DNA from: Acholeplasma laidlawii
GTDB lineage: Bacteria; Bacillota_I; Bacilli_A; Acholeplasmatales; Acholeplasmataceae
Length of the DNA stretch: 64,000 nucleotides
Assembly: GCF_015709225.1 (NCBI RefSeq)
Contig: NZ_JADNRS010000029.1
Location: forward strand, 1-64,000
Direction of reading: 5' to 3'
The notes beneath the pieces were generated by a model. It was not told the origin of the DNA and did not search any database. It saw only the letters and a list, made by a program, of their open reading frames with translations. Below, one piece after another: positions 1 to 64,000 of the stretch. Both the position numbers and the translations under genes were made by a program. Every line of letters begins with the position of its first letter. The first letter of the stretch is position 1.

Positions 1-789
1 GAGTTTAGTTTAAAGAATACAACAACAGGTTCTAAATCAGGTCAAATCTGGATTATATCTATTGATATAACTTATGGTGGAACTGGCTCAGTTACACCAG
101 GTGAAGATACAGTAGCACCTGTAATTAGCGGTGCTAAAGATATCACTTATGTAATCGGTTCAACAGCTCCAAACTACTTAGCTGGTGTGTCAGCAACGGA
201 TGATGTAGATGGTGTTGTTCAAGTAGCAGTTGATGCAAGTGATGTTAATTTAGAAGTTGCTGGTACATATGATGTTATCTACACAGCTACTGACTTAAAA
301 GGTAATGTCGCTGAAGTTGTTGTTCAAATTACAGTAACCGATGGTGAAGAGCCAGTAGTTGGTGAAACTTATACATTTAGATTAACCCCAGAAAAGAATG
401 TGACACCAAAAGGCACAAGTTACGTTGATGTTCTCTATTTAGAAAGCCATGGTCAATGGGACGGAAAAACCAATAAAGCTTCATCAACAACTTTTGGTAC
501 AAATGGTTCTACTAACGCATTAGAGTTTATTGCTAATGAAGGATATTACGTTTATTCTGTTCAAGTTCTAATGGGTTCTGCAAGTGGTAGTGACAGAACT
601 TTAACTGCCATCAATCTAAAAAATACAAGTCAAACTAAAATTGTAGTAAGTGGAGTTTCAACATCATCTTCCCCTAAAGATAGTGGAATTGTGATATTAG
701 GTTTTGAAAGTAATTCAGTGAAGTTCCAATCCAGTGGAGCGTTAACTTATTACTGGATAGAAGTTGTAGTTAAATCAAACCCCCAGTAA
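1..789 (+). CDS. Secreted Ig-like-domain protein, N-terminal part of a split nuclease (5' end outside window)
   Basis: The frame is open from base 1, so the gene starts left of the window. Near residues 35-115 of the visible part lies a bacterial Ig-like (DUF5011/HYR type) module with the usual signature of a 'DDVDG' turn followed by 'AGTYDVIYTATD..GN'. A second beta-rich Thr/Ser domain follows. The frame stops at TAA 787-789, just after a run of five C (780-784). Adding one C would read on in frame into another Ig-like module and the endonuclease domain that ends at 1787. I read 1-1787 as one extracellular nuclease gene broken by a one-base shift. Whether this is a mutation, a phase-variable tract or a sequencing error cannot be told from the sequence. 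Confidence 0.75.
   Translation, partial: EFSLKNTTTGSKSGQIWIISIDITYGGTGSVTPGEDTVAPVISGAKDITYVIGSTAPNYLAGVSATDDVDGVVQVAVDASDVNLEVAGTYDVIYTATDLKGNVAEVVVQITVTDGEEPVVGETYTFRLTPEKNVTPKGTSYVDVLYLESHGQWDGKTNKASSTTFGTNGSTNALEFIANEGYYVYSVQVLMGSASGSDRTLTAINLKNTSQTKIVVSGVSTSSSPKDSGIVILGFESNSVKFQSSGALTYYWIEVVVKSNPQ
780..784 (+). repeat. C5 homopolymer at the frameshift point
   Basis: Five C residues sit exactly where the frame of the upstream Ig-like part (stop at 787-789) must switch to the frame of the downstream Ig-like/nuclease part. Six C would restore one continuous frame. Confidence 0.7.
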
Positions 790-1010
790 CAAACCCTACT
801 GAAGATAACGAATCGCCAATAATTACATTAGAACCGGGCGTAAGTCCGGTTCGACTCTCAGTAGGGGATTCATGGACATTACCTACTGCAACTGCAGTAG
901 ATAATGTTGATGGTGACATTTCATTTATAGATGTAGATACTACACTTATCAATCAATTCTATAATAGTACTACAAGTCAATATATATTCACGTCAACCGA
1001 TACCTATGAA

Positions 1011-1787
1011 GTGGAATTCACTGCAGCAGATGAATCCGGAAATATAGCTACCAAAGTTATAACAATTATTGTGAGTGATGGTGTAGATGGTTATACAGGA
1101 TATTATGAGTCTATTAATGGACTTAGTGGGCAAGCACTAGAAGATGAATTGTATACTGTCCTAAATAATACAGGACAATATACTACAACAACATATGGTG
1201 CGGCTAGATATCATCTAGAACAAACCGATGCATGGATAGGACGTAATACAGACTACTTATATTTAATTTATACAGATACTTTAAAGGGATCTGTAAGTAG
1301 TGGATATCCTGATGAAGGATATGCACTAGCAACATGGGATTATGGAGCAACTTGGAACAGAGAACACGTTTGGGCTAAATCTTTATTTGGTACAGGTAGT
1401 TATGATCCAGGAAATTCAACAAGAGGTATTGATGCAGACTTACATAACTTAAGAGCTGCCGACACAACCGTAAACTCTACAAGAAGTAACAACTTATTTA
1501 TTAACCAAGTATATAATGCAGGTGGTTTTGGTAACTACAACTCAAAATGGTATCCAGGTGATCACCATAGAGGGGATGTTGCTAGAATCTTATTCTACAT
1601 GGATATTAGATGGGGTAGTTTAACCAACTTATCTAAGATAGGTGATTTAGCAACACTGCTCCAGTGGCATGAACTAGATCCAGTAGATGATTTTGAAATC
1701 AATAGAAATAATCTAATATATGGATTCCAAAATAATAGAAATCCTTTTATTGATCATCCAGAACTTGTCGATAAAATTTGGGCATAA
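1011..1787 (+). CDS. Extracellular endonuclease I family nuclease domain (3' part of the split gene)
   Basis: The frame is open back to about 780. The piece before 1011 encodes a DUF5011-like Ig module ('DNVDGDIS', 'TYEVEFTAADESGN'), so the GTG at 1011 lies inside a domain and has no Shine-Dalgarno sequence; it is unlikely to be a true start. The nuclease domain (about 1090-1787) has the endonuclease I/NucM marks: 'WNREHVWAKS' with the catalytic His, 'DLHNLRAAD..VNSTRSNN', and 'WYPGDHHRGDVARILFYM'. Family members are secreted, metal-dependent, non-specific DNases that could scavenge nucleotides. A strong terminator follows. Without a ribosomal shift at 780-784 the nuclease would not be made. 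Confidence 0.8.
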   Translation: MEFTAADESGNIATKVITIIVSDGVDGYTGYYESINGLSGQALEDELYTVLNNTGQYTTTTYGAARYHLEQTDAWIGRNTDYLYLIYTDTLKGSVSSGYPDEGYALATWDYGATWNREHVWAKSLFGTGSYDPGNSTRGIDADLHNLRAADTTVNSTRSNNLFINQVYNAGGFGNYNSKWYPGDHHRGDVARILFYMDIRWGSLTNLSKIGDLATLLQWHELDPVDDFEINRNNLIYGFQNNRNPFIDHPELVDKIWA

Positions 1788-1807
1788 TAAGTTAATAATC
1801 AATTATT

Positions 1808-1852
1808 AAAAGCAGCAATCACATATGAATGTGTATTGCTGCTTTTAATGAG
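1808..1852 (+). terminator. Intrinsic terminator after the nuclease gene
   Basis: A 12-bp arm (AAAAGCAGCAAT, 1808-1819) plus CACAT pairs with ATGTG and ATTGCTGCTTTT (to 1846) around a 4-base loop, with one bulged base. Confidence 0.85.
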
Positions 1853-2043
1853 TTTATGTAATCAAAATAGAATCATAGATAAGTTCATAGCGTTTTTATT
1901 AAACATAACTAGATTTATGTAGAGCTCAATACAGATAACCATTATATTAATCAACTTAAATATGTTACAATATGATGTTAGGTGTATAAAAATATATAGA
2001 GATAGATTAAATCTTTGTATAATAAAAATAGGGGATTTACAAA

Positions 2044-2380
2044 ATGAAAAAAAATAATGATACTCATAGGTTTGTGCTTTCTATTCATATTAGTAGGTTG
2101 TACTACAAATAATAATCGTGACATAAGTTATAGTTATGTGTTTATTGGTGAAGATGAACGGACTTTCCAAACAACACTTACAACAAAGAATGAATTAAAT
2201 TCAATTAAACAAAAAATCAATGTGATAGAAAAAAATTTAAAAGAGATCACACTGGATGAACCCGATTATAATCAATCAACAGTAAGTTCGTTTAGTTTTA
2301 GTTATAATGAGTATCGTGGTGGGAGATACTATTATTACACATTTACCTTACACTATAAGATTGTTGATTCAAAACTATAG
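2044..2380 (+). pseudogene. Broken lipoprotein gene, 5' part
   Basis: A GGGGAT ribosome site (2031-2036) points to ATG 2044, which is followed by eight A (2047-2054). From this ATG the frame dies after 22 codons. With seven A it would read MKKIMILIGL and continue into a lipoprotein signal ending in the lipobox LVGC. The frame actually open (from ATG 2057) keeps a hydrophobic segment and lipobox but loses its basic N-terminus and well-spaced Shine-Dalgarno. It ends at an in-frame TAG (2378-2380), after which the same frame continues at 2381-2617. No known domain is recognised. Two lesions together suggest a decaying gene, although the A8 tract alone could be phase-variable. Confidence 0.65.
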
Positions 2381-2617
2381 TACACTATTCATAAAAATAA
2401 ACAAGAGATGAGAGTTCGTGTACATAGTAAAGTACTCATGGAATATATATACTCAAGTAAAGAAGAAGGTACTTTAGTTAACTATACATTTGGCTTGTAT
2501 TATAATGAAACTCCAAATGGTTTACAAACTCAAAAATATATACTAAAAATAAGTGAATCTGATGATAACTTGGTATATAAATTTGGTGGTTTTACTTCAA
2601 CAAATAGTAATTATTAA
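2381..2617 (+). pseudogene. Broken lipoprotein gene, 3' part after an in-frame TAG
   Basis: This lies in the same frame as the upstream lipoprotein fragment. The codons after TAG 2378-2380 continue without a stop to TAA 2615-2617. The first ATG is at 2408 but has no convincing ribosome site. The product would be polar and beta-rich (Tyr/Thr/Ser), like the upstream half ('YRGGRYYYYTFTLHYKI' upstream; 'VNYTFGLYYNETPNG' here), which suggests one protein of about 190 residues before the nonsense change. Function unknown. Confidence 0.55.
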
Positions 2618-2644
2618 TAAGATTAAAAACAAGGATGGAATGAT

Positions 2645-3235
2645 ATGATGAAAAAACTTAGCTTAGTCTTAAGTGTTGTAATGATTCTTATATTAATTGG
2701 GTGTGTAGAAAATAAACCAACTACAAGATTGGAAACACCGACAAACCTAAAATTTGAAATTGCAACTTTAACCTTTGATGAAGTAGAGCATGCTACAAGT
2801 TACATTATTATTGCAGAAGGACTTAATGCAATTGTAAATACGAATAGCTACACCTTCCTACATGAAGGTGTATATAAGGTTCGTGTTGTTGCAAGAGCTA
2901 AAGGCTACCTTGATTCACTGTACTCCACGGAACTTGAGGTGGTTGTAAGTTTTACAGATCAAAAACCATACATGATATCAAGTAAAGATATAACAACAAA
3001 CTTTAAGGATGACATAAAACTTTCCTTTGCTAGTTTAGGTTATACATTTAAAAGCCTTAATGGATATGCTATTACTTCAAGGGACTATACATATGTAAAT
3101 GATGTACTCACAATCAAGGCTAGTTTTCTAAAAATAGCATTTGAAAAAGAAAGTGAAAGAACATCTTTAATATTTTCATATACATTTGAAAAAGATGATC
3201 AAACACACTTAGGTTTTATTACAATTAAAAACTAA
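2645..3235 (+). CDS. Small lipoprotein with FN3-like domain
   Basis: Starts MMKKLSLVLSVV with lipobox LIGC at about residue 20, so it is predicted to be anchored to the outer face of the membrane. ATG 2645 and ATG 2648 are both possible; AAGGATGGA just upstream serves either. Residues about 30-100 resemble a fibronectin-type-III/Ig fold ('TPTNLKFEIATLTFDEVEHATSYIIIAEG...YKVRVVARAKGY'). The rest is not recognised. It is 196 residues long, intact and followed by a terminator. It lies next to broken surface genes, so it probably belongs to the same fast-evolving surface set. No function can be assigned. Confidence 0.7.
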   Translation: MMKKLSLVLSVVMILILIGCVENKPTTRLETPTNLKFEIATLTFDEVEHATSYIIIAEGLNAIVNTNSYTFLHEGVYKVRVVARAKGYLDSLYSTELEVVVSFTDQKPYMISSKDITTNFKDDIKLSFASLGYTFKSLNGYAITSRDYTYVNDVLTIKASFLKIAFEKESERTSLIFSYTFEKDDQTHLGFITIKN

Positions 3236-3245
3236 AATACATCTT

Positions 3246-3277
3246 AAATTCCTATCAGATTTGATAGGAATTTTATT
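3246..3277 (+). terminator. Intrinsic terminator after the FN3-like lipoprotein
   Basis: AAATTCCTATCA (3246-3257) pairs perfectly with TGATAGGAATTT (3262-3273) around a 4-base loop, followed by T-rich sequence. Confidence 0.8.
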
Positions 3278-3504
3278 ATATTGATGATGTAGATGCAGGT
3301 ACTGAAATTGAACAAATCATTCAAGATAAAGCAAAAGCAATTCAAACAATGTATGACCTACAGTTTGAGACAAATGGTACAGGCGGATATTTAACCATTC
3401 AAGAGGTTTCTACAATTGTTATTAAACAACTTTACTATGATGTATGGGATGGTAACTTACCTACTGTAGTTACAGATGGATCAGGTATTATTATTCAACC
3501 ATAA
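3268..3504 (+). pseudogene. C-terminal remnant of a lost gene
   Basis: From 3268 to TAA 3502-3504 one frame is open for about 78 codons with normal-looking protein content (for example 'DDVDAGTEIEQIIQDK' and 'YYDVWDGNLPTVVTDGSG'), but it has no start codon with a ribosome site. It begins inside the terminator of the preceding gene. The end is followed by its own terminator-like hairpin. This looks like the tail of a gene whose front was deleted. The parent family is not recognised. Confidence 0.55.
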
Positions 3505-3522
3505 TTAAATATACGTAACCAT

Positions 3523-3560
3523 AATAACCCAATCACATTCATGTGATTGGGTTATTTCTA
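3523..3560 (+). terminator. Terminator-like hairpin after the gene remnant
   Basis: AATAACCCAATCACAT (3523-3538) and its reverse complement (3541-3556) are separated by two bases, then T-rich sequence follows. Confidence 0.75.
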
Positions 3561-3583
3561 TATATAGATAACTACTCATTACC

Positions 3584-3622
3584 ATACATTTTATAAAATG
3601 TATCGGGAAATTATTTTCCGAT
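3584..3622. repeat. Perfect 20-bp palindrome followed by a second inverted repeat
   Basis: 3584-3603 is its own exact reverse complement (centre TTTTATAAAA). It abuts ATCGGGAAA (3602-3610) / TTTTCCGAT (3614-3622), a 9-bp stem with one G-T pair and a 3-base loop. Both sit between two converging terminators; role unknown. Confidence 0.6.
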
Positions 3623-3633
3623 ATTGCATTAAA

Positions 3634-3665
3634 AAGTGGTCTACTATAAACTTTGTAGACCACTT
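3634..3665 (-). terminator. Terminator of the VOC dioxygenase gene
   Basis: AAGTGGTCTAC (3634-3644) pairs with GTAGACCACTT (3655-3665). Read on the minus strand, the stem is followed by TTTTT. Confidence 0.8.
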
Positions 3666-3673
3666 AAATAACT

Positions 3674-4522
3674 TTATCTAAAATCAGTTGTTAAATACAC
3701 TTTAACGTTGTTTACGTCTTTAATGAATACTTTGTCGTTATCTTGATTTAATGTGATATTAGCGTTATTTAAACGTTCTATTAAGGCATTATATTTATCT
3801 TTTGGTACATATAATGTGTAAGACTTCAAACCAATCGCGTTATCTGGGTTGTTTGGTATATTTTGACCATTCCATATATTAAAACCAATATGGTGGTGAT
3901 AACCTAAATCACTTACGAATGCTGCTTGTGGACCATACTCCATAGTGTTTTGAAATCCTAATATATCAATGAAGAAAGTTCTTGCTGCTTTCATGTTGGC
4001 TACATGTAAATGGATGTGTCCCATGATGGTTTCATCAGGAATTTTAGTGAATGGTGTTTGTACTGCTTTATCAACTAAGTCTTGATAGTCCATTGGACTG
4101 TTTACAACATCATCAAATCTTGGCCATTCATTTTCCGGTTTATCTGCATAAATCTCAATACCATTACCATCTGGATCATCTAAGTAAAGTGCTTCACTAA
4201 TACCATGATCAGCACCACCGGTTACAGGTGTTTTAGTTTCAATCATATGCTTAATGAATTGTCCTAAGTGTGCTCTTGAAGGAAGTAGTATCGCGAAGTG
4301 ATATAGACCCGTTGTACGTTGTTTTGGTGTTGCTAGCGGATTATAGGTTAATGTAATTAAATGCGTATTTGTGTATGTACCTAATTTATAGTTGTTATCA
4401 ATTTTTTCTAGTAGTTTAAACCCAAAGACTTCTTGGTAAAACTTTAGTGATGTTTCAATGTTTGAAACCATTAAAGTAACATCTGTTACTTGCATAAATT
4501 GATTAGAGTGAAAATTTTTCAT
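3674..4522 (-). CDS. VOC-family ring-cleaving dioxygenase / glyoxalase-like protein
   Basis: 282 residues with two vicinal-oxygen-chelate modules, as in Bacillus CatE-type catechol-2,3-dioxygenases. Module one begins at about residue 13 ('TDVTLMVSNIETSLKFYQEVFGFKLL') and ends in 'YLDDPDGNGIEIYAD'. Module two begins near 'MGHIHLHVANMKAARTFFIDILGF' and contains 'HHHIGFNIWNG'. His residues placed as metal ligands are present in the second module, but the expected C-terminal Glu is not obvious ('IKDVNNVKVYLTT'), so activity is uncertain. ATG 4522 has an AGGAGGT ribosome site. In other Firmicutes such genes are often induced by quinone or electrophile stress through HxlR/MarR-type repressors; inverted repeats at the promoter here fit that idea. 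Confidence 0.8.
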   Translation of the reverse strand: MKNFHSNQFMQVTDVTLMVSNIETSLKFYQEVFGFKLLEKIDNNYKLGTYTNTHLITLTYNPLATPKQRTTGLYHFAILLPSRAHLGQFIKHMIETKTPVTGGADHGISEALYLDDPDGNGIEIYADKPENEWPRFDDVVNSPMDYQDLVDKAVQTPFTKIPDETIMGHIHLHVANMKAARTFFIDILGFQNTMEYGPQAAFVSDLGYHHHIGFNIWNGQNIPNNPDNAIGLKSYTLYVPKDKYNALIERLNNANITLNQDNDKVFIKDVNNVKVYLTTDFR

Positions 4523-4560
4523 AATATAACCTCCTAAAGTATTTCTTATGTTACGAGTTC

Positions 4561-4589
4561 ATTATAACAGTCATAGTATCTTTTAGGAA
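4561..4589 (-). promoter_or_regulatory. Promoter of the VOC dioxygenase gene
   Basis: On the minus strand, TATAAT (plus 4561-4566) lies 17 bases from TTCCTA (plus 4584-4589), a weak -35 box that suggests activation or tight control. Confidence 0.5.
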
Positions 4590-4616
4590 GTAGGCACTTC
4601 TTGGTAACTATGTTAC
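4587..4616. promoter_or_regulatory. Two adjacent inverted repeats, candidate operators
   Basis: GAAGT-AGGC-ACTTC (4587-4600) overlaps the -35 box, and GTAAC-TAT-GTTAC (4604-4616) lies just upstream. The tandem layout resembles binding sites of thiol- or quinone-sensing repressors; the regulator itself is not in this window. Confidence 0.4.
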
Positions 4617-4639
4617 TTTACAACAATATCCCAAAATAA

Positions 4640-4670
4640 AATCCATTCAAGCAAATGACTTGAATGGATT
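4640..4670 (-). terminator. Terminator of the DUF3267 gene
   Basis: AATCCATTCAAG (4640-4651) / CTTGAATGGATT (4659-4670) with a 7-base loop; TTTTATTTT follows on the minus strand. Confidence 0.8.
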
Positions 4671-4679
4671 GGTTACTTA

Positions 4680-5252
4680 TTATTTTTTATAAAATGTCAT
4701 CCCGATACCATAATCATGGATAAGGGTATCTGGACTATATTTAAGTAGTTTAAATATGACGTAGAAATCTCCTATACAACCGGATGTATGCATGGCTAAC
4801 AATATATAGAAGCCTAAGGAATGTGTTGGAAATGAATAAATGGATGCAACAAGAAGCGGTGTAATAAGTATAAAAGGTGCTATGCCTGTTAGTATATAAT
4901 GGTTTTTGTAAAAATAGATACCTTCTACGGATGCAGATGCTGCCCATCCGTGGAATTTATAACTAATCTTTTCTTTAGTACCTAGTTTAAAGAAGATACC
5001 ATGTATAAGTTCATGTACGAAAATCATTATTAAAGCCATACTAACATACATCAGTATGCTTAACACTTCAAGTTTGACAGGTGATAAATCTGGATTAAGT
5101 TCAAGGTATATGATGTATGCTAATACGAAGGGTAGTATAAGTAAAACAGAAGCCACATTTAAGAAAACAAATATCTTTTTATTTCTTAGATTGATATTTA
5201 AGACTTCTTTGTATCCATCTGGTAAAGTATTATAACTTCTAATCTGCTTCAT
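4680..5252 (-). CDS. DUF3267-type membrane zinc metalloprotease
   Basis: I chose ATG 5252 (190 residues; MKQIRSYNTLPDGYKEV) because GAGAGG lies just upstream; the longer ORF has no supported start. About four membrane segments are seen, with the zincin motif HELIH (residues 80-84) at the end of the second. A conserved 'GCIGDFYVIFKLL' near residue 160 could supply the third metal ligand (Asp). This is the layout of DUF3267 proteins, putative intramembrane or membrane-embedded peptidases related to site-2 proteases. The substrate is unknown. It lies upstream of the VOC gene on the same strand but has its own terminator, so the two are probably separate units. Confidence 0.75.
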   Translation of the reverse strand: MKQIRSYNTLPDGYKEVLNINLRNKKIFVFLNVASVLLILPFVLAYIIYLELNPDLSPVKLEVLSILMYVSMALIMIFVHELIHGIFFKLGTKEKISYKFHGWAASASVEGIYFYKNHYILTGIAPFILITPLLVASIYSFPTHSLGFYILLAMHTSGCIGDFYVIFKLLKYSPDTLIHDYGIGMTFYKK

Positions 5253-5401
5253 TGTAAGAACCTCTCTAGTAAGACCTATATTCGACTTTATTATAGCAGT
5301 ATATTTTCTAAAAGTGTTGAAAGATTGTAAGATGATATGTTGCAAAAATTTCACAACTTTTTTAGTGTGTGTGAAAATGCGGAGACATCAAACTTTTCTT
5401 G

Positions 5402-5430
5402 TTGACATACACACTCAATAATGATAGAAT
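5402..5430 (+). promoter_or_regulatory. Promoter of rplK-rplA
   Basis: TTGACA (5402-5407), 17-base spacer, TAGAAT (5425-5430); a near-consensus housekeeping promoter about 75 bases before rplK. Confidence 0.85.
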
Positions 5431-5506
5431 ATTCACGCGTGTAAACACACCATAGTGGGAGAAATATTCGTACCACATACTTATTACAAAAGAAGGAGGT
5501 CGTGTT

Positions 5507-5938
5507 ATGGCAGAAAAGAAAAAAGTAGTCAAACAAGTTAAGTTGCAAATTCCTGGCGGTAAAGCAACTCCAGCTCCACCCGTTGGTCCAGCACTCGGGC
5601 AAGCTCAAGTTAACATTCCGCAATTTGTTAAACAATTTAACGATATGACTCAAAATATGGTTGGTTATATTGTACCAGTTGTAATCTCTGTTTATGATGA
5701 CAGAACATTCTCAATTGAAACAAAAACTCCACCTGCTTCTGACTTACTAAAGAAAGCAGCAAATATCAAAGCTGGAGCAAGTAATCCAAAGAAAGATAAA
5801 GTTGCTACAATCACTAGAGCACAGTTAGAAGAAGTTGCAAAAATGAAAATGCCGGATTTAAACGCATACGATGTGAAAGCAGCATCTAAGATCATCGAAG
5901 GTACTGCAAAACAAATGGGCATTATAGTTTCAGAATAA
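5507..5938 (+). CDS. rplK: 50S ribosomal protein L11
   Basis: 143 residues, normal length. It carries the L11 signature '[33 protein letters not shown]' region near the N-terminus and '[22 protein letters not shown]' at the end, with the Pro-rich hinge that thiopeptide antibiotics contact. AAGGAGG (5493-5499) sets ATG 5507. It binds the 23S GTPase-associated region together with L10 and the L12 stalk encoded downstream. A strong promoter precedes it, and rplA follows after 66 bases with its own good ribosome site, as in Bacillus. Upstream secE/nusG, usual neighbours in Bacillus, are absent here. Confidence 0.97.
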
Positions 5939-6004
5939 TTTAGAACTTTAAAGTTTCTAAATTGTGGGAGGATATCCCGTTATACCACATTTAGGAGGAA
6001 TTTC

Positions 6005-6697
6005 ATGAAAAGAGGAAAGAAATACTTAGAAGCAGTTAAGTTATACGATAAATCAGTTGCTTATACTGGTTTAGAAGCTGTAGAACTTGCTAAAAAAACA
6101 TCTGTTGCTAAGTTTGATGCAACCGTCGAAGTCGCATTCCGCTTAAACGTTGACCCTAGAAAAGCTGACCAAAACCTTAGAGGAGCTATTAGCTTACCTC
6201 ATGGTACTGGTAAGTCAGTTAGAGTTGTCGTTATTGCAAAACCAGAAAAAGCTAAAGAAGCTTTAGCAGCTGGCGCAATGGAAGCAGGCGATGTAGAGTT
6301 AATCGATAAGATTGGTAAAGGTTGGTTTGATTTCGACGTTATGGTAGCAACACCAGATATGATGGCTCAATTAGGTAAATTAGGTAGAGTATTAGGTCCT
6401 AAAGGATTAATGCCAAACCCTAAAACCGGAACTGTTACATTAGACGTTGCTAAAGCTGTAGAAGAAATTAAAGCAGGGAAAATCGAATATCGTACAGATA
6501 AAGTAGGTAACATCCATGCACCAATCGGTAAAGTATCATTTGATTCAAATAAACTACATGAAAACATGTTAGCTATTTACAATCAATTAGTACGTATTAA
6601 ACCAGCTACGGTTAAAGGTACATATATCAAAAAAATCGCTCTTTCAACAACTATGGGCCCTGGCATCATGGTTGAAGAAGGCAATATCAAAAAGTAA
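6005..6697 (+). CDS. rplA: 50S ribosomal protein L1
   Basis: 230 residues, the usual size. The L1 core motif '[19 protein letters not shown]' is intact, as is '[22 protein letters not shown]'. TTAGGAGGAATTTC sets ATG 6005. L1 forms the mobile stalk beside the E site and in many bacteria represses its own operon by binding the L11-L1 mRNA. The 66-base gap between rplK and rplA holds short repeats of GGGAGGAT and TTAGGAGG but no clear L1 site could be drawn by eye. The L10 leader follows directly. Confidence 0.97.
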
Positions 6698-6715
6698 GAC
6701 AAACAATAAATTAAA

Positions 6716-6860
6716 TATTTACCAAAGACAGTAGCTGTGGTATCCACTTAATTTGCTACCGAGGAAAAATAAACCTGGAACTTATTTTCTCTCTTTATAT
6801 GTCTTTATATATTAAGAGGGATTTTATTTATTAAAAATGAAATCCAAAATCAAAACCTTA
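6716..6860 (+). promoter_or_regulatory. Ribosomal protein L10 leader (autoregulatory RNA)
   Basis: The 178-base gap before rplJ contains a structured leader with the features of the Firmicute L10 leader: a stretch around 6723-6765 ('AAAGACAGTAGCTGTGGT...GCTACCGAGG') that can fold into the kinked stem bound by L10(L12)4. It is followed by a CTCTTTATAT / ATATATTAAGAG hairpin (about 6791-6822) and a T-rich run that may act as an attenuator. Location and motifs agree; the exact fold was not computed. Confidence 0.7.
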
Positions 6861-6875
6861 CAAAAGGAGGCACTC

Positions 6876-7364
6876 ATGAAGAAACAACTTCAACGTAAAG
6901 TCGATCAAGTGGCAACATTAACTGATAAATTCAAAATGGCTAAAACAATTGTTATGTTTGAATACAAAGGATTATCTGTTGCAAATTTAACATCACTAAG
7001 ATCAGAATTACATAAAGAAAACATCGATTTAAAAGTTTACAAAAACAATATCACAAGACGTGCCGCAATCAATGCAGGATTCGATGCTTTAGAACCATCA
7101 TTAACAGGTCCTTTAGCAGTTGCAATATCATATGATGATGTTGTAGCTCCAGCTAAGATCATTAATGAATTCGCAAAGAAAAACAAAACGGTTGTGATAA
7201 CATCTGGTGTTATTGAAGCTAAAGTAGCTGACCAAGTAGCAATTATGGCACTTGCAAACCTACCATCAAGAGAAACTTTATTAACACAACTAGCGGCTGG
7301 TCTATTAATGCCAGTAAAAGAAATAGCTATTGGATTAAATATGCTATTAGAAACTAAAGAATAA
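6876..7364 (+). CDS. rplJ: 50S ribosomal protein L10
   Basis: I start at ATG 6876 (162 residues, MKKQLQRKVDQVATLTDKF), where AAAAGGAGG (6862-6870) is well spaced. An in-frame ATG at 6837 would extend into the leader RNA and is not supported. L10 is the base of the stalk and binds L12 dimers through its C-terminal helix ('TQLAAGLLMPVKEIAIGLNMLLETKE'). It is expected to regulate itself and rplL through the leader upstream. rplL follows after 18 bases. Confidence 0.96.
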   Translation: MKKQLQRKVDQVATLTDKFKMAKTIVMFEYKGLSVANLTSLRSELHKENIDLKVYKNNITRRAAINAGFDALEPSLTGPLAVAISYDDVVAPAKIINEFAKKNKTVVITSGVIEAKVADQVAIMALANLPSRETLLTQLAAGLLMPVKEIAIGLNMLLETKE

Positions 7365-7382
7365 TTTAAGGAGAAATTACAC

Positions 7383-7754
7383 ATGGCTAAATTAACAAAA
7401 CAAGCTTTCGTAGAAGCTTTAAAAGAAATGTCTTTATTAGAAATTAAAGAACTAGTAGACGGATTAAAAGAAGAATTTGGTATTGACCCATCAGCAGTAG
7501 CAGTAGCAGCAGGTCCTGCAGCAGCAGCTGAAGTTGAAGAAAAAACTGAATTCAACGTAGTATTAAAATCATTCGGTGACAAGAAAATCGAAGTTATTAA
7601 AGTAACTCGTGAAGTAACTGGATTAGGTCTAGTTGAAGCTAAGAAATTAGTTGAAACTGCTGACGCTGTAATTAAAGAAAACGCTAAGAAAGACGAAGCA
7701 GAAGCTCTTAAAGCTAAATTTGAAGCAGCTGGCGCAGTCGTTGAAATTGTTTAA
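7383..7754 (+). CDS. rplL: 50S ribosomal protein L7/L12
   Basis: 123 residues. An N-terminal dimerisation helix region, an Ala-rich hinge (about residues 39-50, '[13 protein letters not shown]') and the conserved C-terminal factor-binding domain ('[36 protein letters not shown]') are all present. GGAGAAAT precedes ATG 7383. It recruits translation GTPases such as FusA and Tuf, which are also in this window. A terminator just after the stop may lower transcription into the next genes. Confidence 0.97.
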
Positions 7755-7775
7755 TTTAATTTAAATGATTGTTTA

Positions 7776-7804
7776 AAAACCTGAGGTTACTCGGGTTTTT
7801 TCAC
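7776..7804 (+). terminator. Terminator after rplL
   Basis: AAAAACCTGAG pairs with CTCGGGTTTTT around GTTA/loop bases (one G-T pair) and ends in a T run. Confidence 0.8.
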
Positions 7805-7825
7805 TTCTTTTTTATAGGTGAATTT

Positions 7826-8419
7826 ATGTCGCATTACTTTAAAAATGATCCCAATTTAATCAGTGAAGAAACTACGTATCAAGTCGAAATGTTTGATCAA
7901 AAATTTACATTTTTATCAGATAAAGGTGTTTTTAGTAAAGGCCACTTAGATACTGGTTCATACGCACTTATAACCAATTTAGATATACCTACTCATGCAA
8001 CAAGCCTACTGGATGTGGGTTCAGGCATTGGTGTGATAGGTATTATCTTAAAAAAAGTACATCCGACCTTGGATGTTACTCAAATAGATATTAATACACG
8101 TGCACTAGAACTTAATATTAAAAACAATAAACTCAACCAAGTTGAAACAAACGTGTATGAGTCAAATTTATTCAGTCATGTAGACAAAACATTTGATTGT
8201 ATCGTATCTAACCCACCAATTCGAACGGGTAAAGCTACAATATACAACTTATATAAAGATGCCTATAAACATTTAAATACATCTGGACAATTGTGGATAG
8301 TCGTTAGAAAAGATCAAGGTGCTAAATCTACTATAGATTATTTATCAACAATTTATGAAGAAGTAGAACTTGTCAAACGACATAAGGGTTTTTATGTGAT
8401 ATGCGCACAAAAGAGATGA
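7826..8419 (+). CDS. RsmC/YbxB-like class I SAM-dependent RNA methyltransferase
   Basis: I choose ATG 7826 (197 residues, MSHYFKNDPNLISEE) because the longer ORF runs through the preceding terminator and TAGGTGAA lies just upstream. Motif I 'LLDVGSGIGVIGIILKK' (residues about 60-80) binds SAM, and 'CIVSNPPIRTGK' is the NPPx motif of N-methyltransferases acting on guanine or adenine. It matches the RsmC family that methylates 16S rRNA; in Bacillus subtilis the homologue ybxB sits at this same spot between rplL and rpoB. The exact target base is inferred from family, not shown. It ends in TGA. Confidence 0.88.
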   Translation: MSHYFKNDPNLISEETTYQVEMFDQKFTFLSDKGVFSKGHLDTGSYALITNLDIPTHATSLLDVGSGIGVIGIILKKVHPTLDVTQIDINTRALELNIKNNKLNQVETNVYESNLFSHVDKTFDCIVSNPPIRTGKATIYNLYKDAYKHLNTSGQLWIVVRKDQGAKSTIDYLSTIYEEVELVKRHKGFYVICAQKR

Positions 8420-8434
8420 AAACCACCATTTATA

Positions 8435-8464
8435 TTGACACTATTGTATACAATGTGGTAAAAT
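8435..8464 (+). promoter_or_regulatory. Promoter of rpoB-rpoC
   Basis: TTGACA (8435-8440), 18-base spacer, TAAAAT (8459-8464), about 90 bases before rpoB. Confidence 0.8.
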
Positions 8465-8556
8465 TATAAAATGCATAGAAATGGGGTTTTTATATATTTA
8501 TATATATAAATGAAGCCCAACACAAGAATTTTAAATAACGATAGGAGTGTGGATTC

Positions 8557-11500
8557 ATGAGTTATAAAACCGTAAAATACGGAAAAAAAGCAGAACGACG
8601 TGATTATTCAAAAATGTTACATCAGGTTGAACTGCCGAATCTTATCGAGATACAGACTAAATCCTTTGAGGAGTTTGTAGAAACTGGTATTGATGAACTG
8701 TTAAAAGACATTTCACCAATTGAAGGACACAATGGTGACTTGAAACTCTACTTTGAGGAGAGTTCATTATCCGAACCAAAGTATTCTACTATTGAAACCA
8801 AAATTCGTGATCTAAACTATTCTAGACAATTATCTGCTAGAGTTAAATTAGAAAACGCAATTACAGGTGAAGTAAGAGAATCCACCGTATTAATGACAGA
8901 CCTTCCTATGATGACACCATCAGGGACTTTTATCATTAATGGCGCTGAACGTGTAGTTGTATCCCAAATTGTACGTTCATCAGGTGTTTATTATACATCT
9001 GAATTGGATAAAAAAATAAACCAAATTAAGTACTCTGCACAAGTTATCCCAACACGTGGTGCTTGGATAGAGTTTGAACAAGGTTCTAAAGAGATTTTAT
9101 ATGCTAAACTTGACCGTTCTAAGAAAGTACCATTAACAACTTTCATTAGAGCATTAGGGTTTACTACTAAAAAAGATATTGAAGAAGCTTTTGGTCGCTC
9201 AAGCTTAATTACCAACACTTTTGAAAAAGATGAAACCAAATCACCAAATGAAGCGGTTATTGATCTTTACTCAAAACTACGTCAAGGTGAAAAAGTTCCA
9301 GCTGATGCAGCACGCGAATTCATTAGAATGCGCTTATTTGATGCTAGACGTTATGATCTAGCTAAAGTAGGACGTTATAAATTCAATAAGAAACTAGACG
9401 TATTAGCAAGAGCAGAAGGTACATACTTAGCAAATGATATCATCTTAGATGGTGAAGTATTAGTTGCTAAAGATACACACCTTACAAAAGAAGTCATTCA
9501 ATTATTAGACCAAAACCGTGACGCTTTTAGAAAACAATTAATTACTAAAGAAAATAACTTACAAAACGAAACCGCTGATGAAATATTAGCAACTACTTTA
9601 CCAGAAGGTGGTAACACACTTTATGCTAAAGAAAATGTTGTTAACTTAAAAACTGGTGAAATTTTAGTTAAGAAAAATGAAGCGATTACTGAAGAAGTTT
9701 TAACAAACTTAAGAAAAAATAGACATTCAATTGATGAAAAAGTAATCAAGTACTTCTTAACAGAAGATGTTTACAAAAAAGAATCATTACGCCAAGGCGT
9801 TATTTCTGAAATTCTTGATGTATATGTATATGATGATGCAGGCGATAAATCAAACGTTATCCGCATTATCGGTAGTGACCAAAGAGAAGATAGAATCTTT
9901 GTAGCAGTATCTGATATTGTTGCAAGTATTTCATACTTCCTAAATCTATATGAAGGTTTAGGGAATGTAGATGATATCGACCACTTAGGTAACAGACGTC
10001 TAAGATTAATTGGAGAACTATTAAAAAACCAATTTAGAATTGGTTTAGCAAGAGCTGAAAAGAACATCAAAGATAAGATGTCTACAACAAACTTTAATGA
10101 TGCAACTCCTGCAAATGTTATTAACATGACACCACTTGTAGGTGCTATTAAAACATTCTTTGGTTCATCACAATTATCACAATTCATGGACCAAATTAAT
10201 CCACTAGCTGAGTTAACTCAAAAACGTAGAGTATCTGCGTTAGGTACTGGTGGTATTGCAAGAGATAGAGCTGGGGTTGAAGTACGTGACGTGCATAACT
10301 CTCACTACGGTAGACTTTGTCCAATTGAAACACCTGAAGGTCCTTCAATTGGTTTAATCTCATCACTTGCTACATACGCTAAAGTCGATGAATACGGCTT
10401 TATTAAAACTCCTTTCTTAAAAGTTGTACAAAACGGAAATGAAACATCAGTAACTAAAGAAGTTATTTACTTAACTGCTGACGAAGAATCAGATCACGTG
10501 ATTGCATCTGCTGCTACACCAATGGATGAACATGGTTTATTCATTGAAAATAGAGTTATTGCAAGACGTAATGGTGAAACTGGTATTTATGATGCTAATG
10601 AAATCACTGCAATGGACGTTAGTCCAAAACAGGTTGTATCTGTTGCGACATCATCTATTCCATTCCTAGAACACGATGATGCTTCTCGTGCACTTATGGG
10701 TGCGAACATGCAACGTCAAGCAGTACCTTTATTACAACCTACATCTCCAATTGTTGGTACAGGTGTTGAATACCGTGCAGCTAAAGACTCTGGTGCTGTA
10801 GTCATTGCTAAAAACTCAGGTTATGTAACCTATGTCGATGGTAAGAAGATTATCATTACACCAGAACCTACGGATACAATTAAGTCTGGATCTAAAACAC
10901 TTTATAAAGTGGGTGGAGAATTTGATTACGGTATCGCTAAGAAATTATACGAAACCAAATCAGTCCAAAATGATCAATATGATTTAATTCAATTCTTTAG
11001 ATCGAATCAAGATACATTAATCTTACAAAAACCAATCGTTATGCAAGGTGAATATGTTGATGCAGGCGATGTCATTGCTGATGGTCCTTCAACTGAAAAA
11101 GGTGAATTAGCATTAGGACGTAACGTAACCGTGGCATTCATGACATGGGAAGGTTATAATTATGAAGATGCTGTCATCATGAGTGAAGACCTAGTCAAAC
11201 ATGACGTATATACATCGATTCACATTGACGAATATGAAATTGAAACAAGAGATTTAAAACAAGCTAACGGTAAAGAAGAAATCACAAGAGAAATTCCTAA
11301 CGTTGGTCAAGAAGCGATTAAATTCTTAGATGAGCGCGGTATTATCGTACCAGGTTCAGAAGTTAAAGAAGGCGACATCTTAGTTGGTAAAATCACACCT
11401 AAAGGTGTATTTGAACCAACGCCATCAGAAAAACTAATTCACGCTGTTATTGGTGATAAAGCTAAAGAATATAGAGATTCATCTCTACGCGTACCTCATG

Positions 11501-12372
11501 GTGGCGGTGGAGTGGTTCAATCTGTTCAATACTTCAGCAAGAAAAATGGCGATCAATTACCAACTGGTGTAAATGAGCAAATTAGAGTATATGTGGCTAA
11601 AAAGCGTAAAATCACTGAAGGTGATAAAATGGCTGGACGTCACGGTAATAAAGGTGTTATTTCTAAAATTTTACCAAGAGAAGATATGCCATATTTAGCA
11701 GATGGAACATATGTTGATATCATGTTAAACCCACTAGGGGTTCCATCACGTATGAACATTGGACAAATCTTAGAGATTCACTTAGGAATTTCTGCTCAAA
11801 AATTAGGTATTAAAGTTGCATCTCCAGTATTCGATGGTGTGACTAACGATGAGTTAGGCGCAATCATGGAAGAAGCTGGTATTGCACCAGATGGTAAGAC
11901 TACATTATATGATGGTCGTACCGGAGAACCTTATAACAACCGTATTTCAGTTGGTGTAATGTACATGATCAAACTATCGCATATGGTTGATGATAAACTA
12001 CATGCTAGAAACGTTGGACCTTATACATTAGTTACACAACAACCAATGGGTGGTAAAGCTCAAAATGGTGGACAACGTTTCGGGGAGATGGAAGTTTGGG
12101 CACTTTATGCATATGGTGCTGCACATACACTTCAAGAAATGTTAACAATTAAATCAGATGATATGATTGGACGTAATAAAGTGTATTATGCAATTACACA
12201 CGGACAAGAAATACCAAAAGCTAGTATTCCTGAATCCTTTAGAGTATTAACAAGAGAACTTCAAGCCCTAGGCTTATATGTAGAACTTATTGATGCAAAC
12301 AAGGGAGAAAATGAGGCGATCAAGTCTTTAGTAGACAACTCGTCCAAAGGTTTTAACAAAGGGAGGTTTTAA
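8557..12372 (+). CDS. rpoB: DNA-directed RNA polymerase beta subunit
   Basis: 1271 residues, typical for Firmicutes. The rifampicin-binding cluster is easily found ('[20 protein letters not shown]', then 'KRRVSALG'). At the position of E. coli His526 there is Gln (residue 555, codon 10219-10221). Conserved '[20 protein letters not shown]', '[12 protein letters not shown]', '[13 protein letters not shown]' and '[26 protein letters not shown]' are present. ATAGGAGTG sets ATG 8557. It forms half of the polymerase active-site cleft with RpoC, which starts 3 bases after this stop. The organism is predicted to be less sensitive to rifampicin, by inference from the Gln. Confidence 0.98.
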
Positions 12373-12374
12373 TC

Positions 12375-15300
12375 ATGGCTAAGAACGAAGTATTATCCTT
12401 ACCTGTAGATTCTTTAAAATTAAGTCAAACTGCATTAGATAGATTAAAACTATCTGGTATTAGTCGTTTAGAAGATTTCAATACATTTAACTTAAAAGAA
12501 CTTCAAATGTTATTGGGTGATTCTTTTAATGAAGTCCTTCCAACATTAATTTATTACAAATTACCAAGAGATGTAAGAGATTTATCATTATCAGATGAAG
12601 TTGTTTCCGTACTTGAAACAGCAGGTATTAAAGATTTAGAAGCATTAACAAAATATGACAAATCAACACTTTATCACGTGTTTAAAGACGATGAGTTCTT
12701 ATTAAAAGAAATCAACGATTTATTTGAACTATATCGCGAAGAAAAATTATCAACTGAGAATGTATCAACAGAAGTTTTTGAGGAAGTTTTAATTCCTCAA
12801 GAAGTATCTGTTGAAGACAGAGTCAACAAGATAATTCAACCAATTCGTAAAACATATGGTTCTAAAGCATTTACACACTTTAAGGTAAGACTTGCTAGTC
12901 CTGATGAAATTAGAAACTGGTCTTATGGTGAAGTTATTAACCATGAAACCATTAACTATAGAACATCAAAACCTGAACCGGGTGGACTATTTGATGAAAG
13001 AATTTTTGGACCTACAAGAGATTATCAATGTGCTTGTGGTAAAAAACAAACTGTAAACAAAGGACAAATTTGTCCGAAATGTGGTATCGAAATTACTGAG
13101 TCAAAAGTACGTCGTGAACGTATGGGACATATTAACTTAGAAGCACCTGTTGTGCATACATGGTACTTAAAAAACTCTCCTTCAAGATTAGCAATCCTAT
13201 TAGGTATTAAAGCTAAACAATTAGAAGAAGTTGTTTACCATGCAAGTTATATTGTTACTGACCCAGGTCAAAATACACCACTTGCTAAAAAACAAATCTT
13301 ATCTGAACAAGACTATTCTTTACTAGTTGAAGAATATGGTTCAAGATTTACAGCACTTACTGGTGCTGAAGCGGTTAAAAAATTACTTCAAGATCTAGAT
13401 TTAGATAAAGAAGTTAAGAGTTTAAGAAGACGCTTAAAAACAAGTTCTAAACAAAAACGTGATCGTATTATTAAACGTTTAGATGTAGTTGAAGCATTTA
13501 ACCAGTCAGACAATAAACCTGAATGGATGGTTATGGATGTTATTCCAGTCATTCCACCAGATTTACGCCCAATGGTTCCACTAGATGGTGGTAGATTTGC
13601 AACAACCGACCTTAACGACTTATATAGAAGAATCTTAAATAGAAACAACCGTCTAAAGAAACAAAAAGAACAAATGGCTCCTCGTTTAATTACTAAGAAC
13701 GAAAAACGTATGTTACAAGAAGCAGTAGATGCATTATTTGATAACGCAAAACGCGGTAAGAAGGCTGCTGTTGAACGTAACCGCCACTTAAAATCATTAT
13801 CTGATTTACTACGTGGTAAACAAGGACGTTTCCGTCAAAACTTATTAGGTAAACGTGTGGACTACTCTGGACGTTCAGTTATTATTGTTGGTCCAGACTT
13901 AGAAATGTACCAATGTGGTATTCCACGTGAAATGGCAATCACTTTATTTAAACCATTTATTTTACGTGAATTACAATTAACACATGGTGCAGAAAAGAAA
14001 AATGCGAACGCTAAATACGAAAGACGCGATGATGATACATGGCGTGCTTTAGAAAAAGTTGTACGTGAGCACCCAGTATTACTTAACCGTGCGCCAACGC
14101 TACATAGACTTGGTATTCAAGCATTCGAAGTGAAGTTAATTGATGGTAAAGCGATTCGTCTACACCCGCTTGTAACGCCTGCGTTTAACGCGGACTTTGA
14201 CGGGGACCAAATGGCAGTTCACTTACCACTATCACCAGAAGCTCAAGCAGAAGCAAGATTGTTAATGCTTGCATCTAATAACATCTTAAACCCTAGAGAT
14301 GGTAAACCAGTTGTTACACCATCTCAAGATATGGTTTTAGGTAACTACTACCTAACTATTGAAGAGTCTAAAGATCGTGATTTTGGTGATGATCTACAAA
14401 GAGCTAAAAAACACCAAGAAATGCACCGCCATGAAGGTAAGTTCTTCTCATCTATTGATGAAGTTAAAATTGCTTATCAGAATAAAGATATTTCATTACA
14501 TACAAGAATTATCATTAAACCAGAAACAGTTAAAGACACATTCACAGAAGAACAAAAGAACATGTATTTAGTTACTACATTAGGTAAAATTATCTTTAAC
14601 GAAATCTTACCTGAAACATTCCCTTATGTAAATGAACCTACAATGTCTAACTTAAGTGAAAAGACACCGGACATTTACTTCATTAAAAAGGGTGTGAATC
14701 CAAAGGATGCACTAAAACATATTCCTACACCTGAGCCATTTAAGAAGAGATTCTTATCTATGGTTATTGCACAAGTATTTAAATTATTCCACATTTCTGA
14801 AACATCAAGAATGTTAGATAAATTAAAAGACTTAGGATTTAAATATTCAACTGTTGCTGGTATTACTATTTCTTATGCAGACATCAACGTATACTCTAAG
14901 AAAAAAGAAATGGTTGAAGCAACCGAAGCAGAAATTAATGAAATTGAAGAATGGTTCGAAGATGGATTACTAACAGATTCAGAACGTCGTAAACTTGTTA
15001 TTGATAAATGGACAAATGTTAAAAACGATATTCAATCTGGTATTATGCAAGAATTCGACAAAGATAATAATATCTTTATGATGAGTGACTCCGGTGCACG
15101 TGGTAACGTATCTAACTTTACACAGTTAGTCGGTATGAGAGGACTCATGAGTAACCCTAAGGGTGAAACGATTGAAGTTCCTGTTCAATCATCATTTAGA
15201 GAAGGTCTAACCGTATCTGAATTCTTTATCTCCACCCACGGTGCGAGAAAAGGTTCTACCGATACCGCGCTTAAGACCGCAGAATCTGGTTACTTAACAC

Positions 15301-16502
15301 GTCGTTTAGTTGACGTATCACAAGACGTTATTATTGTTGAGGATGATTGTGGTTCAAGCCACGGTGTTTATGTAGAAGCAATCAAAGATGAGTCAGGTAA
15401 AGAAATCGTTCCATTATACGATAGAATTTATGGCCGCTTTGCTGCTCATGACATAATAAATCCAAAAACTGGTGAAGTATTTGTGAAACGTAATGAACTG
15501 ATTACTGAAGAAATTGGTTTAGCAATCGTTAAATCAGGTATGCAAAAAGTTGAAATTAGAAGTATTATGACATGTACATCAAGTCATGGTATTTGTGCGA
15601 AAGACTACGGTATTAACTTAGCTACAAACCAATTTGTTGAAGTTGGTGAAGCTATTGGGGTTGTTGCTGCTCAATCAATTGGTGAGCCTGGTACACAGTT
15701 AACCATGCGTACATTCCATACAGGTGGGGTTGCTGCTGGTGCCGATATTACTCAAGGTTTACCGCGTATTCAAGAGTTATTTGAAGCGCGTAATCCAAAA
15801 GGTAAAGCAACCATCTCAGAAGTTGAAGGTAAAGTTAAAGATATCTCACGTCGTGGTGGTTCAATTAGTATTACAATTAATGATGCTCAAGGTACTGAAT
15901 ACAAATACACGCTTGATCCAAACATTGAAGCTTTAGTTAAAAAAGGTCAAGAAGTTGTTGCAGGTCAAAAATTATCTAGTGGATCTATTAATCCAAAAGA
16001 ATTACTACGTGTAACAGATGTTAAAACAGCATCTAACTACATTTTAGAAGAAGTTCAAAAAGTTTACCGCGCTCAAGGGGTTGAAATTTCAGATAAACAC
16101 GTTGAAGTTATTATTCGTCAAATGTTACGTCGTATCATGGTTATTATTGAAGGTGATACAAACATCTTACCGGGTACAGAGGTATCTATTGATGAGTTCA
16201 AACGTGAAAATAAAGAAGTACTTAAAAACCGTGGTCGCTTAGCTGTTGGTCGCCCAATACTATTAGGTATTACTAGAGCATCTCTAAGAAGTGACTCCTT
16301 CTTATCTGCTGCATCCTTCCAAGAAACTACAAGAATCTTAACAGATGCTGCAATTAGAAGTAAGAAAGATGAATTACATGGATTAAAAGAAAACGTCATT
16401 ATCGGTGGATTAATCCCAGCTGGTACAGGTATACTGCAAGAAAAATTCTTCCATTATGATCAACCAGAAGATAAAAAACCAGTATATGATGATTTCGAAT
16501 AA
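12375..16502 (+). CDS. rpoC: DNA-directed RNA polymerase beta' subunit with novel N-terminal extension
   Basis: 1375 residues. The canonical beta' start ('[19 protein letters not shown]') comes only at residue 169, followed by the Zn-binding 'CACGKK...CPKCG', the rudder/lid region, and the catalytic '[12 protein letters not shown]'. Residues 1-165 are an added N-terminal region. It holds two helical repeats, about 11-58 and 68-118, each with the pattern LxLS...L..xGI..LE.l, much like the alpha-subunit C-terminal domain. ATG 12375 has GGGAGG at the end of rpoB with good spacing, so the extension is truly encoded and not a misplaced start. A terminator follows the gene. Confidence 0.97.
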
Positions 16503-16524
16503 TATTTAAGTAAAAAACATTTTT

Positions 16525-16560
16525 AAAAGAGACTATTTAATAAAAATAGTCTCTTTTTAT
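16525..16560 (+). terminator. Terminator of rpoBC
   Basis: AAAAGAGACTATTT (16525-16538) / AAATAGTCTCTTTT (16544-16557), then T-rich. Confidence 0.85.
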
Positions 16561-16577
16561 ATCAAAATGCTAATAAT

Positions 16578-16606
16578 TTCAATATTTTATACTTTCAAAG
16601 TATAAT
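16578..16606 (+). promoter_or_regulatory. Promoter of the candidate small RNA
   Basis: TTCAAT (16578-16583), 17-base spacer, TATAAT (16601-16606). There is no gene between this and the terminator at 16682-16712. Confidence 0.5.
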
Positions 16607-16612
16607 TAAGGT

Positions 16613-16712
16613 GTAATCTAATATATTAGTCAAGGCTGTAAAGACTCAAGGGGAGAAAGTTTTTACAGTCATAAAAATCATAAAGAGGGGTACTAAAAGG
16701 TACCCCTTTTTA
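16613..16712 (+). ncRNA. Candidate small structured RNA or attenuator
   Basis: About 100 bases between a good -10 box and a very strong terminator carry no ORF. They contain a hairpin CTGTAAA-gACT (16636-16646) / AGT..TTTACAG (16658-16668) whose loop shows AAGGGGAG. The 3' end is a 12-bp terminator (AAAGAGGGGTAC / GTACCCCTTTTT, 16682-16712). The loop AAGGGG (16648-16653) is also complementary to CCCCTT of the terminator (16703-16708), so two exclusive folds are possible. It may be a free small RNA, or a termination switch for the GNAT gene, although that gene seems to have its own -10 box at 16723. No known RNA family is recognised. Confidence 0.45.
16682..16712 (+). terminator. Strong terminator before the GNAT gene
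   Basis: AGGGGTAC (16686-16693) / GTACCCCT (16700-16707), extended by A-T pairs, with a T run. Confidence 0.85.
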
Positions 16713-16758
16713 TCTTATAGGTTATAATAGAGCTATAAACTAAGTAGGAGGTAGACAT

Positions 16759-17034
16759 ATGATGTTCAAACAAGAACCCGGACGATTTTATTTAAATGAT
16801 GAATCGGGTAAAATGATTGCAGAAATCACTTATAAATATATCGGTGAAAATATTGCAGCAACGCATACATTTGTTGATCCAGTATTAAGAGGACAAGGTA
16901 TTGCACAAAAGTTAGTCGATGAAGTTGTAAGACTTTCTAGAAGTGAAGGGAAGAAAATAGATCCTGTTTGTCCATATATAGAAAATCTTTTCGAAAAGGA
17001 TATGCAGTATAGTGATGTGTATTTAAAGCGTTAG
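16759..17034 (+). CDS. Small GNAT-family N-acetyltransferase (YjdJ/NATD1 type)
   Basis: 91 residues, a one-domain GNAT of the COG2388 type. 'ATHTFVDPVLRGQGIAQKLVDEVVRLSRSEGKKIDPVCPYIENLFEK' holds the acetyl-CoA pyrophosphate loop (RGQGIA, about residues 50-55) and the family-specific 'P.CPY' motif. GTAGGAGGTAG is well placed for ATG 16759 or 16762. A TATAAT at 16723-16728 likely drives it. The acceptor substrate is unknown; small members of this group acetylate metabolites or proteins. It is monocistronic as far as seen. Confidence 0.85.
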   Translation: MMFKQEPGRFYLNDESGKMIAEITYKYIGENIAATHTFVDPVLRGQGIAQKLVDEVVRLSRSEGKKIDPVCPYIENLFEKDMQYSDVYLKR

Positions 17035-17119
17035 ATTATAGTGATTGACAGTTTTAAATGTAAGGTATGTTAAAATAATTGTTGTGTGATAAATAATTAC
17101 ATAGATTAGGGAGAAATCT

Positions 17120-17441
17120 ATGCAAACTGTAAATATAGCTTTATTTGTTTGTCCAAAATAATAAAGTAAGATATGATCACTTAACTGGCATATTTAATAG
17201 AAGGCATATGGATTATTATTTAGATGATAAACTAATACGTGCAAAACGCGGTAAACTATTTTCAGCTATTTTATTTGATTTAGACGATTTTAAAGATATC
17301 AATGATAAATTTAAACTAAGTATCAGTCATGGTCATTATGTATATCAAACAAATTTGGACTTAACACGAGATCAATTCATTGATGTTGTAGATAGAAATA
17401 TGTATGATAATAAAATAAACAAAAAGAAATCGAGTATATGA
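17120..17441 (+). pseudogene. GGDEF diguanylate cyclase remnant with internal deletion and frameshift
   Basis: A well-formed start (GGGAG then ATG 17120) opens a frame that stops after 13 codons, while the coding content continues in another frame from about 17139. That frame begins a GGDEF domain ('YDHLTGIFNRRHMDYYL', 'SAILFDLDDFKDINDKF') and then jumps straight to the domain's end ('SISHGHYVYQTN...FIDVVDRNMYDNKINKKK'). The middle, including the GG(D/E)EF catalytic loop, is missing. The protein could not make cyclic di-GMP. TGA 17439-17441 overlaps the next gene's ATG. Upstream membrane or sensor parts are also lost. Confidence 0.75.
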
Positions 17442-17866
17442 TACAAAATACGATATTAAACCAATTAAATGAAAAGGGATTTGTTGTATCTAAAATAAGA
17501 GGGGTAAGTATGTGGCCCTTCTTTAATCAAAAAAACACACAAGTCTACATCAAGCGCACGCCTAATTATAAAAAAAATGATTGTATATTATTTTTAAGAT
17601 TCAATGGCCAACTCATACTACACCGTATTTTAAAGGTAAAGGATGTCTACTTTTTAGTATCAGGTGATAATGAATCTGTCGTAGAAAAAGTTTATTTAGA
17701 ACAGATAAAAGGATGTGTTTTTGAATATTATAAACACGGTAAGACAAAAACACTTACAGGTTTTAGATACCATGTATACCTTATATTTATGAAACTTTGT
17801 CGCCCACTTAGAGTCTTAAGAGACTTTATTAAAAAGTTCATTAAGAAATTAATTGGTAGAAAATAG
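17438..17866 (+). CDS. S24/S26-type signal-peptidase-like protein
   Basis: 142 residues. 'VSKIRGVSMWPFF' (about residues 17-29) is the peptidase box with the nucleophilic Ser, and 'ILFLRFNGQLILHRILKVKD' holds a His (HRIL) where type I bacterial signal peptidases have the general-base Lys. A Ser-His pair is typical of SipW/ER-type and of S24/S26 proteins found beside peptide-maturation genes. There is no clear N-terminal membrane anchor; the C-terminus is basic and weakly hydrophobic ('YHVYLIFMKLCRPLRVL'). It overlaps the GGDEF remnant by 4 bases. The substrate is unknown and could be out of the window. Confidence 0.7.
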   Translation: MIQNTILNQLNEKGFVVSKIRGVSMWPFFNQKNTQVYIKRTPNYKKNDCILFLRFNGQLILHRILKVKDVYFLVSGDNESVVEKVYLEQIKGCVFEYYKHGKTKTLTGFRYHVYLIFMKLCRPLRVLRDFIKKFIKKLIGRK

Positions 17867-17894
17867 CGCATTGATTACTTCATAAAAGGCAAAT

Positions 17895-17920
17895 AGACCA
17901 CAAAAATCGTGGTCTTTTTA
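17895..17920 (+). terminator. Terminator after the S26-like gene
   Basis: AGACCAC (17895-17901) / GTGGTCT (17909-17915), then T5. Confidence 0.8.
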
Positions 17921-17932
17921 ATGTAAATATTG

Positions 17933-17946
17933 TGAAAACGTATTCA
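17933..17946 (+). promoter_or_regulatory. CcpA cre-like operator upstream of adhE
   Basis: TGAAAACGTATTCA is a partial palindrome that fits the core of the Firmicute catabolite-response consensus (TGNAANCGNWNNCW). It lies just upstream of a likely promoter: TTGAAT 17959-17964, 16 bases, TAAAAT 17981-17986. Presence of CcpA in this organism is not shown. Confidence 0.45.
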
Positions 17947-18028
17947 TTATAGTTTCATTTGAATTAATTTTAAATTCATATAAAATAGAGCTATAAAACC
18001 AATTCAAATAACACAAGGAGAATTTAAT

Positions 18029-20617
18029 ATGGAAAAAGACACACTTATCTTAAACGAGGTAGATCTTTTAGTCACGTCCGCTTTAGAGGCGCTTGACGAA
18101 TACATGGATTATACCCAAGAAAAGATTGATGAGATTGTAGCCAAGGTTTCTGTTGAGGCAATTGATGCACATGGTAGTTTAGCTAAGCTCGCTGTAGAGG
18201 AAACTAAACGAGGGGTATTTGAAGATAAAGCAACCAAGAATTTATTTTCAGTGGAATATGTCATCAATCATATGAGACACCTAAAAACTGTCGGGATTAT
18301 ATCAGAAAATACAGTAACAGGTATTACAGAAGTAGCGGATCCTGTTGGGGTAATTTGTGCAATTACACCAGTAACAAACCCAACATCGACTACAATATTT
18401 AAGTCGCTTATTGCACTTAAAACTAGAAATCCAATCGTCTTTGCGTTCCATCCAAATGCGCAAAATTCATCAAAGGAAGCAGCTAGAATTATTAAAGAAG
18501 CAGCGATTAAATCAGGTGCTCCAAAGAATTGTATTTCATGGATTGAACATCCTAGTTTAGAAAATACAAACAAGCTTATGAACCACCCAGGGGTAGCAAC
18601 AATCTTAGCAACTGGTGGTAACGCAATGGTTAAGGCAGCTTACTCATGTGGTAAACCAGCTCTTGGTGTAGGTGCAGGTAACGTACCAGCATATATTGAA
18701 AAAACTGCAAACATTAAAACTGCAATCAATGATATTGTCATGTCTAAGTCATTTGATAATGGTATGGTGTGTGCATCTGAACAAGCAGCTATCATTGATA
18801 AAGAAATCTATAAAGAAGCTTTAGCAGAATTCAAAAAGTTACATACTTTTTTATGTAACAAAGAACAAAAACAAATGCTGGAAACATTTATGTTCCCAGA
18901 TGGTGTAAAGCTTAATCCTTATGTTGTAGGTAAGGGTGCACATCACATTGCAGAACTTGCAGGATTTGAAGTTCCTTTAAATACGAATATTTTACTAGTA
19001 GAATGTAAGAGTGTTGGTAAAGAAGAACCACTTACAAGAGAAAAACTCTCACCAGTATTAGCAATCCTTAAATCAAATGATGAAGTGCATGGTGTAGCAC
19101 TGGCAAAAAGTATGGTAGAACTTGATGGTTTAGGGCACTCTGCAGTGATTCACACTCAAAATGATGAACTTAAAAAAACCTTTGGTTTAGCGCTTAAAGC
19201 GATACGTATTATAGTGAATTCACCAGCTACTTTTGGTGGCATAGGTAATATATATAACAGATTTATACCATCACTTACACTAGGGTGTGGTTCCTATGGT
19301 AAAAACTCTGTTTCTGATAATGTAAGTGCAGTGCACTTACTTAATATCAAACGTATCGGTGAAAGGAAAAATAATATGCAATGGTTTAAGGTGCCATCTA
19401 AAATTTACTTTGAAAAAGATTCTATTGAATACTTAAGACAAATGAGAGATGTTAATAAGGTTGTTATCGTTACAGATAGAGTTATGGTTGACTTGGGTTA
19501 TGTTAAAAAAGTAACAGATCAACTAAGTTCAAGACGTAATCATGTTGTATATCAACTATTTACAGATGTTGAAGCAGATCCATCGATTGAAACAGTTCAT
19601 AAAGGATATGAACTGATGAAATCCTTCCAACCAGATACGATTATTGCTATTGGTGGAGGTTCACCAATGGATGCTGCAAAAGCTATGTGGTTATTCTATG
19701 AAAACCCTGAAGTAGACTTTAATGACTTAAAACAAAAATTCATGGATATTAGAAAACGTGCATTTAGATATCCTGATTTAGGTAGAAAATCTAAATTAGT
19801 ATGTATTCCAACAACATCAGGTACTGGTAGTGAAGTGACTCCTTTTGCAGTTATCACTGATAATAAAGAGTCTAAAAAATACCCATTAGCAGATTACTCA
19901 CTAACACCAACTGTAGCAATTATTGACCCTGCACTCACCCTTACTCAACCAAAAACTGTTACTGCAGATACTGGTATGGATGTATTAACGCATGCAGTAG
20001 AAGCTTACGTATCAGTACTTGCTAATGACTATACAGACTCACTTGCAATTCAAGCGGTTAAAATGGTGTTTAAATATTTAAAACGTGCATTTGATAATGG
20101 ATTGGACTTTGAAGCAAGAGAGAAGATGCATAATGCATCTACCATGGCAGGTATGGCTTTTGGTAATGCATTCTTAGGTATATCTCACTCTATGGCACAT
20201 AAGGTTGGTGGAAGATATCATATACCTCATGGTAGAATTAATGCAATCTTATTACCACATGTGGTCTTATATAATGGTACAGTTCCAGCTAAACTATCTA
20301 CTTGGCCAAAATATACTCATTATGTAGCAGATGAAAAGTACATGGAACTTGCTAGAGCAATCGGACTTGACCCTAAATCTAAAGAAGAAGGCGTTAAGAT
20401 GTTTGCTAAAGCATGTCATGACTTAGCAGTATCTTTAGGAATTAACATGAATTTTGCTAGTCAAAGCGTAGAAGAAAAAGACTTCTTAGAACATAGTGAA
20501 TCATTAGCATATCTAGCATATGAAGATCAATGTTCAACAGCAAACCCTAGACTACCTTTAGTTGCGGATATGAAAGTCATCTTAGAAAATGCATTCTATG
20601 GAAAATTAGATATTTAA
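18029..20617 (+). CDS. adhE: Bifunctional aldehyde-alcohol dehydrogenase AdhE
   Basis: 862 residues, near the usual 870-890. Residues 1 to about 440 form the CoA-acylating acetaldehyde dehydrogenase, with the catalytic Cys in 'SFDNGMVCASEQAAI'. The rest is an iron-dependent alcohol dehydrogenase: 'GGGSPMDAAKAMW' binds NAD, and 'DTGMDVLTHAVEAYVS' plus 'ISHSMAHKVGGRYHIPHGRINA' carry the Asp and His iron ligands. It turns acetyl-CoA into ethanol and regenerates NAD+ in fermentation. It assembles into spirosomes in other bacteria. AAGGAG precedes ATG 18029. It stands alone between two terminators; a cre-like site suggests sugar control. Confidence 0.97.
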   Translation: MEKDTLILNEVDLLVTSALEALDEYMDYTQEKIDEIVAKVSVEAIDAHGSLAKLAVEETKRGVFEDKATKNLFSVEYVINHMRHLKTVGIISENTVTGITEVADPVGVICAITPVTNPTSTTIFKSLIALKTRNPIVFAFHPNAQNSSKEAARIIKEAAIKSGAPKNCISWIEHPSLENTNKLMNHPGVATILATGGNAMVKAAYSCGKPALGVGAGNVPAYIEKTANIKTAINDIVMSKSFDNGMVCASEQAAIIDKEIYKEALAEFKKLHTFLCNKEQKQMLETFMFPDGVKLNPYVVGKGAHHIAELAGFEVPLNTNILLVECKSVGKEEPLTREKLSPVLAILKSNDEVHGVALAKSMVELDGLGHSAVIHTQNDELKKTFGLALKAIRIIVNSPATFGGIGNIYNRFIPSLTLGCGSYGKNSVSDNVSAVHLLNIKRIGERKNNMQWFKVPSKIYFEKDSIEYLRQMRDVNKVVIVTDRVMVDLGYVKKVTDQLSSRRNHVVYQLFTDVEADPSIETVHKGYELMKSFQPDTIIAIGGGSPMDAAKAMWLFYENPEVDFNDLKQKFMDIRKRAFRYPDLGRKSKLVCIPTTSGTGSEVTPFAVITDNKESKKYPLADYSLTPTVAIIDPALTLTQPKTVTADTGMDVLTHAVEAYVSVLANDYTDSLAIQAVKMVFKYLKRAFDNGLDFEAREKMHNASTMAGMAFGNAFLGISHSMAHKVGGRYHIPHGRINAILLPHVVLYNGTVPAKLSTWPKYTHYVADEKYMELARAIGLDPKSKEEGVKMFAKACHDLAVSLGINMNFASQSVEEKDFLEHSESLAYLAYEDQCSTANPRLPLVADMKVILENAFYGKLDI

Positions 20618-20634
20618 TCAAAACAATACTAGTA

Positions 20635-20677
20635 AAAAGATATAAATGTGATATATTCAACATTTGTATCTTTTTTT
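20635..20677 (+). terminator. Terminator of adhE
   Basis: AAAAGATATAAATGT (20635-20649) / ACATTTGTATCTTTT (20660-20674), one G-T pair, then a T run. Confidence 0.85.
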
Positions 20678-20760
20678 CATAATAACAGACAAAAATATTT
20701 TGAAATGTAAGCGATTTATTATAAAATAACGTGTAATGAAAAACAGATAAGGAGTACTGG

Positions 20761-21951
20761 ATGAAGAAAATATATACCCTATTCATATTGATATCAACAC
20801 TACTTTTAAGTGGTTGTATCATATCAAAGGATGATGAACCAAAAAGCTATGAAGTAGGTCTTGATATACTATATGAACTAAATGATGAAGTAAGAGGTTT
20901 AGATATCATTGTTGATTTAAACATGGCATTTGATGTGAGTGAAGTGACTGACTTTTATATCACACTATCATACATGGTAAATGCTACAACTGAAGATTTA
21001 GACTATAAACTACAATTACCAAGTGCTACAAAAATCAACTTTTTTGAAGTCACTGGTAATCAAGCAGTTCTAACCTTAGAAGAAGTTATATTTGATTACA
21101 AAGGTGATTATATAAGTGCATATGCAACCGTTCAATTCAAAAAAGGTGTAACAAATTATATGTATGAATTGAAAAGTATTAAAACTACAAACCTTTATGA
21201 ACTCGCTTTAGTATCAGAAGGTACATTTGCAACAGAAATTTTAGAATCACTAAAACCAAATACTGAGTTTCCTGAACTAGAAATTAGTTTAGCAGCGTCT
21301 TTAAACAATGAATTTAGAGGTTTTGATTTAAACGCTGTTGTATCATCTAATGACACATTAGAAAGTTTAGAAGTGACCTATGGGTTTATATATATACTTA
21401 ATAGTGCTGAAACCATCTATTTAAACACACCTGGCGTTACAAACATTAGCATGGAAGAAGTGGCAACACTTGATTTATTAACGAACTTTAATACAAAGTT
21501 TAAAAATACTACATTAGATTATGTATTAGATAGAGTTTATGCAAGATCCTTTATTACAGTAACTAAAGAAGATGAAGCATATACATACTATTCAGAAATC
21601 ATTAACTTTACTTTATATGAATTAGCACTTGAATCTACTGGTGCATTTGCTGAAGAAATCATTACCGAAGTAGAATATCAAGAACCAGATCAAACTGTAT
21701 TAACACTTATAAGTGTAAGTGCAAATACTTCAAACTATACGATTACTCTAGTAAGTGATCATACAACTGCAACTATTTCAACTGATTATTTAAAAGTTAC
21801 TGTTGTGGTTACACTAGACCCTGGATATAGTTTTTCTAATAGTGTTATCTTTAAGTTCAACAATAAGGTAGTAAGCGCATTAAATTACACAATAGTTAAT
21901 GACAAATTAACTTACACATTTAATGATCCAAACTGGTCAGGTATCTACTAA
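20761..21951 (+). CDS. Repeat-containing lipoprotein, coupled to the GHL10 gene
   Basis: 396 residues. The signal peptide MKKIYTLFILISTLLLSGC has lipobox LSGC, so the protein is membrane-anchored outside the cell. Two similar units of about 150 residues are visible: 'YELNDEVRGLDIIVDLN...LYELALVSEGTFATEIL' (about 35-160) and 'AASLNNEFRGFDLNAVVSS...LYELALESTGAFAEEII' (about 175-302). A third, different beta-rich module closes the protein. No family is recognised. Its TAA overlaps the ATG of the next gene (TAATG), so the two are very likely made together and may act as a surface pair. TAAGGAGTACTGG precedes ATG 20761. Confidence 0.75.
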   Translation: MKKIYTLFILISTLLLSGCIISKDDEPKSYEVGLDILYELNDEVRGLDIIVDLNMAFDVSEVTDFYITLSYMVNATTEDLDYKLQLPSATKINFFEVTGNQAVLTLEEVIFDYKGDYISAYATVQFKKGVTNYMYELKSIKTTNLYELALVSEGTFATEILESLKPNTEFPELEISLAASLNNEFRGFDLNAVVSSNDTLESLEVTYGFIYILNSAETIYLNTPGVTNISMEEVATLDLLTNFNTKFKNTTLDYVLDRVYARSFITVTKEDEAYTYYSEIINFTLYELALESTGAFAEEIITEVEYQEPDQTVLTLISVSANTSNYTITLVSDHTTATISTDYLKVTVVVTLDPGYSFSNSVIFKFNNKVVSALNYTIVNDKLTYTFNDPNWSGIY

Positions 21952-24653
21952 TGAACATATTAAATATAAAAAAAATTGTAGGCGTATTTGTTATGCTATC
22001 TTTAACATTTATGGTATTTGCATCTGCTCCAAAGCTTGCTGCAAATACACCGGTTATACAAAATAATACAAAACAAGAATTTCGTGCAGCATGGGCATCT
22101 CATCTCATTGGTAGTATGCCAGCATACACGTCAGAAGCACAGTTTAAAGCACGTGCAACAGAAATTCTTGATATACTTGAGTACTATAACTTTAACGCCA
22201 TTATTATGCATTTACGTACGCATAATAATGCATACTATGTATCTGAGTTAAGTCCCAAAGCGGCAGCATTTGCAAGTGTTAATTTTAATACGTTTGACCC
22301 AATGCTTTGGTTTATCGAAGAAACACAAAAGCGTGGTATGGAATTTCATGGATGGTTAAACCCATACCGCTTAGGTACGAATTATGTGGGCACAATGCCT
22401 ACAGAAAACCCTGCAAGTAATCCGGCAAACATTTTAAGTTATAATGGTGCATCTATTCTAAACCCCGGTTTACCACATGTAAGAGATTTTGTTTCTGACA
22501 CTATTGTTGAAATATTAGAAAGATATCCGGTTGATGCGATTCATTTTGATGATTACTTCTATATTAATTTAGGAGCAAATGGTGCTACAAGTGGAGCAAA
22601 TACTATTTTAAATGAACCAGACCAACAAACGTTTATAACTTATGGTAGTGGCTATAATACAGCTAGTGCAACATCCAAAGCAGACTGGCGAAGACAACAG
22701 GTAAACCTGATGGTTGAGTCTGTTTCAAACACTATTAAAAACTTTAATCAAGCAAACAACACCCATGTACAATTTGGTATATCACCAACGGGTATTTATA
22801 AGAATGGTAATGGTGTTGTCACATATAACGGTAATATTCCTATAACTTCAGGTTCTGATACCGGTGGTCAAACACACTATTCAAGTTATCTATTTGCAGA
22901 CTCAGTTAAATGGGCTACGGAAGGTTGGATAGACTACTTACTGCCTCAAAGTTATTGGGCAAATTCACATCCTGTCGCAAGTTATAACAAAATTATGACT
23001 TGGTGGAATGATGTCTTTAAGTATTTAGATGTTAACCTATATTCTGGTATTGGTATTTATATGGCAGATGGAACTGGTAATACTTACGGCTGGCAAACTA
23101 ATAACAATGAAATGAAAAATCAATTAGAGTTCATTAAGGGTCTAGAAAATGTTCAAGGTTCTAGTTTATATAGTTACAACTATGTAGATAGTGCTTATAA
23201 GGGTAGTAGTGCAAAATCAGCCACTCAAATGCAAAATGCTAAAAGTACTTGGTCAGACATCGCAGTCTTACCGGAGTTAAAAAGTATGGCACAGATAATA
23301 CCAGGAAAGGTCACCAATTTAAAACATTTAAATGGTACCCTATCCTTTAATAAAGTAGCAGATGCCAAACAATACTATGTGTACCGTTCAAAAACGGCAT
23401 TAAACTTTACGAATGCTGAAATTGTTGAAGTCATTCGTTCAAGCGATAACATAATTAATTACCAAACAGGTGATTTAGATAATGAATATACCTATGCAGT
23501 ACGTGCATTATCATACTCTAATACACTAGGTGAAGCAGTTACGATATTAAATCCGGCAAACGATACAAAATTAAATGTTGTTGAAGGTGCATCGATTCGA
23601 ACCGCAATAAACGAAACGAATCAATCACTTAGATTCTATGCTCAGTTTGACGAAGCACTTGGTCAAACTGAACAAGGATTTTATATTGTAGAAGGTGATG
23701 TATCGTTAACAGAACTGAAATCACGAGTTAACGTAGAAACAACCAATCAGTTTTCCATAAATGGACAAAGTGTTGTTAAAATACCGGTAAGTAATGTGGA
23801 TAATACGGGTACATTTACAACCATTATTAACAACATAATGCCTGCTGATTTTAGTAAATTATATACAGTTTTCGGATACTATAAAAAAGGTGGTGTCATT
23901 ACACTATCTAATAATAAAACTACAAGATCTGTATTAGAAGTAGCTTATAAAATGACCTATGATGGAAAAGCTGCACCACACATTATAAATTACACAAATC
24001 AATTAAAAATATTTGGTATGGATACATTTGGTCAATTAAAAGTTACTGATAAATTTGAGACAAATCATTTTGAACTGTCAAAAATTTTCTTAAATGACTG
24101 GAATACTAAATTCAGTTTGAGTTTAACTCAAATTGATTTAGAATCATTTTATAATAGTGCAGTCTATGGTAAGGTATCTAGTAATAATAGTCTAAGTGGT
24201 AGTAGAATTTATGAGTTCTTTAAAGATCAAACACTTAACTTAAAATGGGGCTGGTTACTAGATTATATTGAGTCGGTGGATACAAAAATTTGGCCATCTA
24301 GACAAGTGGTAGCACTCAAAGGAAATGGTACAAATCCAGAGTACTCAAATATCTATGAAGGTAGACACTTTATTACCTCACTAATTGGATTCTTTAATGG
24401 TACCTATGCATATGATGGGTATCCAACAAATGATTTTACAAATATATCTATGTATGATAATTTAGCAAATTTTGTTGACAGCATACTGGCAAAACCTAAT
24501 GGATATCAATACTATGATGTAGGTAACGAAGTGAAACTACCAGTTCAAACGGACCCTGATTTTAGTCACTATCTCATTAATGATCAAATATATCATGAAG
24601 GTGATACATTAATCATTGGAGATAATCTCGTTATTAAACTCATATTTAATTAA
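21951..24653 (+). CDS. Secreted GHL10 (DUF187/YngK-like) glycoside-hydrolase-like protein
   Basis: 900 residues with an N-terminal signal (hydrophobic residues about 8-27, 'FVMLSLTFMVFASAPKLAA', no lipobox Cys). Residues about 42-400 form the glycosyl-hydrolase-like family 10 barrel: 'EFRAAWASHLIGSMP', 'NFNAIIMHLRTHNNAYY', 'LWFIEETQKRGMEFHGWLNPYR', 'DAIHFDDYFY' (probable acid residues) and 'WIDYLLPQSYWAN'. Next comes an FN3-like module (about 450-540) and a large unrecognised C-terminal half. Related YngK-type proteins are secreted. Acholeplasma has no peptidoglycan, so the target may be a host or environmental glycan (inference). A terminator follows. Confidence 0.85.
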   Translation: MNILNIKKIVGVFVMLSLTFMVFASAPKLAANTPVIQNNTKQEFRAAWASHLIGSMPAYTSEAQFKARATEILDILEYYNFNAIIMHLRTHNNAYYVSELSPKAAAFASVNFNTFDPMLWFIEETQKRGMEFHGWLNPYRLGTNYVGTMPTENPASNPANILSYNGASILNPGLPHVRDFVSDTIVEILERYPVDAIHFDDYFYINLGANGATSGANTILNEPDQQTFITYGSGYNTASATSKADWRRQQVNLMVESVSNTIKNFNQANNTHVQFGISPTGIYKNGNGVVTYNGNIPITSGSDTGGQTHYSSYLFADSVKWATEGWIDYLLPQSYWANSHPVASYNKIMTWWNDVFKYLDVNLYSGIGIYMADGTGNTYGWQTNNNEMKNQLEFIKGLENVQGSSLYSYNYVDSAYKGSSAKSATQMQNAKSTWSDIAVLPELKSMAQIIPGKVTNLKHLNGTLSFNKVADAKQYYVYRSKTALNFTNAEIVEVIRSSDNIINYQTGDLDNEYTYAVRALSYSNTLGEAVTILNPANDTKLNVVEGASIRTAINETNQSLRFYAQFDEALGQTEQGFYIVEGDVSLTELKSRVNVETTNQFSINGQSVVKIPVSNVDNTGTFTTIINNIMPADFSKLYTVFGYYKKGGVITLSNNKTTRSVLEVAYKMTYDGKAAPHIINYTNQLKIFGMDTFGQLKVTDKFETNHFELSKIFLNDWNTKFSLSLTQIDLESFYNSAVYGKVSSNNSLSGSRIYEFFKDQTLNLKWGWLLDYIESVDTKIWPSRQVVALKGNGTNPEYSNIYEGRHFITSLIGFFNGTYAYDGYPTNDFTNISMYDNLANFVDSILAKPNGYQYYDVGNEVKLPVQTDPDFSHYLINDQIYHEGDTLIIGDNLVIKLIFN

Positions 24654-24662
24654 CATTTTTAT

Positions 24663-24706
24663 ATCACCCATCCTGGAAGTTTTATCTAGGATGGGTGATT
24701 TTTATT
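24663..24706 (+). terminator. Terminator of the lipoprotein/GHL10 pair
   Basis: ATCACCCATCCT (24663-24674) / AGGATGGGTGAT (24688-24699) and T5. Confidence 0.9.
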
Positions 24707-24769
24707 AAGAGAAATCAATGATGTCTAAGGTAAATAATGTAAAAAAATAACAAATTAAACATTAATAAG

Positions 24770-24798
24770 TTGACAATTATCTATCAAAAATATATAAT
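24770..24798 (+). promoter_or_regulatory. Promoter of the str operon
   Basis: TTGACA (24770-24775), 17-base spacer, TATAAT (24793-24798); fully consensus. Confidence 0.9.
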
Positions 24799-24841
24799 AT
24801 AACAGGTGTGAATATTTTATCGAAATTACACTTAACATCTC

Positions 24842-24890
24842 GGCTTCACAAAGCCAAAATAACAATTATGAAACACATGGACATGTGTTT
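24842..24890 (+). promoter_or_regulatory. Two hairpins in the str operon leader
   Basis: GGCTT-CACA-AAGCC (24842-24855) and AAACACATG-GA-CATGTGTTT (24871-24890). The second ends directly before the rpsL Shine-Dalgarno AGGAAAGG, so it could affect translation initiation. Confidence 0.55.
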
Positions 24891-24909
24891 TAGGAAAGGA
24901 AATTAGAAT

Positions 24910-25335
24910 ATGCCTACCATATCTCAATTAGTTACAACTTCTCGTCAAGATAAGAATTACAAATCTAAATCTCCAGCATTACATTATGGTTTTAACAGCC
25001 TTAAAAAAGAAGATTCAGAATATAATTCGCCTCAAAAACGTGGTGTTTGTACTCGTGTTACTACAATGACACCTAAGAAACCTAACTCTGCATTACGTAA
25101 ATATGCTCGTGTTAGATTATCAAACGGTACAGAAGTAACAGCTTATATCCCAGGTGTCGGTCACTCATTACAAGAACACTCCGTTGTACTTGTTCGTGGG
25201 GGACGTGTAAAAGACTTACCAGGTGTACGTTATCATATCGTACGTGGTGCTTTAGACGCGACTGGTGTTGCAAACCGCATGCAGGGTAGATCCAAATACG
25301 GTGCTAAGCGTCCAAAAGCCGCTAAGAAAAAGTAA
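24910..25335 (+). CDS. rpsL: 30S ribosomal protein S12
   Basis: 141 residues. '[20 protein letters not shown]' and '[17 protein letters not shown]' are the conserved loops at the decoding centre. The two Lys residues whose change gives streptomycin resistance in other bacteria are both wild type. AGGAAAGGAAA precedes ATG 24910. The N-terminal part carries a short insert of about 15 residues ('[21 protein letters not shown]') of the kind seen in several Firmicutes. First gene of the str operon; rpsG follows after 66 bases. Confidence 0.97.
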
Positions 25336-25401
25336 TTCATAAATAAATTACAAACAATAAAACTCACATTAAAAATCTAGTAAAGGAAGAAGGTGAACAA
25401 T

Positions 25402-25872
25402 ATGCCACGTAAAGGACATATCGTAAAACGTGATGTATTACCAGATCCGATTTACAACTCCAAATTAATTACAAGAATCGTAAACACAATTATGGAAGAC
25501 GGTAAAAAAGGAACTGCGCAAGGTATTTTATACGGTGCACTAAACCGTATTAAGGACCAAACAGGTCGTGAAGCTATTGATGTATTCAATGAAGCTTTAA
25601 ACAATATCTCACCAATCTTAGAAGTTAGAGCACGCCGTATTGGGGGTCAAAACTATCAAGTACCAGTTGAGGTTAGACCTGAAAGACGTCAAGCACTTGC
25701 ATTAAGATGGTTAGTTCAATATGCTAAGAAACGCAACGAGAAAACAATGGAAGAAAGATTAGCAAAAGAAATTTTAGACGCTTCTCAGGGCACAGGTGCC
25801 GCTGTTAAGAAACGTGAAGAAGTACACAAGATGGCTGAGGCGAATAAAGCATTCGCTCACTATCGCTGGTAA
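25402..25872 (+). CDS. rpsG: 30S ribosomal protein S7
   Basis: 156 residues from ATG 25402 ([22 protein letters not shown]). An in-frame GTG three codons upstream (25393) is rejected because AAGGTG fits the ATG and the family starts with MPRK. Conserved '[30 protein letters not shown]' binds the 3' major domain of 16S rRNA. S7 is the usual feedback regulator of the str operon. fusA starts 17 bases later. Confidence 0.97.
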
Positions 25873-25889
25873 GAAGGGAAGATAAAACT

Positions 25890-27962
25890 ATGCCACGTCA
25901 ATATTCATTAAAAATGACTCGTAATATCGGCATCATGGCACACATTGATGCTGGTAAGACGACTACAACTGAGCGTATTTTATACCATACCGGTAAAATC
26001 CATAAAACAGGTGAGACACACGATGGTGCATCTCAAATGGACTGGATGGCTCAAGAACAAGAGCGCGGTATTACAATTACCTCTGCAGCTACAACCTCTG
26101 TGTGGAGAGATCACAGAGTAAACATTATCGATACCCCGGGTCACGTTGACTTCACAGTTGAAGTGTCACGTTCATTACGTGTATTAGATGGTGCTGTAAC
26201 TGTCATTGATGCTCAAGCGGGTGTTGAACCTCAAACAGAAACTGTTTGGCGTCAAGCAACCGAATATAAAGTACCAAGAATTGTTTATGTAAACAAAATG
26301 GATAAAATTGGTGCTGATTTCAATAACGCTATTAAAACGTTACATAGACGTTTAGGTGTTAAAGCAAACGCTATTCAATTACCTATTGGTACTGAATTAG
26401 ACTTCAGCGGAATTATCGACTTAGTTACTATGACTGCAGTTGAATATTCTGGTGATTCACTAGAAACAACAAAAGAAATTCCAATTCCTGCACATTTAGA
26501 AGAACAAGCAATCGATATGAGAAATGAACTTATCGAAGCTGTTGCAGAATTTGATGATGAATTAATGGTTACATACCTTGAAGGTGAAGAAGTTACGGTA
26601 GAATTACTAAAACGCGCAATCAGAAAAGGTGTACTAGCTGTTGAATTCTTCCCGGTTGTTGCTGGATCAAGTTTTAAAAATAAGGGTGTTAAAAAAGTAT
26701 TAGATGCAGTTATCGATTACTTACCTTCACCACTTGATATTCCACCAGTAGTTGGTCATACATCAGAAGGCGTTGAAGTATTACGTAACGCAGATGATGA
26801 AGAACCATTTACAGCTTTAGCATTCAAAGTCATGACTGACCCATTTGTTGGTAAGTTAACATTCTTTAGAGTTTACTCAGGTAAAATCAAGAGTGGTTCA
26901 TACGTACAAAACACAACAAAAGGTGAACGCGAAAGATTTGGTCGTATCTTACAAATGCACGCAAATACACGTCAAGAAATTGATGAAGTATATGCAGGTG
27001 ATATCGCAGCTGCAGTAGGTTTAAAAGTTACTACTACAGGTAATACATTAGCATCGCAAAATGATGATATTATCTTAGAAAGTATGAACTTCCCTGAACC
27101 AGTTATTGAAGTTGCTGTTGAACCAAAAACTAAGAATGACCAAGATAAAATGGGTCAAGCTTTAGCAAAACTTGCTGAAGAAGATCCAACATTCAAAACA
27201 TATACAAATACTGAAACTGGCCAAACAATTATCGCTGGTATGGGTGAGTTACACTTAGATATCTTAGTAGACCGCATGAAACGTGAATTCAAAGTTGAAG
27301 CAAACGTTACAGAACCTCAAGTATCTTACCGTGAAACATTAACTGTACCAAATGAAATTGAAGCTAAGTTCATCCGTCAATCAGGTGGTCGTGGACAATA
27401 CGGACACGTTGTAATTGACTTTGAACCAAACCCAGGTAAAGGATTTGAATTCGTTGACAAAATTGTTGGTGGGGTTATTCCAAGAGAATATATTCCATCC
27501 GTACAAAAAGGTTTAGAAGAAGCTTTAGGTGGCGGTATCCTTGCAGGTTTCCCTGTTGTTGATATTAAAGCTACATTAAAATTCGGTTCATACCATGATG
27601 TCGACTCCTCTGAAATGGCATATAAGATTGCTGCAAGTATGGCATTAAAAGATGCTAAAAATAAAGCAAACGCTGTTATTTTAGAACCAATTATGGACGT
27701 TGAAGTTGTTACTCCAAATGATTATGTAGGTAATGTTATTGGTGATATCACAAGCCGTCGTGGACGCTTGGAAAGCCAAGAAGGTAGAGGAAATGCAATT
27801 TCTATTCGTGCCTTCGTACCACTATCAGAAATGTTTGGTTATGCAACATCTCTAAGATCTAACACTCAAGGTAGAGCAACATTCATAATGCAATTCGATC
27901 ACTTCGACAAAGTACCTAAGAGTATTCAAGAAGAAATCATTAAAAAACGTGGTTCAAACTAA
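25890..27962 (+). CDS. fusA: Elongation factor G
   Basis: 690 residues. GTP-binding motifs are intact: '[15 protein letters not shown]' (P loop), '[18 protein letters not shown]' (switch I), 'DTPGHVDF' and '[10 protein letters not shown]'. Domain IV carries '[16 protein letters not shown]'. It drives translocation and, with RRF, ribosome recycling. GAAGGGAAG precedes ATG 25890. It lies between rpsG and tuf as in most bacteria. Confidence 0.98.
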
Positions 27963-28048
27963 TCCACTTCACAAAAAATTAGTAATATGATAAAATATCT
28001 AATGATAGGCTATTATATTAATTAAAAATTATAGGAGGCTTTTGCGTT

Positions 28049-29236
28049 ATGGCAAAACAAAAATTCGAAAGAACAAAACCACACGTTAACGTTGGAACAA
28101 TCGGACACGTTGACCATGGTAAAACTACATTAACTGCTGCAATTACATCAGTACTTGCAGGAAAAGGGTTAGCTACAAAAAGAGATTATAACCAAATTGA
28201 TGGTGCACCAGAAGAAAAAGCTCGTGGTATAACTATTAACGCATCTCACGTTGAGTATGAAACTGCAACAAGACACTACGCTCACGTAGACTGCCCAGGT
28301 CACGCTGACTATGTTAAAAACATGATTACAGGTGCTGCTCAAATGGACGGTGCTATCTTAGTTGTTTCTGCAGCGGATGGTCCAATGCCACAAACTCGTG
28401 AACATATTCTTTTATCACGCCAAGTTGGGGTACCTAAATTAGTAGTATTCTTAAACAAAGCTGACTTAGTTGATGACGAAGAGTTATTAGACTTAGTTGA
28501 AATGGAAGTTAGAGAATTATTATCAGAATATGATTTCCCAGGAGATGATATTCCAGTAATCAAAGGATCTGCTTTAGGTGCTATTGAAGGTAAACCAGAA
28601 TGGGTTGCTAAAGTTGAAGAATTAATGGATGCAGTTGATGCATACATCGATAATCCAGTACGTGCTACAGACAAACCATTTATGATGCCAGTTGAAGACG
28701 TATTCACAATTACAGGTCGTGGTACAGTTGCTACAGGACGTGTTGATCGTGGTATCGTTAAAGTTGGTGACCAAGTTGAAATCGTTGGTATTACTGATAC
28801 TAAAACTACAACTGTTACAGGGGTAGAAATGTTTAGAAAATTATTAGACCAAGCTGAAGCTGGAGACAACATCGGTGCTTTATTAAGAGGTGTTGATCGT
28901 GAAGGTGTAGAACGTGGTCAAGTATTATCAAAACCAGGTACAGTTAAACCTCATGCTAAATTCACTGCTCAAATTTACGTATTAAGTAAAGAAGAAGGTG
29001 GACGCCATACAGCGTTCTTCTCAAACTATCGTCCTCAATTCTACTTCAGAACTACAGACATCACAGGTATCATCACTTTAGGTGAAGGTACTGAAATGGT
29101 TATGCCAGGTGATAACGCTGAAGTTACAGTAGAACTAATTCACCCAATCGCGCTTGAAGAAGGTACAAAATTCTCAATCCGCGAAGGTGGTAGAACAGTT
29201 GCTTCTGGTACAGTAGTTAAAATTCTTGCTGACTAA
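28049..29236 (+). CDS. tuf: Elongation factor Tu
   Basis: 395 residues, with '[15 protein letters not shown]', '[39 protein letters not shown]' and '[32 protein letters not shown]'. It brings aminoacyl-tRNA to the A site. ATAGGAGGC sets ATG 28049. The 86-base gap after fusA has several AT-rich -10-like boxes (for example TAAAAT near 27992), so tuf may also be made from its own promoter. A strong terminator ends the operon. Confidence 0.98.
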
Positions 29237-29255
29237 TTAAAGTTATTAACTTATG

Positions 29256-29287
29256 GAACCTATCCTATTGGATAGGTTCTTTTTTTA
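29256..29287 (+). terminator. Terminator of the str operon
   Basis: GAACCTATCC (29256-29265) / GGATAGGTTC (29270-29279) with a TATT loop and T8. Confidence 0.9.
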
Positions 29288-29385
29288 TTTAATATATGTA
29301 ATTCTTACGTGAATCTTGCCACAAAACCCCACCTAAAATACTATCTATGATATAATTTATTAGGAAGAAATAAAAGGATTATTAT

Positions 29386-30144
29386 ATGATAGATACCCAT
29401 GCACACATCAATACAAAAGAATTTGATAATAGATTAGATGAAGTTTTAATGAATGCCAAATTAAATGGTGTGGATAAAATAATAGTTGTAGGTATGGATA
29501 CATACCATAACTTACGCGCTATCGAGCTTGTTTCTAAATTTGATAACCTTTATGCAAGTGTTGGTATACACCCGACAAGTTTAGGTGGAGATGTAAAAGA
29601 TTTACTCCCGCTGTTTAAGCATAAAAGAGTTGTTGCTGTTGGTGAAACGGGTATTGATCTTTATTGGGATAAGTCAAATTTAGACCAACAAATAAAATAC
29701 TTTACAGATCAGATTGAATTAGCAATTCATCTTAATCTACCAATTATTGTTCACACAAGAGCTTCATTTAAGGAAGCTTATGAATGTCTATTACCGTATA
29801 AAGGTAAGATTAAAGGTGTATTTCATTCCTTTTCATCTAATTTAGAGGATGCAAAAAAAGCGATTGAACTTGGCTTTTTAATAGGTATCTCTGGTGTTGT
29901 AACCTTTAAAAAGGCTACTGAACTTCACGAAATTGTAGAAAAAATAGATATATCTCATTTGATTTTAGAAACAGATTCACCTTATTTGGCACCTGTACCT
30001 TTCAGAGGTAAGACAAATGAACCGGGTTACACCAAATATGTATTAGAAGCTGTATCAATAATAAAAAACATGGATATCCATGAAGTAGATAAAATTACCA
30101 CTCAAAATGCAATCAAGTTATTCCAATTGGAGGAAACACTATGA
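29386..30144 (+). CDS. tatD: TatD-family metal-dependent deoxyribonuclease
   Basis: 252 residues. 'MIDTHAHINTKEF' (HxH metal ligands), 'GETGIDLYWDKSN', 'LNLPIIVHTRASFKEAYE', 'GVFHSFSS' and 'LILETDSPYLAPVPFRGKTNEP' are the family marks. It acts as a 3'-5' DNase or a D-aminoacyl-tRNA-editing-like hydrolase in relatives. Expression probably starts at TATAAT 29351-29356. Its TGA overlaps the start of the next lipoprotein (ATGA), so the genes 29386-32435 form one operon. Confidence 0.93.
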   Translation: MIDTHAHINTKEFDNRLDEVLMNAKLNGVDKIIVVGMDTYHNLRAIELVSKFDNLYASVGIHPTSLGGDVKDLLPLFKHKRVVAVGETGIDLYWDKSNLDQQIKYFTDQIELAIHLNLPIIVHTRASFKEAYECLLPYKGKIKGVFHSFSSNLEDAKKAIELGFLIGISGVVTFKKATELHEIVEKIDISHLILETDSPYLAPVPFRGKTNEPGYTKYVLEAVSIIKNMDIHEVDKITTQNAIKLFQLEETL

Positions 30145-30896
30145 AAAAAGTATTGAATATCTTATTACTCTTAGTATTTGTTATTACCTTGAGTAGTTGT
30201 GCAGCACTTGAAGAATATGCAGATAATATTAGACCAACAACTTACGCGCCAGCTTTAACAGAATCTGAAGCGGGATTTATCGAGATGTTACCAGAATTAA
30301 AATTTGCTGGTATTGCAGTATCAAATACTGCAATATTTCAAGATGAGTCACAAACTAGAAAAGGTTCTGGCGTGATTATTAAAAAAGAAACTGGTGGGTT
30401 AAATACTGTATACTATGCACTTACTACACAATGGGTAGTTGAAAACTCACTAACAGTGACAATCTTCACTGAAAATGGAACAAGTATTTCAGCTCAAGTG
30501 TTAAACTCAAAATTAAGTTATGAAGTTGATGAAGATATTGCTTTAATTAGATTTTCATCATCAGAAGATTTACATGTTGTAGAACTTAAAAGAATTGATG
30601 AGGCTGTATTGCTAGATAATTTAACTATTTTCTCTATAGCAACACCCATTTCAACTGCTTACCTAAACTTTGTAACAAACCCTGCACTTATAATGGGGGT
30701 ATATGATAACCGTATTGTACATGGTACCAATTTAAACCCAGGAACACTTGGTTCACCTCTTTATTTAAAATCAACTGGAGAACTCATCGGTATTAATGTA
30801 AAGTACTCATTTACCGCGGGTGGTCGTCCTGAAGTTTTAATTAATGAAGCAATTCATATTAATAGAGTTATAGATCTTGTTGAAGGGTACTTATAA
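30141..30896 (+). CDS. Catalytically dead HtrA/trypsin-like lipoprotein
   Basis: 251 residues with signal MKKVLNILLLLVFVITLSSC (lipobox SSC). It aligns over its length with the protease domain of the next gene, but the catalytic His is Trp98 ('TTQWVV' against 'TNNHVV') and the Ser is Leu203 ('NPGTLGSPL' against 'NPGNSGGPL'). Only the Asp ('DEDIALIRF') remains. There is no PDZ domain. It is therefore a pseudoprotease, perhaps a regulator, adaptor or inhibitor of its neighbour (inference). The start overlaps tatD by 4 bases. Confidence 0.8.
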   Translation: MKKVLNILLLLVFVITLSSCAALEEYADNIRPTTYAPALTESEAGFIEMLPELKFAGIAVSNTAIFQDESQTRKGSGVIIKKETGGLNTVYYALTTQWVVENSLTVTIFTENGTSISAQVLNSKLSYEVDEDIALIRFSSSEDLHVVELKRIDEAVLLDNLTIFSIATPISTAYLNFVTNPALIMGVYDNRIVHGTNLNPGTLGSPLYLKSTGELIGINVKYSFTAGGRPEVLINEAIHINRVIDLVEGYL

Positions 30897-30900
30897 TTAT

Positions 30901-31989
30901 ATGAAAAAAGTATACGCATTTAGTTTAGTGCTATTACTACTTTTATTAACGAGTTGCCTACCAAGTGAAATAGAACATCCGATAAGGGATGTTCCTACAG
31001 AAGAAGAATTTCAAGCGTTAGTAGAAGATTTAAGTAATAGCACAGTCAATTTATTTGGCTATTATATGACATTTGAGGTGTCTTTAGGTTCAGGGTTAAT
31101 CTTTGACAGAGAACCTTCAAATGATGATATGTATTACTATTATGTTTTAACTAACAATCATGTAGTCGATACGATGACTTACATGAAAGTTAAAACCAAT
31201 CAAGGTAACATTGAAATTGGTGACATCTATGCCTTTCCTTTATCAGAAACTGATAATGATGACATCGCAGTCGTTCGTTTCGAATCTAGTTTTGATTATC
31301 CATTAATTGATATTAAGCCACTAAACACTGAAACGAATACACACATTCAACTATCCATTGGGCAATCTGTATTTGGAATAGGTACACCGGTATCTAAAGA
31401 CAATTTTAATCTAGCAACTAACATGGGTATTATTTCTGAACTTAACAGTTACTACATTAGCCATACAGCAAATATTAATCCAGGTAACTCTGGTGGTCCA
31501 CTATTTAGTTATGATGGTACATTTATTGGCGTAAATACGCAACGCGTTGAAATTATTGAAGGTGAAACAATTTATTTAATTGGTGATGCTATCCACGTTA
31601 ATAAAGTGGCTGAAATTGTTCAAAAAAGACTAAATAGTGTGACACCTAAATTAGGTATTATCATCCGTCCATATGATGATTTTGTAAGTATGGAATATGA
31701 ACAATATTTTGGTGATAAAGCAGCTGACTTCGATCCTTATGATTATGTACCTAAAAATTCTAGTGGTGTCGTGATTATTGAAGTCAATAGTACAAGAGCA
31801 AGTTCAGGAATTTTAGAAAGATTTGATTTAGTACAAAAACTAAATGGTGTTGAGATTAAATCTAATGAGGATTTAATTGCTGCAATCGGCACACTTCAAG
31901 TAGGTAATTCTTATATATTTGAAGTTGTTAGATTTAATGAAGATTTACAAATATTTGAAAACCTTGAAATGGAGGTAGTTATCAAATGA
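30901..31989 (+). CDS. HtrA/DegP-like serine protease lipoprotein with PDZ domain
   Basis: I start at ATG 30901 (362 residues; MKKVYAFSLVLLLLLLTSC) because it gives a clean lipoprotein signal; an in-frame TTG at 30877 is not supported. The catalytic triad is visible: His87 in 'TNNHVV', Asp in 'NDDIAVVRF', Ser197 in 'NPGNSGGPL'. A PDZ domain fills about residues 270-362 ('SSGVVIIEVNSTRASSGILERFDLVQKLNGVEIKSNEDL'). It should degrade or refold damaged exported proteins at the outer membrane surface. It lies 4 bases after its dead paralogue and overlaps pncC by 4. Confidence 0.88.
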   Translation: MKKVYAFSLVLLLLLLTSCLPSEIEHPIRDVPTEEEFQALVEDLSNSTVNLFGYYMTFEVSLGSGLIFDREPSNDDMYYYYVLTNNHVVDTMTYMKVKTNQGNIEIGDIYAFPLSETDNDDIAVVRFESSFDYPLIDIKPLNTETNTHIQLSIGQSVFGIGTPVSKDNFNLATNMGIISELNSYYISHTANINPGNSGGPLFSYDGTFIGVNTQRVEIIEGETIYLIGDAIHVNKVAEIVQKRLNSVTPKLGIIIRPYDDFVSMEYEQYFGDKAADFDPYDYVPKNSSGVVIIEVNSTRASSGILERFDLVQKLNGVEIKSNEDLIAAIGTLQVGNSYIFEVVRFNEDLQIFENLEMEVVIK

Positions 31990-32435
31990 AGCTCGTACAT
32001 AACTATTTAACAAAAACAAATCAAACCATAAGCTTTGCAGAATCTATGACTGGAGGACGCTTAAGCTACGAATTAGTAAAGTACCAAGGTGCATCAAAAA
32101 TCTTTAAAGAAGGTTTCGTTTTATATAGTGATGAAGCTAAGGTTAGAACCTTAAAAATTGACCAAAAAGATATTGATGAATATGGTGTAGTTTCACATGA
32201 AATTGCATCCTTAATGGCTACCCAATTACAAAAGATAACAGGTGCAGATTTTGCTGTATCAGTGACTGGTTATGCAAGTGGAAAAGATAATAACATGGCT
32301 TATGTAGGCGTTTTACACAAAGGATTACTTTATGTAGATGATATTGTCTTCTACCCAGAAGATAGCCGTGAGCAAAACATTAAAACAACAGTTAGAAAAG
32401 CTGTGAAAATGTTACATGAAATTATCAAAAAGTAA
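31986..32435 (+). CDS. pncC: CinA C-terminal domain protein, nicotinamide-nucleotide amidase
   Basis: 149 residues, a stand-alone PncC domain with no CinA N-terminal part. 'ISFAESMTGGRLSYELVKYQGASKIFKEGFVLYSDEAK' has the family's ES.TGG box with the likely nucleophile Ser, and 'FAVSVTGYASGK' matches the conserved '..T G.AGP' region loosely. PncC deamidates NMN to NaMN in NAD recycling. The 'AGP' part being 'ASGK' is unusual, so activity is less sure. Start ATG 31986 overlaps the htrA stop. Confidence 0.8.
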   Translation: MKLVHNYLTKTNQTISFAESMTGGRLSYELVKYQGASKIFKEGFVLYSDEAKVRTLKIDQKDIDEYGVVSHEIASLMATQLQKITGADFAVSVTGYASGKDNNMAYVGVLHKGLLYVDDIVFYPEDSREQNIKTTVRKAVKMLHEIIKK

Positions 32436-32437
32436 GG

Positions 32438-32466
32438 TTGCTATTTCATTTATTTAGTGATATAAT
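32438..32466 (+). promoter_or_regulatory. Promoter of rpsF-ssb-rpsR
   Basis: TTGCTA (32438-32443), 17-base spacer, TATAAT (32461-32466). A leader of about 70 bases follows, where S6/S18 leaders are found in other Firmicutes; the conserved CCG bulge was not identified. Confidence 0.75.
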
Positions 32467-32542
32467 TAGAAAGCATGTAAAAATGCAAAAATATGATCCT
32501 TGTCAGAGATGACCAAGAAGTCCAAAAGGAGGAAAAAAAACG

Positions 32543-32830
32543 ATGAGAAAGTACGAATTTATGTACATTGCTAATCCACAATTAGACCCGGAAAAATTAA
32601 AAGGTCTTGTTGCTAACCTATCAAACGTAATCACATCAAACGGTGGTTCTGTTTTATCTTTAAAAGAAATTGGGTTAAAAGATTTAGCATACGAAATCAA
32701 CAAACATAGAAAAGGTTACTATGTTTGGATGTTGGTAGAAGCATCGCCAGAAGCGATTGCTGAATACAAACGTGTCGTTAATATTACTGAATCAGTGATT
32801 CGTAATATTGAAGTTAAAGAAGGCGAATAA
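32543..32830 (+). CDS. rpsF: 30S ribosomal protein S6
   Basis: 95 residues. '[23 protein letters not shown]' and '[23 protein letters not shown]' are typical. S6 pairs with S18 on the 30S platform; rpsR lies two genes on. AAAGGAGG precedes ATG 32543. ssb starts 2 bases after the stop, the conserved rpsF-ssb-rpsR order. Confidence 0.97.
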
Positions 32831-32832
32831 TT

Positions 32833-33279
32833 ATGATTAATCGTGTCGTATTAGTTGGCCGAATAACAAAAGATGTAGACCATAGAGTGACCACCTCAGG
32901 TGCAAGCGTTGTGAGTTTTACATTAGCTGTGAATCGTAATTTCACTTCTGCAAGTGGTGAAAGAGAAGCGGACTTCATTAACTGTGTTACATGGAGAGCA
33001 TCTGCAGATTTCATGAAAAATTATGTTAAAAAAGGTAACTTACTAGCTGTTGATGGTCGCATGCAAACAAGGAATTATCAAGATAATGATGGCCGCACAG
33101 TATACATTACAGAAGTTGTAGCAGACAGCGTACAACTATTAGAGTCTAGAAGTTCTAATCAAGGCGATAACTCTGGACAATATAGAAATAAATATGAGGA
33201 AAATCAATCAAATGATGCTCAAGATGAACTGTATGAAAGTACAAAAAACTTGATTGCTGATGATGATTTACCATTTTAA
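32833..33279 (+). CDS. ssb: Single-stranded DNA-binding protein
   Basis: 148 residues. The OB fold is at about 1-105 ('[37 protein letters not shown]', '[40 protein letters not shown]'). An acidic, disordered linker leads to the C-terminal tip 'DDDLPF', the docking site for replication and repair partners. It is in the rpsF operon; the replicative helicase dnaB is 2.9 kb downstream. Confidence 0.97.
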
Positions 33280-33294
33280 GAAAGGAATTTAACA

Positions 33295-33537
33295 ATGCAA
33301 GACAGAAAATTTCGTGCTGGTGGATTTAGAAAACGTAAAAAAGTTTGTTTCTTTACACAAAATAAATTTACCCATATTGACTTTAAAGATACAGAATTGC
33401 TAAAAAGATTTATCACTGAACGTGGTAAGATCTTACCAAGACGTGTGACTGGTACTTCAGCAAAATGGCAAAGACCACTAGCTGTAGCTATCAAACGTGC
33501 TCGTCATATGGCATTATTACCATTCGTTAAAGAATAA
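33295..33537 (+). CDS. rpsR: 30S ribosomal protein S18
   Basis: 80 residues. '[50 protein letters not shown]' is the S18 core. '[15 protein letters not shown]' keeps a single Cys where many homologues have a Zn-type pair (C-minus form). AAAGGAATT precedes ATG 33295. Ends the operon. Confidence 0.97.
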
Positions 33538-33560
33538 TAAAAAATAAAATTTAAAATTCA

Positions 33561-33592
33561 AAACAGAAACTAAATAAAGTTTCTGTTTTTTT
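33561..33592 (+). terminator. Terminator after rpsR
   Basis: AAACAGAAAC (33561-33570) / GTTTCTGTTT (33579-33588) followed by a T run. Confidence 0.85.
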
Positions 33593-33681
33593 TAACCGTA
33601 AATTAAAGTGTAAACAATCAAACATTCACCGCATAATCACTAAATTATGATATAATTTATTAAAGAAAGGGGCTTATATGA

Positions 33682-36138
33682 ATGCGTAAATTAATCAATG
33701 GAATTTTAATCACCCTATGGGTATTGGCTTTTGCAATGTTTACCTTAGTAACCTTTACAGTTATGTTGGATCAAATTCCTAACATCAAATTCATATCTTA
33801 TATTACATTTATACTTTTAACATTCTTAGTAGTGATCGTTTTAATATTTACCATCGTTAATAATTATAAACAGTATATAAAAAATCTACAAAATAGACTT
33901 GCAAGGTGGAGCAAATTATCACCACGTGTAAATCAAGTAGGTGATGATGCCTTTCATGAATTACCGATTGGTATTTTAGTACTGGATGAAAGTTTAAAAG
34001 AGATAAAATGGGTTAACCAGTATGCTAAAGTGATTTTTGAAGGTAGATTAATTGACCGACCTGTTGCAGAAATATCTGCATCTTTAGCAGATTATTTATT
34101 AAGTGATAATAAACAACCTATAACTATCTCGGTCAAAGACCAAAAGTATGAAGTACTATATAAAGATTCTTTCCAAGTTATCTACCTATTTAATGTCACA
34201 TCAAGAGAAAATATAAAATTAGAGTTCATTAAGAACCTACCAGCAATTGGGATATTAAACCTAGATAACTTTGAAGATAATATGACAAACTTTGATATCT
34301 CTGAACAAACGAGCATCAAAGGTGAATATTTATCAGCAATAGCTGATTGGGTAGATGAGTATAATGGTTATTTAAAACCATACGGTGATAACCGAATGGT
34401 GATGCTCATTAAACGTAAAAGATTAGAAGATATGATGGCTAAAAAGTTTGATATCTTAGAACATATACGTGATATATCAACAAATTATGGTATTAGAGTA
34501 ACCTTGTCAATTGGTGTTGCATCTTGGGATTTAGAATATGATGAATTATCAGATTATGCACAAAACGCCATTGAACTCGCTGAAAAGCGTGGTGGAGACC
34601 AAGCCGTTGTAAATATTCAAAATCAAAAGATAGCGTATTTCGGTGCGAAGTTAGAATCAATTGCTAGATCAAGTAGAACCAATGCTAGATTAGCAGCACA
34701 AATGTTGGGCGATACCTTAAGTAAAGCAGACCAAATCTATATTATGGGTCATGTTCAAACAGACCTGGACTCCTTTGGTGCAATGATTGGTGCACTTAAA
34801 ATGGCACTTACAACACCGGATATAGCTGCATATTTAATTGTAGATATGGAAAAGTTAGATCCAACCGTTACCGATGTTTACAATTACTTACTATCAATGA
34901 ACCACCCAGTAACCAAACATATTATTTCAACTCAAGAAGCATTAGAACGTAAAACTAAAGATACTCTGCTTATGATTCTAGATACTCAAAATCCACAAAT
35001 AGTTCATAGTAAGGAATTGCTGGATTTAAAATTAAAAACTGCTGTCATTGACCACCACCGTGGTAATGAAACATCCATTCAAGGTGATTTTTCATTTATT
35101 GATCCAGGTGCCTCATCTACAGTAGAACTTATGATGGAGTTATTTAGTTTCTTCCCTATTGAAATACAATTAGATGCCCCTGAGGCTAGTGTCATGTATG
35201 GTGGTATCATCTTAGATACAAATACCTTCACGTACCGAACCAATGCTAGAACGTTTGATGTTGCATCTAAGTTAAAAGATTATGGTGCGGATACGATGAT
35301 GGTTAAAACATGGCTTAGAAGTGATTTAAATAGAATTATTAAACAAAACGAATTACTTGGTAAGGTGGAAATTTTCTTAGATAGATTTGCTATTGTGAAA
35401 ACGGAAGATGTGTTTAATGATCGTACGTTTATTGCACAACTTTCAGAATCCTTATTAGAAATTAAAAATATAGATGCCTCATTTACTATTGTTAATTTCT
35501 CAGATGGTACTGTTGGTATTTCAGCTCGAAGTTTTGGTGCAATTAATGTGCAGTTACTGATGGAAGAAATGGGCGGTGGTGGACATTTAAGTTCTGCAGC
35601 AACCCAAATAAAAGATGTAAGTGTGAATGATGCTTACCTACAATTAAAACATATATTAGAATTAGAATATGGAGGAGACAATACACCTATGAAAGTTATA
35701 TTATTAGATGATGTTAAAGGTAAAGGAAAAAAAGATCAAGTGATTGAATTAGCAGGTGGCTATGCAAATTACTTAATTTCAAATAAACTTGCTGTTTTTG
35801 CTAACGAAGAAAACATCAAAAAACTAGAAGATAAAAAAGAAAAAGAACGTGAAGATGCTGCAAAATATTTAGAGTTAATGAAGAAGGTTGCTTCTGAAAT
35901 TGAAGGTAAATCTATTACATTATCTATTAATGTTGGTGCGGATGGTAAACGCTTTGGTTCGATTACAACAAAGCAAATCGTTGAAGCATTCCATGAAAAA
36001 CATGGTGTAATGATTGATAAAAAGCGTTTAGAATTAGCAAATGATATTGGGTCTGTTGGTATTTATCCAGTAACTGTAAGTTTAGATAAAGGTGTAAAAG
36101 CAACATTTGAAGTAAATATAATTGAAAGAAGAGATTAG
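33682..36138 (+). CDS. gdpP: GdpP c-di-AMP phosphodiesterase fused in frame to ribosomal protein L9
   Basis: 818 residues. Order: two membrane helices (about 5-60), PAS-like domain (90-170), degenerate GGDEF (190-325), DHH domain with 'GHVQTDLDSFGA' (356-367) and D457-H458-H459, DHHA1 with 'GGGGHLSSAAT' (about 632), then a complete L9 from Met670. There is no stop between them. GdpP degrades the second messenger c-di-AMP, which controls potassium and osmotic balance. In Bacillus gdpP, rplI and dnaC are separate adjacent genes. The start is ATG 33682 (TATAAT 33651-33656). A 3-codon ORF at 33678 overlaps it. Confidence 0.93.
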   Translation: MRKLINGILITLWVLAFAMFTLVTFTVMLDQIPNIKFISYITFILLTFLVVIVLIFTIVNNYKQYIKNLQNRLARWSKLSPRVNQVGDDAFHELPIGILVLDESLKEIKWVNQYAKVIFEGRLIDRPVAEISASLADYLLSDNKQPITISVKDQKYEVLYKDSFQVIYLFNVTSRENIKLEFIKNLPAIGILNLDNFEDNMTNFDISEQTSIKGEYLSAIADWVDEYNGYLKPYGDNRMVMLIKRKRLEDMMAKKFDILEHIRDISTNYGIRVTLSIGVASWDLEYDELSDYAQNAIELAEKRGGDQAVVNIQNQKIAYFGAKLESIARSSRTNARLAAQMLGDTLSKADQIYIMGHVQTDLDSFGAMIGALKMALTTPDIAAYLIVDMEKLDPTVTDVYNYLLSMNHPVTKHIISTQEALERKTKDTLLMILDTQNPQIVHSKELLDLKLKTAVIDHHRGNETSIQGDFSFIDPGASSTVELMMELFSFFPIEIQLDAPEASVMYGGIILDTNTFTYRTNARTFDVASKLKDYGADTMMVKTWLRSDLNRIIKQNELLGKVEIFLDRFAIVKTEDVFNDRTFIAQLSESLLEIKNIDASFTIVNFSDGTVGISARSFGAINVQLLMEEMGGGGHLSSAATQIKDVSVNDAYLQLKHILELEYGGDNTPMKVILLDDVKGKGKKDQVIELAGGYANYLISNKLAVFANEENIKKLEDKKEKEREDAAKYLELMKKVASEIEGKSITLSINVGADGKRFGSITTKQIVEAFHEKHGVMIDKKRLELANDIGSVGIYPVTVSLDKGVKATFEVNIIERRD
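35689..36138 (+). CDS. rplI: 50S ribosomal protein L9, in-frame internal start within the gdpP ORF
   Basis: 149 residues from Met670 of the gdpP frame, exactly the usual L9 length. 'MKVILLDDVKGKGKKDQVIELAGGYANYLI' is the N-terminal rRNA-binding domain, a long charged helix follows, and 'GADGKRFGSITTKQIVEAFHEKHGVMIDKKRLELANDIGSVGIYPV' is the C-terminal domain. GGAGGAG (35671-35677) lies 11 bases before ATG 35689, so free L9 can be made by internal initiation. The full-length fusion would place L9 on a membrane enzyme. dnaB starts 2 bases after the shared stop. Confidence 0.85.
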   Translation: MKVILLDDVKGKGKKDQVIELAGGYANYLISNKLAVFANEENIKKLEDKKEKEREDAAKYLELMKKVASEIEGKSITLSINVGADGKRFGSITTKQIVEAFHEKHGVMIDKKRLELANDIGSVGIYPVTVSLDKGVKATFEVNIIERRD

Positions 36139-36140
36139 TT

Positions 36141-37475
36141 ATGGCCAATAAAATTCCTAACGCAGTAGATGCTGAAAAATCAGTATTAGGGGCTATTCTT
36201 TTAGATAGTCAAACTGCACCGAATATCTTTGATGAAATCTCTGAAAGTGATTTTTACTTAAATGCACATGCACTTATCTTTCAAGCAATGAAGGATTTGT
36301 ATAATGATCGTAAATCAATTGACTACACATCATTAAAATCAATCTTAGAGCATAAATCTCAATTAGAAACTGTCGGTGGATTATCCTATATTCTTGATTT
36401 ATCAGAATATACTGTATCCATTGACCATATTGATACCTATATTGAAATTGTCAAAGACTTATCCTTAAAAAGAGATGTAATTAGAATTACACAAGAGCTT
36501 GCTACTCAAGGTCTTACATCGGATATTAACTCTGCTGAATACTTAGATAAAGTTGAAGGTGCAATCTTAAGTTTATCTCAAAGAAGAAAAGTTGGAGCAT
36601 TTAAAAATATCGAAGAAATTGTTGGCGATGTCACTGAAAAATTACATCACCTACAAAATCAAAAAGGTGATGTAACAGGTTTAAAAACTGGTTATGCTAC
36701 ATTAGACAAGTATACAAATGGTCTTCAACCAGAAGAACTTATTATCTTAGCTGCTAGACCGGCTGTTGGTAAATCCGCGTTTGCGATGAACCTGGCTTTA
36801 AATGCTGCTAAGTATAATAAAGGTGGTAAAGCAGGTGTTGCAATTTTCTCACTGGAAATGAGTAACGAACAATTAGTAACCCGTATGATAGCAAGTATGT
36901 CTCATATAGAAAATTCTAAATTAAGAACAGGGTTTTTAACACCGCAAGAATGGCGTAACTATGAGAATATGACAGGTATTTTAAATGACTACAATATCTA
37001 TTTTGATGATTCATCTTCATCAAATATTAACGATATTAGAGCGAAATGCCGCCGTCTTGCTCAAGAAGGTAAATTAGATTTTGTTGTAATTGACTACCTA
37101 CAATTAATTCATGCTGATGGCAATAACAGACAAGAAGAAGTTTCTAAAATCTCTAGAGCCTTAAAACAAATGGCTAAAGAATTACGTATTCCAGTACTTG
37201 CATTAAGTCAGCTTTCTCGTGATGTTGAAAAATCAACAGATAAGCGTCCAACACTTGCGCACTTAAGAGAATCTGGTTCGATCGAGCAGGATGCCGATAT
37301 TGTTATGTTTATTCATAGAGAAGAATACTATGCAGCTTCAAGTGATGGTGCTCAAACTGGACAAACAGAAATCTTGGTCCGTAAAAACCGTCAAGGTCGT
37401 ATTGGTGAAATTAACTTTATCTTCTCACCACAATACTCAAGATTTGATGAACAATCAAATATTGAAGAAGCCTAA
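36141..37475 (+). CDS. dnaB: Replicative DNA helicase DnaB
   Basis: 444 residues. The N-terminal collar domain ('IPNAVDAEKSVLGAILLDSQ') is followed by the RecA-like ATPase: Walker A 'AARPAVGKSAFAMNLALNAA' (about residue 206), Walker B 'DFVVIDYLQLI' and 'SQLSRDVEKSTDKRPTLAHLRESGSIEQDADIVMFIHR'. It unwinds DNA at the fork. Normally Walker A reads GRPSxGKT; here it is ARPAVGKS, still functional in principle. It follows L9 by 2 bases, so it is translated as part of the gdpP-rplI unit. Bacillus calls it dnaC. Confidence 0.97.
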   Translation: MANKIPNAVDAEKSVLGAILLDSQTAPNIFDEISESDFYLNAHALIFQAMKDLYNDRKSIDYTSLKSILEHKSQLETVGGLSYILDLSEYTVSIDHIDTYIEIVKDLSLKRDVIRITQELATQGLTSDINSAEYLDKVEGAILSLSQRRKVGAFKNIEEIVGDVTEKLHHLQNQKGDVTGLKTGYATLDKYTNGLQPEELIILAARPAVGKSAFAMNLALNAAKYNKGGKAGVAIFSLEMSNEQLVTRMIASMSHIENSKLRTGFLTPQEWRNYENMTGILNDYNIYFDDSSSSNINDIRAKCRRLAQEGKLDFVVIDYLQLIHADGNNRQEEVSKISRALKQMAKELRIPVLALSQLSRDVEKSTDKRPTLAHLRESGSIEQDADIVMFIHREEYYAASSDGAQTGQTEILVRKNRQGRIGEINFIFSPQYSRFDEQSNIEEA

Positions 37476-37492
37476 TCATTATAAAACTATAA

Positions 37493-37528
37493 AAAAAACC
37501 TGAAAATTTAAATTTTTCAGGTTTTTTG
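37493..37528. terminator. Bidirectional terminator between dnaB and dps
   Basis: AAAAAACCTGAAAA (37493-37506) / TTTTCAGGTTTTTT (37514-37527); A/T runs on both sides serve both strands. Confidence 0.9.
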
Positions 37529-37540
37529 TTTAAATCAAGG

Positions 37541-37975
37541 CTATTTATTGAATGCAGAAAACATCCAAATATGTTTTTCAAATGATGCAACAGCACCAAT
37601 TAACATATCTGCTGTTTGTTCATCTTCTTGTGATTGACTTTCCTTAGTTAATGCTTTAAATTCAGTAACTAATTGTTTTAAGTCATTAATCAGTTCATCC
37701 ACCATTAATTTAGAATCTAATGTTTCTGTTTCTTTAAGTGTTGTTAGGTTTAGATAAGCACTTAAAGTGGATGCCGGTTTACCACCGATAATAATTAATC
37801 TTTCAGCAAACGCGTCATATAATTCATTGACCTCATCGTAAAGTGATTCAAACTTTTCGTGTAAAGTGAAGAATCCATTCCCTTCAATAAACCAGTGAAA
37901 ATGATGTAGCTTTGTGAAAAGTGTTGCAAGATTGGCTACCTGTTGATTCAATCCATTGTGTAATTGATTGTTCAT
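37541..37975 (-). CDS. dps: Dps-family ferritin-like DNA-protection protein
   Basis: 144 residues. 'LFTKLHHFHWFIEGNGFFTLHEKFESLYDEVNELYDAFAERLIIIGGKP' holds the inter-subunit ferroxidase ligands (His, His, Asp, Glu) of Dps. The fold is a four-helix bundle that builds a 12-mer shell, storing iron and limiting hydroxyl radicals. AAAGGAGGTAT sets ATG 37975. It is monocistronic, with a shared terminator toward dnaB. A PerR-type box was not found by eye. Confidence 0.92.
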   Translation of the reverse strand: MNNQLHNGLNQQVANLATLFTKLHHFHWFIEGNGFFTLHEKFESLYDEVNELYDAFAERLIIIGGKPASTLSAYLNLTTLKETETLDSKLMVDELINDLKQLVTEFKALTKESQSQEDEQTADMLIGAVASFEKHIWMFSAFNK

Positions 37976-38067
37976 AAAATATACCTCCTTTGTATGACTA
38001 TATCATATCAAAAATAGGGTGTTTTGTGGTAGAATATACGAGCATGTGGCAGAAAGTTGAGGCGTTT

Positions 38068-38631
38068 ATGGTAAAAAATAGTTATTTCAATATATTTATT
38101 TCGTTTTTTAAAATCGGACTATTTACCTTTGGTGGTGGATATGCAATGATGCGTGTTATGGAACGAGAATTTGTAGAAAACAAAAAGTGGATGGATTCAA
38201 AATCCATGTTAGATTTACTGGCAATATCACAATCTACACCTGGACCGTTTGCAATTAATAGTGCAACCTATATTGGTTACCAACAAAAAAAGGTTGGGGG
38301 ATCAGTTGCAGCAACTTTAGGTGTTGTATTACCTTCCTTTATGATCATTATATTAATTAGTATATTTTTAGAAGCGTTTAGTCAAAACATTCATATTCAA
38401 AATGTTTTAAAAGGTATTAATGCAGGTGTTGCTGTCTTAATATTTAACGCATGGTTTTCTTTATCAAAAAACTTAGGTGTTACTGTGATTAATGTCATAC
38501 TTATGGCGATAGGTTTTTTAGTATCCTTATTTATACCTAGTTTTTCTGTTGTATACTTAATTATCATTACTGCAATATTTGCAATCATTTATGGACTATT
38601 CATGAATCGAGGAAAAGTAGATGCTAATTGA
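38068..38631 (+). CDS. chrA: Chromate transporter family protein, first half (short-chain ChrA)
   Basis: I choose ATG 38068 (187 residues, MVKNSYFNIFISFFKIGLFTFGGGYAMMRVMERE), with TTGAGG upstream; earlier in-frame starts lie on the -10 box TAGAAT 38030-38035. 'FGGGYAM', 'QSTPGPFAINSATYIGY' and 'LGVVLPSFMIIILIS' define the CHR domain, with about six membrane segments. Short CHR proteins work as pairs of opposite topology; the partner overlaps by 11 bases. Substrate may be chromate or another anion. Confidence 0.88.
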   Translation: MVKNSYFNIFISFFKIGLFTFGGGYAMMRVMEREFVENKKWMDSKSMLDLLAISQSTPGPFAINSATYIGYQQKKVGGSVAATLGVVLPSFMIIILISIFLEAFSQNIHIQNVLKGINAGVAVLIFNAWFSLSKNLGVTVINVILMAIGFLVSLFIPSFSVVYLIIITAIFAIIYGLFMNRGKVDAN

Positions 38632-39187
38632 GTTAATACAGTTATTCTTAATATTCTTTAAAATAGGTTTATTTACATTTGGTGGTGGTTATGCAATGAT
38701 ACCACTTATCCGTAATGAAGTTGTCGGTGCAGGCTATCTATCGATTGTTCAAGTAGATCAATTTATTGGTATTGCAGAATCAACACCTGGACCATTTGCG
38801 ATAAATATTGCAACCTTTGTAGGCTATAACTCATTTGGGGTTTGGGGTTCAATTCTGGCAACTTTAGGTGTTGTTTTACCAAGTTTTATCATAATTATAT
38901 TAATTGCTATATTTAGTGCTAAAATATTAAAGTCTAAACCTGTTAGATATGCATTAAGTTGGATTAATCCACTTACATTAGGTCTTATCCTATCTGCTGG
39001 GGTATCCGTTGTAATTAATGCAATATTTGGTAACATGGAAGGTTTAGTAGCGTTTAATACTGACTATATTGCTTTAGCGATATTTGGTATCGTATTACTT
39101 GCTTCACTTGTTTTTAAAAAAATAAATCCAATTATGCTCATTATATTATCTGGTATACTGGGGTTTATTGGTTATACTATTTTCTAA
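38621..39187 (+). CDS. chrA: Chromate transporter family protein, second half (short-chain ChrA)
   Basis: 188 residues, clearly homologous to the gene before it ('FFKIGLFTFGGGYAMIPLIRNEVV', 'AESTPGPFAINIATFVGYNSFGVWGSILATLGVVLPSFIIIILIA'). It overlaps the first by 11 bases, and GAGGAAAAG precedes ATG 38621. The pair is the split equivalent of long ChrA. The next gene, prfA, follows within 10 bases, so the transporter pair is transcribed ahead of translation genes. Confidence 0.88.
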   Translation: MLIELIQLFLIFFKIGLFTFGGGYAMIPLIRNEVVGAGYLSIVQVDQFIGIAESTPGPFAINIATFVGYNSFGVWGSILATLGVVLPSFIIIILIAIFSAKILKSKPVRYALSWINPLTLGLILSAGVSVVINAIFGNMEGLVAFNTDYIALAIFGIVLLASLVFKKINPIMLIILSGILGFIGYTIF

Positions 39188-39197
39188 GGAGAAAATT

Positions 39198-40262
39198 ATG
39201 TTTGAAAGATTAGAAGTCATGAGAAAAACGTATTATGCGTTACAAGAAAAATTAGCATCAGGTATTAGTGATGTTAAAGAAATAACAAAACTCATGAAAG
39301 AACTTAAAGGTTTAGAAGATGCTGTTGTAGCTTATGAAAGATATTTAAGTTTAAAAGAACAATTAAAAGATTTAGAAGAACTACTTGAGTTAGAAACTGA
39401 AAGTAGTGTTTTAGAAATGGCAAAAGCTGAAGAAAAATCACTAGAAAGTGAAATTGAAAACTTAGAAGAAAGTTTACGTATTTTACTCTTACCTAAAGAT
39501 CCAGATGATGACAAAAACGTCATCATTGAAATTAAGGGTGCAGCTGGTGGAGATGAAGGTAACATATTTGCCGGTGACTTATTTAAAATGTATTCTAAAT
39601 ACGCAGAAAATATGGGCTGGAAAGTAACACTTGTAAATACAACACCAGGTTCTAGTGGTGGTTTTGCAGGTATTGAATTCATCATTTCAGGTGAGAATGC
39701 ATTTAGTTATTTAAAACATGAATCGGGTGTACACCGTGTTCAACGTGTACCCGAGACTGAAAGCCAGGGACGTATTCATACCTCAACTGCAGTAGTACTC
39801 GCATTGCCTGAACAAGAAGAGATTGAATATGACATCAAATGGGAAGATATCCGTTTTGATACATATAACTCATCCGGTGCTGGAGGGCAATCCGTTAACA
39901 CGACCTACTCAGCAGTTCGTTTAACGCATATTCCAACCAATGTTGTTGTAACATCACAAGAAGAACGTAGTCAACACGCCAATAAAGATAGAGCTTATAA
40001 ACTATTAGTAACCCGTATTTATGACAAAATCCAACAAGAGCAACTAGAAAAAGAAGGCGAAAGTAGAAAAGCTTTAATCGGTCGTGGTAACCGTAGTGAA
40101 AAGATTAGAACATATAACTACCCACAAAACCGAGTAACAGATCATCGTATTGGCTTAACCATTAATAGACTAGATGCAATTATGGAAGGTCGCATTGATT
40201 TAATTATCGAACCACTCATAAACGAAATCCAAAAAGAAGCATTAGAAGGACAATCAAAGTGA
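39198..40262 (+). CDS. prfA: Peptide chain release factor 1
   Basis: 354 residues from ATG 39198 (MFERLEVMRKTYYALQEKL; TAAGGAGAA upstream). The 'GAGGQSVNTTYSAVRL' GGQ loop catalyses peptide release, and 'VPETESQGRIHTST' carries the P-x-T discriminator of RF1 (UAA/UAG). Genes in the window also end in UGA, so an RF2 gene is expected elsewhere. prmC, which methylates the GGQ Gln, overlaps the stop by 4 bases. Confidence 0.97.
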   Translation: MFERLEVMRKTYYALQEKLASGISDVKEITKLMKELKGLEDAVVAYERYLSLKEQLKDLEELLELETESSVLEMAKAEEKSLESEIENLEESLRILLLPKDPDDDKNVIIEIKGAAGGDEGNIFAGDLFKMYSKYAENMGWKVTLVNTTPGSSGGFAGIEFIISGENAFSYLKHESGVHRVQRVPETESQGRIHTSTAVVLALPEQEEIEYDIKWEDIRFDTYNSSGAGGQSVNTTYSAVRLTHIPTNVVVTSQEERSQHANKDRAYKLLVTRIYDKIQQEQLEKEGESRKALIGRGNRSEKIRTYNYPQNRVTDHRIGLTINRLDAIMEGRIDLIIEPLINEIQKEALEGQSK

Positions 40263-41110
40263 CACTTCAAGACTTAGTAAAAACCTATGAAAAAAAGGTT
40301 ATCAGTTTAGGTAAAGAACCACACGCAATGCGTTGGTTAATTACCGAATTATCAGGTTATTCACCAACCGAGTTTTATTTAAAAATGAACGCTAAGGTAA
40401 GTGAAGAACTTATTCATAAAATCGAAGACGGTTTTAAACGTTACGCAATAGAAGGTACGCCTGTACAACACATTGTAGGTTACTCCTACTTTTATGGTTA
40501 CAAATTTAAAGTCAGTGATCAAGTATTAATTCCAAGAAGAGAAACAGAACAATTAGTGGAAGAAACACTACTTATCTATGACACTTATTTTGAAGACCAA
40601 AAAATTGATGTACTGGATTTAGGTACAGGTAGTGGAGCGATTGCGATTACATTATCTATTGAAGAACCTAATATGCAAGTAGATGCATCAGATATCTCTG
40701 TGACCGCACTTATGGTTGCAAGAGAAAACCAATTAAACTTAAGTAGTAAAGTGAATTTTATTGCATCGGATTGGTTTAGTACTATCGATAAAAAATATGA
40801 TATAATCGTCGCAAATCCACCTTATATTCCAAATGATGAAGCCGTGGAAGAGGTTGTAACAAAAGAACCTAGTTTAGCACTTTACGGCGGTGTAGATGGA
40901 CTTGAACCTTACGAGATCATTTTAAAAAATGCTAAAAATTATTTAAAAGAAAAAGCACTCATTGCTTTTGAACATAGTATGTATCAAAGTGAAAACTTAA
41001 AGGCATTAATCTTAAAATATTTTAAAGATGCTAACGTAAGACAATTAAAAGACTTACAAGGTAAAGATCGTATGACATTTGTTGGATTAGGTGGTGTATT
41101 TAATGACTAA
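40259..41110 (+). CDS. prmC: Release-factor glutamine methyltransferase PrmC
   Basis: 283 residues starting with GTG 40259 inside the prfA stop (GTGA). SAM motif 'VLDLGTGSGAIAITLS' and substrate motif 'IIVANPPYIPNDE' (NPPY) are intact, and the N-terminal helical domain reads 'MRWLITELSGYSPTEFYL'. It methylates the GGQ Gln of RF1/RF2. Adjacent to prfA and tsaC as in Bacillus. Confidence 0.95.
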   Translation: MTLQDLVKTYEKKVISLGKEPHAMRWLITELSGYSPTEFYLKMNAKVSEELIHKIEDGFKRYAIEGTPVQHIVGYSYFYGYKFKVSDQVLIPRRETEQLVEETLLIYDTYFEDQKIDVLDLGTGSGAIAITLSIEEPNMQVDASDISVTALMVARENQLNLSSKVNFIASDWFSTIDKKYDIIVANPPYIPNDEAVEEVVTKEPSLALYGGVDGLEPYEIILKNAKNYLKEKALIAFEHSMYQSENLKALILKYFKDANVRQLKDLQGKDRMTFVGLGGVFND

Positions 41111-41651
41111 GTTACTTATTTTCCCAACGGATACTGTTTATGGATTAGGCACACCTTATTTAGATAAGGAAGGCTTAAAACAAATTTATGAAATTAAAGG
41201 TAGAGACTTTAATAAACCAATCGCGATATTAATCTCTAACTTAGATCAAGTAAAAGAAATCGCTAAGGTCAGTGATAATGCATTCAAAGTAGCATCAAAA
41301 TTTTGGCCAGGCGGGTTAACACTTATCTTTGAAAGTAGCGATGCTTACTATAAAAAAAGTGGTGAAAAAACAATTGGACTTAGAATGCCAAATCATAAGT
41401 TGGCTTTAAAATTAATTGATGAATTAGGTCCACTAAAAACAACCTCTGTAAACTACTCTAATCAAGCACCATTAAATGAATATGATGCAATCATGAAGGT
41501 ATTTGGTGATAAAGTAGACAAGGTTTACCCAAATGAAGAAGTTTTAAGTGAAGTGTCATCCACAGTCATAGACTTTACACACGATTTACCATCACTTATT
41601 AGACAAGGTGACATCACACTCGATGTAATAATGAAAGTTCTTGAAAAATAG
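41103..41651 (+). CDS. tsaC: Threonylcarbamoyl-AMP synthase (Sua5/YrdC/TsaC family)
   Basis: 182 residues from ATG 41103 (MTKLLIFPTDTVYGLGTPY). 'KPIAILISNLDQ', 'FWPGGLTLIFE' and 'TIGLRMPNHKLALKLIDELGPLKTTSVNYSNQ' are typical. It makes threonylcarbamoyl-AMP for the t6A37 tRNA modification. It overlaps prmC by 8 bases. It is the short TsaC form without the Sua5 C-terminal domain. Ends the prfA operon. Confidence 0.9.
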   Translation: MTKLLIFPTDTVYGLGTPYLDKEGLKQIYEIKGRDFNKPIAILISNLDQVKEIAKVSDNAFKVASKFWPGGLTLIFESSDAYYKKSGEKTIGLRMPNHKLALKLIDELGPLKTTSVNYSNQAPLNEYDAIMKVFGDKVDKVYPNEEVLSEVSSTVIDFTHDLPSLIRQGDITLDVIMKVLEK

Positions 41652-41719
41652 AACTTTTTTCATGAAAATTTTTCATTATATGATAAAATGATAAAGGCTT
41701 ATAAAAGGAAGTATAAAAT

Positions 41720-43534
41720 ATGGAAATTAGAAACGTTGCCATCATCGCTCACGTCGATCATGGGAAAACTACATTAGTAGACAAACTACTACAACAATCA
41801 AGTGAATATCGTGAAAACTCACATATGCAAGAACGTGCAATGGATAACATTGATATTGAACGTGAAAGAGGTATTACAATTCTTGCAAAAGCTACCTCAA
41901 TTGAATACGGTGATTATCGTATTAACATTATGGATACCCCAGGGCACGCCGATTTTGGTGGTGAAGTTGAACGTATTATGAAACTTGTTGATGGTGTATT
42001 ACTATTAGTAGACGCTAAAGACGGTGTCATGCCACAAACAAAATTCGTTTTAAGAAAAGCTTTAGAAGAAAAGTTAAAACCGATTGTTGTTATCAATAAA
42101 ATTGACAGACCATTTGCAGACCCTAAAAAGACTGTAAACCAAGTGTTTGACTTATTTATTGACTTAGGGGCAACTGATGATCAATTGGAATTTCCAATTA
42201 TTTATGCTTCTGGTTTATTAGGGTTATCAAGTTTTGATGTTGAATTTGATTCAGCTAAAAACATGAAACCATTATTAGATACCATTGTAAACCATGTATC
42301 TAAACCTAATGTTAAACTTGATGGACCATTATTATTCCAACCAGCATTAATTGACTATAATGACTATGTTGGTCGTATGGGTATTGGTAAAGTATTCCAA
42401 GGCACTTTAAAAGTAAACTCATTTGTATCTTGTCTACGTCCTAGTGGAAAAGTAGATAATTTTAGAATTCAAAAACTATATCGTTATAGTGGTTTAACAA
42501 AAGTTGAAACTGCAGAAGCGCATGCTGGTGATATTGTTGCGATTGCTGGTTTAAGTGATATCTTTGTTGGAGACACCATTACTGAAGTAGGTGAAACTAC
42601 AAGATTACCTTTATTACATATTGATGAACCAACTGTTCAGATGACTTTCTTAACAAATAGTTCACCTTTTGCAGGGCAAGAAGGTAAGTTTGTTACAGCA
42701 AGTAAGATTGATGAAAGATTAACTAGAGAAGTTCAAAAAGACGTATCCTTAAAAGTAGAAAAAGAACAAGGTTCTGAAAGTTGGTTAGTTTCAGGACGTG
42801 GAGAATTACACTTAGGTATTTTAATTGAAACAATGCGTAGAGAAGGCTTTGAATTTGCAGTATCTAGGCCTAAAGTTATTATTAAAAATATCGATGGTGT
42901 ACTATGTGAACCATATGAAGAAGTTCAAGTGGATACGCCAAATGAATTTGTCGGTAGCGTGATGGAATTACTTGGTAACCGTAAAGGTGAAGTTATTAAA
43001 ATGGATCAAGGTGTTAATGAAACAAGACTTGTTTATAACATGTCTTCACGTGGATTAATTGGCCTTATGACACAATTTTTAACTGCAACTAAAGGTTATG
43101 GTGTACTAGCACATAGTTTCTTGGAATATAAGAAAATGTTGAATGATAATATAGGTAGTCGCCAAAACGGAGCACTTGTCTCACTTAAAGATGGCCAAAC
43201 AACAGCTTATGCTATTGGACACTTAGAAGATAGAGGACAATTCTTTGTCGAACCAAGAGTCAACGTTTACGAAGGTATGATTGTTGGTATGAATAATAAA
43301 GATAATGACTTAGTCATCAACGTTGTTGAAGAAAAGAAATTAACAAATATGCGTACATCTGGTAAAGATAATACAGTTGTCTTAAAAAGACCAATCGAAA
43401 TGAGTTTAGAAGCATGTATGGACTTCATCAATGATGATGAATTAATTGAAATTACTCCAAAAACTATTCGTATTAGAAAAAAATATTTAAAAGCAAATGA
43501 ACGTAAAAAAGCGAACTACAGTCAAAATCAATAA
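41720..43534 (+). CDS. typA: Ribosome-associated GTPase TypA/BipA
   Basis: 604 residues. '[20 protein letters not shown]', 'DNIDIERERGITILAKATSIEY', 'DTPGHADFGGEVERIM' and 'NKIDRPFADPKKT' are the GTP motifs; C-terminal 'GRGELHLGILIETMRREGFEF' and 'SRQNGALVSLKDGQTTAYAI' mark BipA. It helps 50S assembly, especially in stress or cold. A TGATAAAATG extended -10-like box lies before it; ATAAAAGGAAG precedes ATG 41720. Confidence 0.96.
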   Translation: MEIRNVAIIAHVDHGKTTLVDKLLQQSSEYRENSHMQERAMDNIDIERERGITILAKATSIEYGDYRINIMDTPGHADFGGEVERIMKLVDGVLLLVDAKDGVMPQTKFVLRKALEEKLKPIVVINKIDRPFADPKKTVNQVFDLFIDLGATDDQLEFPIIYASGLLGLSSFDVEFDSAKNMKPLLDTIVNHVSKPNVKLDGPLLFQPALIDYNDYVGRMGIGKVFQGTLKVNSFVSCLRPSGKVDNFRIQKLYRYSGLTKVETAEAHAGDIVAIAGLSDIFVGDTITEVGETTRLPLLHIDEPTVQMTFLTNSSPFAGQEGKFVTASKIDERLTREVQKDVSLKVEKEQGSESWLVSGRGELHLGILIETMRREGFEFAVSRPKVIIKNIDGVLCEPYEEVQVDTPNEFVGSVMELLGNRKGEVIKMDQGVNETRLVYNMSSRGLIGLMTQFLTATKGYGVLAHSFLEYKKMLNDNIGSRQNGALVSLKDGQTTAYAIGHLEDRGQFFVEPRVNVYEGMIVGMNNKDNDLVINVVEEKKLTNMRTSGKDNTVVLKRPIEMSLEACMDFINDDELIEITPKTIRIRKKYLKANERKKANYSQNQ

Positions 43535-43603
43535 TTGATATGAATATCAACCAATTAAACGATATTATTATGTTATAATAAATAAAAATGAGGATGGTGA
43601 CAT

Positions 43604-44044
43604 ATGAAAATAGGCATTGGCGCAGATCATGCGGGTTTTAATAGAAAAACTGAAATCATTGAGTACTTAACTAAAAAAGGTTACGATGTTGTTGATTTCG
43701 GAGCACACTCAGTTGACCGAGTAGATTACCCTGATTATGCAAAAACAGTTTCAGAAGCTGTTGTAAAAAAGGAAGTTGAAGTTGGTTTATTAGTATGTGG
43801 TACTGGTATTGGTATGAGTATTGCAGCAAATAAAGTCAAAGGCATTAGAGCAGCTCACGTCTTTGATGAATTAACTGCTAGGCTTGCAAGAGAGCATAAT
43901 CATGCAAATGTGATTGCTTTTGGCGGCAGAAATCAAACGACATCAGAATCTAAAATTATTGTTGATGCATATTTAAATGCAACAGAAGAAGTCCGTCATC
44001 AACATCGCGTAGATAAGATTGCAGCAATCGAAAATGGTGAGTAA
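43604..44044 (+). CDS. rpiB: Ribose-5-phosphate isomerase B
   Basis: 146 residues. 'IGADHAGFNRKTEIIEYL', 'VDYPDYAKTVSEAV' and 'GLLVCGTGIGMSIAANKVKGIRAAHV' with the catalytic Cys identify RpiB, and 'REHNHANVIAFGGR' closes it. It interconverts ribose-5-P and ribulose-5-P and so feeds PRPP, the substrate of Upp encoded 4 bases downstream. An extended -10 (TGT-TATAAT, 43571-43579) precedes it. Confidence 0.93.
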   Translation: MKIGIGADHAGFNRKTEIIEYLTKKGYDVVDFGAHSVDRVDYPDYAKTVSEAVVKKEVEVGLLVCGTGIGMSIAANKVKGIRAAHVFDELTARLAREHNHANVIAFGGRNQTTSESKIIVDAYLNATEEVRHQHRVDKIAAIENGE

Positions 44045-44047
44045 ACC

Positions 44048-44674
44048 ATGGGAAAACTTGTTGTATTAAATCATCCATTAATTGATCATAAAATGGCACT
44101 TATAAGAGATAAAAACACCAGTACTAAAACATTTAGAGAAACTGTTGGTGAAATTGGTGCATTAATCACTTATGAAATTACAAAAGATCTAGAAACTGTT
44201 GAAATTGAAGTAGAAACTCCAATTCAAAAAACAATTTGTAGACAATTAAAAAAACAACTTGTTATTGTCCCAATCTTAAGAGCAGGACTTGGCATGGTTA
44301 ATGGTATTCATGATATGGTACCAAGTGCAAAAATAGGTCATATCGGGTTATATAGAGATGAAAAATCTCTAGAACCGGTTTCTTATTATGCAAAATTCCC
44401 AACAGATATTTTAGATGGTGTAGTTTTAGTAGTTGACCCAATGCTTGCAACGGGGGGATCAGCTACAGCAGCAATCACTGAACTTAAAAATCGTGGTGCT
44501 AAAGATGTTAGATTTGTTGGTCTAGTCGGGTGTCCTGAAGGTGTTAAACGTCTTCAAATGGATCATCCAGATGTTCCAATATATTTAGCAGCATTAGATG
44601 AAAAACTTAATGAGGTTGGCTACATTGTACCAGGACTTGGAGATGCAGGAGACCGCCTCTTCGGTACTAAATAA
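44048..44674 (+). CDS. upp: Uracil phosphoribosyltransferase
   Basis: 208 residues. '[27 protein letters not shown]', '[13 protein letters not shown]', and the PRPP loop '[16 protein letters not shown]' are diagnostic. It makes UMP from uracil, a salvage route important to Mollicutes. It is linked to rpiB (3-base gap) and to a DUF1146 gene by a 1-base overlap (TAATG). Confidence 0.97.
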
Positions 44675-44889
44675 TGAACCCATATGTGACTTATATTGTA
44701 TTTTGGTCTGTATTTGTAGTAGGTTTCTTCATAAGTTTTAGAATCCTACAGGCAATAGAAATAGAAAAATATTTCAAAAAGTATAGACTCTTTGAAATCA
44801 ATGCGGCATATTTAATTCTTTCATTATTAACAAGTTACTTTTTAGCTAAAATGCTATTAGACATTATCGAATTATTTCCAAGGAACTAA
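44674..44889 (+). CDS. Small DUF1146 (YwzB-like) membrane protein
   Basis: 71 residues with two membrane helices (about 5-27 and 45-66). 'FRILQAIEIEKYFKKYRLFEINAAYLILSLLTSYFLAKMLLDII' fits the DUF1146/YwzB pattern (W.LQAI..EKFFKK...). In Bacillus ywzB lies near upp and the ATP synthase genes, so synteny agrees. It starts in the upp stop (TAATG). Function unknown. Its last 18 bases overlap yigZ on the other strand. Confidence 0.7.
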   Translation: MNPYVTYIVFWSVFVVGFFISFRILQAIEIEKYFKKYRLFEINAAYLILSLLTSYFLAKMLLDIIELFPRN

Positions 44890-45462
44890 AATATCTTTAG
44901 TTCCTTTTTCTTTTACTAATTTAAATATATGACGATGCTCTTCAATTAAATATAGATCATCAGTAAAAGAAAGTTCATATATGACATCACCTAAAAAATC
45001 TTTATGTGTAATAAAATCTTTAAAAAGGTGATCTATTAAACCAATTTGATCATATTTAAATGTGACTTCAAAATTCGTTGTAGTTATCTTTTTTAAGATA
45101 GGTGTATCAATTAATGCTTGTGAAATGGATTTTGCATATGCTCTAATTAAACCACCAGCACCAAGTTTTATACCGCCAAAATAACGCACTACAACAGCAA
45201 AACAATTATGTAGATTGTTTTTATTTAAAACCTCTAGCATCGGCACACCTGCTGTACCAGATGGTTCACCATCATCATTTGACCCTTGAGAGTTTTCAAA
45301 GACATATGCAGTACAATAATGTGTTGCTTTAGGATAAGCCTTTTTAATGCTTTTTAGTATTTCAGGCATATCCAAAATACTATCTATTGGTGTAAGGATA
45401 GCTATAAATTCTGACTTATCAATTATAATTTTATGATCAATTTGTTTTTCTAAATAATACAT
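44872..45462 (-). CDS. yigZ: YigZ/IMPACT-family protein
   Basis: 196 residues. The N-terminal IMPACT (UPF0029) domain shows 'AYPKATHYCTAYVF', 'NDDGEPSGTAGVPML' and 'VVVRYFGGIKLGAGGLIRAYAKS'; a DUF1949-like C-terminal domain follows. Eukaryotic relatives bind Gcn1 to control translation; the bacterial role is unclear. AAGGTGATT precedes ATG 45462. The gene ends convergently, 18 bases inside the DUF1146 gene. Confidence 0.92.
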   Translation of the reverse strand: MYYLEKQIDHKIIIDKSEFIAILTPIDSILDMPEILKSIKKAYPKATHYCTAYVFENSQGSNDDGEPSGTAGVPMLEVLNKNNLHNCFAVVVRYFGGIKLGAGGLIRAYAKSISQALIDTPILKKITTTNFEVTFKYDQIGLIDHLFKDFITHKDFLGDVIYELSFTDDLYLIEEHRHIFKLVKEKGTKDILVPWK

Positions 45463-45550
45463 ATAATCACCTTATATAAAAGTATATCATAAAAACATAT
45501 AAGTTTTTCACACATTTATTGATACCTCCCTTTTTATAATGTGCTATTTT

Positions 45551-45559
45551 TGATATAAT
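45551..45559 (+). promoter_or_regulatory. Extended -10 promoter of cca-yhaM
   Basis: TGA-TATAAT without a clear -35 box, 40 bases before cca. Confidence 0.6.
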
Positions 45560-45598
45560 GTTTAAGGTATATAAAATAATTGGTAGGTTACAAAAAAT

Positions 45599-46747
45599 AT
45601 GAGTTTAAAATCAGCGAAAAATTTAATCAGAGATTTAAAGAAACAAGGCTATCAAGCTTACCTTGTTGGAGGCGTAGTCAGAGACTTTCTAATGAAAGCC
45701 AAGTTTAGCGATATCGATATAACTACCAGTGCCAAACCATTTGAAGTTATGAAGCATTTTAAAGCAGTACCTACAGGTATCAAATATGGTACGATAACTA
45801 TCATGTATGACAATGTTTCTTTTGAAGTAACAACATTTAGAACAGATGGTCCTACATCAGACTTTAGACATCCAGATTCTGTCATTTATTCGGATAACGT
45901 TAATGATGACGTGATGCGTCGTGATTTTACGATGAATGGTATTCTAATGGATGAGTATCAAAATATCTATGACTACGTAGGTGGTCAAAGAGATATTGAA
46001 CATAAAATTATCCGCGCAATTGGTGATCCTAACGAACGCTTTAAAGAAGATGCACTACGTATGTTAAGAGCATTCTATTTCCAATCTAAATTAGGCTTTG
46101 AAATAGAACCTGTAACCAAACAAGCAATTCAAGATAACACACATTTAATTAAAGAGTTAGCTATGGAACGCATTCATGCTGAGCTCATTAAAATACTTAG
46201 GGGTAAACACCTAAAAATGGCTTTAAACACTATGATTGAAACAGGTATACATAAAGTGCTACCCGGATTAGAAAAAGGGATTATACATACCGCTAAGTTA
46301 GAAGAAATGCCTTTTATTGATACATTCTTTGCTTTATCTTTTACTTTAAATAATGGATTTATTCCGGCTAAATGGACATTTTCAAATAGACACCGTCATA
46401 AATATCAAAAGGCGAGTGAACTTGCATTAATGCATCCTACAACAATTCCAGATACTGCTCTGTATCACTATGGATTAGAGATTTCTTTACTTGCTAATAA
46501 GGTAAACTTCAATTTAGGTAAACAAAGTTATCAAAATCAATCACTTCAAGATAGATTTAATAACTTACCACTTAAAAGCGAGTTAGACCTTGCACTGACG
46601 AGTCAAGAAATTATGGATATTGTAAATAAAAAAGCAGGTGCTTGGTTAGGTAAATTAAAGGCACATATGATCGATCTTATTCTAGAAAAGAAGTTATCTA
46701 ACAATAAAGAAGCACTAACAAATTTTGTTAGCACATATGAGGTATAA
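45599..46747 (+). CDS. cca: CCA-adding tRNA nucleotidyltransferase
   Basis: 382 residues. Class II head 'YLVGGVVRDFLMKAKFSDIDITTSA' with the GG and DxD catalytic motifs, 'RRDFTMNGILMD', and 'GDPNERFKEDALRMLRAFYF' with the nucleotide-selecting residues. It adds or repairs the 3' CCA of tRNAs. 'GTAGGTTAC' precedes ATG 45599. yhaM follows 3 bases later; both process RNA 3' ends. Confidence 0.94.
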   Translation: MSLKSAKNLIRDLKKQGYQAYLVGGVVRDFLMKAKFSDIDITTSAKPFEVMKHFKAVPTGIKYGTITIMYDNVSFEVTTFRTDGPTSDFRHPDSVIYSDNVNDDVMRRDFTMNGILMDEYQNIYDYVGGQRDIEHKIIRAIGDPNERFKEDALRMLRAFYFQSKLGFEIEPVTKQAIQDNTHLIKELAMERIHAELIKILRGKHLKMALNTMIETGIHKVLPGLEKGIIHTAKLEEMPFIDTFFALSFTLNNGFIPAKWTFSNRHRHKYQKASELALMHPTTIPDTALYHYGLEISLLANKVNFNLGKQSYQNQSLQDRFNNLPLKSELDLALTSQEIMDIVNKKAGAWLGKLKAHMIDLILEKKLSNNKEALTNFVSTYEV

Positions 46748-46750
46748 GAG

Positions 46751-47656
46751 ATGGAAATAATTATTGGTAAAGTAGAATCTATTAATAAAGGTGATAACTA
46801 TTGTAATGCATCTTTATCCTTAGAAGATAAAAAAAATTTTAATGTAAAACTTAATATGGAAGATGATCAGTTGCTTGCTATTGGTAAAGTGTTTGTCTTT
46901 GAAGTAGAAGCTTTTTATAAAGAAGAAGTTAAACAATATAAGTCACTTAAGATAACACCCTTAGATGTTTCAGATTTACCGAAACAAGATAAGAACAGAC
47001 TATATTCCTTATTCTATGATTATGCACCAATACCATTAAAAGATATTCGTGTAGGTATTGAATCATTCTTAAATAGAATAGAAAATAAGATTCTAAAAGA
47101 TGTAACAACACTAGTATATGAAAAACATGAAGGTCAATACTACCTGCATCCAGCTGCTACTAAATTTCATCATGCCTATGTTGGTGGTTTAGCATATCAT
47201 ACATTTACAATGTTAAAATTAGTCGATGCGATGTTAAGTGTATATGACTATCTAGATAAAGACCTTCTTTATGCAGCAACGATACTACATGATATTTCTA
47301 AGATTGATGAAATGACTGGTGTTGATGGAGAGTATACTACAGAAGGTTTACTCATTGGTCACTTAGTCATGGCGAGTATTGAGGTTGAAAAAGCAGCAAC
47401 AATTTTAGGAGTAGAAGATAGCGAAGAAGTACTTTTATTAAAACACTTAATCGTTTCACATCATGGACAACTAAACTTTGGTTCTCCTAAGAAACCTCAA
47501 ACCGGTGAAGCATTACTTCTTTGGTATATTGATTCAATTGATTCTAAATTCACAGAGTTAAAAACAGCATTAGAAGGTACTAAAGCTGGTGAGTTTACTC
47601 AAAGTGTTGCGGTACTTGATAAAATGCGTTTCTACAAATCAAAATTAAAAAAATAA
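46751..47656 (+). CDS. yhaM: YhaM-type 3'-5' exoribonuclease with HD domain
   Basis: 301 residues (Bacillus YhaM 314). An N-terminal OB-fold nucleic-acid-binding region (1-90) is followed by an HD domain: 'TKFHHAYVGGLAYHTFTMLKL', 'AATILHDISKIDEM' and 'HLIVSHHGQLNFGSPKKPQTGEALLLWYIDSIDSK'. It trims RNA and single-stranded DNA in Firmicutes. It shares an operon with cca and ends at a terminator. Confidence 0.93.
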   Translation: MEIIIGKVESINKGDNYCNASLSLEDKKNFNVKLNMEDDQLLAIGKVFVFEVEAFYKEEVKQYKSLKITPLDVSDLPKQDKNRLYSLFYDYAPIPLKDIRVGIESFLNRIENKILKDVTTLVYEKHEGQYYLHPAATKFHHAYVGGLAYHTFTMLKLVDAMLSVYDYLDKDLLYAATILHDISKIDEMTGVDGEYTTEGLLIGHLVMASIEVEKAATILGVEDSEEVLLLKHLIVSHHGQLNFGSPKKPQTGEALLLWYIDSIDSKFTELKTALEGTKAGEFTQSVAVLDKMRFYKSKLKK

Positions 47657-47663
47657 TAAATTG

Positions 47664-47693
47664 TCCTTAGGTTTTATGCCTAGGGATTTTTTT
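47664..47693 (+). terminator. Terminator of cca-yhaM
   Basis: TCCTTAGG (47664-47671) / CCTAGGGA (47679-47686), then T7. Confidence 0.85.
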
Positions 47694-47711
47694 ATGCAGA
47701 TATATAAAGAA

Positions 47712-47737
47712 AAATGCGACTATTTCTAGTCGCATTT
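47712..47737 (-). terminator. Terminator of the large foldase-like lipoprotein gene
   Basis: AAATGCGACTA / TAGTCGCATTT with a 4-base loop; a T run follows on the minus strand. Confidence 0.85.
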
Positions 47738-47755
47738 AAACTTTTAATTTATGAA

Positions 47756-50700
47756 TTAAGCACCTTGTAATACGTTGAAGAAATCACCGTATGAAGCTGC
47801 GTATGATGCGTTGTATGCACGATCATAGATTGTTGAACCATTACCATTGATACCATCAAAGTATGCATAACCGAAGAATTGGTTGAAGTTAGCATCTCTT
47901 AATACTTGTAATCTTGCATTTAAGTCTGCATTAGTTAATACGATATCGCCTTCAAAGATGTATTGGAAAGCAATTTCTAATTGAGCAAATGAAGAAGTAT
48001 ACTTAGTATTTGAGAAGATTGGTCCGAAATACTTAGATATTGTTGTTTGTAATGAAGTTGGTAATGTTGTAATACCAGTTTCTTCTTTAGCTTCTTCAAT
48101 ATAGATATATAATTGTTCCCAAGTGATTTCGTTACCATCGTTGTTGTAACCAACAACTTTTGTACCTGATACGTAAGGATTTTCTAATTTTGAAGTGTAA
48201 TCTAATTTTTTAGATTCTGCAACTGCTTCTAACAATGCTGATTGTTGGTGTACAAATGATTTAGCAATAACTAAATGCCATCCAAAAGCTGTACGGACTG
48301 CTGCATTACCATCTGATTCTATCTTAGTATCTGAATCAATGTTAGATGGAGCATACATTGGAAGAAGTGCATTTGCACGGTTAACTTTTTCTTCTTGTGT
48401 AGGCTCAACACCATTATCAAGTGCATTTACTTGATCTTTAATGTATTGTGCCATGTTGATTGCATAAGCGTAGAAGTCTGCATCTAAACCGTTTTGTGAA
48501 CCTGGGAAGTTAGTCTCATTTGAGATAGTTCCTAAGTCTTGGTAAACAAGTTTGATACCAGCTTTTCTAAATGGAACCCAAACGTCTTCACGGTTGAATG
48601 AGTTGATGTATTCATCAATTTCTTCTTGCGTAGCATCTGGACCTGGGTATTCAACAGTGGTTAATGTATAACGTGTTGAATTGTTGTATGATTGAACAAC
48701 GTTTTGTAAACCTTGTGTAATAGATGGTGCTAATTTAGCACGTTTGTTTACTTGAACAATTAATTGTTGGATTAATAATTCTAATTCATCACGTTTAGCT
48801 TGATCTAATTCATTTGGATTGTCTGGTTGTCCATCACGGTCTAAGTCGATTTGGAATAATAAGTGTGAAGCATCAATTGCAACGTCATTAGCTTGTAATG
48901 TATTTGCAAGTGTTGCTAACTTAGTATAAATATTGTTGTCAACTGTATCGTGATCAAAGTGAACTGTTAAGTCTTCTTGGAATAACTTTCTTAACTCTTG
49001 TTGTACATAGATTTTATCTAATGCATCTTCAGTAGCACTTCTACCATCTTGTGCCCAAGCACCAAAACCTAGAAGTAAGAAGCTTTCAATACCCATAGTT
49101 GCTGGGAAACCAGCTGATTCGTATTGGTTTGCTAAGAATGGATTTACATATTGAGTTTCAAATTGTTTTCTGAAGTCTTTCATATCATCAGCTGTAATTT
49201 CATCTTCATAAGCATCTCTTAATTTTTCAATGAAAATAATGTCTAATGCTGTTGATAGACCTAATGTTTCTTCTACATAAGCGAAGAAGTCATTTACAGT
49301 TAATACTGTACCGTTTACATCTAATAATGTGTTGTTATCTTTATAACCTTTTGAACCTTTATATTCATTTTGATTAGCGTATAATTCACGAATAATTGGA
49401 TCGTAGATGTTGATTTTAACATCTTCGTATTTTTCAGTTACTTTAGAAGTTACGTAAGTAGTAGTTAATCTTTGTTCAATTAATTTAGCATATGCTTCGT
49501 TTTTGTAAGCTTGAGCTTGTTCATTATCTAAGAATTTAACGTCTTCAGCATCTGTTTCATCTAAGATATCTTTATCTTCATCACGGTTGTCATCTAATAA
49601 GAATAATAGATATTGACCACCAGCTATTGATTGTACTTGACGTGAGTATGGTTTAGCGTAAGGTACATCATCTGCATCACGGCCATTACCACCATCATAT
49701 AATACGTTTGAATCCATGTTGTACACTGTATTTCTTAAATCTGCTGCTGAAGCAAATCTTGGGTCAGTATATTCCATTGTGAATTCAGCGATTAAGTCAT
49801 TCATTGAAATAGTGTTTGATGCTAAGTCAGTTGCATAAGTTGTATTATATAATTCGTCATGGATTTCTAAGAATACTTGTAATACTTGGTTATTACCTTG
49901 AGCATCATCTAATAATAAAGCTGCATCAGTAGTAGAATTGATTACATATTTGCTGTAGTATGTAGCAAAATCAGTATTTCTGTAGTCAACAGTCTTTAAG
50001 TTATCTGGATCTTGTTTAAGATCATTTACTAAGATGTCTAATGCTTTTTTATGATAACCATCTGCACTCCATTCAGGGTGAGATTCACCATCTTGTAAAA
50101 TATCAATTAAATTTTGTTCAGCGATGTTTGGAATTCTATACCATTCACCGCGTGAGTTTGATTTAATAGAGTGTTTACGTAAAGCTGTTTCATACTCTAA
50201 TACAGATTCGAATTTAACAATAACTACTGAAGTGTCATAACGACCAGCAATATTGTTCTTGTAGTAAGTAACTGCATGTGCTTCGGAAATGTAAGCTGCT
50301 GAGTCTTCATCGTTGATATCGCCTGTTTCAGCGCCGACTGTATCCCCTAATAAGCCATTTGCATAAACTTTCTTTTGAACTGGTAACTTGTATTGATCAA
50401 TTAAAGCATCAATTATCCCTTGGTAAGCTGGATAAGCTGCTTTGTTTACATAACCAAAAACAAATGGAGCATCTTTATCAAAGTCAACTGCTTGACCTCT
50501 CGCGATCACATCTGCTACAACATCATCTAAGAAGTTGATTAAATCGTTTTTATCAACACCCGGATTAGTAATAATAAATGAGTCCACAAATGATAAGATT
50601 CTTTGTGCAAGCATACTATCTGGAAGATCATTTAGTTGCTCTGGTGTGATTGCTGCAGATGAGAAGAGTGCTGTATTGATTTCTTGTTCAAATGCTTTAA

Positions 50701-50980
50701 CCTCGAAAACTGATAGATTTGCTTTGTCAATTTCTACATCAGCAAAAACTACCTCATCAATATAAGTGTTTAATCTATTAATTGAAGATGTTCTTAATTG
50801 ATCGTATAATTGTTTTTCTGTTACAGTGTTACCGCCTATTGTTACGTAGGCATTATCTCCCAATGAACCATATGGAACCTTATTTGTTGGTCCACATGCC
50901 ACCAAGATGAGCGCAGAAACTGCTACCATTAAAAAAATAGCGATTTTCCTAGCTGAGAATATTGTTTTTAATTTATTCAT
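47756..50980 (-). CDS. Very large PrsA/SurA-like foldase lipoprotein
   Basis: 1074 residues with signal MNKLKTIFSARKIAIFLMVAV and lipobox LVAC (about residue 29). A SurA/PrsA-like N-terminal part ('AYVTIGGNTVTEKQLYDQLR') recurs near residue 560 ('TLLDVNGTVLTVNDFFAYVEE'). Scattered parvulin pieces ('DASHLLFQIDLDRDG' and 'TAFGWHLVIAKSF') are separated by long inserts, about 200 residues apart where a parvulin needs about 80. The prolyl-isomerase activity is therefore doubtful; a chaperone for exported proteins is more likely. It is three times the usual PrsA length. AAGGAG precedes ATG 50980. Confidence 0.7.
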   Translation of the reverse strand: MNKLKTIFSARKIAIFLMVAVSALILVACGPTNKVPYGSLGDNAYVTIGGNTVTEKQLYDQLRTSSINRLNTYIDEVVFADVEIDKANLSVFEVKAFEQEINTALFSSAAITPEQLNDLPDSMLAQRILSFVDSFIITNPGVDKNDLINFLDDVVADVIARGQAVDFDKDAPFVFGYVNKAAYPAYQGIIDALIDQYKLPVQKKVYANGLLGDTVGAETGDINDEDSAAYISEAHAVTYYKNNIAGRYDTSVVIVKFESVLEYETALRKHSIKSNSRGEWYRIPNIAEQNLIDILQDGESHPEWSADGYHKKALDILVNDLKQDPDNLKTVDYRNTDFATYYSKYVINSTTDAALLLDDAQGNNQVLQVFLEIHDELYNTTYATDLASNTISMNDLIAEFTMEYTDPRFASAADLRNTVYNMDSNVLYDGGNGRDADDVPYAKPYSRQVQSIAGGQYLLFLLDDNRDEDKDILDETDAEDVKFLDNEQAQAYKNEAYAKLIEQRLTTTYVTSKVTEKYEDVKINIYDPIIRELYANQNEYKGSKGYKDNNTLLDVNGTVLTVNDFFAYVEETLGLSTALDIIFIEKLRDAYEDEITADDMKDFRKQFETQYVNPFLANQYESAGFPATMGIESFLLLGFGAWAQDGRSATEDALDKIYVQQELRKLFQEDLTVHFDHDTVDNNIYTKLATLANTLQANDVAIDASHLLFQIDLDRDGQPDNPNELDQAKRDELELLIQQLIVQVNKRAKLAPSITQGLQNVVQSYNNSTRYTLTTVEYPGPDATQEEIDEYINSFNREDVWVPFRKAGIKLVYQDLGTISNETNFPGSQNGLDADFYAYAINMAQYIKDQVNALDNGVEPTQEEKVNRANALLPMYAPSNIDSDTKIESDGNAAVRTAFGWHLVIAKSFVHQQSALLEAVAESKKLDYTSKLENPYVSGTKVVGYNNDGNEITWEQLYIYIEEAKEETGITTLPTSLQTTISKYFGPIFSNTKYTSSFAQLEIAFQYIFEGDIVLTNADLNARLQVLRDANFNQFFGYAYFDGINGNGSTIYDRAYNASYAASYGDFFNVLQGA

Positions 50981-51027
50981 AAATGCGATTCACTCCTTAA
51001 TTGTGTTGAAAAAATTACAGCACATAT

Positions 51028-51056
51028 AATATAGCATTTTTTAGCAGTTATTGCAA
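51028..51056 (-). promoter_or_regulatory. Promoter of the foldase-like lipoprotein gene
   Basis: On the minus strand TTGCAA (51051-51056), 17-base spacer, TATATT (51028-51033). Confidence 0.7.
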
Positions 51057-51101
51057 CCACTTTTTACCTGTTTTAACTTTTATATCGTGCTAAAAAATGC
51101 T
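51033..51101. repeat. Pair of 14-bp inverted repeats in a divergent promoter region
   Basis: AGCATTTTTTAGCA (51033-51046) and its exact reverse complement TGCTAAAAAATGCT (51088-51101) lie 41 bases apart between two divergent genes, one in each promoter. This could be a shared operator. Confidence 0.55.
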
Positions 51102-51136
51102 CAAAACTATGCTACAATAGTTATAGGTGAAAAATT

Positions 51137-51907
51137 ATGGAAGTATTTGTATTAGCCTCGGGCTCTAAAGGAAATATAACATATGTTAAAAACGAGGTTG
51201 TATCGTTCTTTATTGATGTAGGTATTAGTTATAAAAAGATAGTTCAAAAAATGAAAGCATACGGTGAAGATGTAAGCGCTGTACACACACTCTTTTTAAC
51301 GCATGAACACTCAGATCACATATTTGGGTTACTCAGTATGCTTAAAGCTGGTCATTTAAAAGAGGTATATTTAACTCAAGGAACACTAGACTCTTTAAGT
51401 AGTGAAGTGAGAAATTTACTACCTAAAATAGTGATTATAAGAGCTGATGAATCCTTCGAATTTAGACAGTTTAAAGTACTGCCAATTTTACTATCTCATG
51501 ATGCAAAAGAACCGGTTGGTTTTAGGTTTGATTGGAGAGAAAAAAGCTTTGTTTGCTTAACCGATACAGGGTATGTAGATCAGTCATATCATGAGGTCTT
51601 AAAAGATGCAGATCTTTATCTTTTAGAGTCTAATTTCGACCCTAAAAAACTACTTGGGTCAAGAAGACCTTTCGCATTAAAACAACGCATTTTAGGCGTC
51701 CAAGGACACCTATCTAATGAAGAGGCTGCAGTCTTAATGAATAAACTCATTAAAAATAAGAAGTCCAAATGGGTTGTGGCACATATTAGTGAAGAATGTA
51801 ATGATGCCTTTGATATTGAAAAAGCAATTGTAGATCACATAGAAGACTTATTAAAGATTGATGTGATCTATGCATCTCAAGAATCATTACCGGGTATTAA
51901 ACTATGA
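51137..51907 (+). CDS. walJ: YycJ/WalJ metallo-beta-lactamase-fold hydrolase
   Basis: 256 residues. 'LFLTHEHSDHIFGLLSM' carries the HxHxDH metal site, 'LSHDAKEPVGFRF' and 'CLTDTGYVD' supply further ligands, and 'LESNFDPKKLLGS...GHLSNEEAA' completes the MBL nuclease-like fold. In Bacillus yycJ lies between the walRK cluster and rlmH; here only rlmH follows, overlapping by 4 bases, and no walRK is present. Likely -10 is TACAAT 51113-51118. Substrate unproven, probably DNA or RNA. Confidence 0.9.
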   Translation: MEVFVLASGSKGNITYVKNEVVSFFIDVGISYKKIVQKMKAYGEDVSAVHTLFLTHEHSDHIFGLLSMLKAGHLKEVYLTQGTLDSLSSEVRNLLPKIVIIRADESFEFRQFKVLPILLSHDAKEPVGFRFDWREKSFVCLTDTGYVDQSYHEVLKDADLYLLESNFDPKKLLGSRRPFALKQRILGVQGHLSNEEAAVLMNKLIKNKKSKWVVAHISEECNDAFDIEKAIVDHIEDLLKIDVIYASQESLPGIKL

Positions 51908-52347
51908 AAGTAAAAATCATTAGTGTTGGTAAAGTTAAAGATAAGGGTTTAAATGAATTAATCAATTACTACGCAAAACAAATAAAAACCATTGAAATGA
52001 TCGAGATAACAGATGAAGCAAGTATTACTGGTATGGAAAAAGAAGGACAAAAAATATTATCTAAAATTGCTAAAGATAGTTATGTGATATCACTAGCAAT
52101 TGAAGGAAAGATGTTAGATAGTGTTGGGTTTGCTGAAACCATCGACCATGTAACAACGAACTTTGGTCCCTCAATTACTTTCATCATAGGTGGTTCATTC
52201 GGTTTAAGTAATAACGTTAAGGAAAACTCGAATCTGCTATTATCTTTTTCGAAAATGACTTTCCCACACCAGTTAATGAAACTATTTTTAGTAGAACAAA
52301 TTTTTAGAGCACAAGCTATTTTAAACAATCACCCGTATCATAAATAA
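51904..52347 (+). CDS. rlmH: 23S rRNA (pseudouridine1915-N3)-methyltransferase RlmH
   Basis: 147 residues (Bacillus 159). 'ITFIIGGSFGLS' is the SPOUT SAM-binding knot and 'FSKMTFPHQLMKLFLVEQIFRAQAILNNHPYHK' the conserved C-terminus ending in YHK. It methylates pseudouridine 1915 in helix 69. It overlaps walJ (ATGA). Its stop lies in the loop of a terminator. Confidence 0.95.
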   Translation: MKVKIISVGKVKDKGLNELINYYAKQIKTIEMIEITDEASITGMEKEGQKILSKIAKDSYVISLAIEGKMLDSVGFAETIDHVTTNFGPSITFIIGGSFGLSNNVKENSNLLLSFSKMTFPHQLMKLFLVEQIFRAQAILNNHPYHK

Positions 52348-52364
52348 AGGTGATTGTTTTTATT
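52323..52364 (+). terminator. Terminator of walJ-rlmH
   Basis: AAACAATCACC (52323-52333) / GGTGATTGTTT (52349-52359); the rlmH stop codon lies in the loop. Confidence 0.75.
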
Positions 52365-52502
52365 TGGTCAGATTTAAATGATTAACCAAGACTTTTAGTT
52401 TGATTGCTGGTAAAATTAACATAGGTATAAAATAAAAACTATATAGGAAAGGATATATATTATAAATAAAATCAGTTCATTTATAATATTGAGAAGATAA
52501 GT

Positions 52503-53039
52503 ATGAGTAAACAAATTAAAATATCTAAGGAACAACGTAAAAAAGGTTTCTTAAGTGGGTTTAAGAATTTTATCATGCGTGGAAACGTTATTGATATGGC
52601 AGTGGGTGTGATTGTAGGTGGGGCATTTGGTAAAATAGTTACAAGTCTTGTCAATGACATCATATTACCGCCAATTGGTGTTTTATTAGGTGGGGTTGAG
52701 TTTAGAGACTTACAAGCACTGATTCATCAAAAACCAGTTTTAGATGATAACGGTGCACAAGTTGTAATTGATGGTATTGCACAGTTTAATAATGTGTATA
52801 TTCGTTATGGCAACTTAATTCAAATCATTTTAGAATTCTTAATTATTGCGTTTTCTATTTATATAATCTTATATATCTTTATAAAACGTAAAGAACAAGA
52901 ACAGAAATTTATTGCTGAAGAAAAAGCAAGACTAGAAAAACTAGAAGCCGAAAAAAATCCTCCAAAACCAGCACCAAAACCAGAAGATATTCAATTGTTA
53001 ATTGAAATTAGGGATTTATTAAAGAAAAATGAAAAGTAA
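52503..53039 (+). CDS. mscL: Large-conductance mechanosensitive channel MscL
   Basis: 178 residues. 'KNFIMRGNVIDMAVGVIVGGAFGKIVTSLVNDIILPPIGVLLGG' is the first helix (pore), 'IRYGNLIQIILEFLIIAFSIYIILYIFI' the second, and a charged cytoplasmic helix with a Pro/Lys linker ('NPPKPAPKPEDIQLLIEIRDLLKK') closes it. It releases solutes at osmotic downshock, vital in a cell without a wall, and may work with the GdpP c-di-AMP system. degV overlaps by 11 bases. Confidence 0.95.
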   Translation: MSKQIKISKEQRKKGFLSGFKNFIMRGNVIDMAVGVIVGGAFGKIVTSLVNDIILPPIGVLLGGVEFRDLQALIHQKPVLDDNGAQVVIDGIAQFNNVYIRYGNLIQIILEFLIIAFSIYIILYIFIKRKEQEQKFIAEEKARLEKLEAEKNPPKPAPKPEDIQLLIEIRDLLKKNEK

Positions 53040-53880
53040 ATTCAAGGTAATCGTCTGCTCTAACTCTGCAATAGATTATTTAGAGTACGATAAGCAAATT
53101 GATATATTTAGAAGTATGATTCACTTTGGAGATGAATCATTTAATGATTTTATTGATTTAGATGCTAAAACATTTTATGATCGCATTAAAAAAGAACCTG
53201 ATAATTTACCTAAAACAAGTTATGTAGCTCCAGGCTATATGCTAAATACATTTGAAAAACTTTATGAAGATGGGTTTACAGATGTACTAGTTATTGTTAT
53301 AGCCAAACCACTTTCAGGACTTCATGATGCCATTGTTCAACTGTCAAAGGAAACAAAAATCAAGGTTCACGTGTATGATTCAAAAACACTAGCATACCCT
53401 GAAAGTTATATGGCAATGACTGCACAAAAGATGTTTAACTTAGGCGCTAACCTTAAAGAGGTTTTAGGTGTCTTGGATTATATTAGAGACCATAATAAAA
53501 TGTATTTTGCAGTAGATACATTACTGTATTTAGTAAAAAACGGTAGGTTATCTAAGTTAAGTGGTACGCTAGGATCTATTTTAAAAATCAAGCCAGTATT
53601 AACACTTTCTAAAGAAGGTAAAGTCGAAACTTTAGAAAAAATTAGAACTTCTAAAAAGGCACTAGAGCGTATTGTTGAACTGTATTTAGAAGATACTAAA
53701 GATAAAGATGTTATCACCTTTATATCACATGCACATCATGATGAAGGTGTGAAGTTGATTTCTGATATGGTGCATCAAATCTATCCAAATAGAGAGATTG
53801 TTACTAGTTATTTAACTCCAGTTGTGGGTGCACATTGTGGTCCTAAAGCAATTTCTATTGGATATATTATTAAACAATAA
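53029..53880 (+). CDS. DegV-family fatty-acid-binding protein
   Basis: 283 residues. 'YLEYDKQIDIFRSMIHFGDESFND', 'TSYVAPGYMLNTFEKLYEDGFTDVLVIVIAKPLSG', 'VKNGRLSKLSGTLGSILKIKPVLTLSKEGKVETLEKIRT' and 'VVGAHCGPKAISIGYI' are DegV hallmarks. DegV/FakB proteins bind fatty acids and hand them to FakA for phosphorylation. Start 53029 lies within mscL. A strict FakB assignment needs FakA, which is not in this window. Confidence 0.92.
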   Translation: MKSKFKVIVCSNSAIDYLEYDKQIDIFRSMIHFGDESFNDFIDLDAKTFYDRIKKEPDNLPKTSYVAPGYMLNTFEKLYEDGFTDVLVIVIAKPLSGLHDAIVQLSKETKIKVHVYDSKTLAYPESYMAMTAQKMFNLGANLKEVLGVLDYIRDHNKMYFAVDTLLYLVKNGRLSKLSGTLGSILKIKPVLTLSKEGKVETLEKIRTSKKALERIVELYLEDTKDKDVITFISHAHHDEGVKLISDMVHQIYPNREIVTSYLTPVVGAHCGPKAISIGYIIKQ

Positions 53881-53891
53881 AAAAATTTTTG

Positions 53892-53920
53892 TTGTAAAGT
53901 TTTTGGAAGTATGATAATAT
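53892..53920 (+). promoter_or_regulatory. Promoter of the aromatic operon
   Basis: TTGTAA (53892-53897), 17-base spacer, TAATAT (53915-53920); 30 bases before the leader peptide. Confidence 0.65.
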
Positions 53921-53949
53921 ACTATCAACATAAGAAAGTTGGTCACATT

Positions 53950-53991
53950 ATGTTTATAAATCAAGCTTATTACTACTTTTATCAAATGTAA
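53950..53991 (+). CDS. Tyr/Phe-rich leader peptide of the aromatic operon
   Basis: 13 residues, M-F-I-N-Q-A-Y-Y-Y-F-Y-Q-M. Four of five consecutive codons are Tyr and one is Phe (53968-53982), as in tyr/phe attenuator leaders. The start region GGTCACATT (53941-53949) is complementary to 54044-54052. A weak AAGAAAG ribosome site lies at 53931-53937. The peptide precedes a terminator and the DAHP-synthase gene. It acts as a sensor of charged tRNA-Tyr/Phe rather than as a product. Confidence 0.8.
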   Translation: MFINQAYYYFYQM

Positions 53992-54077
53992 AAGGACTTG
54001 CAGCAAAGCGCATTCCTTTTTAAGTTATTAAAAGAAGTTAAGGAATGTGACCCCAGCATAAACAATTAATGATTATG

Positions 54078-54114
54078 ACTCCTTAAGGGCTACAAACCTT
54101 TAAGGAGTTTTTTG
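54078..54114 (+). terminator. Attenuator terminator before aroF
   Basis: ACTCCTTAAGGG (54078-54089) / CCTTTAAGGAGT (54097-54108), a 12-bp stem with one G-T pair and a T run of 6; 30 bases before aroF. Confidence 0.85.
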
Positions 54115-54143
54115 TTTCAAAAAATAGAAAGAGAGATAAAAAG

Positions 54144-55166
54144 ATGATTGTTCAAATGAAAAAAGGTGCAACTAAACAAGAAGTTAATCACTTGCAAAAA
54201 TATTTAATCAATAAAGGTTTTGGTATTAAAGATGCTTCAAGTGATGAAGTGACACTATTTGGTGTTTTAGGAGATGTGAAATCTTTAGATGCTGCACAAT
54301 TACGTGTATTTTCAGGTGTTGAGAATGTGACAAGAATTTCTAGTCCATTTAAGTTGGCTTCTAAAGCATTTAAAAAAGAACCAACCATTATCACCTTAAA
54401 AAATGGCGTTGTTATTGGTGGTGATGATTTTGTTGTTATGAGTGGCCCATGTAGTGTGGAAAGTGAAGAACAATTAAGAATTATTGCTAAAGCAGTTAAA
54501 GAAAGTGGTTCTAATGTTTTAAGAGGTGGTGTATTTAAACCACGTACTTCACCATATGCTTTCCAAGGATTAGGTATTGAAGGATTAAAAATGATGCGTA
54601 GAGTTGCGGATGAATTTGGTATGGCTATTATTACTGAACTTATGGGTACAGAGCACCTAGATGAATTCGTAAAATATGTAGATATCATTCAGTTAGGTGC
54701 AAGAAATATGCAAAACTTTGACCTACTTAAAGCTGTTGGTAAAACCAATATTCCAGTGCTTCTAAAAAGAGGTTTAAGTGCGACGATTGAAGAGTGGCTC
54801 ATGAGTGCAGAATACATTATGGCATCCGGTAATGATCAAGTTATCTTGTGTGAAAGAGGCATTAGAACCTTTGAAAAATACACGAGAAATACACTGGATA
54901 TTTCTGCTGTATTAGCAGTTAGAGAATTATCACACCTACCTGTAATTGTAGATCCGTCACATGCTGCAGGTAAATGGGAAATGATTGAATCTTTATCACT
55001 CGCATCACTTGCTGTTGAAGCAGATGGAATTATTGTTGAAGTACACCATGATCCAGAAAATGCACTATCTGATGGTGCACAAAGTTTAAAACCACAAAAG
55101 TTTGAACATATGATGGAACGTCTTGAAAAAGCTTCTACTGTATTTTCAAAACAATTGAAACGATGA
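54144..55166 (+). CDS. aroF: 3-deoxy-7-phosphoheptulonate (DAHP) synthase, type I-beta
   Basis: 340 residues. The N-terminal ferredoxin-like/ACT regulatory domain (1 to about 75) senses Tyr or Phe in homologues of the Thermotoga type. The TIM barrel carries 'VVMSGPCSVES', 'LRGGVFKPRTSPYAFQGLG', 'PVLLKRGLSATIEEWLMSAEYI', 'CERGIRTFEKYTRNTLD' and 'PVIVDPSHAAG'. First step of the shikimate pathway, from erythrose-4-P and PEP. GAGAGATAA precedes ATG 54144. Its own attenuator controls it. Later genes overlap or nearly touch. Confidence 0.96.
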   Translation: MIVQMKKGATKQEVNHLQKYLINKGFGIKDASSDEVTLFGVLGDVKSLDAAQLRVFSGVENVTRISSPFKLASKAFKKEPTIITLKNGVVIGGDDFVVMSGPCSVESEEQLRIIAKAVKESGSNVLRGGVFKPRTSPYAFQGLGIEGLKMMRRVADEFGMAIITELMGTEHLDEFVKYVDIIQLGARNMQNFDLLKAVGKTNIPVLLKRGLSATIEEWLMSAEYIMASGNDQVILCERGIRTFEKYTRNTLDISAVLAVRELSHLPVIVDPSHAAGKWEMIESLSLASLAVEADGIIVEVHHDPENALSDGAQSLKPQKFEHMMERLEKASTVFSKQLKR

Positions 55167-55996
55167 AGATATTTATTGTTGGACTTGGTCTTATGGGAGC
55201 AAGTTACGCTCAAAAATTAACAAGTGTCGGACACGATGTTTTTGGTTTTGATAAAGATAATAACACCAACTTAAAAGCGCTTAATGAAGGTGTTATAAAG
55301 GGTTACGATTTAAAGGATATGAAGCATAGTGAACTTGTCATACTTGCTTTATATCCAAATCAGATATTTGAATTTATCAAAACAAATATATCTTATTTTG
55401 ATACACAACTTATAACGGATATCAGTGGTACTAAAACTAAACTTCTAGATGAGGTGTTAAAATTACTACCTAAATCGATCAACTATGTCTCCCATCACCC
55501 GATGGCTGGTAGAGAAAAGTCGGGTTATGATCATAAAGATATAACTATGTTTAAAAATGCTAATTTTTTAATTATCGACTCACACCATTCAAAACCACAT
55601 CACATTGAAACAATTAAAAAACTAGGATTAGATTTAGGTTTTAAAAGACAAATTGTTTTATCTGCTTATGAACACGATGAACTCATTGCACATACATCTC
55701 AGTTAACGCATTTAATTGCGGTATCGTTAATGCTTATGAATAAAAATGAACACACAAAAGATGCTACTGGGGATTCATTTAGAGATTTAACAAGAATTGC
55801 AAATATTAATGAAATCTTATGGACAGAACTCTTTTTAGATAATAAGGACGCACTTACCCAAAAGATAGATGAATTTGTAGATGTTTTAGGTCAGCTTAAA
55901 CATGATATATTGACTTCAAATGAAGTGGTATTGAAAGAAAAACTTAAAGAATCTAAGAAAAGGAGAATTAGTTTTGATGAGACAAACACTCGATAA
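55163..55996 (+). CDS. tyrA: Prephenate dehydrogenase
   Basis: 277 residues. 'KIFIVGLGLMGASYAQKLTSVGHDVFGFDKD' is the Rossmann NAD site, 'YVSHHPMAGREKSGYDH' the TyrA substrate motif with catalytic His, and 'AHTSQLTHLIAVSLM' and 'GDSFRDLTRIANINEILW' are conserved. It makes 4-hydroxyphenylpyruvate, the tyrosine precursor. It has no ACT domain, so feedback must act elsewhere (for example at DAHP synthase or the attenuator). It overlaps aroF by 4 bases. Confidence 0.94.
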   Translation: MKIFIVGLGLMGASYAQKLTSVGHDVFGFDKDNNTNLKALNEGVIKGYDLKDMKHSELVILALYPNQIFEFIKTNISYFDTQLITDISGTKTKLLDEVLKLLPKSINYVSHHPMAGREKSGYDHKDITMFKNANFLIIDSHHSKPHHIETIKKLGLDLGFKRQIVLSAYEHDELIAHTSQLTHLIAVSLMLMNKNEHTKDATGDSFRDLTRIANINEILWTELFLDNKDALTQKIDEFVDVLGQLKHDILTSNEVVLKEKLKESKKRRISFDETNTR

Positions 55997-56975
55997 TTAT
56001 GAAGTAGTAGTTAAACAAAATTTAATGAATGATTTGGGTGGGGAGATAACTAGTGTATACCCTTATAAAGATATTTTTGTCATCACGGATCATAATGTAT
56101 TTAAACTGTATGAAAACTTATTAACAGCTAAGTTAAATATGTTTAATTTAAAGTTTGTAAGTGTTGAACCAGGTGAACAGTCAAAATCTATAACTACCTA
56201 TCAAGAAGTTGTTCAAAAATTACTTAAATTGGGTATGAGAAAAAATCATTTACTCATTGCCTTAGGTGGTGGTGTTGTAGGAGATTTAGCTGGATTTGTT
56301 GCAGCCACCTTATTTAGAGGTACACCATTTATTCAAATACCTACAACGTTACTTGCGATGGTAGATTCATCTATTGGCGGTAAAACTGGTTTAGATTTAA
56401 ATGAAGGTAAAAATTTAATTGGTGCATATAAAAATCCACTTAAAGTTTTAATTGATCCTGCATTTTTAGATACATTACCTAAAGTAGAGTATAAAAATGG
56501 ATTAGCAGAAGTATTAAAACATGGACTCATTGGTGATCCTAAATTATATGAATATTTAAAATTGAATGATAAATTAACGCTTAATGAAATCAAACGTGCA
56601 ATTCAAGTAAAGCTCAATATTGTTAAGAAAGATCCTTTTGAACAAAACGAACGTATGTTCTTAAATTTTGGGCACACCTTTGGACATGCAATCGAGCGTC
56701 ATTATGATTTTGCAATCAAACACGGTGTAGCAATTAGCTATGGTATGTTGATCAGTTTAGAATTAGGTATTAAAGCAAAGATTACACCAGCAAACTTATT
56801 TGATGACGTTAAAAATATTTTATTAAGATTAGAACTTGTTAAAGAACCTCTACTTGATAAAAAGTTATTTATAGAATACATAGGTTTTGATAAGAAAAAC
56901 TTAGCGGATGGTTTACGTTTTGTTTATATCAAAAACATTGGTGAACCAATCATTAATAAAGGGGTTGAAATTTAA
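55977..56975 (+). CDS. aroB: 3-dehydroquinate synthase
   Basis: 332 residues from ATG 55977 (MRQTLDNYEVVVKQNLM); AGGAG (55961-55965) is also well spaced for the TTG one codon earlier. 'LIALGGGVVGDLAGFVAATLFRG', 'IPTTLLAMVDSSIGGKTGLDLNEGKNLIG' and the metal ligands in 'NFGHTFGHAIERH' are intact. It cyclises DAHP to 3-dehydroquinate with NAD and a metal. It overlaps tyrA by 20 bases. Confidence 0.95.
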   Translation: MRQTLDNYEVVVKQNLMNDLGGEITSVYPYKDIFVITDHNVFKLYENLLTAKLNMFNLKFVSVEPGEQSKSITTYQEVVQKLLKLGMRKNHLLIALGGGVVGDLAGFVAATLFRGTPFIQIPTTLLAMVDSSIGGKTGLDLNEGKNLIGAYKNPLKVLIDPAFLDTLPKVEYKNGLAEVLKHGLIGDPKLYEYLKLNDKLTLNEIKRAIQVKLNIVKKDPFEQNERMFLNFGHTFGHAIERHYDFAIKHGVAISYGMLISLELGIKAKITPANLFDDVKNILLRLELVKEPLLDKKLFIEYIGFDKKNLADGLRFVYIKNIGEPIINKGVEI

Positions 56976-56976
56976 A

Positions 56977-58218
56977 GTGCTAGAAATTATTCCAACCAAT
57001 TTATCAGGTGAAGTAAAGATTGTTTCTTCTAAATCTTTATCACACAGATATGTACTTGCAGCAGCACTTGCACATGGACAATCAAAGATTGATAATATTT
57101 TAGACTCTGATGATTTAATCGCCACACAAAGCGCTTTAAAAAGCTTAGGTGCAAGCATTAATCAGGGATTGATTACAGGTGGTAAGGTTCAAAGAGTACA
57201 TGATACTATTGATTGTTTTGAGTCTGGTTCTACATTAAGATTTTTAATACCTGTAGCAATGCTTCAAGATAAACCTGTGACATTTACGGGTAAAAATCAA
57301 TTACCATTTCGTACTCAAGAAATGTATGAAAACCTTTTTAAAGAAACTTATCAATTTGAGCATCCAACAGATAAGTGGTTACCGCTTACTGTAAGTGGTC
57401 CACTTAAAGGTGGCACATATCACTTAAGAGGTGATGTAAGTAGTCAGTTTATTACAGGCTTACTTTATGCTTTACCACTTGCACCAAATGATTCTGAAAT
57501 TATTTTAACTTCACACTTAGAATCTGTTGGTTATGTCGATATGACTTTAGATGTATTAGACAAATTTGGTATTAAGATTATTAAAACTTCAAACGGTTAT
57601 AAGATACCTGGGAACCAACACTATAATCCAGGTAACTATCGTGTAGAAGGTGATTTTAGTGGTGCAGCATTTTTTGTTGCAGCAGGATTACTTGCTGGAC
57701 CAATCCACTTAACGAATTTAAATCACCATAGTTTACAAGGTGATAAGGAAATTATTGATCTTGCAATTAAGATGGGTGGAGATATTACGCCTACGAGTGA
57801 AGGTTATCTGGTTAAACCATCTAGATTAAAGGGTATTTCTATTGATGTTGGACAAATTCCTGATTTAGGTCCGATTCTTATGGTACTTGGTGCGCTTGCT
57901 GAAGGTACCACAATTATTCATAACGCATCTAGATTACGTATCAAAGAATCTGATAGATTAAATGCTATGGTAACAAATCTTCAAGCACTTGGTGCAAACA
58001 TTAAAGAAATTGGAGATACTGTAGAAATTAAAGGGGTAAGTCGACTTATAGGCGGCACATTAGTTTCAAGTTATAAAGATCATAGGATAGCAATGTCAAT
58101 GGCGATTGCCTCCATAATGTGTGAACAACCAATTACACTTGATGATGAGACCGTAGTATCTAAAAGTTATCCAAATTTCTTTGAAAGTTTTAAAGCATTA
58201 GGAGGTCAAGTGAAATGA
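56977..58218 (+). CDS. aroA: 3-phosphoshikimate 1-carboxyvinyltransferase (EPSP synthase)
   Basis: 413 residues from GTG 56977, one base after the aroB stop; AAAGGGG lies upstream, and the protein then begins LEIIPTNLSGEVKIVSSKSLSHR. 'SSKSLSHRYVLAAALA', 'FESGSTLRFLIPVAM', 'GDVSSQFITGLLYALP', 'LRIKESDRLNAM' and 'SYKDHRIAMSMAIAS' are the substrate loops. It joins PEP to shikimate-3-P. It overlaps the next gene by 4 bases. Confidence 0.95.
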   Translation: MLEIIPTNLSGEVKIVSSKSLSHRYVLAAALAHGQSKIDNILDSDDLIATQSALKSLGASINQGLITGGKVQRVHDTIDCFESGSTLRFLIPVAMLQDKPVTFTGKNQLPFRTQEMYENLFKETYQFEHPTDKWLPLTVSGPLKGGTYHLRGDVSSQFITGLLYALPLAPNDSEIILTSHLESVGYVDMTLDVLDKFGIKIIKTSNGYKIPGNQHYNPGNYRVEGDFSGAAFFVAAGLLAGPIHLTNLNHHSLQGDKEIIDLAIKMGGDITPTSEGYLVKPSRLKGISIDVGQIPDLGPILMVLGALAEGTTIIHNASRLRIKESDRLNAMVTNLQALGANIKEIGDTVEIKGVSRLIGGTLVSSYKDHRIAMSMAIASIMCEQPITLDDETVVSKSYPNFFESFKALGGQVK

Positions 58219-58469
58219 GTTTAGAACCTTTAAGAAATGAAATTGATAAAGTAGATAAAGAACTTGTCAAATTATTAGAGCGCCGTTTTGAGTTAGTGAA
58301 AGAAATTGGCGACTATAAGAAGTTACATAACCTACCTGTACTTGATCTTGCAAGAGAACAACAAGTACTCCAAAAGAAAAAGAAACAACTCACCAATAAA
58401 GACTTATGGCCGCACTTTGAAAAGTTGTTTCAACATATTATGAATATCTCAAAAGAATTAGAAAAATGA
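58215..58469 (+). CDS. aroQ: Chorismate mutase, AroQ type
   Basis: 84 residues, a stand-alone all-helical mutase. 'LEPLRNEIDKVDKELVKLLERRFELVKEIGDYKKLHNLPVLDLAREQQVLQK' has the Arg, Lys, Glu and Gln residues of the AroQ active site. It turns chorismate to prephenate for TyrA. No prephenate dehydratase is attached or nearby. It overlaps neighbours on both sides by 4 bases. Confidence 0.9.
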   Translation: MSLEPLRNEIDKVDKELVKLLERRFELVKEIGDYKKLHNLPVLDLAREQQVLQKKKKQLTNKDLWPHFEKLFQHIMNISKELEK

Positions 58470-59248
58470 AAGTATTTGGTTTAATTGGCCATCCCTTAGG
58501 GCACTCCAAGTCGCCTAAACTACATAAAATCATTGGTAGTTATTTTAGTAGACAACTAGCGTATCGATTATTTGATATAGATCATATCGATGAAGTAAAA
58601 CCATTGATTGAAGGGTTAAAAAACGGCACATATCATGGCTTTAATGTAACAATTCCATATAAGGAAGCAGTGCTTCCCTTTTTGGATCTTATGACACCAA
58701 AAGCTCAAAAAATAGGTGCGGTAAACACCATCTATTTTAAAGATAATCAAGTCATTGGTGATAATACAGATTATGATGGTTTTTTATATTTAATGGAACA
58801 GCAACTTGCTATAAAAAAAATCATAAAACCTATTATATTAGGTAGTGGTGGTGCAGCAAAATCAAGTTATACAGTGTTAAAAGATCTTGGATTTGATACG
58901 GTTGTGGTATCAAGAAATCCAAAGGATAACCAGCACTTTAATCAAATTATAAGTTATGATAAACTACTAAGTTATTCATATGATTTGGTAGTAAATACAA
59001 CACCGATCGGGATGCACCCAAATATTAACCAATCACCACTTGATGAAAGTCTAGTGCGCGATAAATTTGTTATAGATCTCATATATAATCCACTTGAGAC
59101 TACATTAATGAAATATGCTAAACATAGCATTGGTGGACTTGATATGCTGATTGTTCAAGCATTTAAAGCTCAAAATATATGGTTTGGTGAAGAAAAAGAA
59201 TTAAAAGATGATATATTAAATCATATCAAGGAGGACTTATATGAATAG
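58466..59248 (+). CDS. aroE: Shikimate dehydrogenase
   Basis: 260 residues. 'GLIGHPLGHSKSPKLHKIIGSYF' and 'GFNVTIPYKEAVLPFLD' (catalytic Lys), 'GAVNTIYF', 'GDNTDYDGF' (catalytic Asp), 'LGSGGAAKSSYTVLKDLGF' (NADP site) and 'DLIYNPLETTLMKYA' are all seen. It reduces 3-dehydroshikimate. The gene for 3-dehydroquinate dehydratase (aroD/aroQ type II) that should supply its substrate is not in this operon. Confidence 0.95.
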   Translation: MKVFGLIGHPLGHSKSPKLHKIIGSYFSRQLAYRLFDIDHIDEVKPLIEGLKNGTYHGFNVTIPYKEAVLPFLDLMTPKAQKIGAVNTIYFKDNQVIGDNTDYDGFLYLMEQQLAIKKIIKPIILGSGGAAKSSYTVLKDLGFDTVVVSRNPKDNQHFNQIISYDKLLSYSYDLVVNTTPIGMHPNINQSPLDESLVRDKFVIDLIYNPLETTLMKYAKHSIGGLDMLIVQAFKAQNIWFGEEKELKDDILNHIKEDLYE

Positions 59249-60227
59249 TTTTGGCACTTTATTTAAAGTAACTTTATATGGTGAATCACATCAAGATGCT
59301 ATAGGAATCGTCATTGATGGTGTAAAACCCGGTCTTAAAATTAACTGGGAGGATGTAGAACTTGATCTAGCTAAAAGAAGACCAGGTGCTGTAGGCACAA
59401 CACCAAGAGTTGAAAAAGATAAACTAGAAGTTACATCTGGTATGTTTAATGAATATACTACAGGTTCTCCACTACATATAATGATTAGAAATGAAAATGT
59501 CATTTCTAAAGATTATAGTCATCTAAAAAGTCAACCAAGACCAGGGCATGCAGACTTTGTTGCTGGTATTAAATATCAAGGGTTTCATGACTACCGAGGT
59601 GGTGGTCGCTTTTCTGGTCGACTAACAGCACCACTAGTGGTTGCAGGTAGTATTGCAAAACAAATGTTACCATTTGAGTTTAGTCATGAACTGATTCAAG
59701 TTGGATCTCTTACAGATATGTCACAACTCGATGCATATTTACGGGAAGTACACAACCAAGGAGAATCTGTTGGTGGTATCGTTGAAGTCCGAGTAAAAAA
59801 TATGGTGGTCGGACTAGGTGAACCTATGTTTGAAAAGTTAGATGCTAAAATTGGTCAAATGATGTTTTCTATACCTGCTGTTAAAGGTGTTGAAATTGGT
59901 ACAGGGTTTAGTGGTGCAAACCTTTATGGTTCTCTGTTTAATGATGTCTATGAAGATGAAACTGGAAAGACTTTAACGAATCATTCTGGTGGTGTATCTG
60001 GTGGTATTTCTAATGGTAATGATTTAATCGTAAAGGTTTTTGTTAAGCCAACTAGCAGTATTGGTAAAGTACAATCTTCATTCAATTTAGAAAGCAAACA
60101 AAAACAGACTTTTGAAATTGGTGGTAGACATGATACTGCAATTGTAAGACGTGTAGGTATTGTATTAGAAAATGCACTAGCTATTTGTTTAGCAGATTTA
60201 TATTTATGGAGTAAAATATACAAATGA
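59241..60227 (+). CDS. aroC: Chorismate synthase
   Basis: 328 residues, shorter than the usual 360-390. 'FGTLFKVTLYGESHQDAIGIVIDGVKPGL', 'RPGAVGTTPRVEKDKLEVTSGMFNEYTTGSPLHIMI', 'RPGHADFVAGIKYQGFHDYRGGGRFSGR' and 'GRHDTAIVRRVGIVLENALAICLADLYL' keep the FMN- and EPSP-binding residues. The loss appears to be in surface loops in the middle. It releases phosphate from EPSP to give chorismate. It overlaps aroE by 8 bases and the next gene by 4. Confidence 0.95.
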   Translation: MNSFGTLFKVTLYGESHQDAIGIVIDGVKPGLKINWEDVELDLAKRRPGAVGTTPRVEKDKLEVTSGMFNEYTTGSPLHIMIRNENVISKDYSHLKSQPRPGHADFVAGIKYQGFHDYRGGGRFSGRLTAPLVVAGSIAKQMLPFEFSHELIQVGSLTDMSQLDAYLREVHNQGESVGGIVEVRVKNMVVGLGEPMFEKLDAKIGQMMFSIPAVKGVEIGTGFSGANLYGSLFNDVYEDETGKTLTNHSGGVSGGISNGNDLIVKVFVKPTSSIGKVQSSFNLESKQKQTFEIGGRHDTAIVRRVGIVLENALAICLADLYLWSKIYK

Positions 60228-61210
60228 TGTTTTATAAACAAGTGTTACACACAACAATTAAATTAGTCGTTGTAGCAATCATATCCGCAACCATTGCCTA
60301 TTTTGTAGGTATTAAAGACTACATACTTGTTGGTACAATAGGTATTTTATCTGTCTCACTTACGAAAAAGGACACCATCAGAGATAACATCAATAGATAT
60401 CTAGATGTATTATTAGGTTTAGCACTATCTGCATGTACCTTCTTTATATTTGGTTTTAATTTATATGCGCTGATTGTATTTTTAATACTATTTATATTTG
60501 CATCATATGCCTTTAAAATAAACATTGGGTTAATTCCTGCACTTGTTTTAGCTAAACATTTATTTGATGCACAAAATATCGAATGGCTATTTATTTTTGA
60601 ACGTGTTGTAATTATTACAATTAGTGTTGGTACAGCACTCATTATGAATATGCTATATCCTGAGTTTCATAATAAACGTATGATTTATTATGTTACTGAA
60701 GTTGATCAAAAATTAAAAGACCATCTGTTTATGTTAAGTATATATCTAGTTAAAAAAGAAGGCAGAAAAGATTTCTTAAAACATTACGATTTGTTAAATG
60801 ATGAGATCAGCAAAATGATCATGCTTGCTGAAGCGAGTGATAAAGATAAGTTATTTGATAATGATCATAGATATCTTGCATATCTTTATATGCGACGTAA
60901 TCAGTTAAACTATATTAACAATATGTATCAAAGTGTTAAAAGAATGCACATTTCACATCCGTATGAAAATATCATCTCAGACTATATTAGAGAACTTATT
61001 GCAGATATTGGTGTAGATGATAAAGCCACTAAACAATTAAATAAACTAGATAACATGAAAAAGGTGTTCAAAGAAGAATCTCTACCTCAAACAAGAGTTG
61101 AATTTGAAACGCGTGCATTACTATTTCATATGTTGGAAGATTTAGAAGAACTACTACATGTTAAGGTGAAATTTCATGAACGTTACCCTAACTTCATGTT
61201 AACACTTTAA
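60224..61210 (+). CDS. Putative aromatic-acid exporter family membrane protein
   Basis: 328 residues. The N-terminal part has about four to five membrane helices ('HTTIKLVVVAIISATIAYFVGIKDYILVGTIGILSVS', 'ALSACTFFIFGFNLYALIVFLILFIFASYAF', 'VVIITISVGTALIMNMLYPEF'). The soluble C-terminal half is helical. This is the ArAE_1/DUF939 (FUSC-like) plan of aromatic-acid exporters. It overlaps aroC by 4 bases, so it belongs to the aromatic operon and may export pathway intermediates or products. Substrate unproven. Confidence 0.75.
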   Translation: MMFYKQVLHTTIKLVVVAIISATIAYFVGIKDYILVGTIGILSVSLTKKDTIRDNINRYLDVLLGLALSACTFFIFGFNLYALIVFLILFIFASYAFKINIGLIPALVLAKHLFDAQNIEWLFIFERVVIITISVGTALIMNMLYPEFHNKRMIYYVTEVDQKLKDHLFMLSIYLVKKEGRKDFLKHYDLLNDEISKMIMLAEASDKDKLFDNDHRYLAYLYMRRNQLNYINNMYQSVKRMHISHPYENIISDYIRELIADIGVDDKATKQLNKLDNMKKVFKEESLPQTRVEFETRALLFHMLEDLEELLHVKVKFHERYPNFMLTL

Positions 61211-61213
61211 AAT

Positions 61214-61255
61214 AAATAAGGATAACTCATCAAATTTGATAGGTTATCCTTATTT
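61214..61255. terminator. Bidirectional terminator between the aromatic operon and mvaA
   Basis: AAATAAGGATAAC (61214-61226) / GTTATCCTTATTT (61243-61255), with an inner self-complementary ATCAAATTTGAT. Confidence 0.85.
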
Positions 61256-61256
61256 A

Positions 61257-62486
61257 TTATGATAGGTTCTTTAAAAAATCTTTTGCGTTTGCTACTGTAA
61301 CTTCTTTACTATTGACTAAGTGGTTTACAACTTCATTAATATTTGAAGGTTGTGCACCAGCTTCAAGTGCAACGTTTCTAGCATGTAATCTCATATGACC
61401 TTTATTAATACCGTCTGTGGTAAGTGCATAAAGTGCTGCAAAGTTTTGAGCAAGCCCAAGACACGCTGCAACTTTCATAAGCTCCATAGCATTTTTAACA
61501 CCCAGTATTTTATGTGATAACTTTACTTTAGGTAAGATGCCCATAGAACCACCAACAGTACCAAGTGCTAAGGGTATCTTTATTTCACCAACTAAAAAAT
61601 CATCTTGGACATACCACTTGGTCAGTGGAATGTATTTACCACTAATTGAAGCATAGGCATGCGCACCTGCTTCAATTGAGCGGGTATCATTGCCTGTTGC
61701 AAGCATTAGGGCACTAATACCATTCATAATACCTTTATTGTGTGTTGCTGCTCGGTATGGGTCAATATGTGCATATGTAGAGGCTGCTGCAATATCTTTA
61801 TGAATGACATCTGAGTTCTTTAAGTGTTTTGGATCAATTTTCACAGATGCAGATACTAAAGCATCCACAGCTAGGTTCGATAGAATACTCATTAAAACTT
61901 CAGTTTTATAATCAATGGTTACAAAATGACTTATGGCTTCTAAAATGGTATTGATGGTGTTTGCACCCATTGCATCCAGTGTATTGATGCTTGCATATAA
62001 ACAAACAAAGCCTTGAGTTTTATCTTCCACTTTAAAGGATAATAAACCACCACCTAAATTATGAATTTGTGGGTGTGCTTTATAAGCAATATCTTTAAAT
62101 GTTTCTTTATGACTATTTAAGTAATCAATAAGTGCTAATGGATCAGATACATTTTTAAATATAATTTGACCAATCATCACACGGTGTATTTCATCAATTT
62201 TAAAACCACCATTACGATAAATTATTTTAGCAGCATGAGCAGCACCAGCAATGACTGAAGGCTCTTCGGTTGCCATCGGTATATGGTAGATTAAATCATC
62301 AATTAAAAAGTCTGGAGCAACACCTAAACCCACTTCATAAGTCGTAATAAAGTTTTCAATTAAATGGTCAAAAACAACATCACTGGCTCTTTGATTTAGA
62401 TTTGCATCAAATCTTTCAATGGATTCTAATGCTTCAATACGTTCTTCAATAGATTTTTTATAAAAGTTTTTTAGTAATTTATTCAT
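61257..62486 (-). CDS. mvaA: Hydroxymethylglutaryl-CoA reductase, class II
   Basis: 409 residues, the size of bacterial class II enzymes. 'IENFITTYEVGLGVAPDFLIDDLIYHIPMATEEPSVIAGAAHAAKI' has the catalytic Glu motif, 'VCLYASINTLDAMGANTINTI' and 'LATGNDTRSIEAGAHAYA' carry the Asp and Lys-region, and 'LALGTVGGSMGILPKVK' is the NAD(P)-proximal motif. It reduces HMG-CoA to mevalonate. It is divergent from mvaS across 103 bases, so both mevalonate genes are likely co-regulated. AGAGGTGAA precedes ATG 62486. Confidence 0.94.
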   Translation of the reverse strand: MNKLLKNFYKKSIEERIEALESIERFDANLNQRASDVVFDHLIENFITTYEVGLGVAPDFLIDDLIYHIPMATEEPSVIAGAAHAAKIIYRNGGFKIDEIHRVMIGQIIFKNVSDPLALIDYLNSHKETFKDIAYKAHPQIHNLGGGLLSFKVEDKTQGFVCLYASINTLDAMGANTINTILEAISHFVTIDYKTEVLMSILSNLAVDALVSASVKIDPKHLKNSDVIHKDIAAASTYAHIDPYRAATHNKGIMNGISALMLATGNDTRSIEAGAHAYASISGKYIPLTKWYVQDDFLVGEIKIPLALGTVGGSMGILPKVKLSHKILGVKNAMELMKVAACLGLAQNFAALYALTTDGINKGHMRLHARNVALEAGAQPSNINEVVNHLVNSKEVTVANAKDFLKNLS

Positions 62487-62506
62487 AATTCACCTCTAGT
62501 CTATTT

Positions 62507-62552
62507 ATTATATCACGCAAAATCCACAAAACCCTTCCTCTTGTGTTATAAT
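62507..62552. promoter_or_regulatory. Divergent extended -10 promoters of mvaA and mvaS
   Basis: Minus strand: TGA-TATAAT at 62507-62515. Plus strand: TGT-TATAAT at 62544-62552. Neither has a good -35 box. Confidence 0.6.
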
Positions 62553-62589
62553 TTCTTATACATGTTAAAAACATATTTAGGAGCAACGC

Positions 62590-63732
62590 ATGAAAATTGG
62601 TATTCATAAAATGTCGTTTTATGTCCCAAAGTTTTACTTGGATATAAACACTCTAGCAAATGCTAGAGGTATTGACCCATTAAAATATACAAATGGCTTA
62701 CTTACGCATAAAATGAGTGTAGCACCATTTAATCAAGACATCATCACACTCGCAGCAAATGCAACTTTAAACTATCTAACTAAAGAAGATATCAAAGCAA
62801 TAGATTTAATACTTTTTACAACAGAAAGTGGTATAGATTATTCTAAATCAGCAGCAACCCATCTCATAAGCATTTTAGGCTTAAGAAATGATGTGAGAGC
62901 ACTTGAGATGAAACAGGCTTGTTACGCGACAACTGCTGCCCTTTATTTTGCTAAAGGACATATTTTACAACATCCTGAATCTAAAGTATTAGTGATAGCT
63001 TCAGATATTGCAAAATATGGATTAAATAGTTCTGGTGAACCAACTCAAGGCGCTGGTGCAGTATCTATGATCGTGGCTAAAGACCCTAACATTATGGAGC
63101 TAGAAGATCAATACGGTATTCATTCTGAGGATATCTATGATTTTTGGAGACCAGATGGGTTTGATTATGCCCAAGTGGATGGTAAGTTTTCAAATGAAAT
63201 GTATAAAAAGTTCTTCTTAAAAACCTTTGAGAACTATAAGATAAAAACAAAACATACACTCAATGATTTTGCTGCATTAACATTCCATATACCTTATCCA
63301 AAAATCGGATTAAGAAGTTTAGAGTTGGTTGCAGATAAAGCAAACAATCCAAACCTATTTGAAAACTTCTATACAAGTATTACATACAACAAAAACATTG
63401 GTAACATCTATACTGGTTCTCTATTCTTATCTATCATTGCTTTACTTGAACAAGGTAACTTAAAAGATGGTGAGCGTATTGGGATGTTTGGATATGGTTC
63501 AGGTGCTGTTGCAGAGTTTTTTACTGCAAAACTTATTAAAGGTTATAAAGCACACCTAAACAAAGAACTTCATGAGAAACAACTTTCAAATCGAAAAGAA
63601 TTAGATATGGAACAATACGCTAAATATTTAACTCAAAAAGTTTCAAATGACACTGTGTTAGAAGATGATCTTGATGTCAAAGTTCAATTAAAATCTATAA
63701 TCGATTATAAGAGAAATTATCAAACCAACTAA
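62590..63732 (+). CDS. mvaS: Hydroxymethylglutaryl-CoA synthase
   Basis: 380 residues. 'MKQACYATTAALYFAKGHI' contains the nucleophilic Cys, 'GEPTQGAGAVSMIVAKDPNI' and 'HIPYPKIGLRSL' (general-acid His), and 'YGSGAVAEFFTAKLI' are characteristic. It makes HMG-CoA from acetyl-CoA and acetoacetyl-CoA, the substrate for MvaA beside it. The mevalonate route feeds isoprenoids, such as the carotenoids known in Acholeplasma. TTAGGAGCAACGC precedes ATG 62590. Confidence 0.95.
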   Translation: MKIGIHKMSFYVPKFYLDINTLANARGIDPLKYTNGLLTHKMSVAPFNQDIITLAANATLNYLTKEDIKAIDLILFTTESGIDYSKSAATHLISILGLRNDVRALEMKQACYATTAALYFAKGHILQHPESKVLVIASDIAKYGLNSSGEPTQGAGAVSMIVAKDPNIMELEDQYGIHSEDIYDFWRPDGFDYAQVDGKFSNEMYKKFFLKTFENYKIKTKHTLNDFAALTFHIPYPKIGLRSLELVADKANNPNLFENFYTSITYNKNIGNIYTGSLFLSIIALLEQGNLKDGERIGMFGYGSGAVAEFFTAKLIKGYKAHLNKELHEKQLSNRKELDMEQYAKYLTQKVSNDTVLEDDLDVKVQLKSIIDYKRNYQTN

Positions 63733-63738
63733 TCAAAA

Positions 63739-63775
63739 AATACGCATATACTGGAGATGTATATGCGTATTATTA
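63739..63775. terminator. Bidirectional terminator after mvaS
   Basis: AATACGCATATAC (63739-63751) / GTATATGCGTATT (63759-63771); runs of A on the left and T-rich sequence on the right let it serve the minus-strand small ORF as well. Confidence 0.85.
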
Positions 63776-63814
63776 TTTATATATTTAGGACATTAAATCA
63801 TGTTATATTAAAAA

Positions 63815-63880
63815 CTATTTTTTTACTGGTTTTTTAGGAGCAGGTGCTTGTTTAGCAGCTGGTTTTAGTGGAGCAGCCAT
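63815..63880 (-). CDS. Tiny Ala/Pro/Lys-rich protein (21 residues)
   Basis: On the minus strand AAAGGGG lies 9 bases before ATG 63880 and the frame runs 21 codons to TAG 63815-63817; a terminator follows downstream. The peptide is made of A, P, K, L, Q and V only, with 'PAAKQAPAPKK' in its centre, so it is basic and probably unfolded, like tails of histone-like or membrane-bound proteins. An in-frame stop (TAA) upstream rules out a longer protein. No family is recognised. Too short for routine gene calling. Confidence 0.5.
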   Translation of the reverse strand: MAAPLKPAAKQAPAPKKPVKK

Positions 63881-64000
63881 GATTATTCCCCTTTCGTTGT
63901 TAATGATAAATAGCCGAATCTTTTAACTGATCTTTCCATCTCCACTTAGAAATTAAGTCAATCGATTATGTGTATTTAGAGTTAACCAAAATTACCACTT

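Follow-up and report, generated by a model that had tools for sequence, protein, structure and literature searches.

A probable peptide-leader attenuator sensing tRNA-Tyr charging in front of the aromatic operon of Acholeplasma laidlawii

Results

The DNA considered here, called the window below, is a stretch of 64,000 nucleotides from Acholeplasma laidlawii (NCBI RefSeq assembly GCF_015709225.1, contig NZ_JADNRS010000029.1, positions 1 to 64,000 of the forward strand). It contains an aromatic operon that opens with the gene for DAHP synthase and continues with prephenate dehydrogenase (tyrA), aroB, aroA, chorismate mutase, aroE, aroC and an aromatic acid exporter. The gene for prephenate dehydratase, pheA, sits on another contig of the same genome, and no leader is seen in front of it. 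The features of the operon and of its leader are collected in Table 1. Elsewhere in the window, 6704-6836 matches the ribosomal protein L10 leader RF00557 with 69.8 bits, an autoregulatory leader of the ordinary kind.

Table 1. Aromatic operon of the window and features of its leader; pairings are named by segment number, T being the terminator.
Feature	Position	Strand	Remarks
Putative promoter	53892..53920	+	-35 TTGTAA (53892-53897), -10 TAATAT (53915-53920); by eye
Segment 1, GUUGGUCACAUU	53938..53949	+	Immediately 5' of the leader ATG, on its RBS region; partner of segment 4
Leader ORF, MFINQAYYYFYQM	53950..53991	+	42 nt, 13 codons and stop; read from the sequence, conserved in relatives
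Segment 2, AAAAGGACUUGC	53990..54001	+	Begins within the stop codon; 5' arm of hairpin 2:3
Segment 3, GCAUUCCUUUUU	54010..54021	+	Almost invariant; partner is segment 2 or 4
Segment 4, UUAAGGAAUGUGACCCC	54038..54054	+	Exclusive pairing with segment 1, segment 3 or the terminator
Small hairpin CAUAA/UUAUG	54057..54077	+	Predicted fold; between segment 4 and the terminator
Intrinsic terminator	54078..54113	+	Stem 54078-54089 with 54097-54108, 12 bp, then U run
Antiterminator pairing 4:T	54087..54100	+	Loop-proximal terminator part, duplex with segment 4; 4:T co-variation
DAHP synthase	54144..55166	+	Ferredoxin-like N-terminal domain; Pfam PF00793, PF18152; first operon gene
Rest of operon	55163..61210	+	Pfam matches; ORFs overlap or abut

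The putative promoter has a spacer of 17 nt and a TG upstream of the -10 element, and would place the transcription start at about 53926-53928; a consensus scan with a threshold of 9/12 matches did not pick it up. In most relatives a promoter-like TTGT..TGATA is found, followed by a conserved CAAACA. The leader ORF begins with the codons ATG TTT ATA AAT CAA GCT and ends with CAA ATG TAA. Between them, at codons 7-11 (53968-53982), lies the Tyr-Tyr-Tyr-Phe-Tyr run TAT TAC TAC TTT TAT, as the preliminary description of this DNA had reported for a 13-residue ORF. When the upstream region was shuffled 2000 times at the dinucleotide level, only two of the shuffles contained a short ATG ORF with at least four Tyr in seven residues.

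The same description had placed a 12-bp terminator 30 bases before DAHP synthase and mutually exclusive stems in front of it, with 54038-54052 complementary to three other segments, and both statements hold. The terminator has the loop CUACAAA and ends some 30 nt before the ATG of DAHP synthase, and segment 4 forms duplexes with segment 1, segment 3 and the terminator. In segment 1 its complement is GGUCACAUU (53941-53949), which precedes the leader ATG, and in segment 3 it is GCAUUCCUU (54010-54018). In the terminator it can pair with the 5' arm together with the loop, at about 54087-54100, or with UCCUUAA within that arm. Above the 1:4 pairing, the Tyr codons pair with the linker 54028-54042. 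The 194-nt leader has a predicted folding energy of -46.2 kcal/mol, compared to -31.6 +/- 4.0 kcal/mol for shuffled sequences (z = -3.7), and none of 200 shuffles is as stable. Hairpin 2:3 (53990-54021) is followed by a U run of its own. The small hairpin downstream of segment 4 would fall within the antiterminator loop, and by eye similar hairpins are present in several relatives.

We now consider how widely the element occurs. A DNA search matches all eight genomes of the genus. For the wider searches, a covariance model, R1, was built from the leader. DAHP synthase is present in 53 of the 88 genomes of the family, and R1 matches 46 of these 53. The seven genomes without the element have divergent copies of DAHP synthase, at most 60% identical, and the element is found in all 46 family genomes with a closely related one. 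At the divergent loci L133, L134 and L136, no such leader is seen. Outside the family, R1 matches six genomes of the sister family f5 (genus g21) and five of family f16, which belongs to another order; every one of these that was inspected is directly followed by the DAHP synthase gene. No genome has more than one true match. Two further matches, in G115 (L181) and a second one in G073 (L182), have no DAHP synthase downstream and were rejected as false positives.

The family matches give 43 distinct leaders from nine genera, and all of them keep the Tyr run, the stop codon, hairpin 2:3, segment 4 and the terminator. A lack of conservation of codon run and stems in relatives would have spoken against the preliminary description; both are instead conserved through the family and beyond it. 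At the loci of genera g3, g15 and g5 (L100, L114, L116 and others), conserved tandem palindromes TACTGTGT..ACACACTACTA..TACTGTGCAAAACACAATACC were also noticed, some 250-330 nt 5' of the DAHP synthase gene. They separate the aro leader from a divergent gene, which encodes a membrane protein with recurring hydrophobic segments. From their sequence, the palindromes look like an operator.

In nearly all leaders of the family, segment 2 begins at the stop codon or immediately downstream of it. Its hairpin with segment 3 beats 95% of shuffles in 41 of the 43. Segment 4 follows the pattern GGA(A)n..CC(A), and its partner is GG..UUCC of the terminator, a stretch that takes in the loop and the start of the 3' arm. 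The two change together, as in GGAGAU/AUCUCC (L108), GGAC/GUCC (L129) versus GGAAC/GUUCC (L131), GGAAUGG/CUAUUCC (L099) and UUGGAAG/CUUCCAA (L135).

To quantify this, duplex energies of each lineage's own pairings were compared with those of pairings swapped between lineages, over all 40320 permutations of eight groups; genera with a like segment 4 were merged, g3, g9 and g15 sharing one. The own 4:T pairings average -11.7 kcal/mol and the crossed ones -8.2 kcal/mol (p = 1.2e-4), and for 1:4 the values are -14.9 and -10.0 kcal/mol (p = 2.5e-5). The signal for 2:3 is smaller (p = 0.03). Little co-variation is seen for 3:4 (p = 0.07) because segment 3 hardly varies. The controls were null, with p from 0.21 to 0.93 (segment 4 with the promoter or with the post-terminator region, the leader with the small hairpin or with the terminator, and the linker with the promoter or with the post-terminator region). 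A covariance search across Acholeplasma leaders had been proposed together with the preliminary description, and the two exclusive pairings 1:4 and 4:T do co-vary at the level of lineages.

It should be added that a shuffle test of 4:T with the terminator 5' arm and loop only gave no signal. The antiterminator pairing extends into the beginning of the 3' arm as well, and the support for 4:T comes from the wider terminator window and the lineage-swap test. RNAalifold on a family-wide MAFFT alignment gave only a weak result (11 pairs, -2.8 kcal/mol), because the alignment does not bring segment 4 and the terminator into register across genera and the stems exclude each other. Duplex energies computed segment by segment, together with the lineage-swap test, were used in its place.

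Discussion

On the basis of the conserved sequence features and the folding models, we consider it very probable that the element is a ribosome-mediated transcription attenuator that responds to how far tRNA-Tyr is charged and regulates the aromatic operon of the Tyr branch. The switch would be segment 4. In a leader without a ribosome it would pair with segment 1, enclosing hairpin 2:3, and the terminator would form. When Tyr-tRNA is plentiful, a ribosome at the stop codon would cover segment 2, which leads to pairing 3:4 and again to the terminator. When Tyr-tRNA is scarce, a ribosome stalled on the Tyr codons would block the pairing of segment 1, so that 2:3 forms, and segment 4 would be free to pair as an antiterminator with the loop-proximal part of the terminator, allowing the operon to be transcribed. 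We infer that the ORF is translated, that ribosomes stall in it, that the terminator is read through, and that all of this depends on Tyr.

The position of segment 1 differs between lineages. In genera g3, g9, g13, g15 and g5 it (GGCUGU and variants) lies mostly within the ORF, just before the Tyr codons, and the segment 1 of family f5 passes through these codons. Its strong part is placed over the RBS region, 5' of the leader ATG, in Acholeplasma (g1) and g14, and the pairing of g10 and g11 covers the RBS and the start codon, with further pairs that extend into the ORF.

Both arrangements were folded as truncated transcripts under a ribosome mask, with 2:3 pre-formed, and the mean pairs of the 13-nt core were counted. 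For the in-ORF leaders, the model without a ribosome gives 6.9 pairs for 1:4 and 1.4 for 4:T. With the ribosome stalled at the first Tyr codon 4:T rises to 6.7 (6-7 at the first or second), and with the ribosome at the stop codon 3:4 dominates with 5.3 pairs while 4:T has 2.0. For the window's leader, an exclusion of 23 nt upstream of the P site gives 0.0, 8.2 and 0.0 pairs of 4:T without a ribosome, stalled and at the stop, respectively, whereas with 13 nt the 1:4 pairing persists. As a group, the RBS-type leaders show clear antitermination in the model only with an exclusion of about 23 nt and with 2:3 already formed. Since the outcome depends on the exclusion length, it is for the window an inferred step that the stalled ribosome frees segment 4. 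It would do so by keeping the RBS segment unpaired, and candidates for how this comes about are steric exclusion beside the ribosome or occupancy of the RBS.

These results bear directly on the alternative that competes best, in which the main switch in Acholeplasma is the leader's own RBS and pairing 1:4 shuts off leader initiation. The outcome would then be set by RBS occupancy instead of Tyr stalling, the Tyr codons determining how long the blockage lasts. The window's segment 1 occupies positions -12 to -1 relative to the ATG, the pairing in g10 and g11 covers RBS and start, the footprint of a ribosome stalled at Tyr codon 7 extends only to about the ATG, and the mask model does not flip at short exclusion, all of which agree with this alternative. 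We nevertheless judge it unlikely, as most genera, and family f5 too, have segment 1 inside the ORF, where it adjoins or covers the Tyr codons, and a single shared ancestral mechanism is simpler. Somewhat less doubtful, and suggested here tentatively, is a mixed form for Acholeplasma and some relatives, in which the location of the anti-antiterminator segment on the RBS leads to gating by leader initiation in addition to stalling. If so, related genera would show an attenuator whose wiring has been rearranged with input and output unchanged.

Returning to attenuation by stalling at Tyr codons, the next question is the amino acid. The preliminary description had proposed attenuation through the charging of tRNA-Tyr and tRNA-Phe; the attenuation and the Tyr part are supported, and the Phe part is not. 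A Tyr-rich ORF of 12-16 codons is found in all 43 distinct family leaders, each with Tyr in its last nine residues, where in total 178 Tyr compare with 16 Phe and Phe is absent from 28 of the 43. YYY occurs in 36, and the others have for example TYRYHNL, YYFSY or VYAYTY. Both TAT and TAC occur at every position of the run. The conserved signal therefore points to Tyr, and not to Phe or to Tyr and Phe. That Phe is sensed, alone or jointly with Tyr, as was proposed for the published candidate uORFC-13-1 (the Phe reading is put forward in the description in PMC8632094), has in its favour the one Phe within the window's run and the Phe at codon 2 of many leaders. TTT codons occur near the start in many leaders; at the codon run they are not a conserved feature. 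The divergent leaders of other families retain Tyr (SYYYYY, SYFYYY, TYYY or NYY), and the operon contains tyrA while pheA is elsewhere, which together with the 28 leaders makes a Phe signal very improbable.

Leaders that act as metabolite riboswitches or bind a protein exist for amino-acid genes generally, and in such a case translation of the ORF would not be needed. The high conservation of segment 3 and the alternative stems would fit. Every leader, however, has a start codon, Tyr codons and a stop codon placed at segment 2, and outside segment 3 it is the complementarity that is conserved rather than a binding pocket. There is also no match to any Rfam family, apart from meaningless weak ones on the opposite strand. 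We consider such a mechanism highly improbable.

A T-box riboswitch for tRNA-Tyr, finally, can be practically dismissed. The mechanism is available in this genome (13 T-box matches elsewhere, which serve as positive control), but RF00230 does not match the window at the curated threshold, nor is it among the weak matches of the leader at permissive thresholds. Eight of the 13 are above the curated cut-off. Judged by eye from their sequences, the genes behind four of the T-boxes look like alaS, pheS, serS and metS, and the gene behind a fifth like one for a transporter binding protein. Tandem T-box matches (G000:C4:17364-17572 and 17595-17720, L137) precede an apparent amino-acid ABC transporter binding protein gene.

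Comparison with known systems

The T-box shares with the aro leader that tRNA charging is sensed and a terminator controlled, and differs in that it has a specifier loop where the aro leader has a presumably translated ORF. Wall-less bacteria with reduced genomes probably use trp-style attenuation for the aromatic operon and T-boxes for aminoacyl-tRNA synthetase genes.

By its text description, the element is the published candidate uORFC-13-1 (RNA Biol 2021, PMC8632094), which comprises 24 sequences from the genus Acholeplasma upstream of aroF, beside an intrinsic terminator. The description in PMC8632094 proposes attenuation with Phe as the suggested signal and gives at least one Phe codon in a U run of the uORF. 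The two agree in genus, in the position directly before the DAHP synthase gene (aroF), in a uORF with promoter, RBS and start, and in the adjoining terminator. They differ in that the description in PMC8632094 has Phe as signal and includes no three-way switch, whereas the present analysis gives Tyr, the exclusive pairings 1:4, 3:4 and 4:T with co-variation, and two further families. In the literature searched, uORFC-13-1 is named in no paper besides PMC8632094, and neither attenuation nor riboswitches come up in a study of A. laidlawii promoters (PMC5138195); Rfam 15 has no match to the element. The element itself is thus already known, and what is added is Tyr as the signal, the switch with three alternative pairings, the evidence of co-variation, a wider range and the shift in position of segment 1. 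The model would explain a published but unexplained candidate RNA and correct its likely signal from Phe to Tyr.

Peptide attenuators are also known for His in Firmicutes, namely in the B. cereus group, relatives of C. difficile and Erysipelotrichales (PMC9413887). Like the aro leader, they are found in low-GC Gram-positives at an operon without a T-box; they differ in having His codons, in serving the his operon and in occurring in other taxa. Among 74 distant DAHP synthase loci, we find 11 with an upstream ORF that has at least five Tyr/Phe in seven residues; the rate in shuffles is 1.1%, and the reverse strands give 2 of 74. The statement in the preliminary description that low-GC Gram-positives usually use T-boxes or TRAP instead is, in view of the His leaders and these 11 loci, too strong, and aroF peptide attenuation may, as far as sequence tells, be common in Firmicutes. 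Tyr/Phe-rich short ORFs in the 330 nt upstream of DAHP synthase were noticed at L036, L037, L046, L065, L076, L082 and L084, in Clostridia and relatives (examples are MKKQNGHGYYGYYRYSDSGLL and MKKQNLSVYAYYFYFSYEVA), in several cases followed by terminator-like hairpins. In Holdemania there is a leader ORF MLKIKLNHSYYYY (L079, 330 nt upstream of DAHP synthase), and the RNA downstream of it has no obvious likeness to that of Acholeplasma. With more than 50 natural variants of shifted wiring, the aro leaders make the rules of peptide attenuation testable outside enteric bacteria.

In the trp, pheA and his leaders of enteric bacteria, a run of codons for the end product is translated and a stalled ribosome selects the antiterminator, while the terminator forms both with the ribosome at the stop codon and without a ribosome. 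The aro element would share the codon run and all three outcomes. The likeness to enteric attenuators drawn in the preliminary description is borne out by mask folding for the in-ORF leaders; the window's segment 1 lies over the RBS and not the Tyr codons, so that the simple trp-like logic needs an extra assumption there. By analogy with the trp 1:2 hairpin, hairpin 2:3 may be a pause site that couples ribosome and polymerase. The aro element matches no Rfam leader family, and it differs from the enteric leaders in that segment 1 overlaps the leader RBS in some lineages, that hairpin 2:3 is nested within 1:4, and that segment 4 has three mutually exclusive partners.
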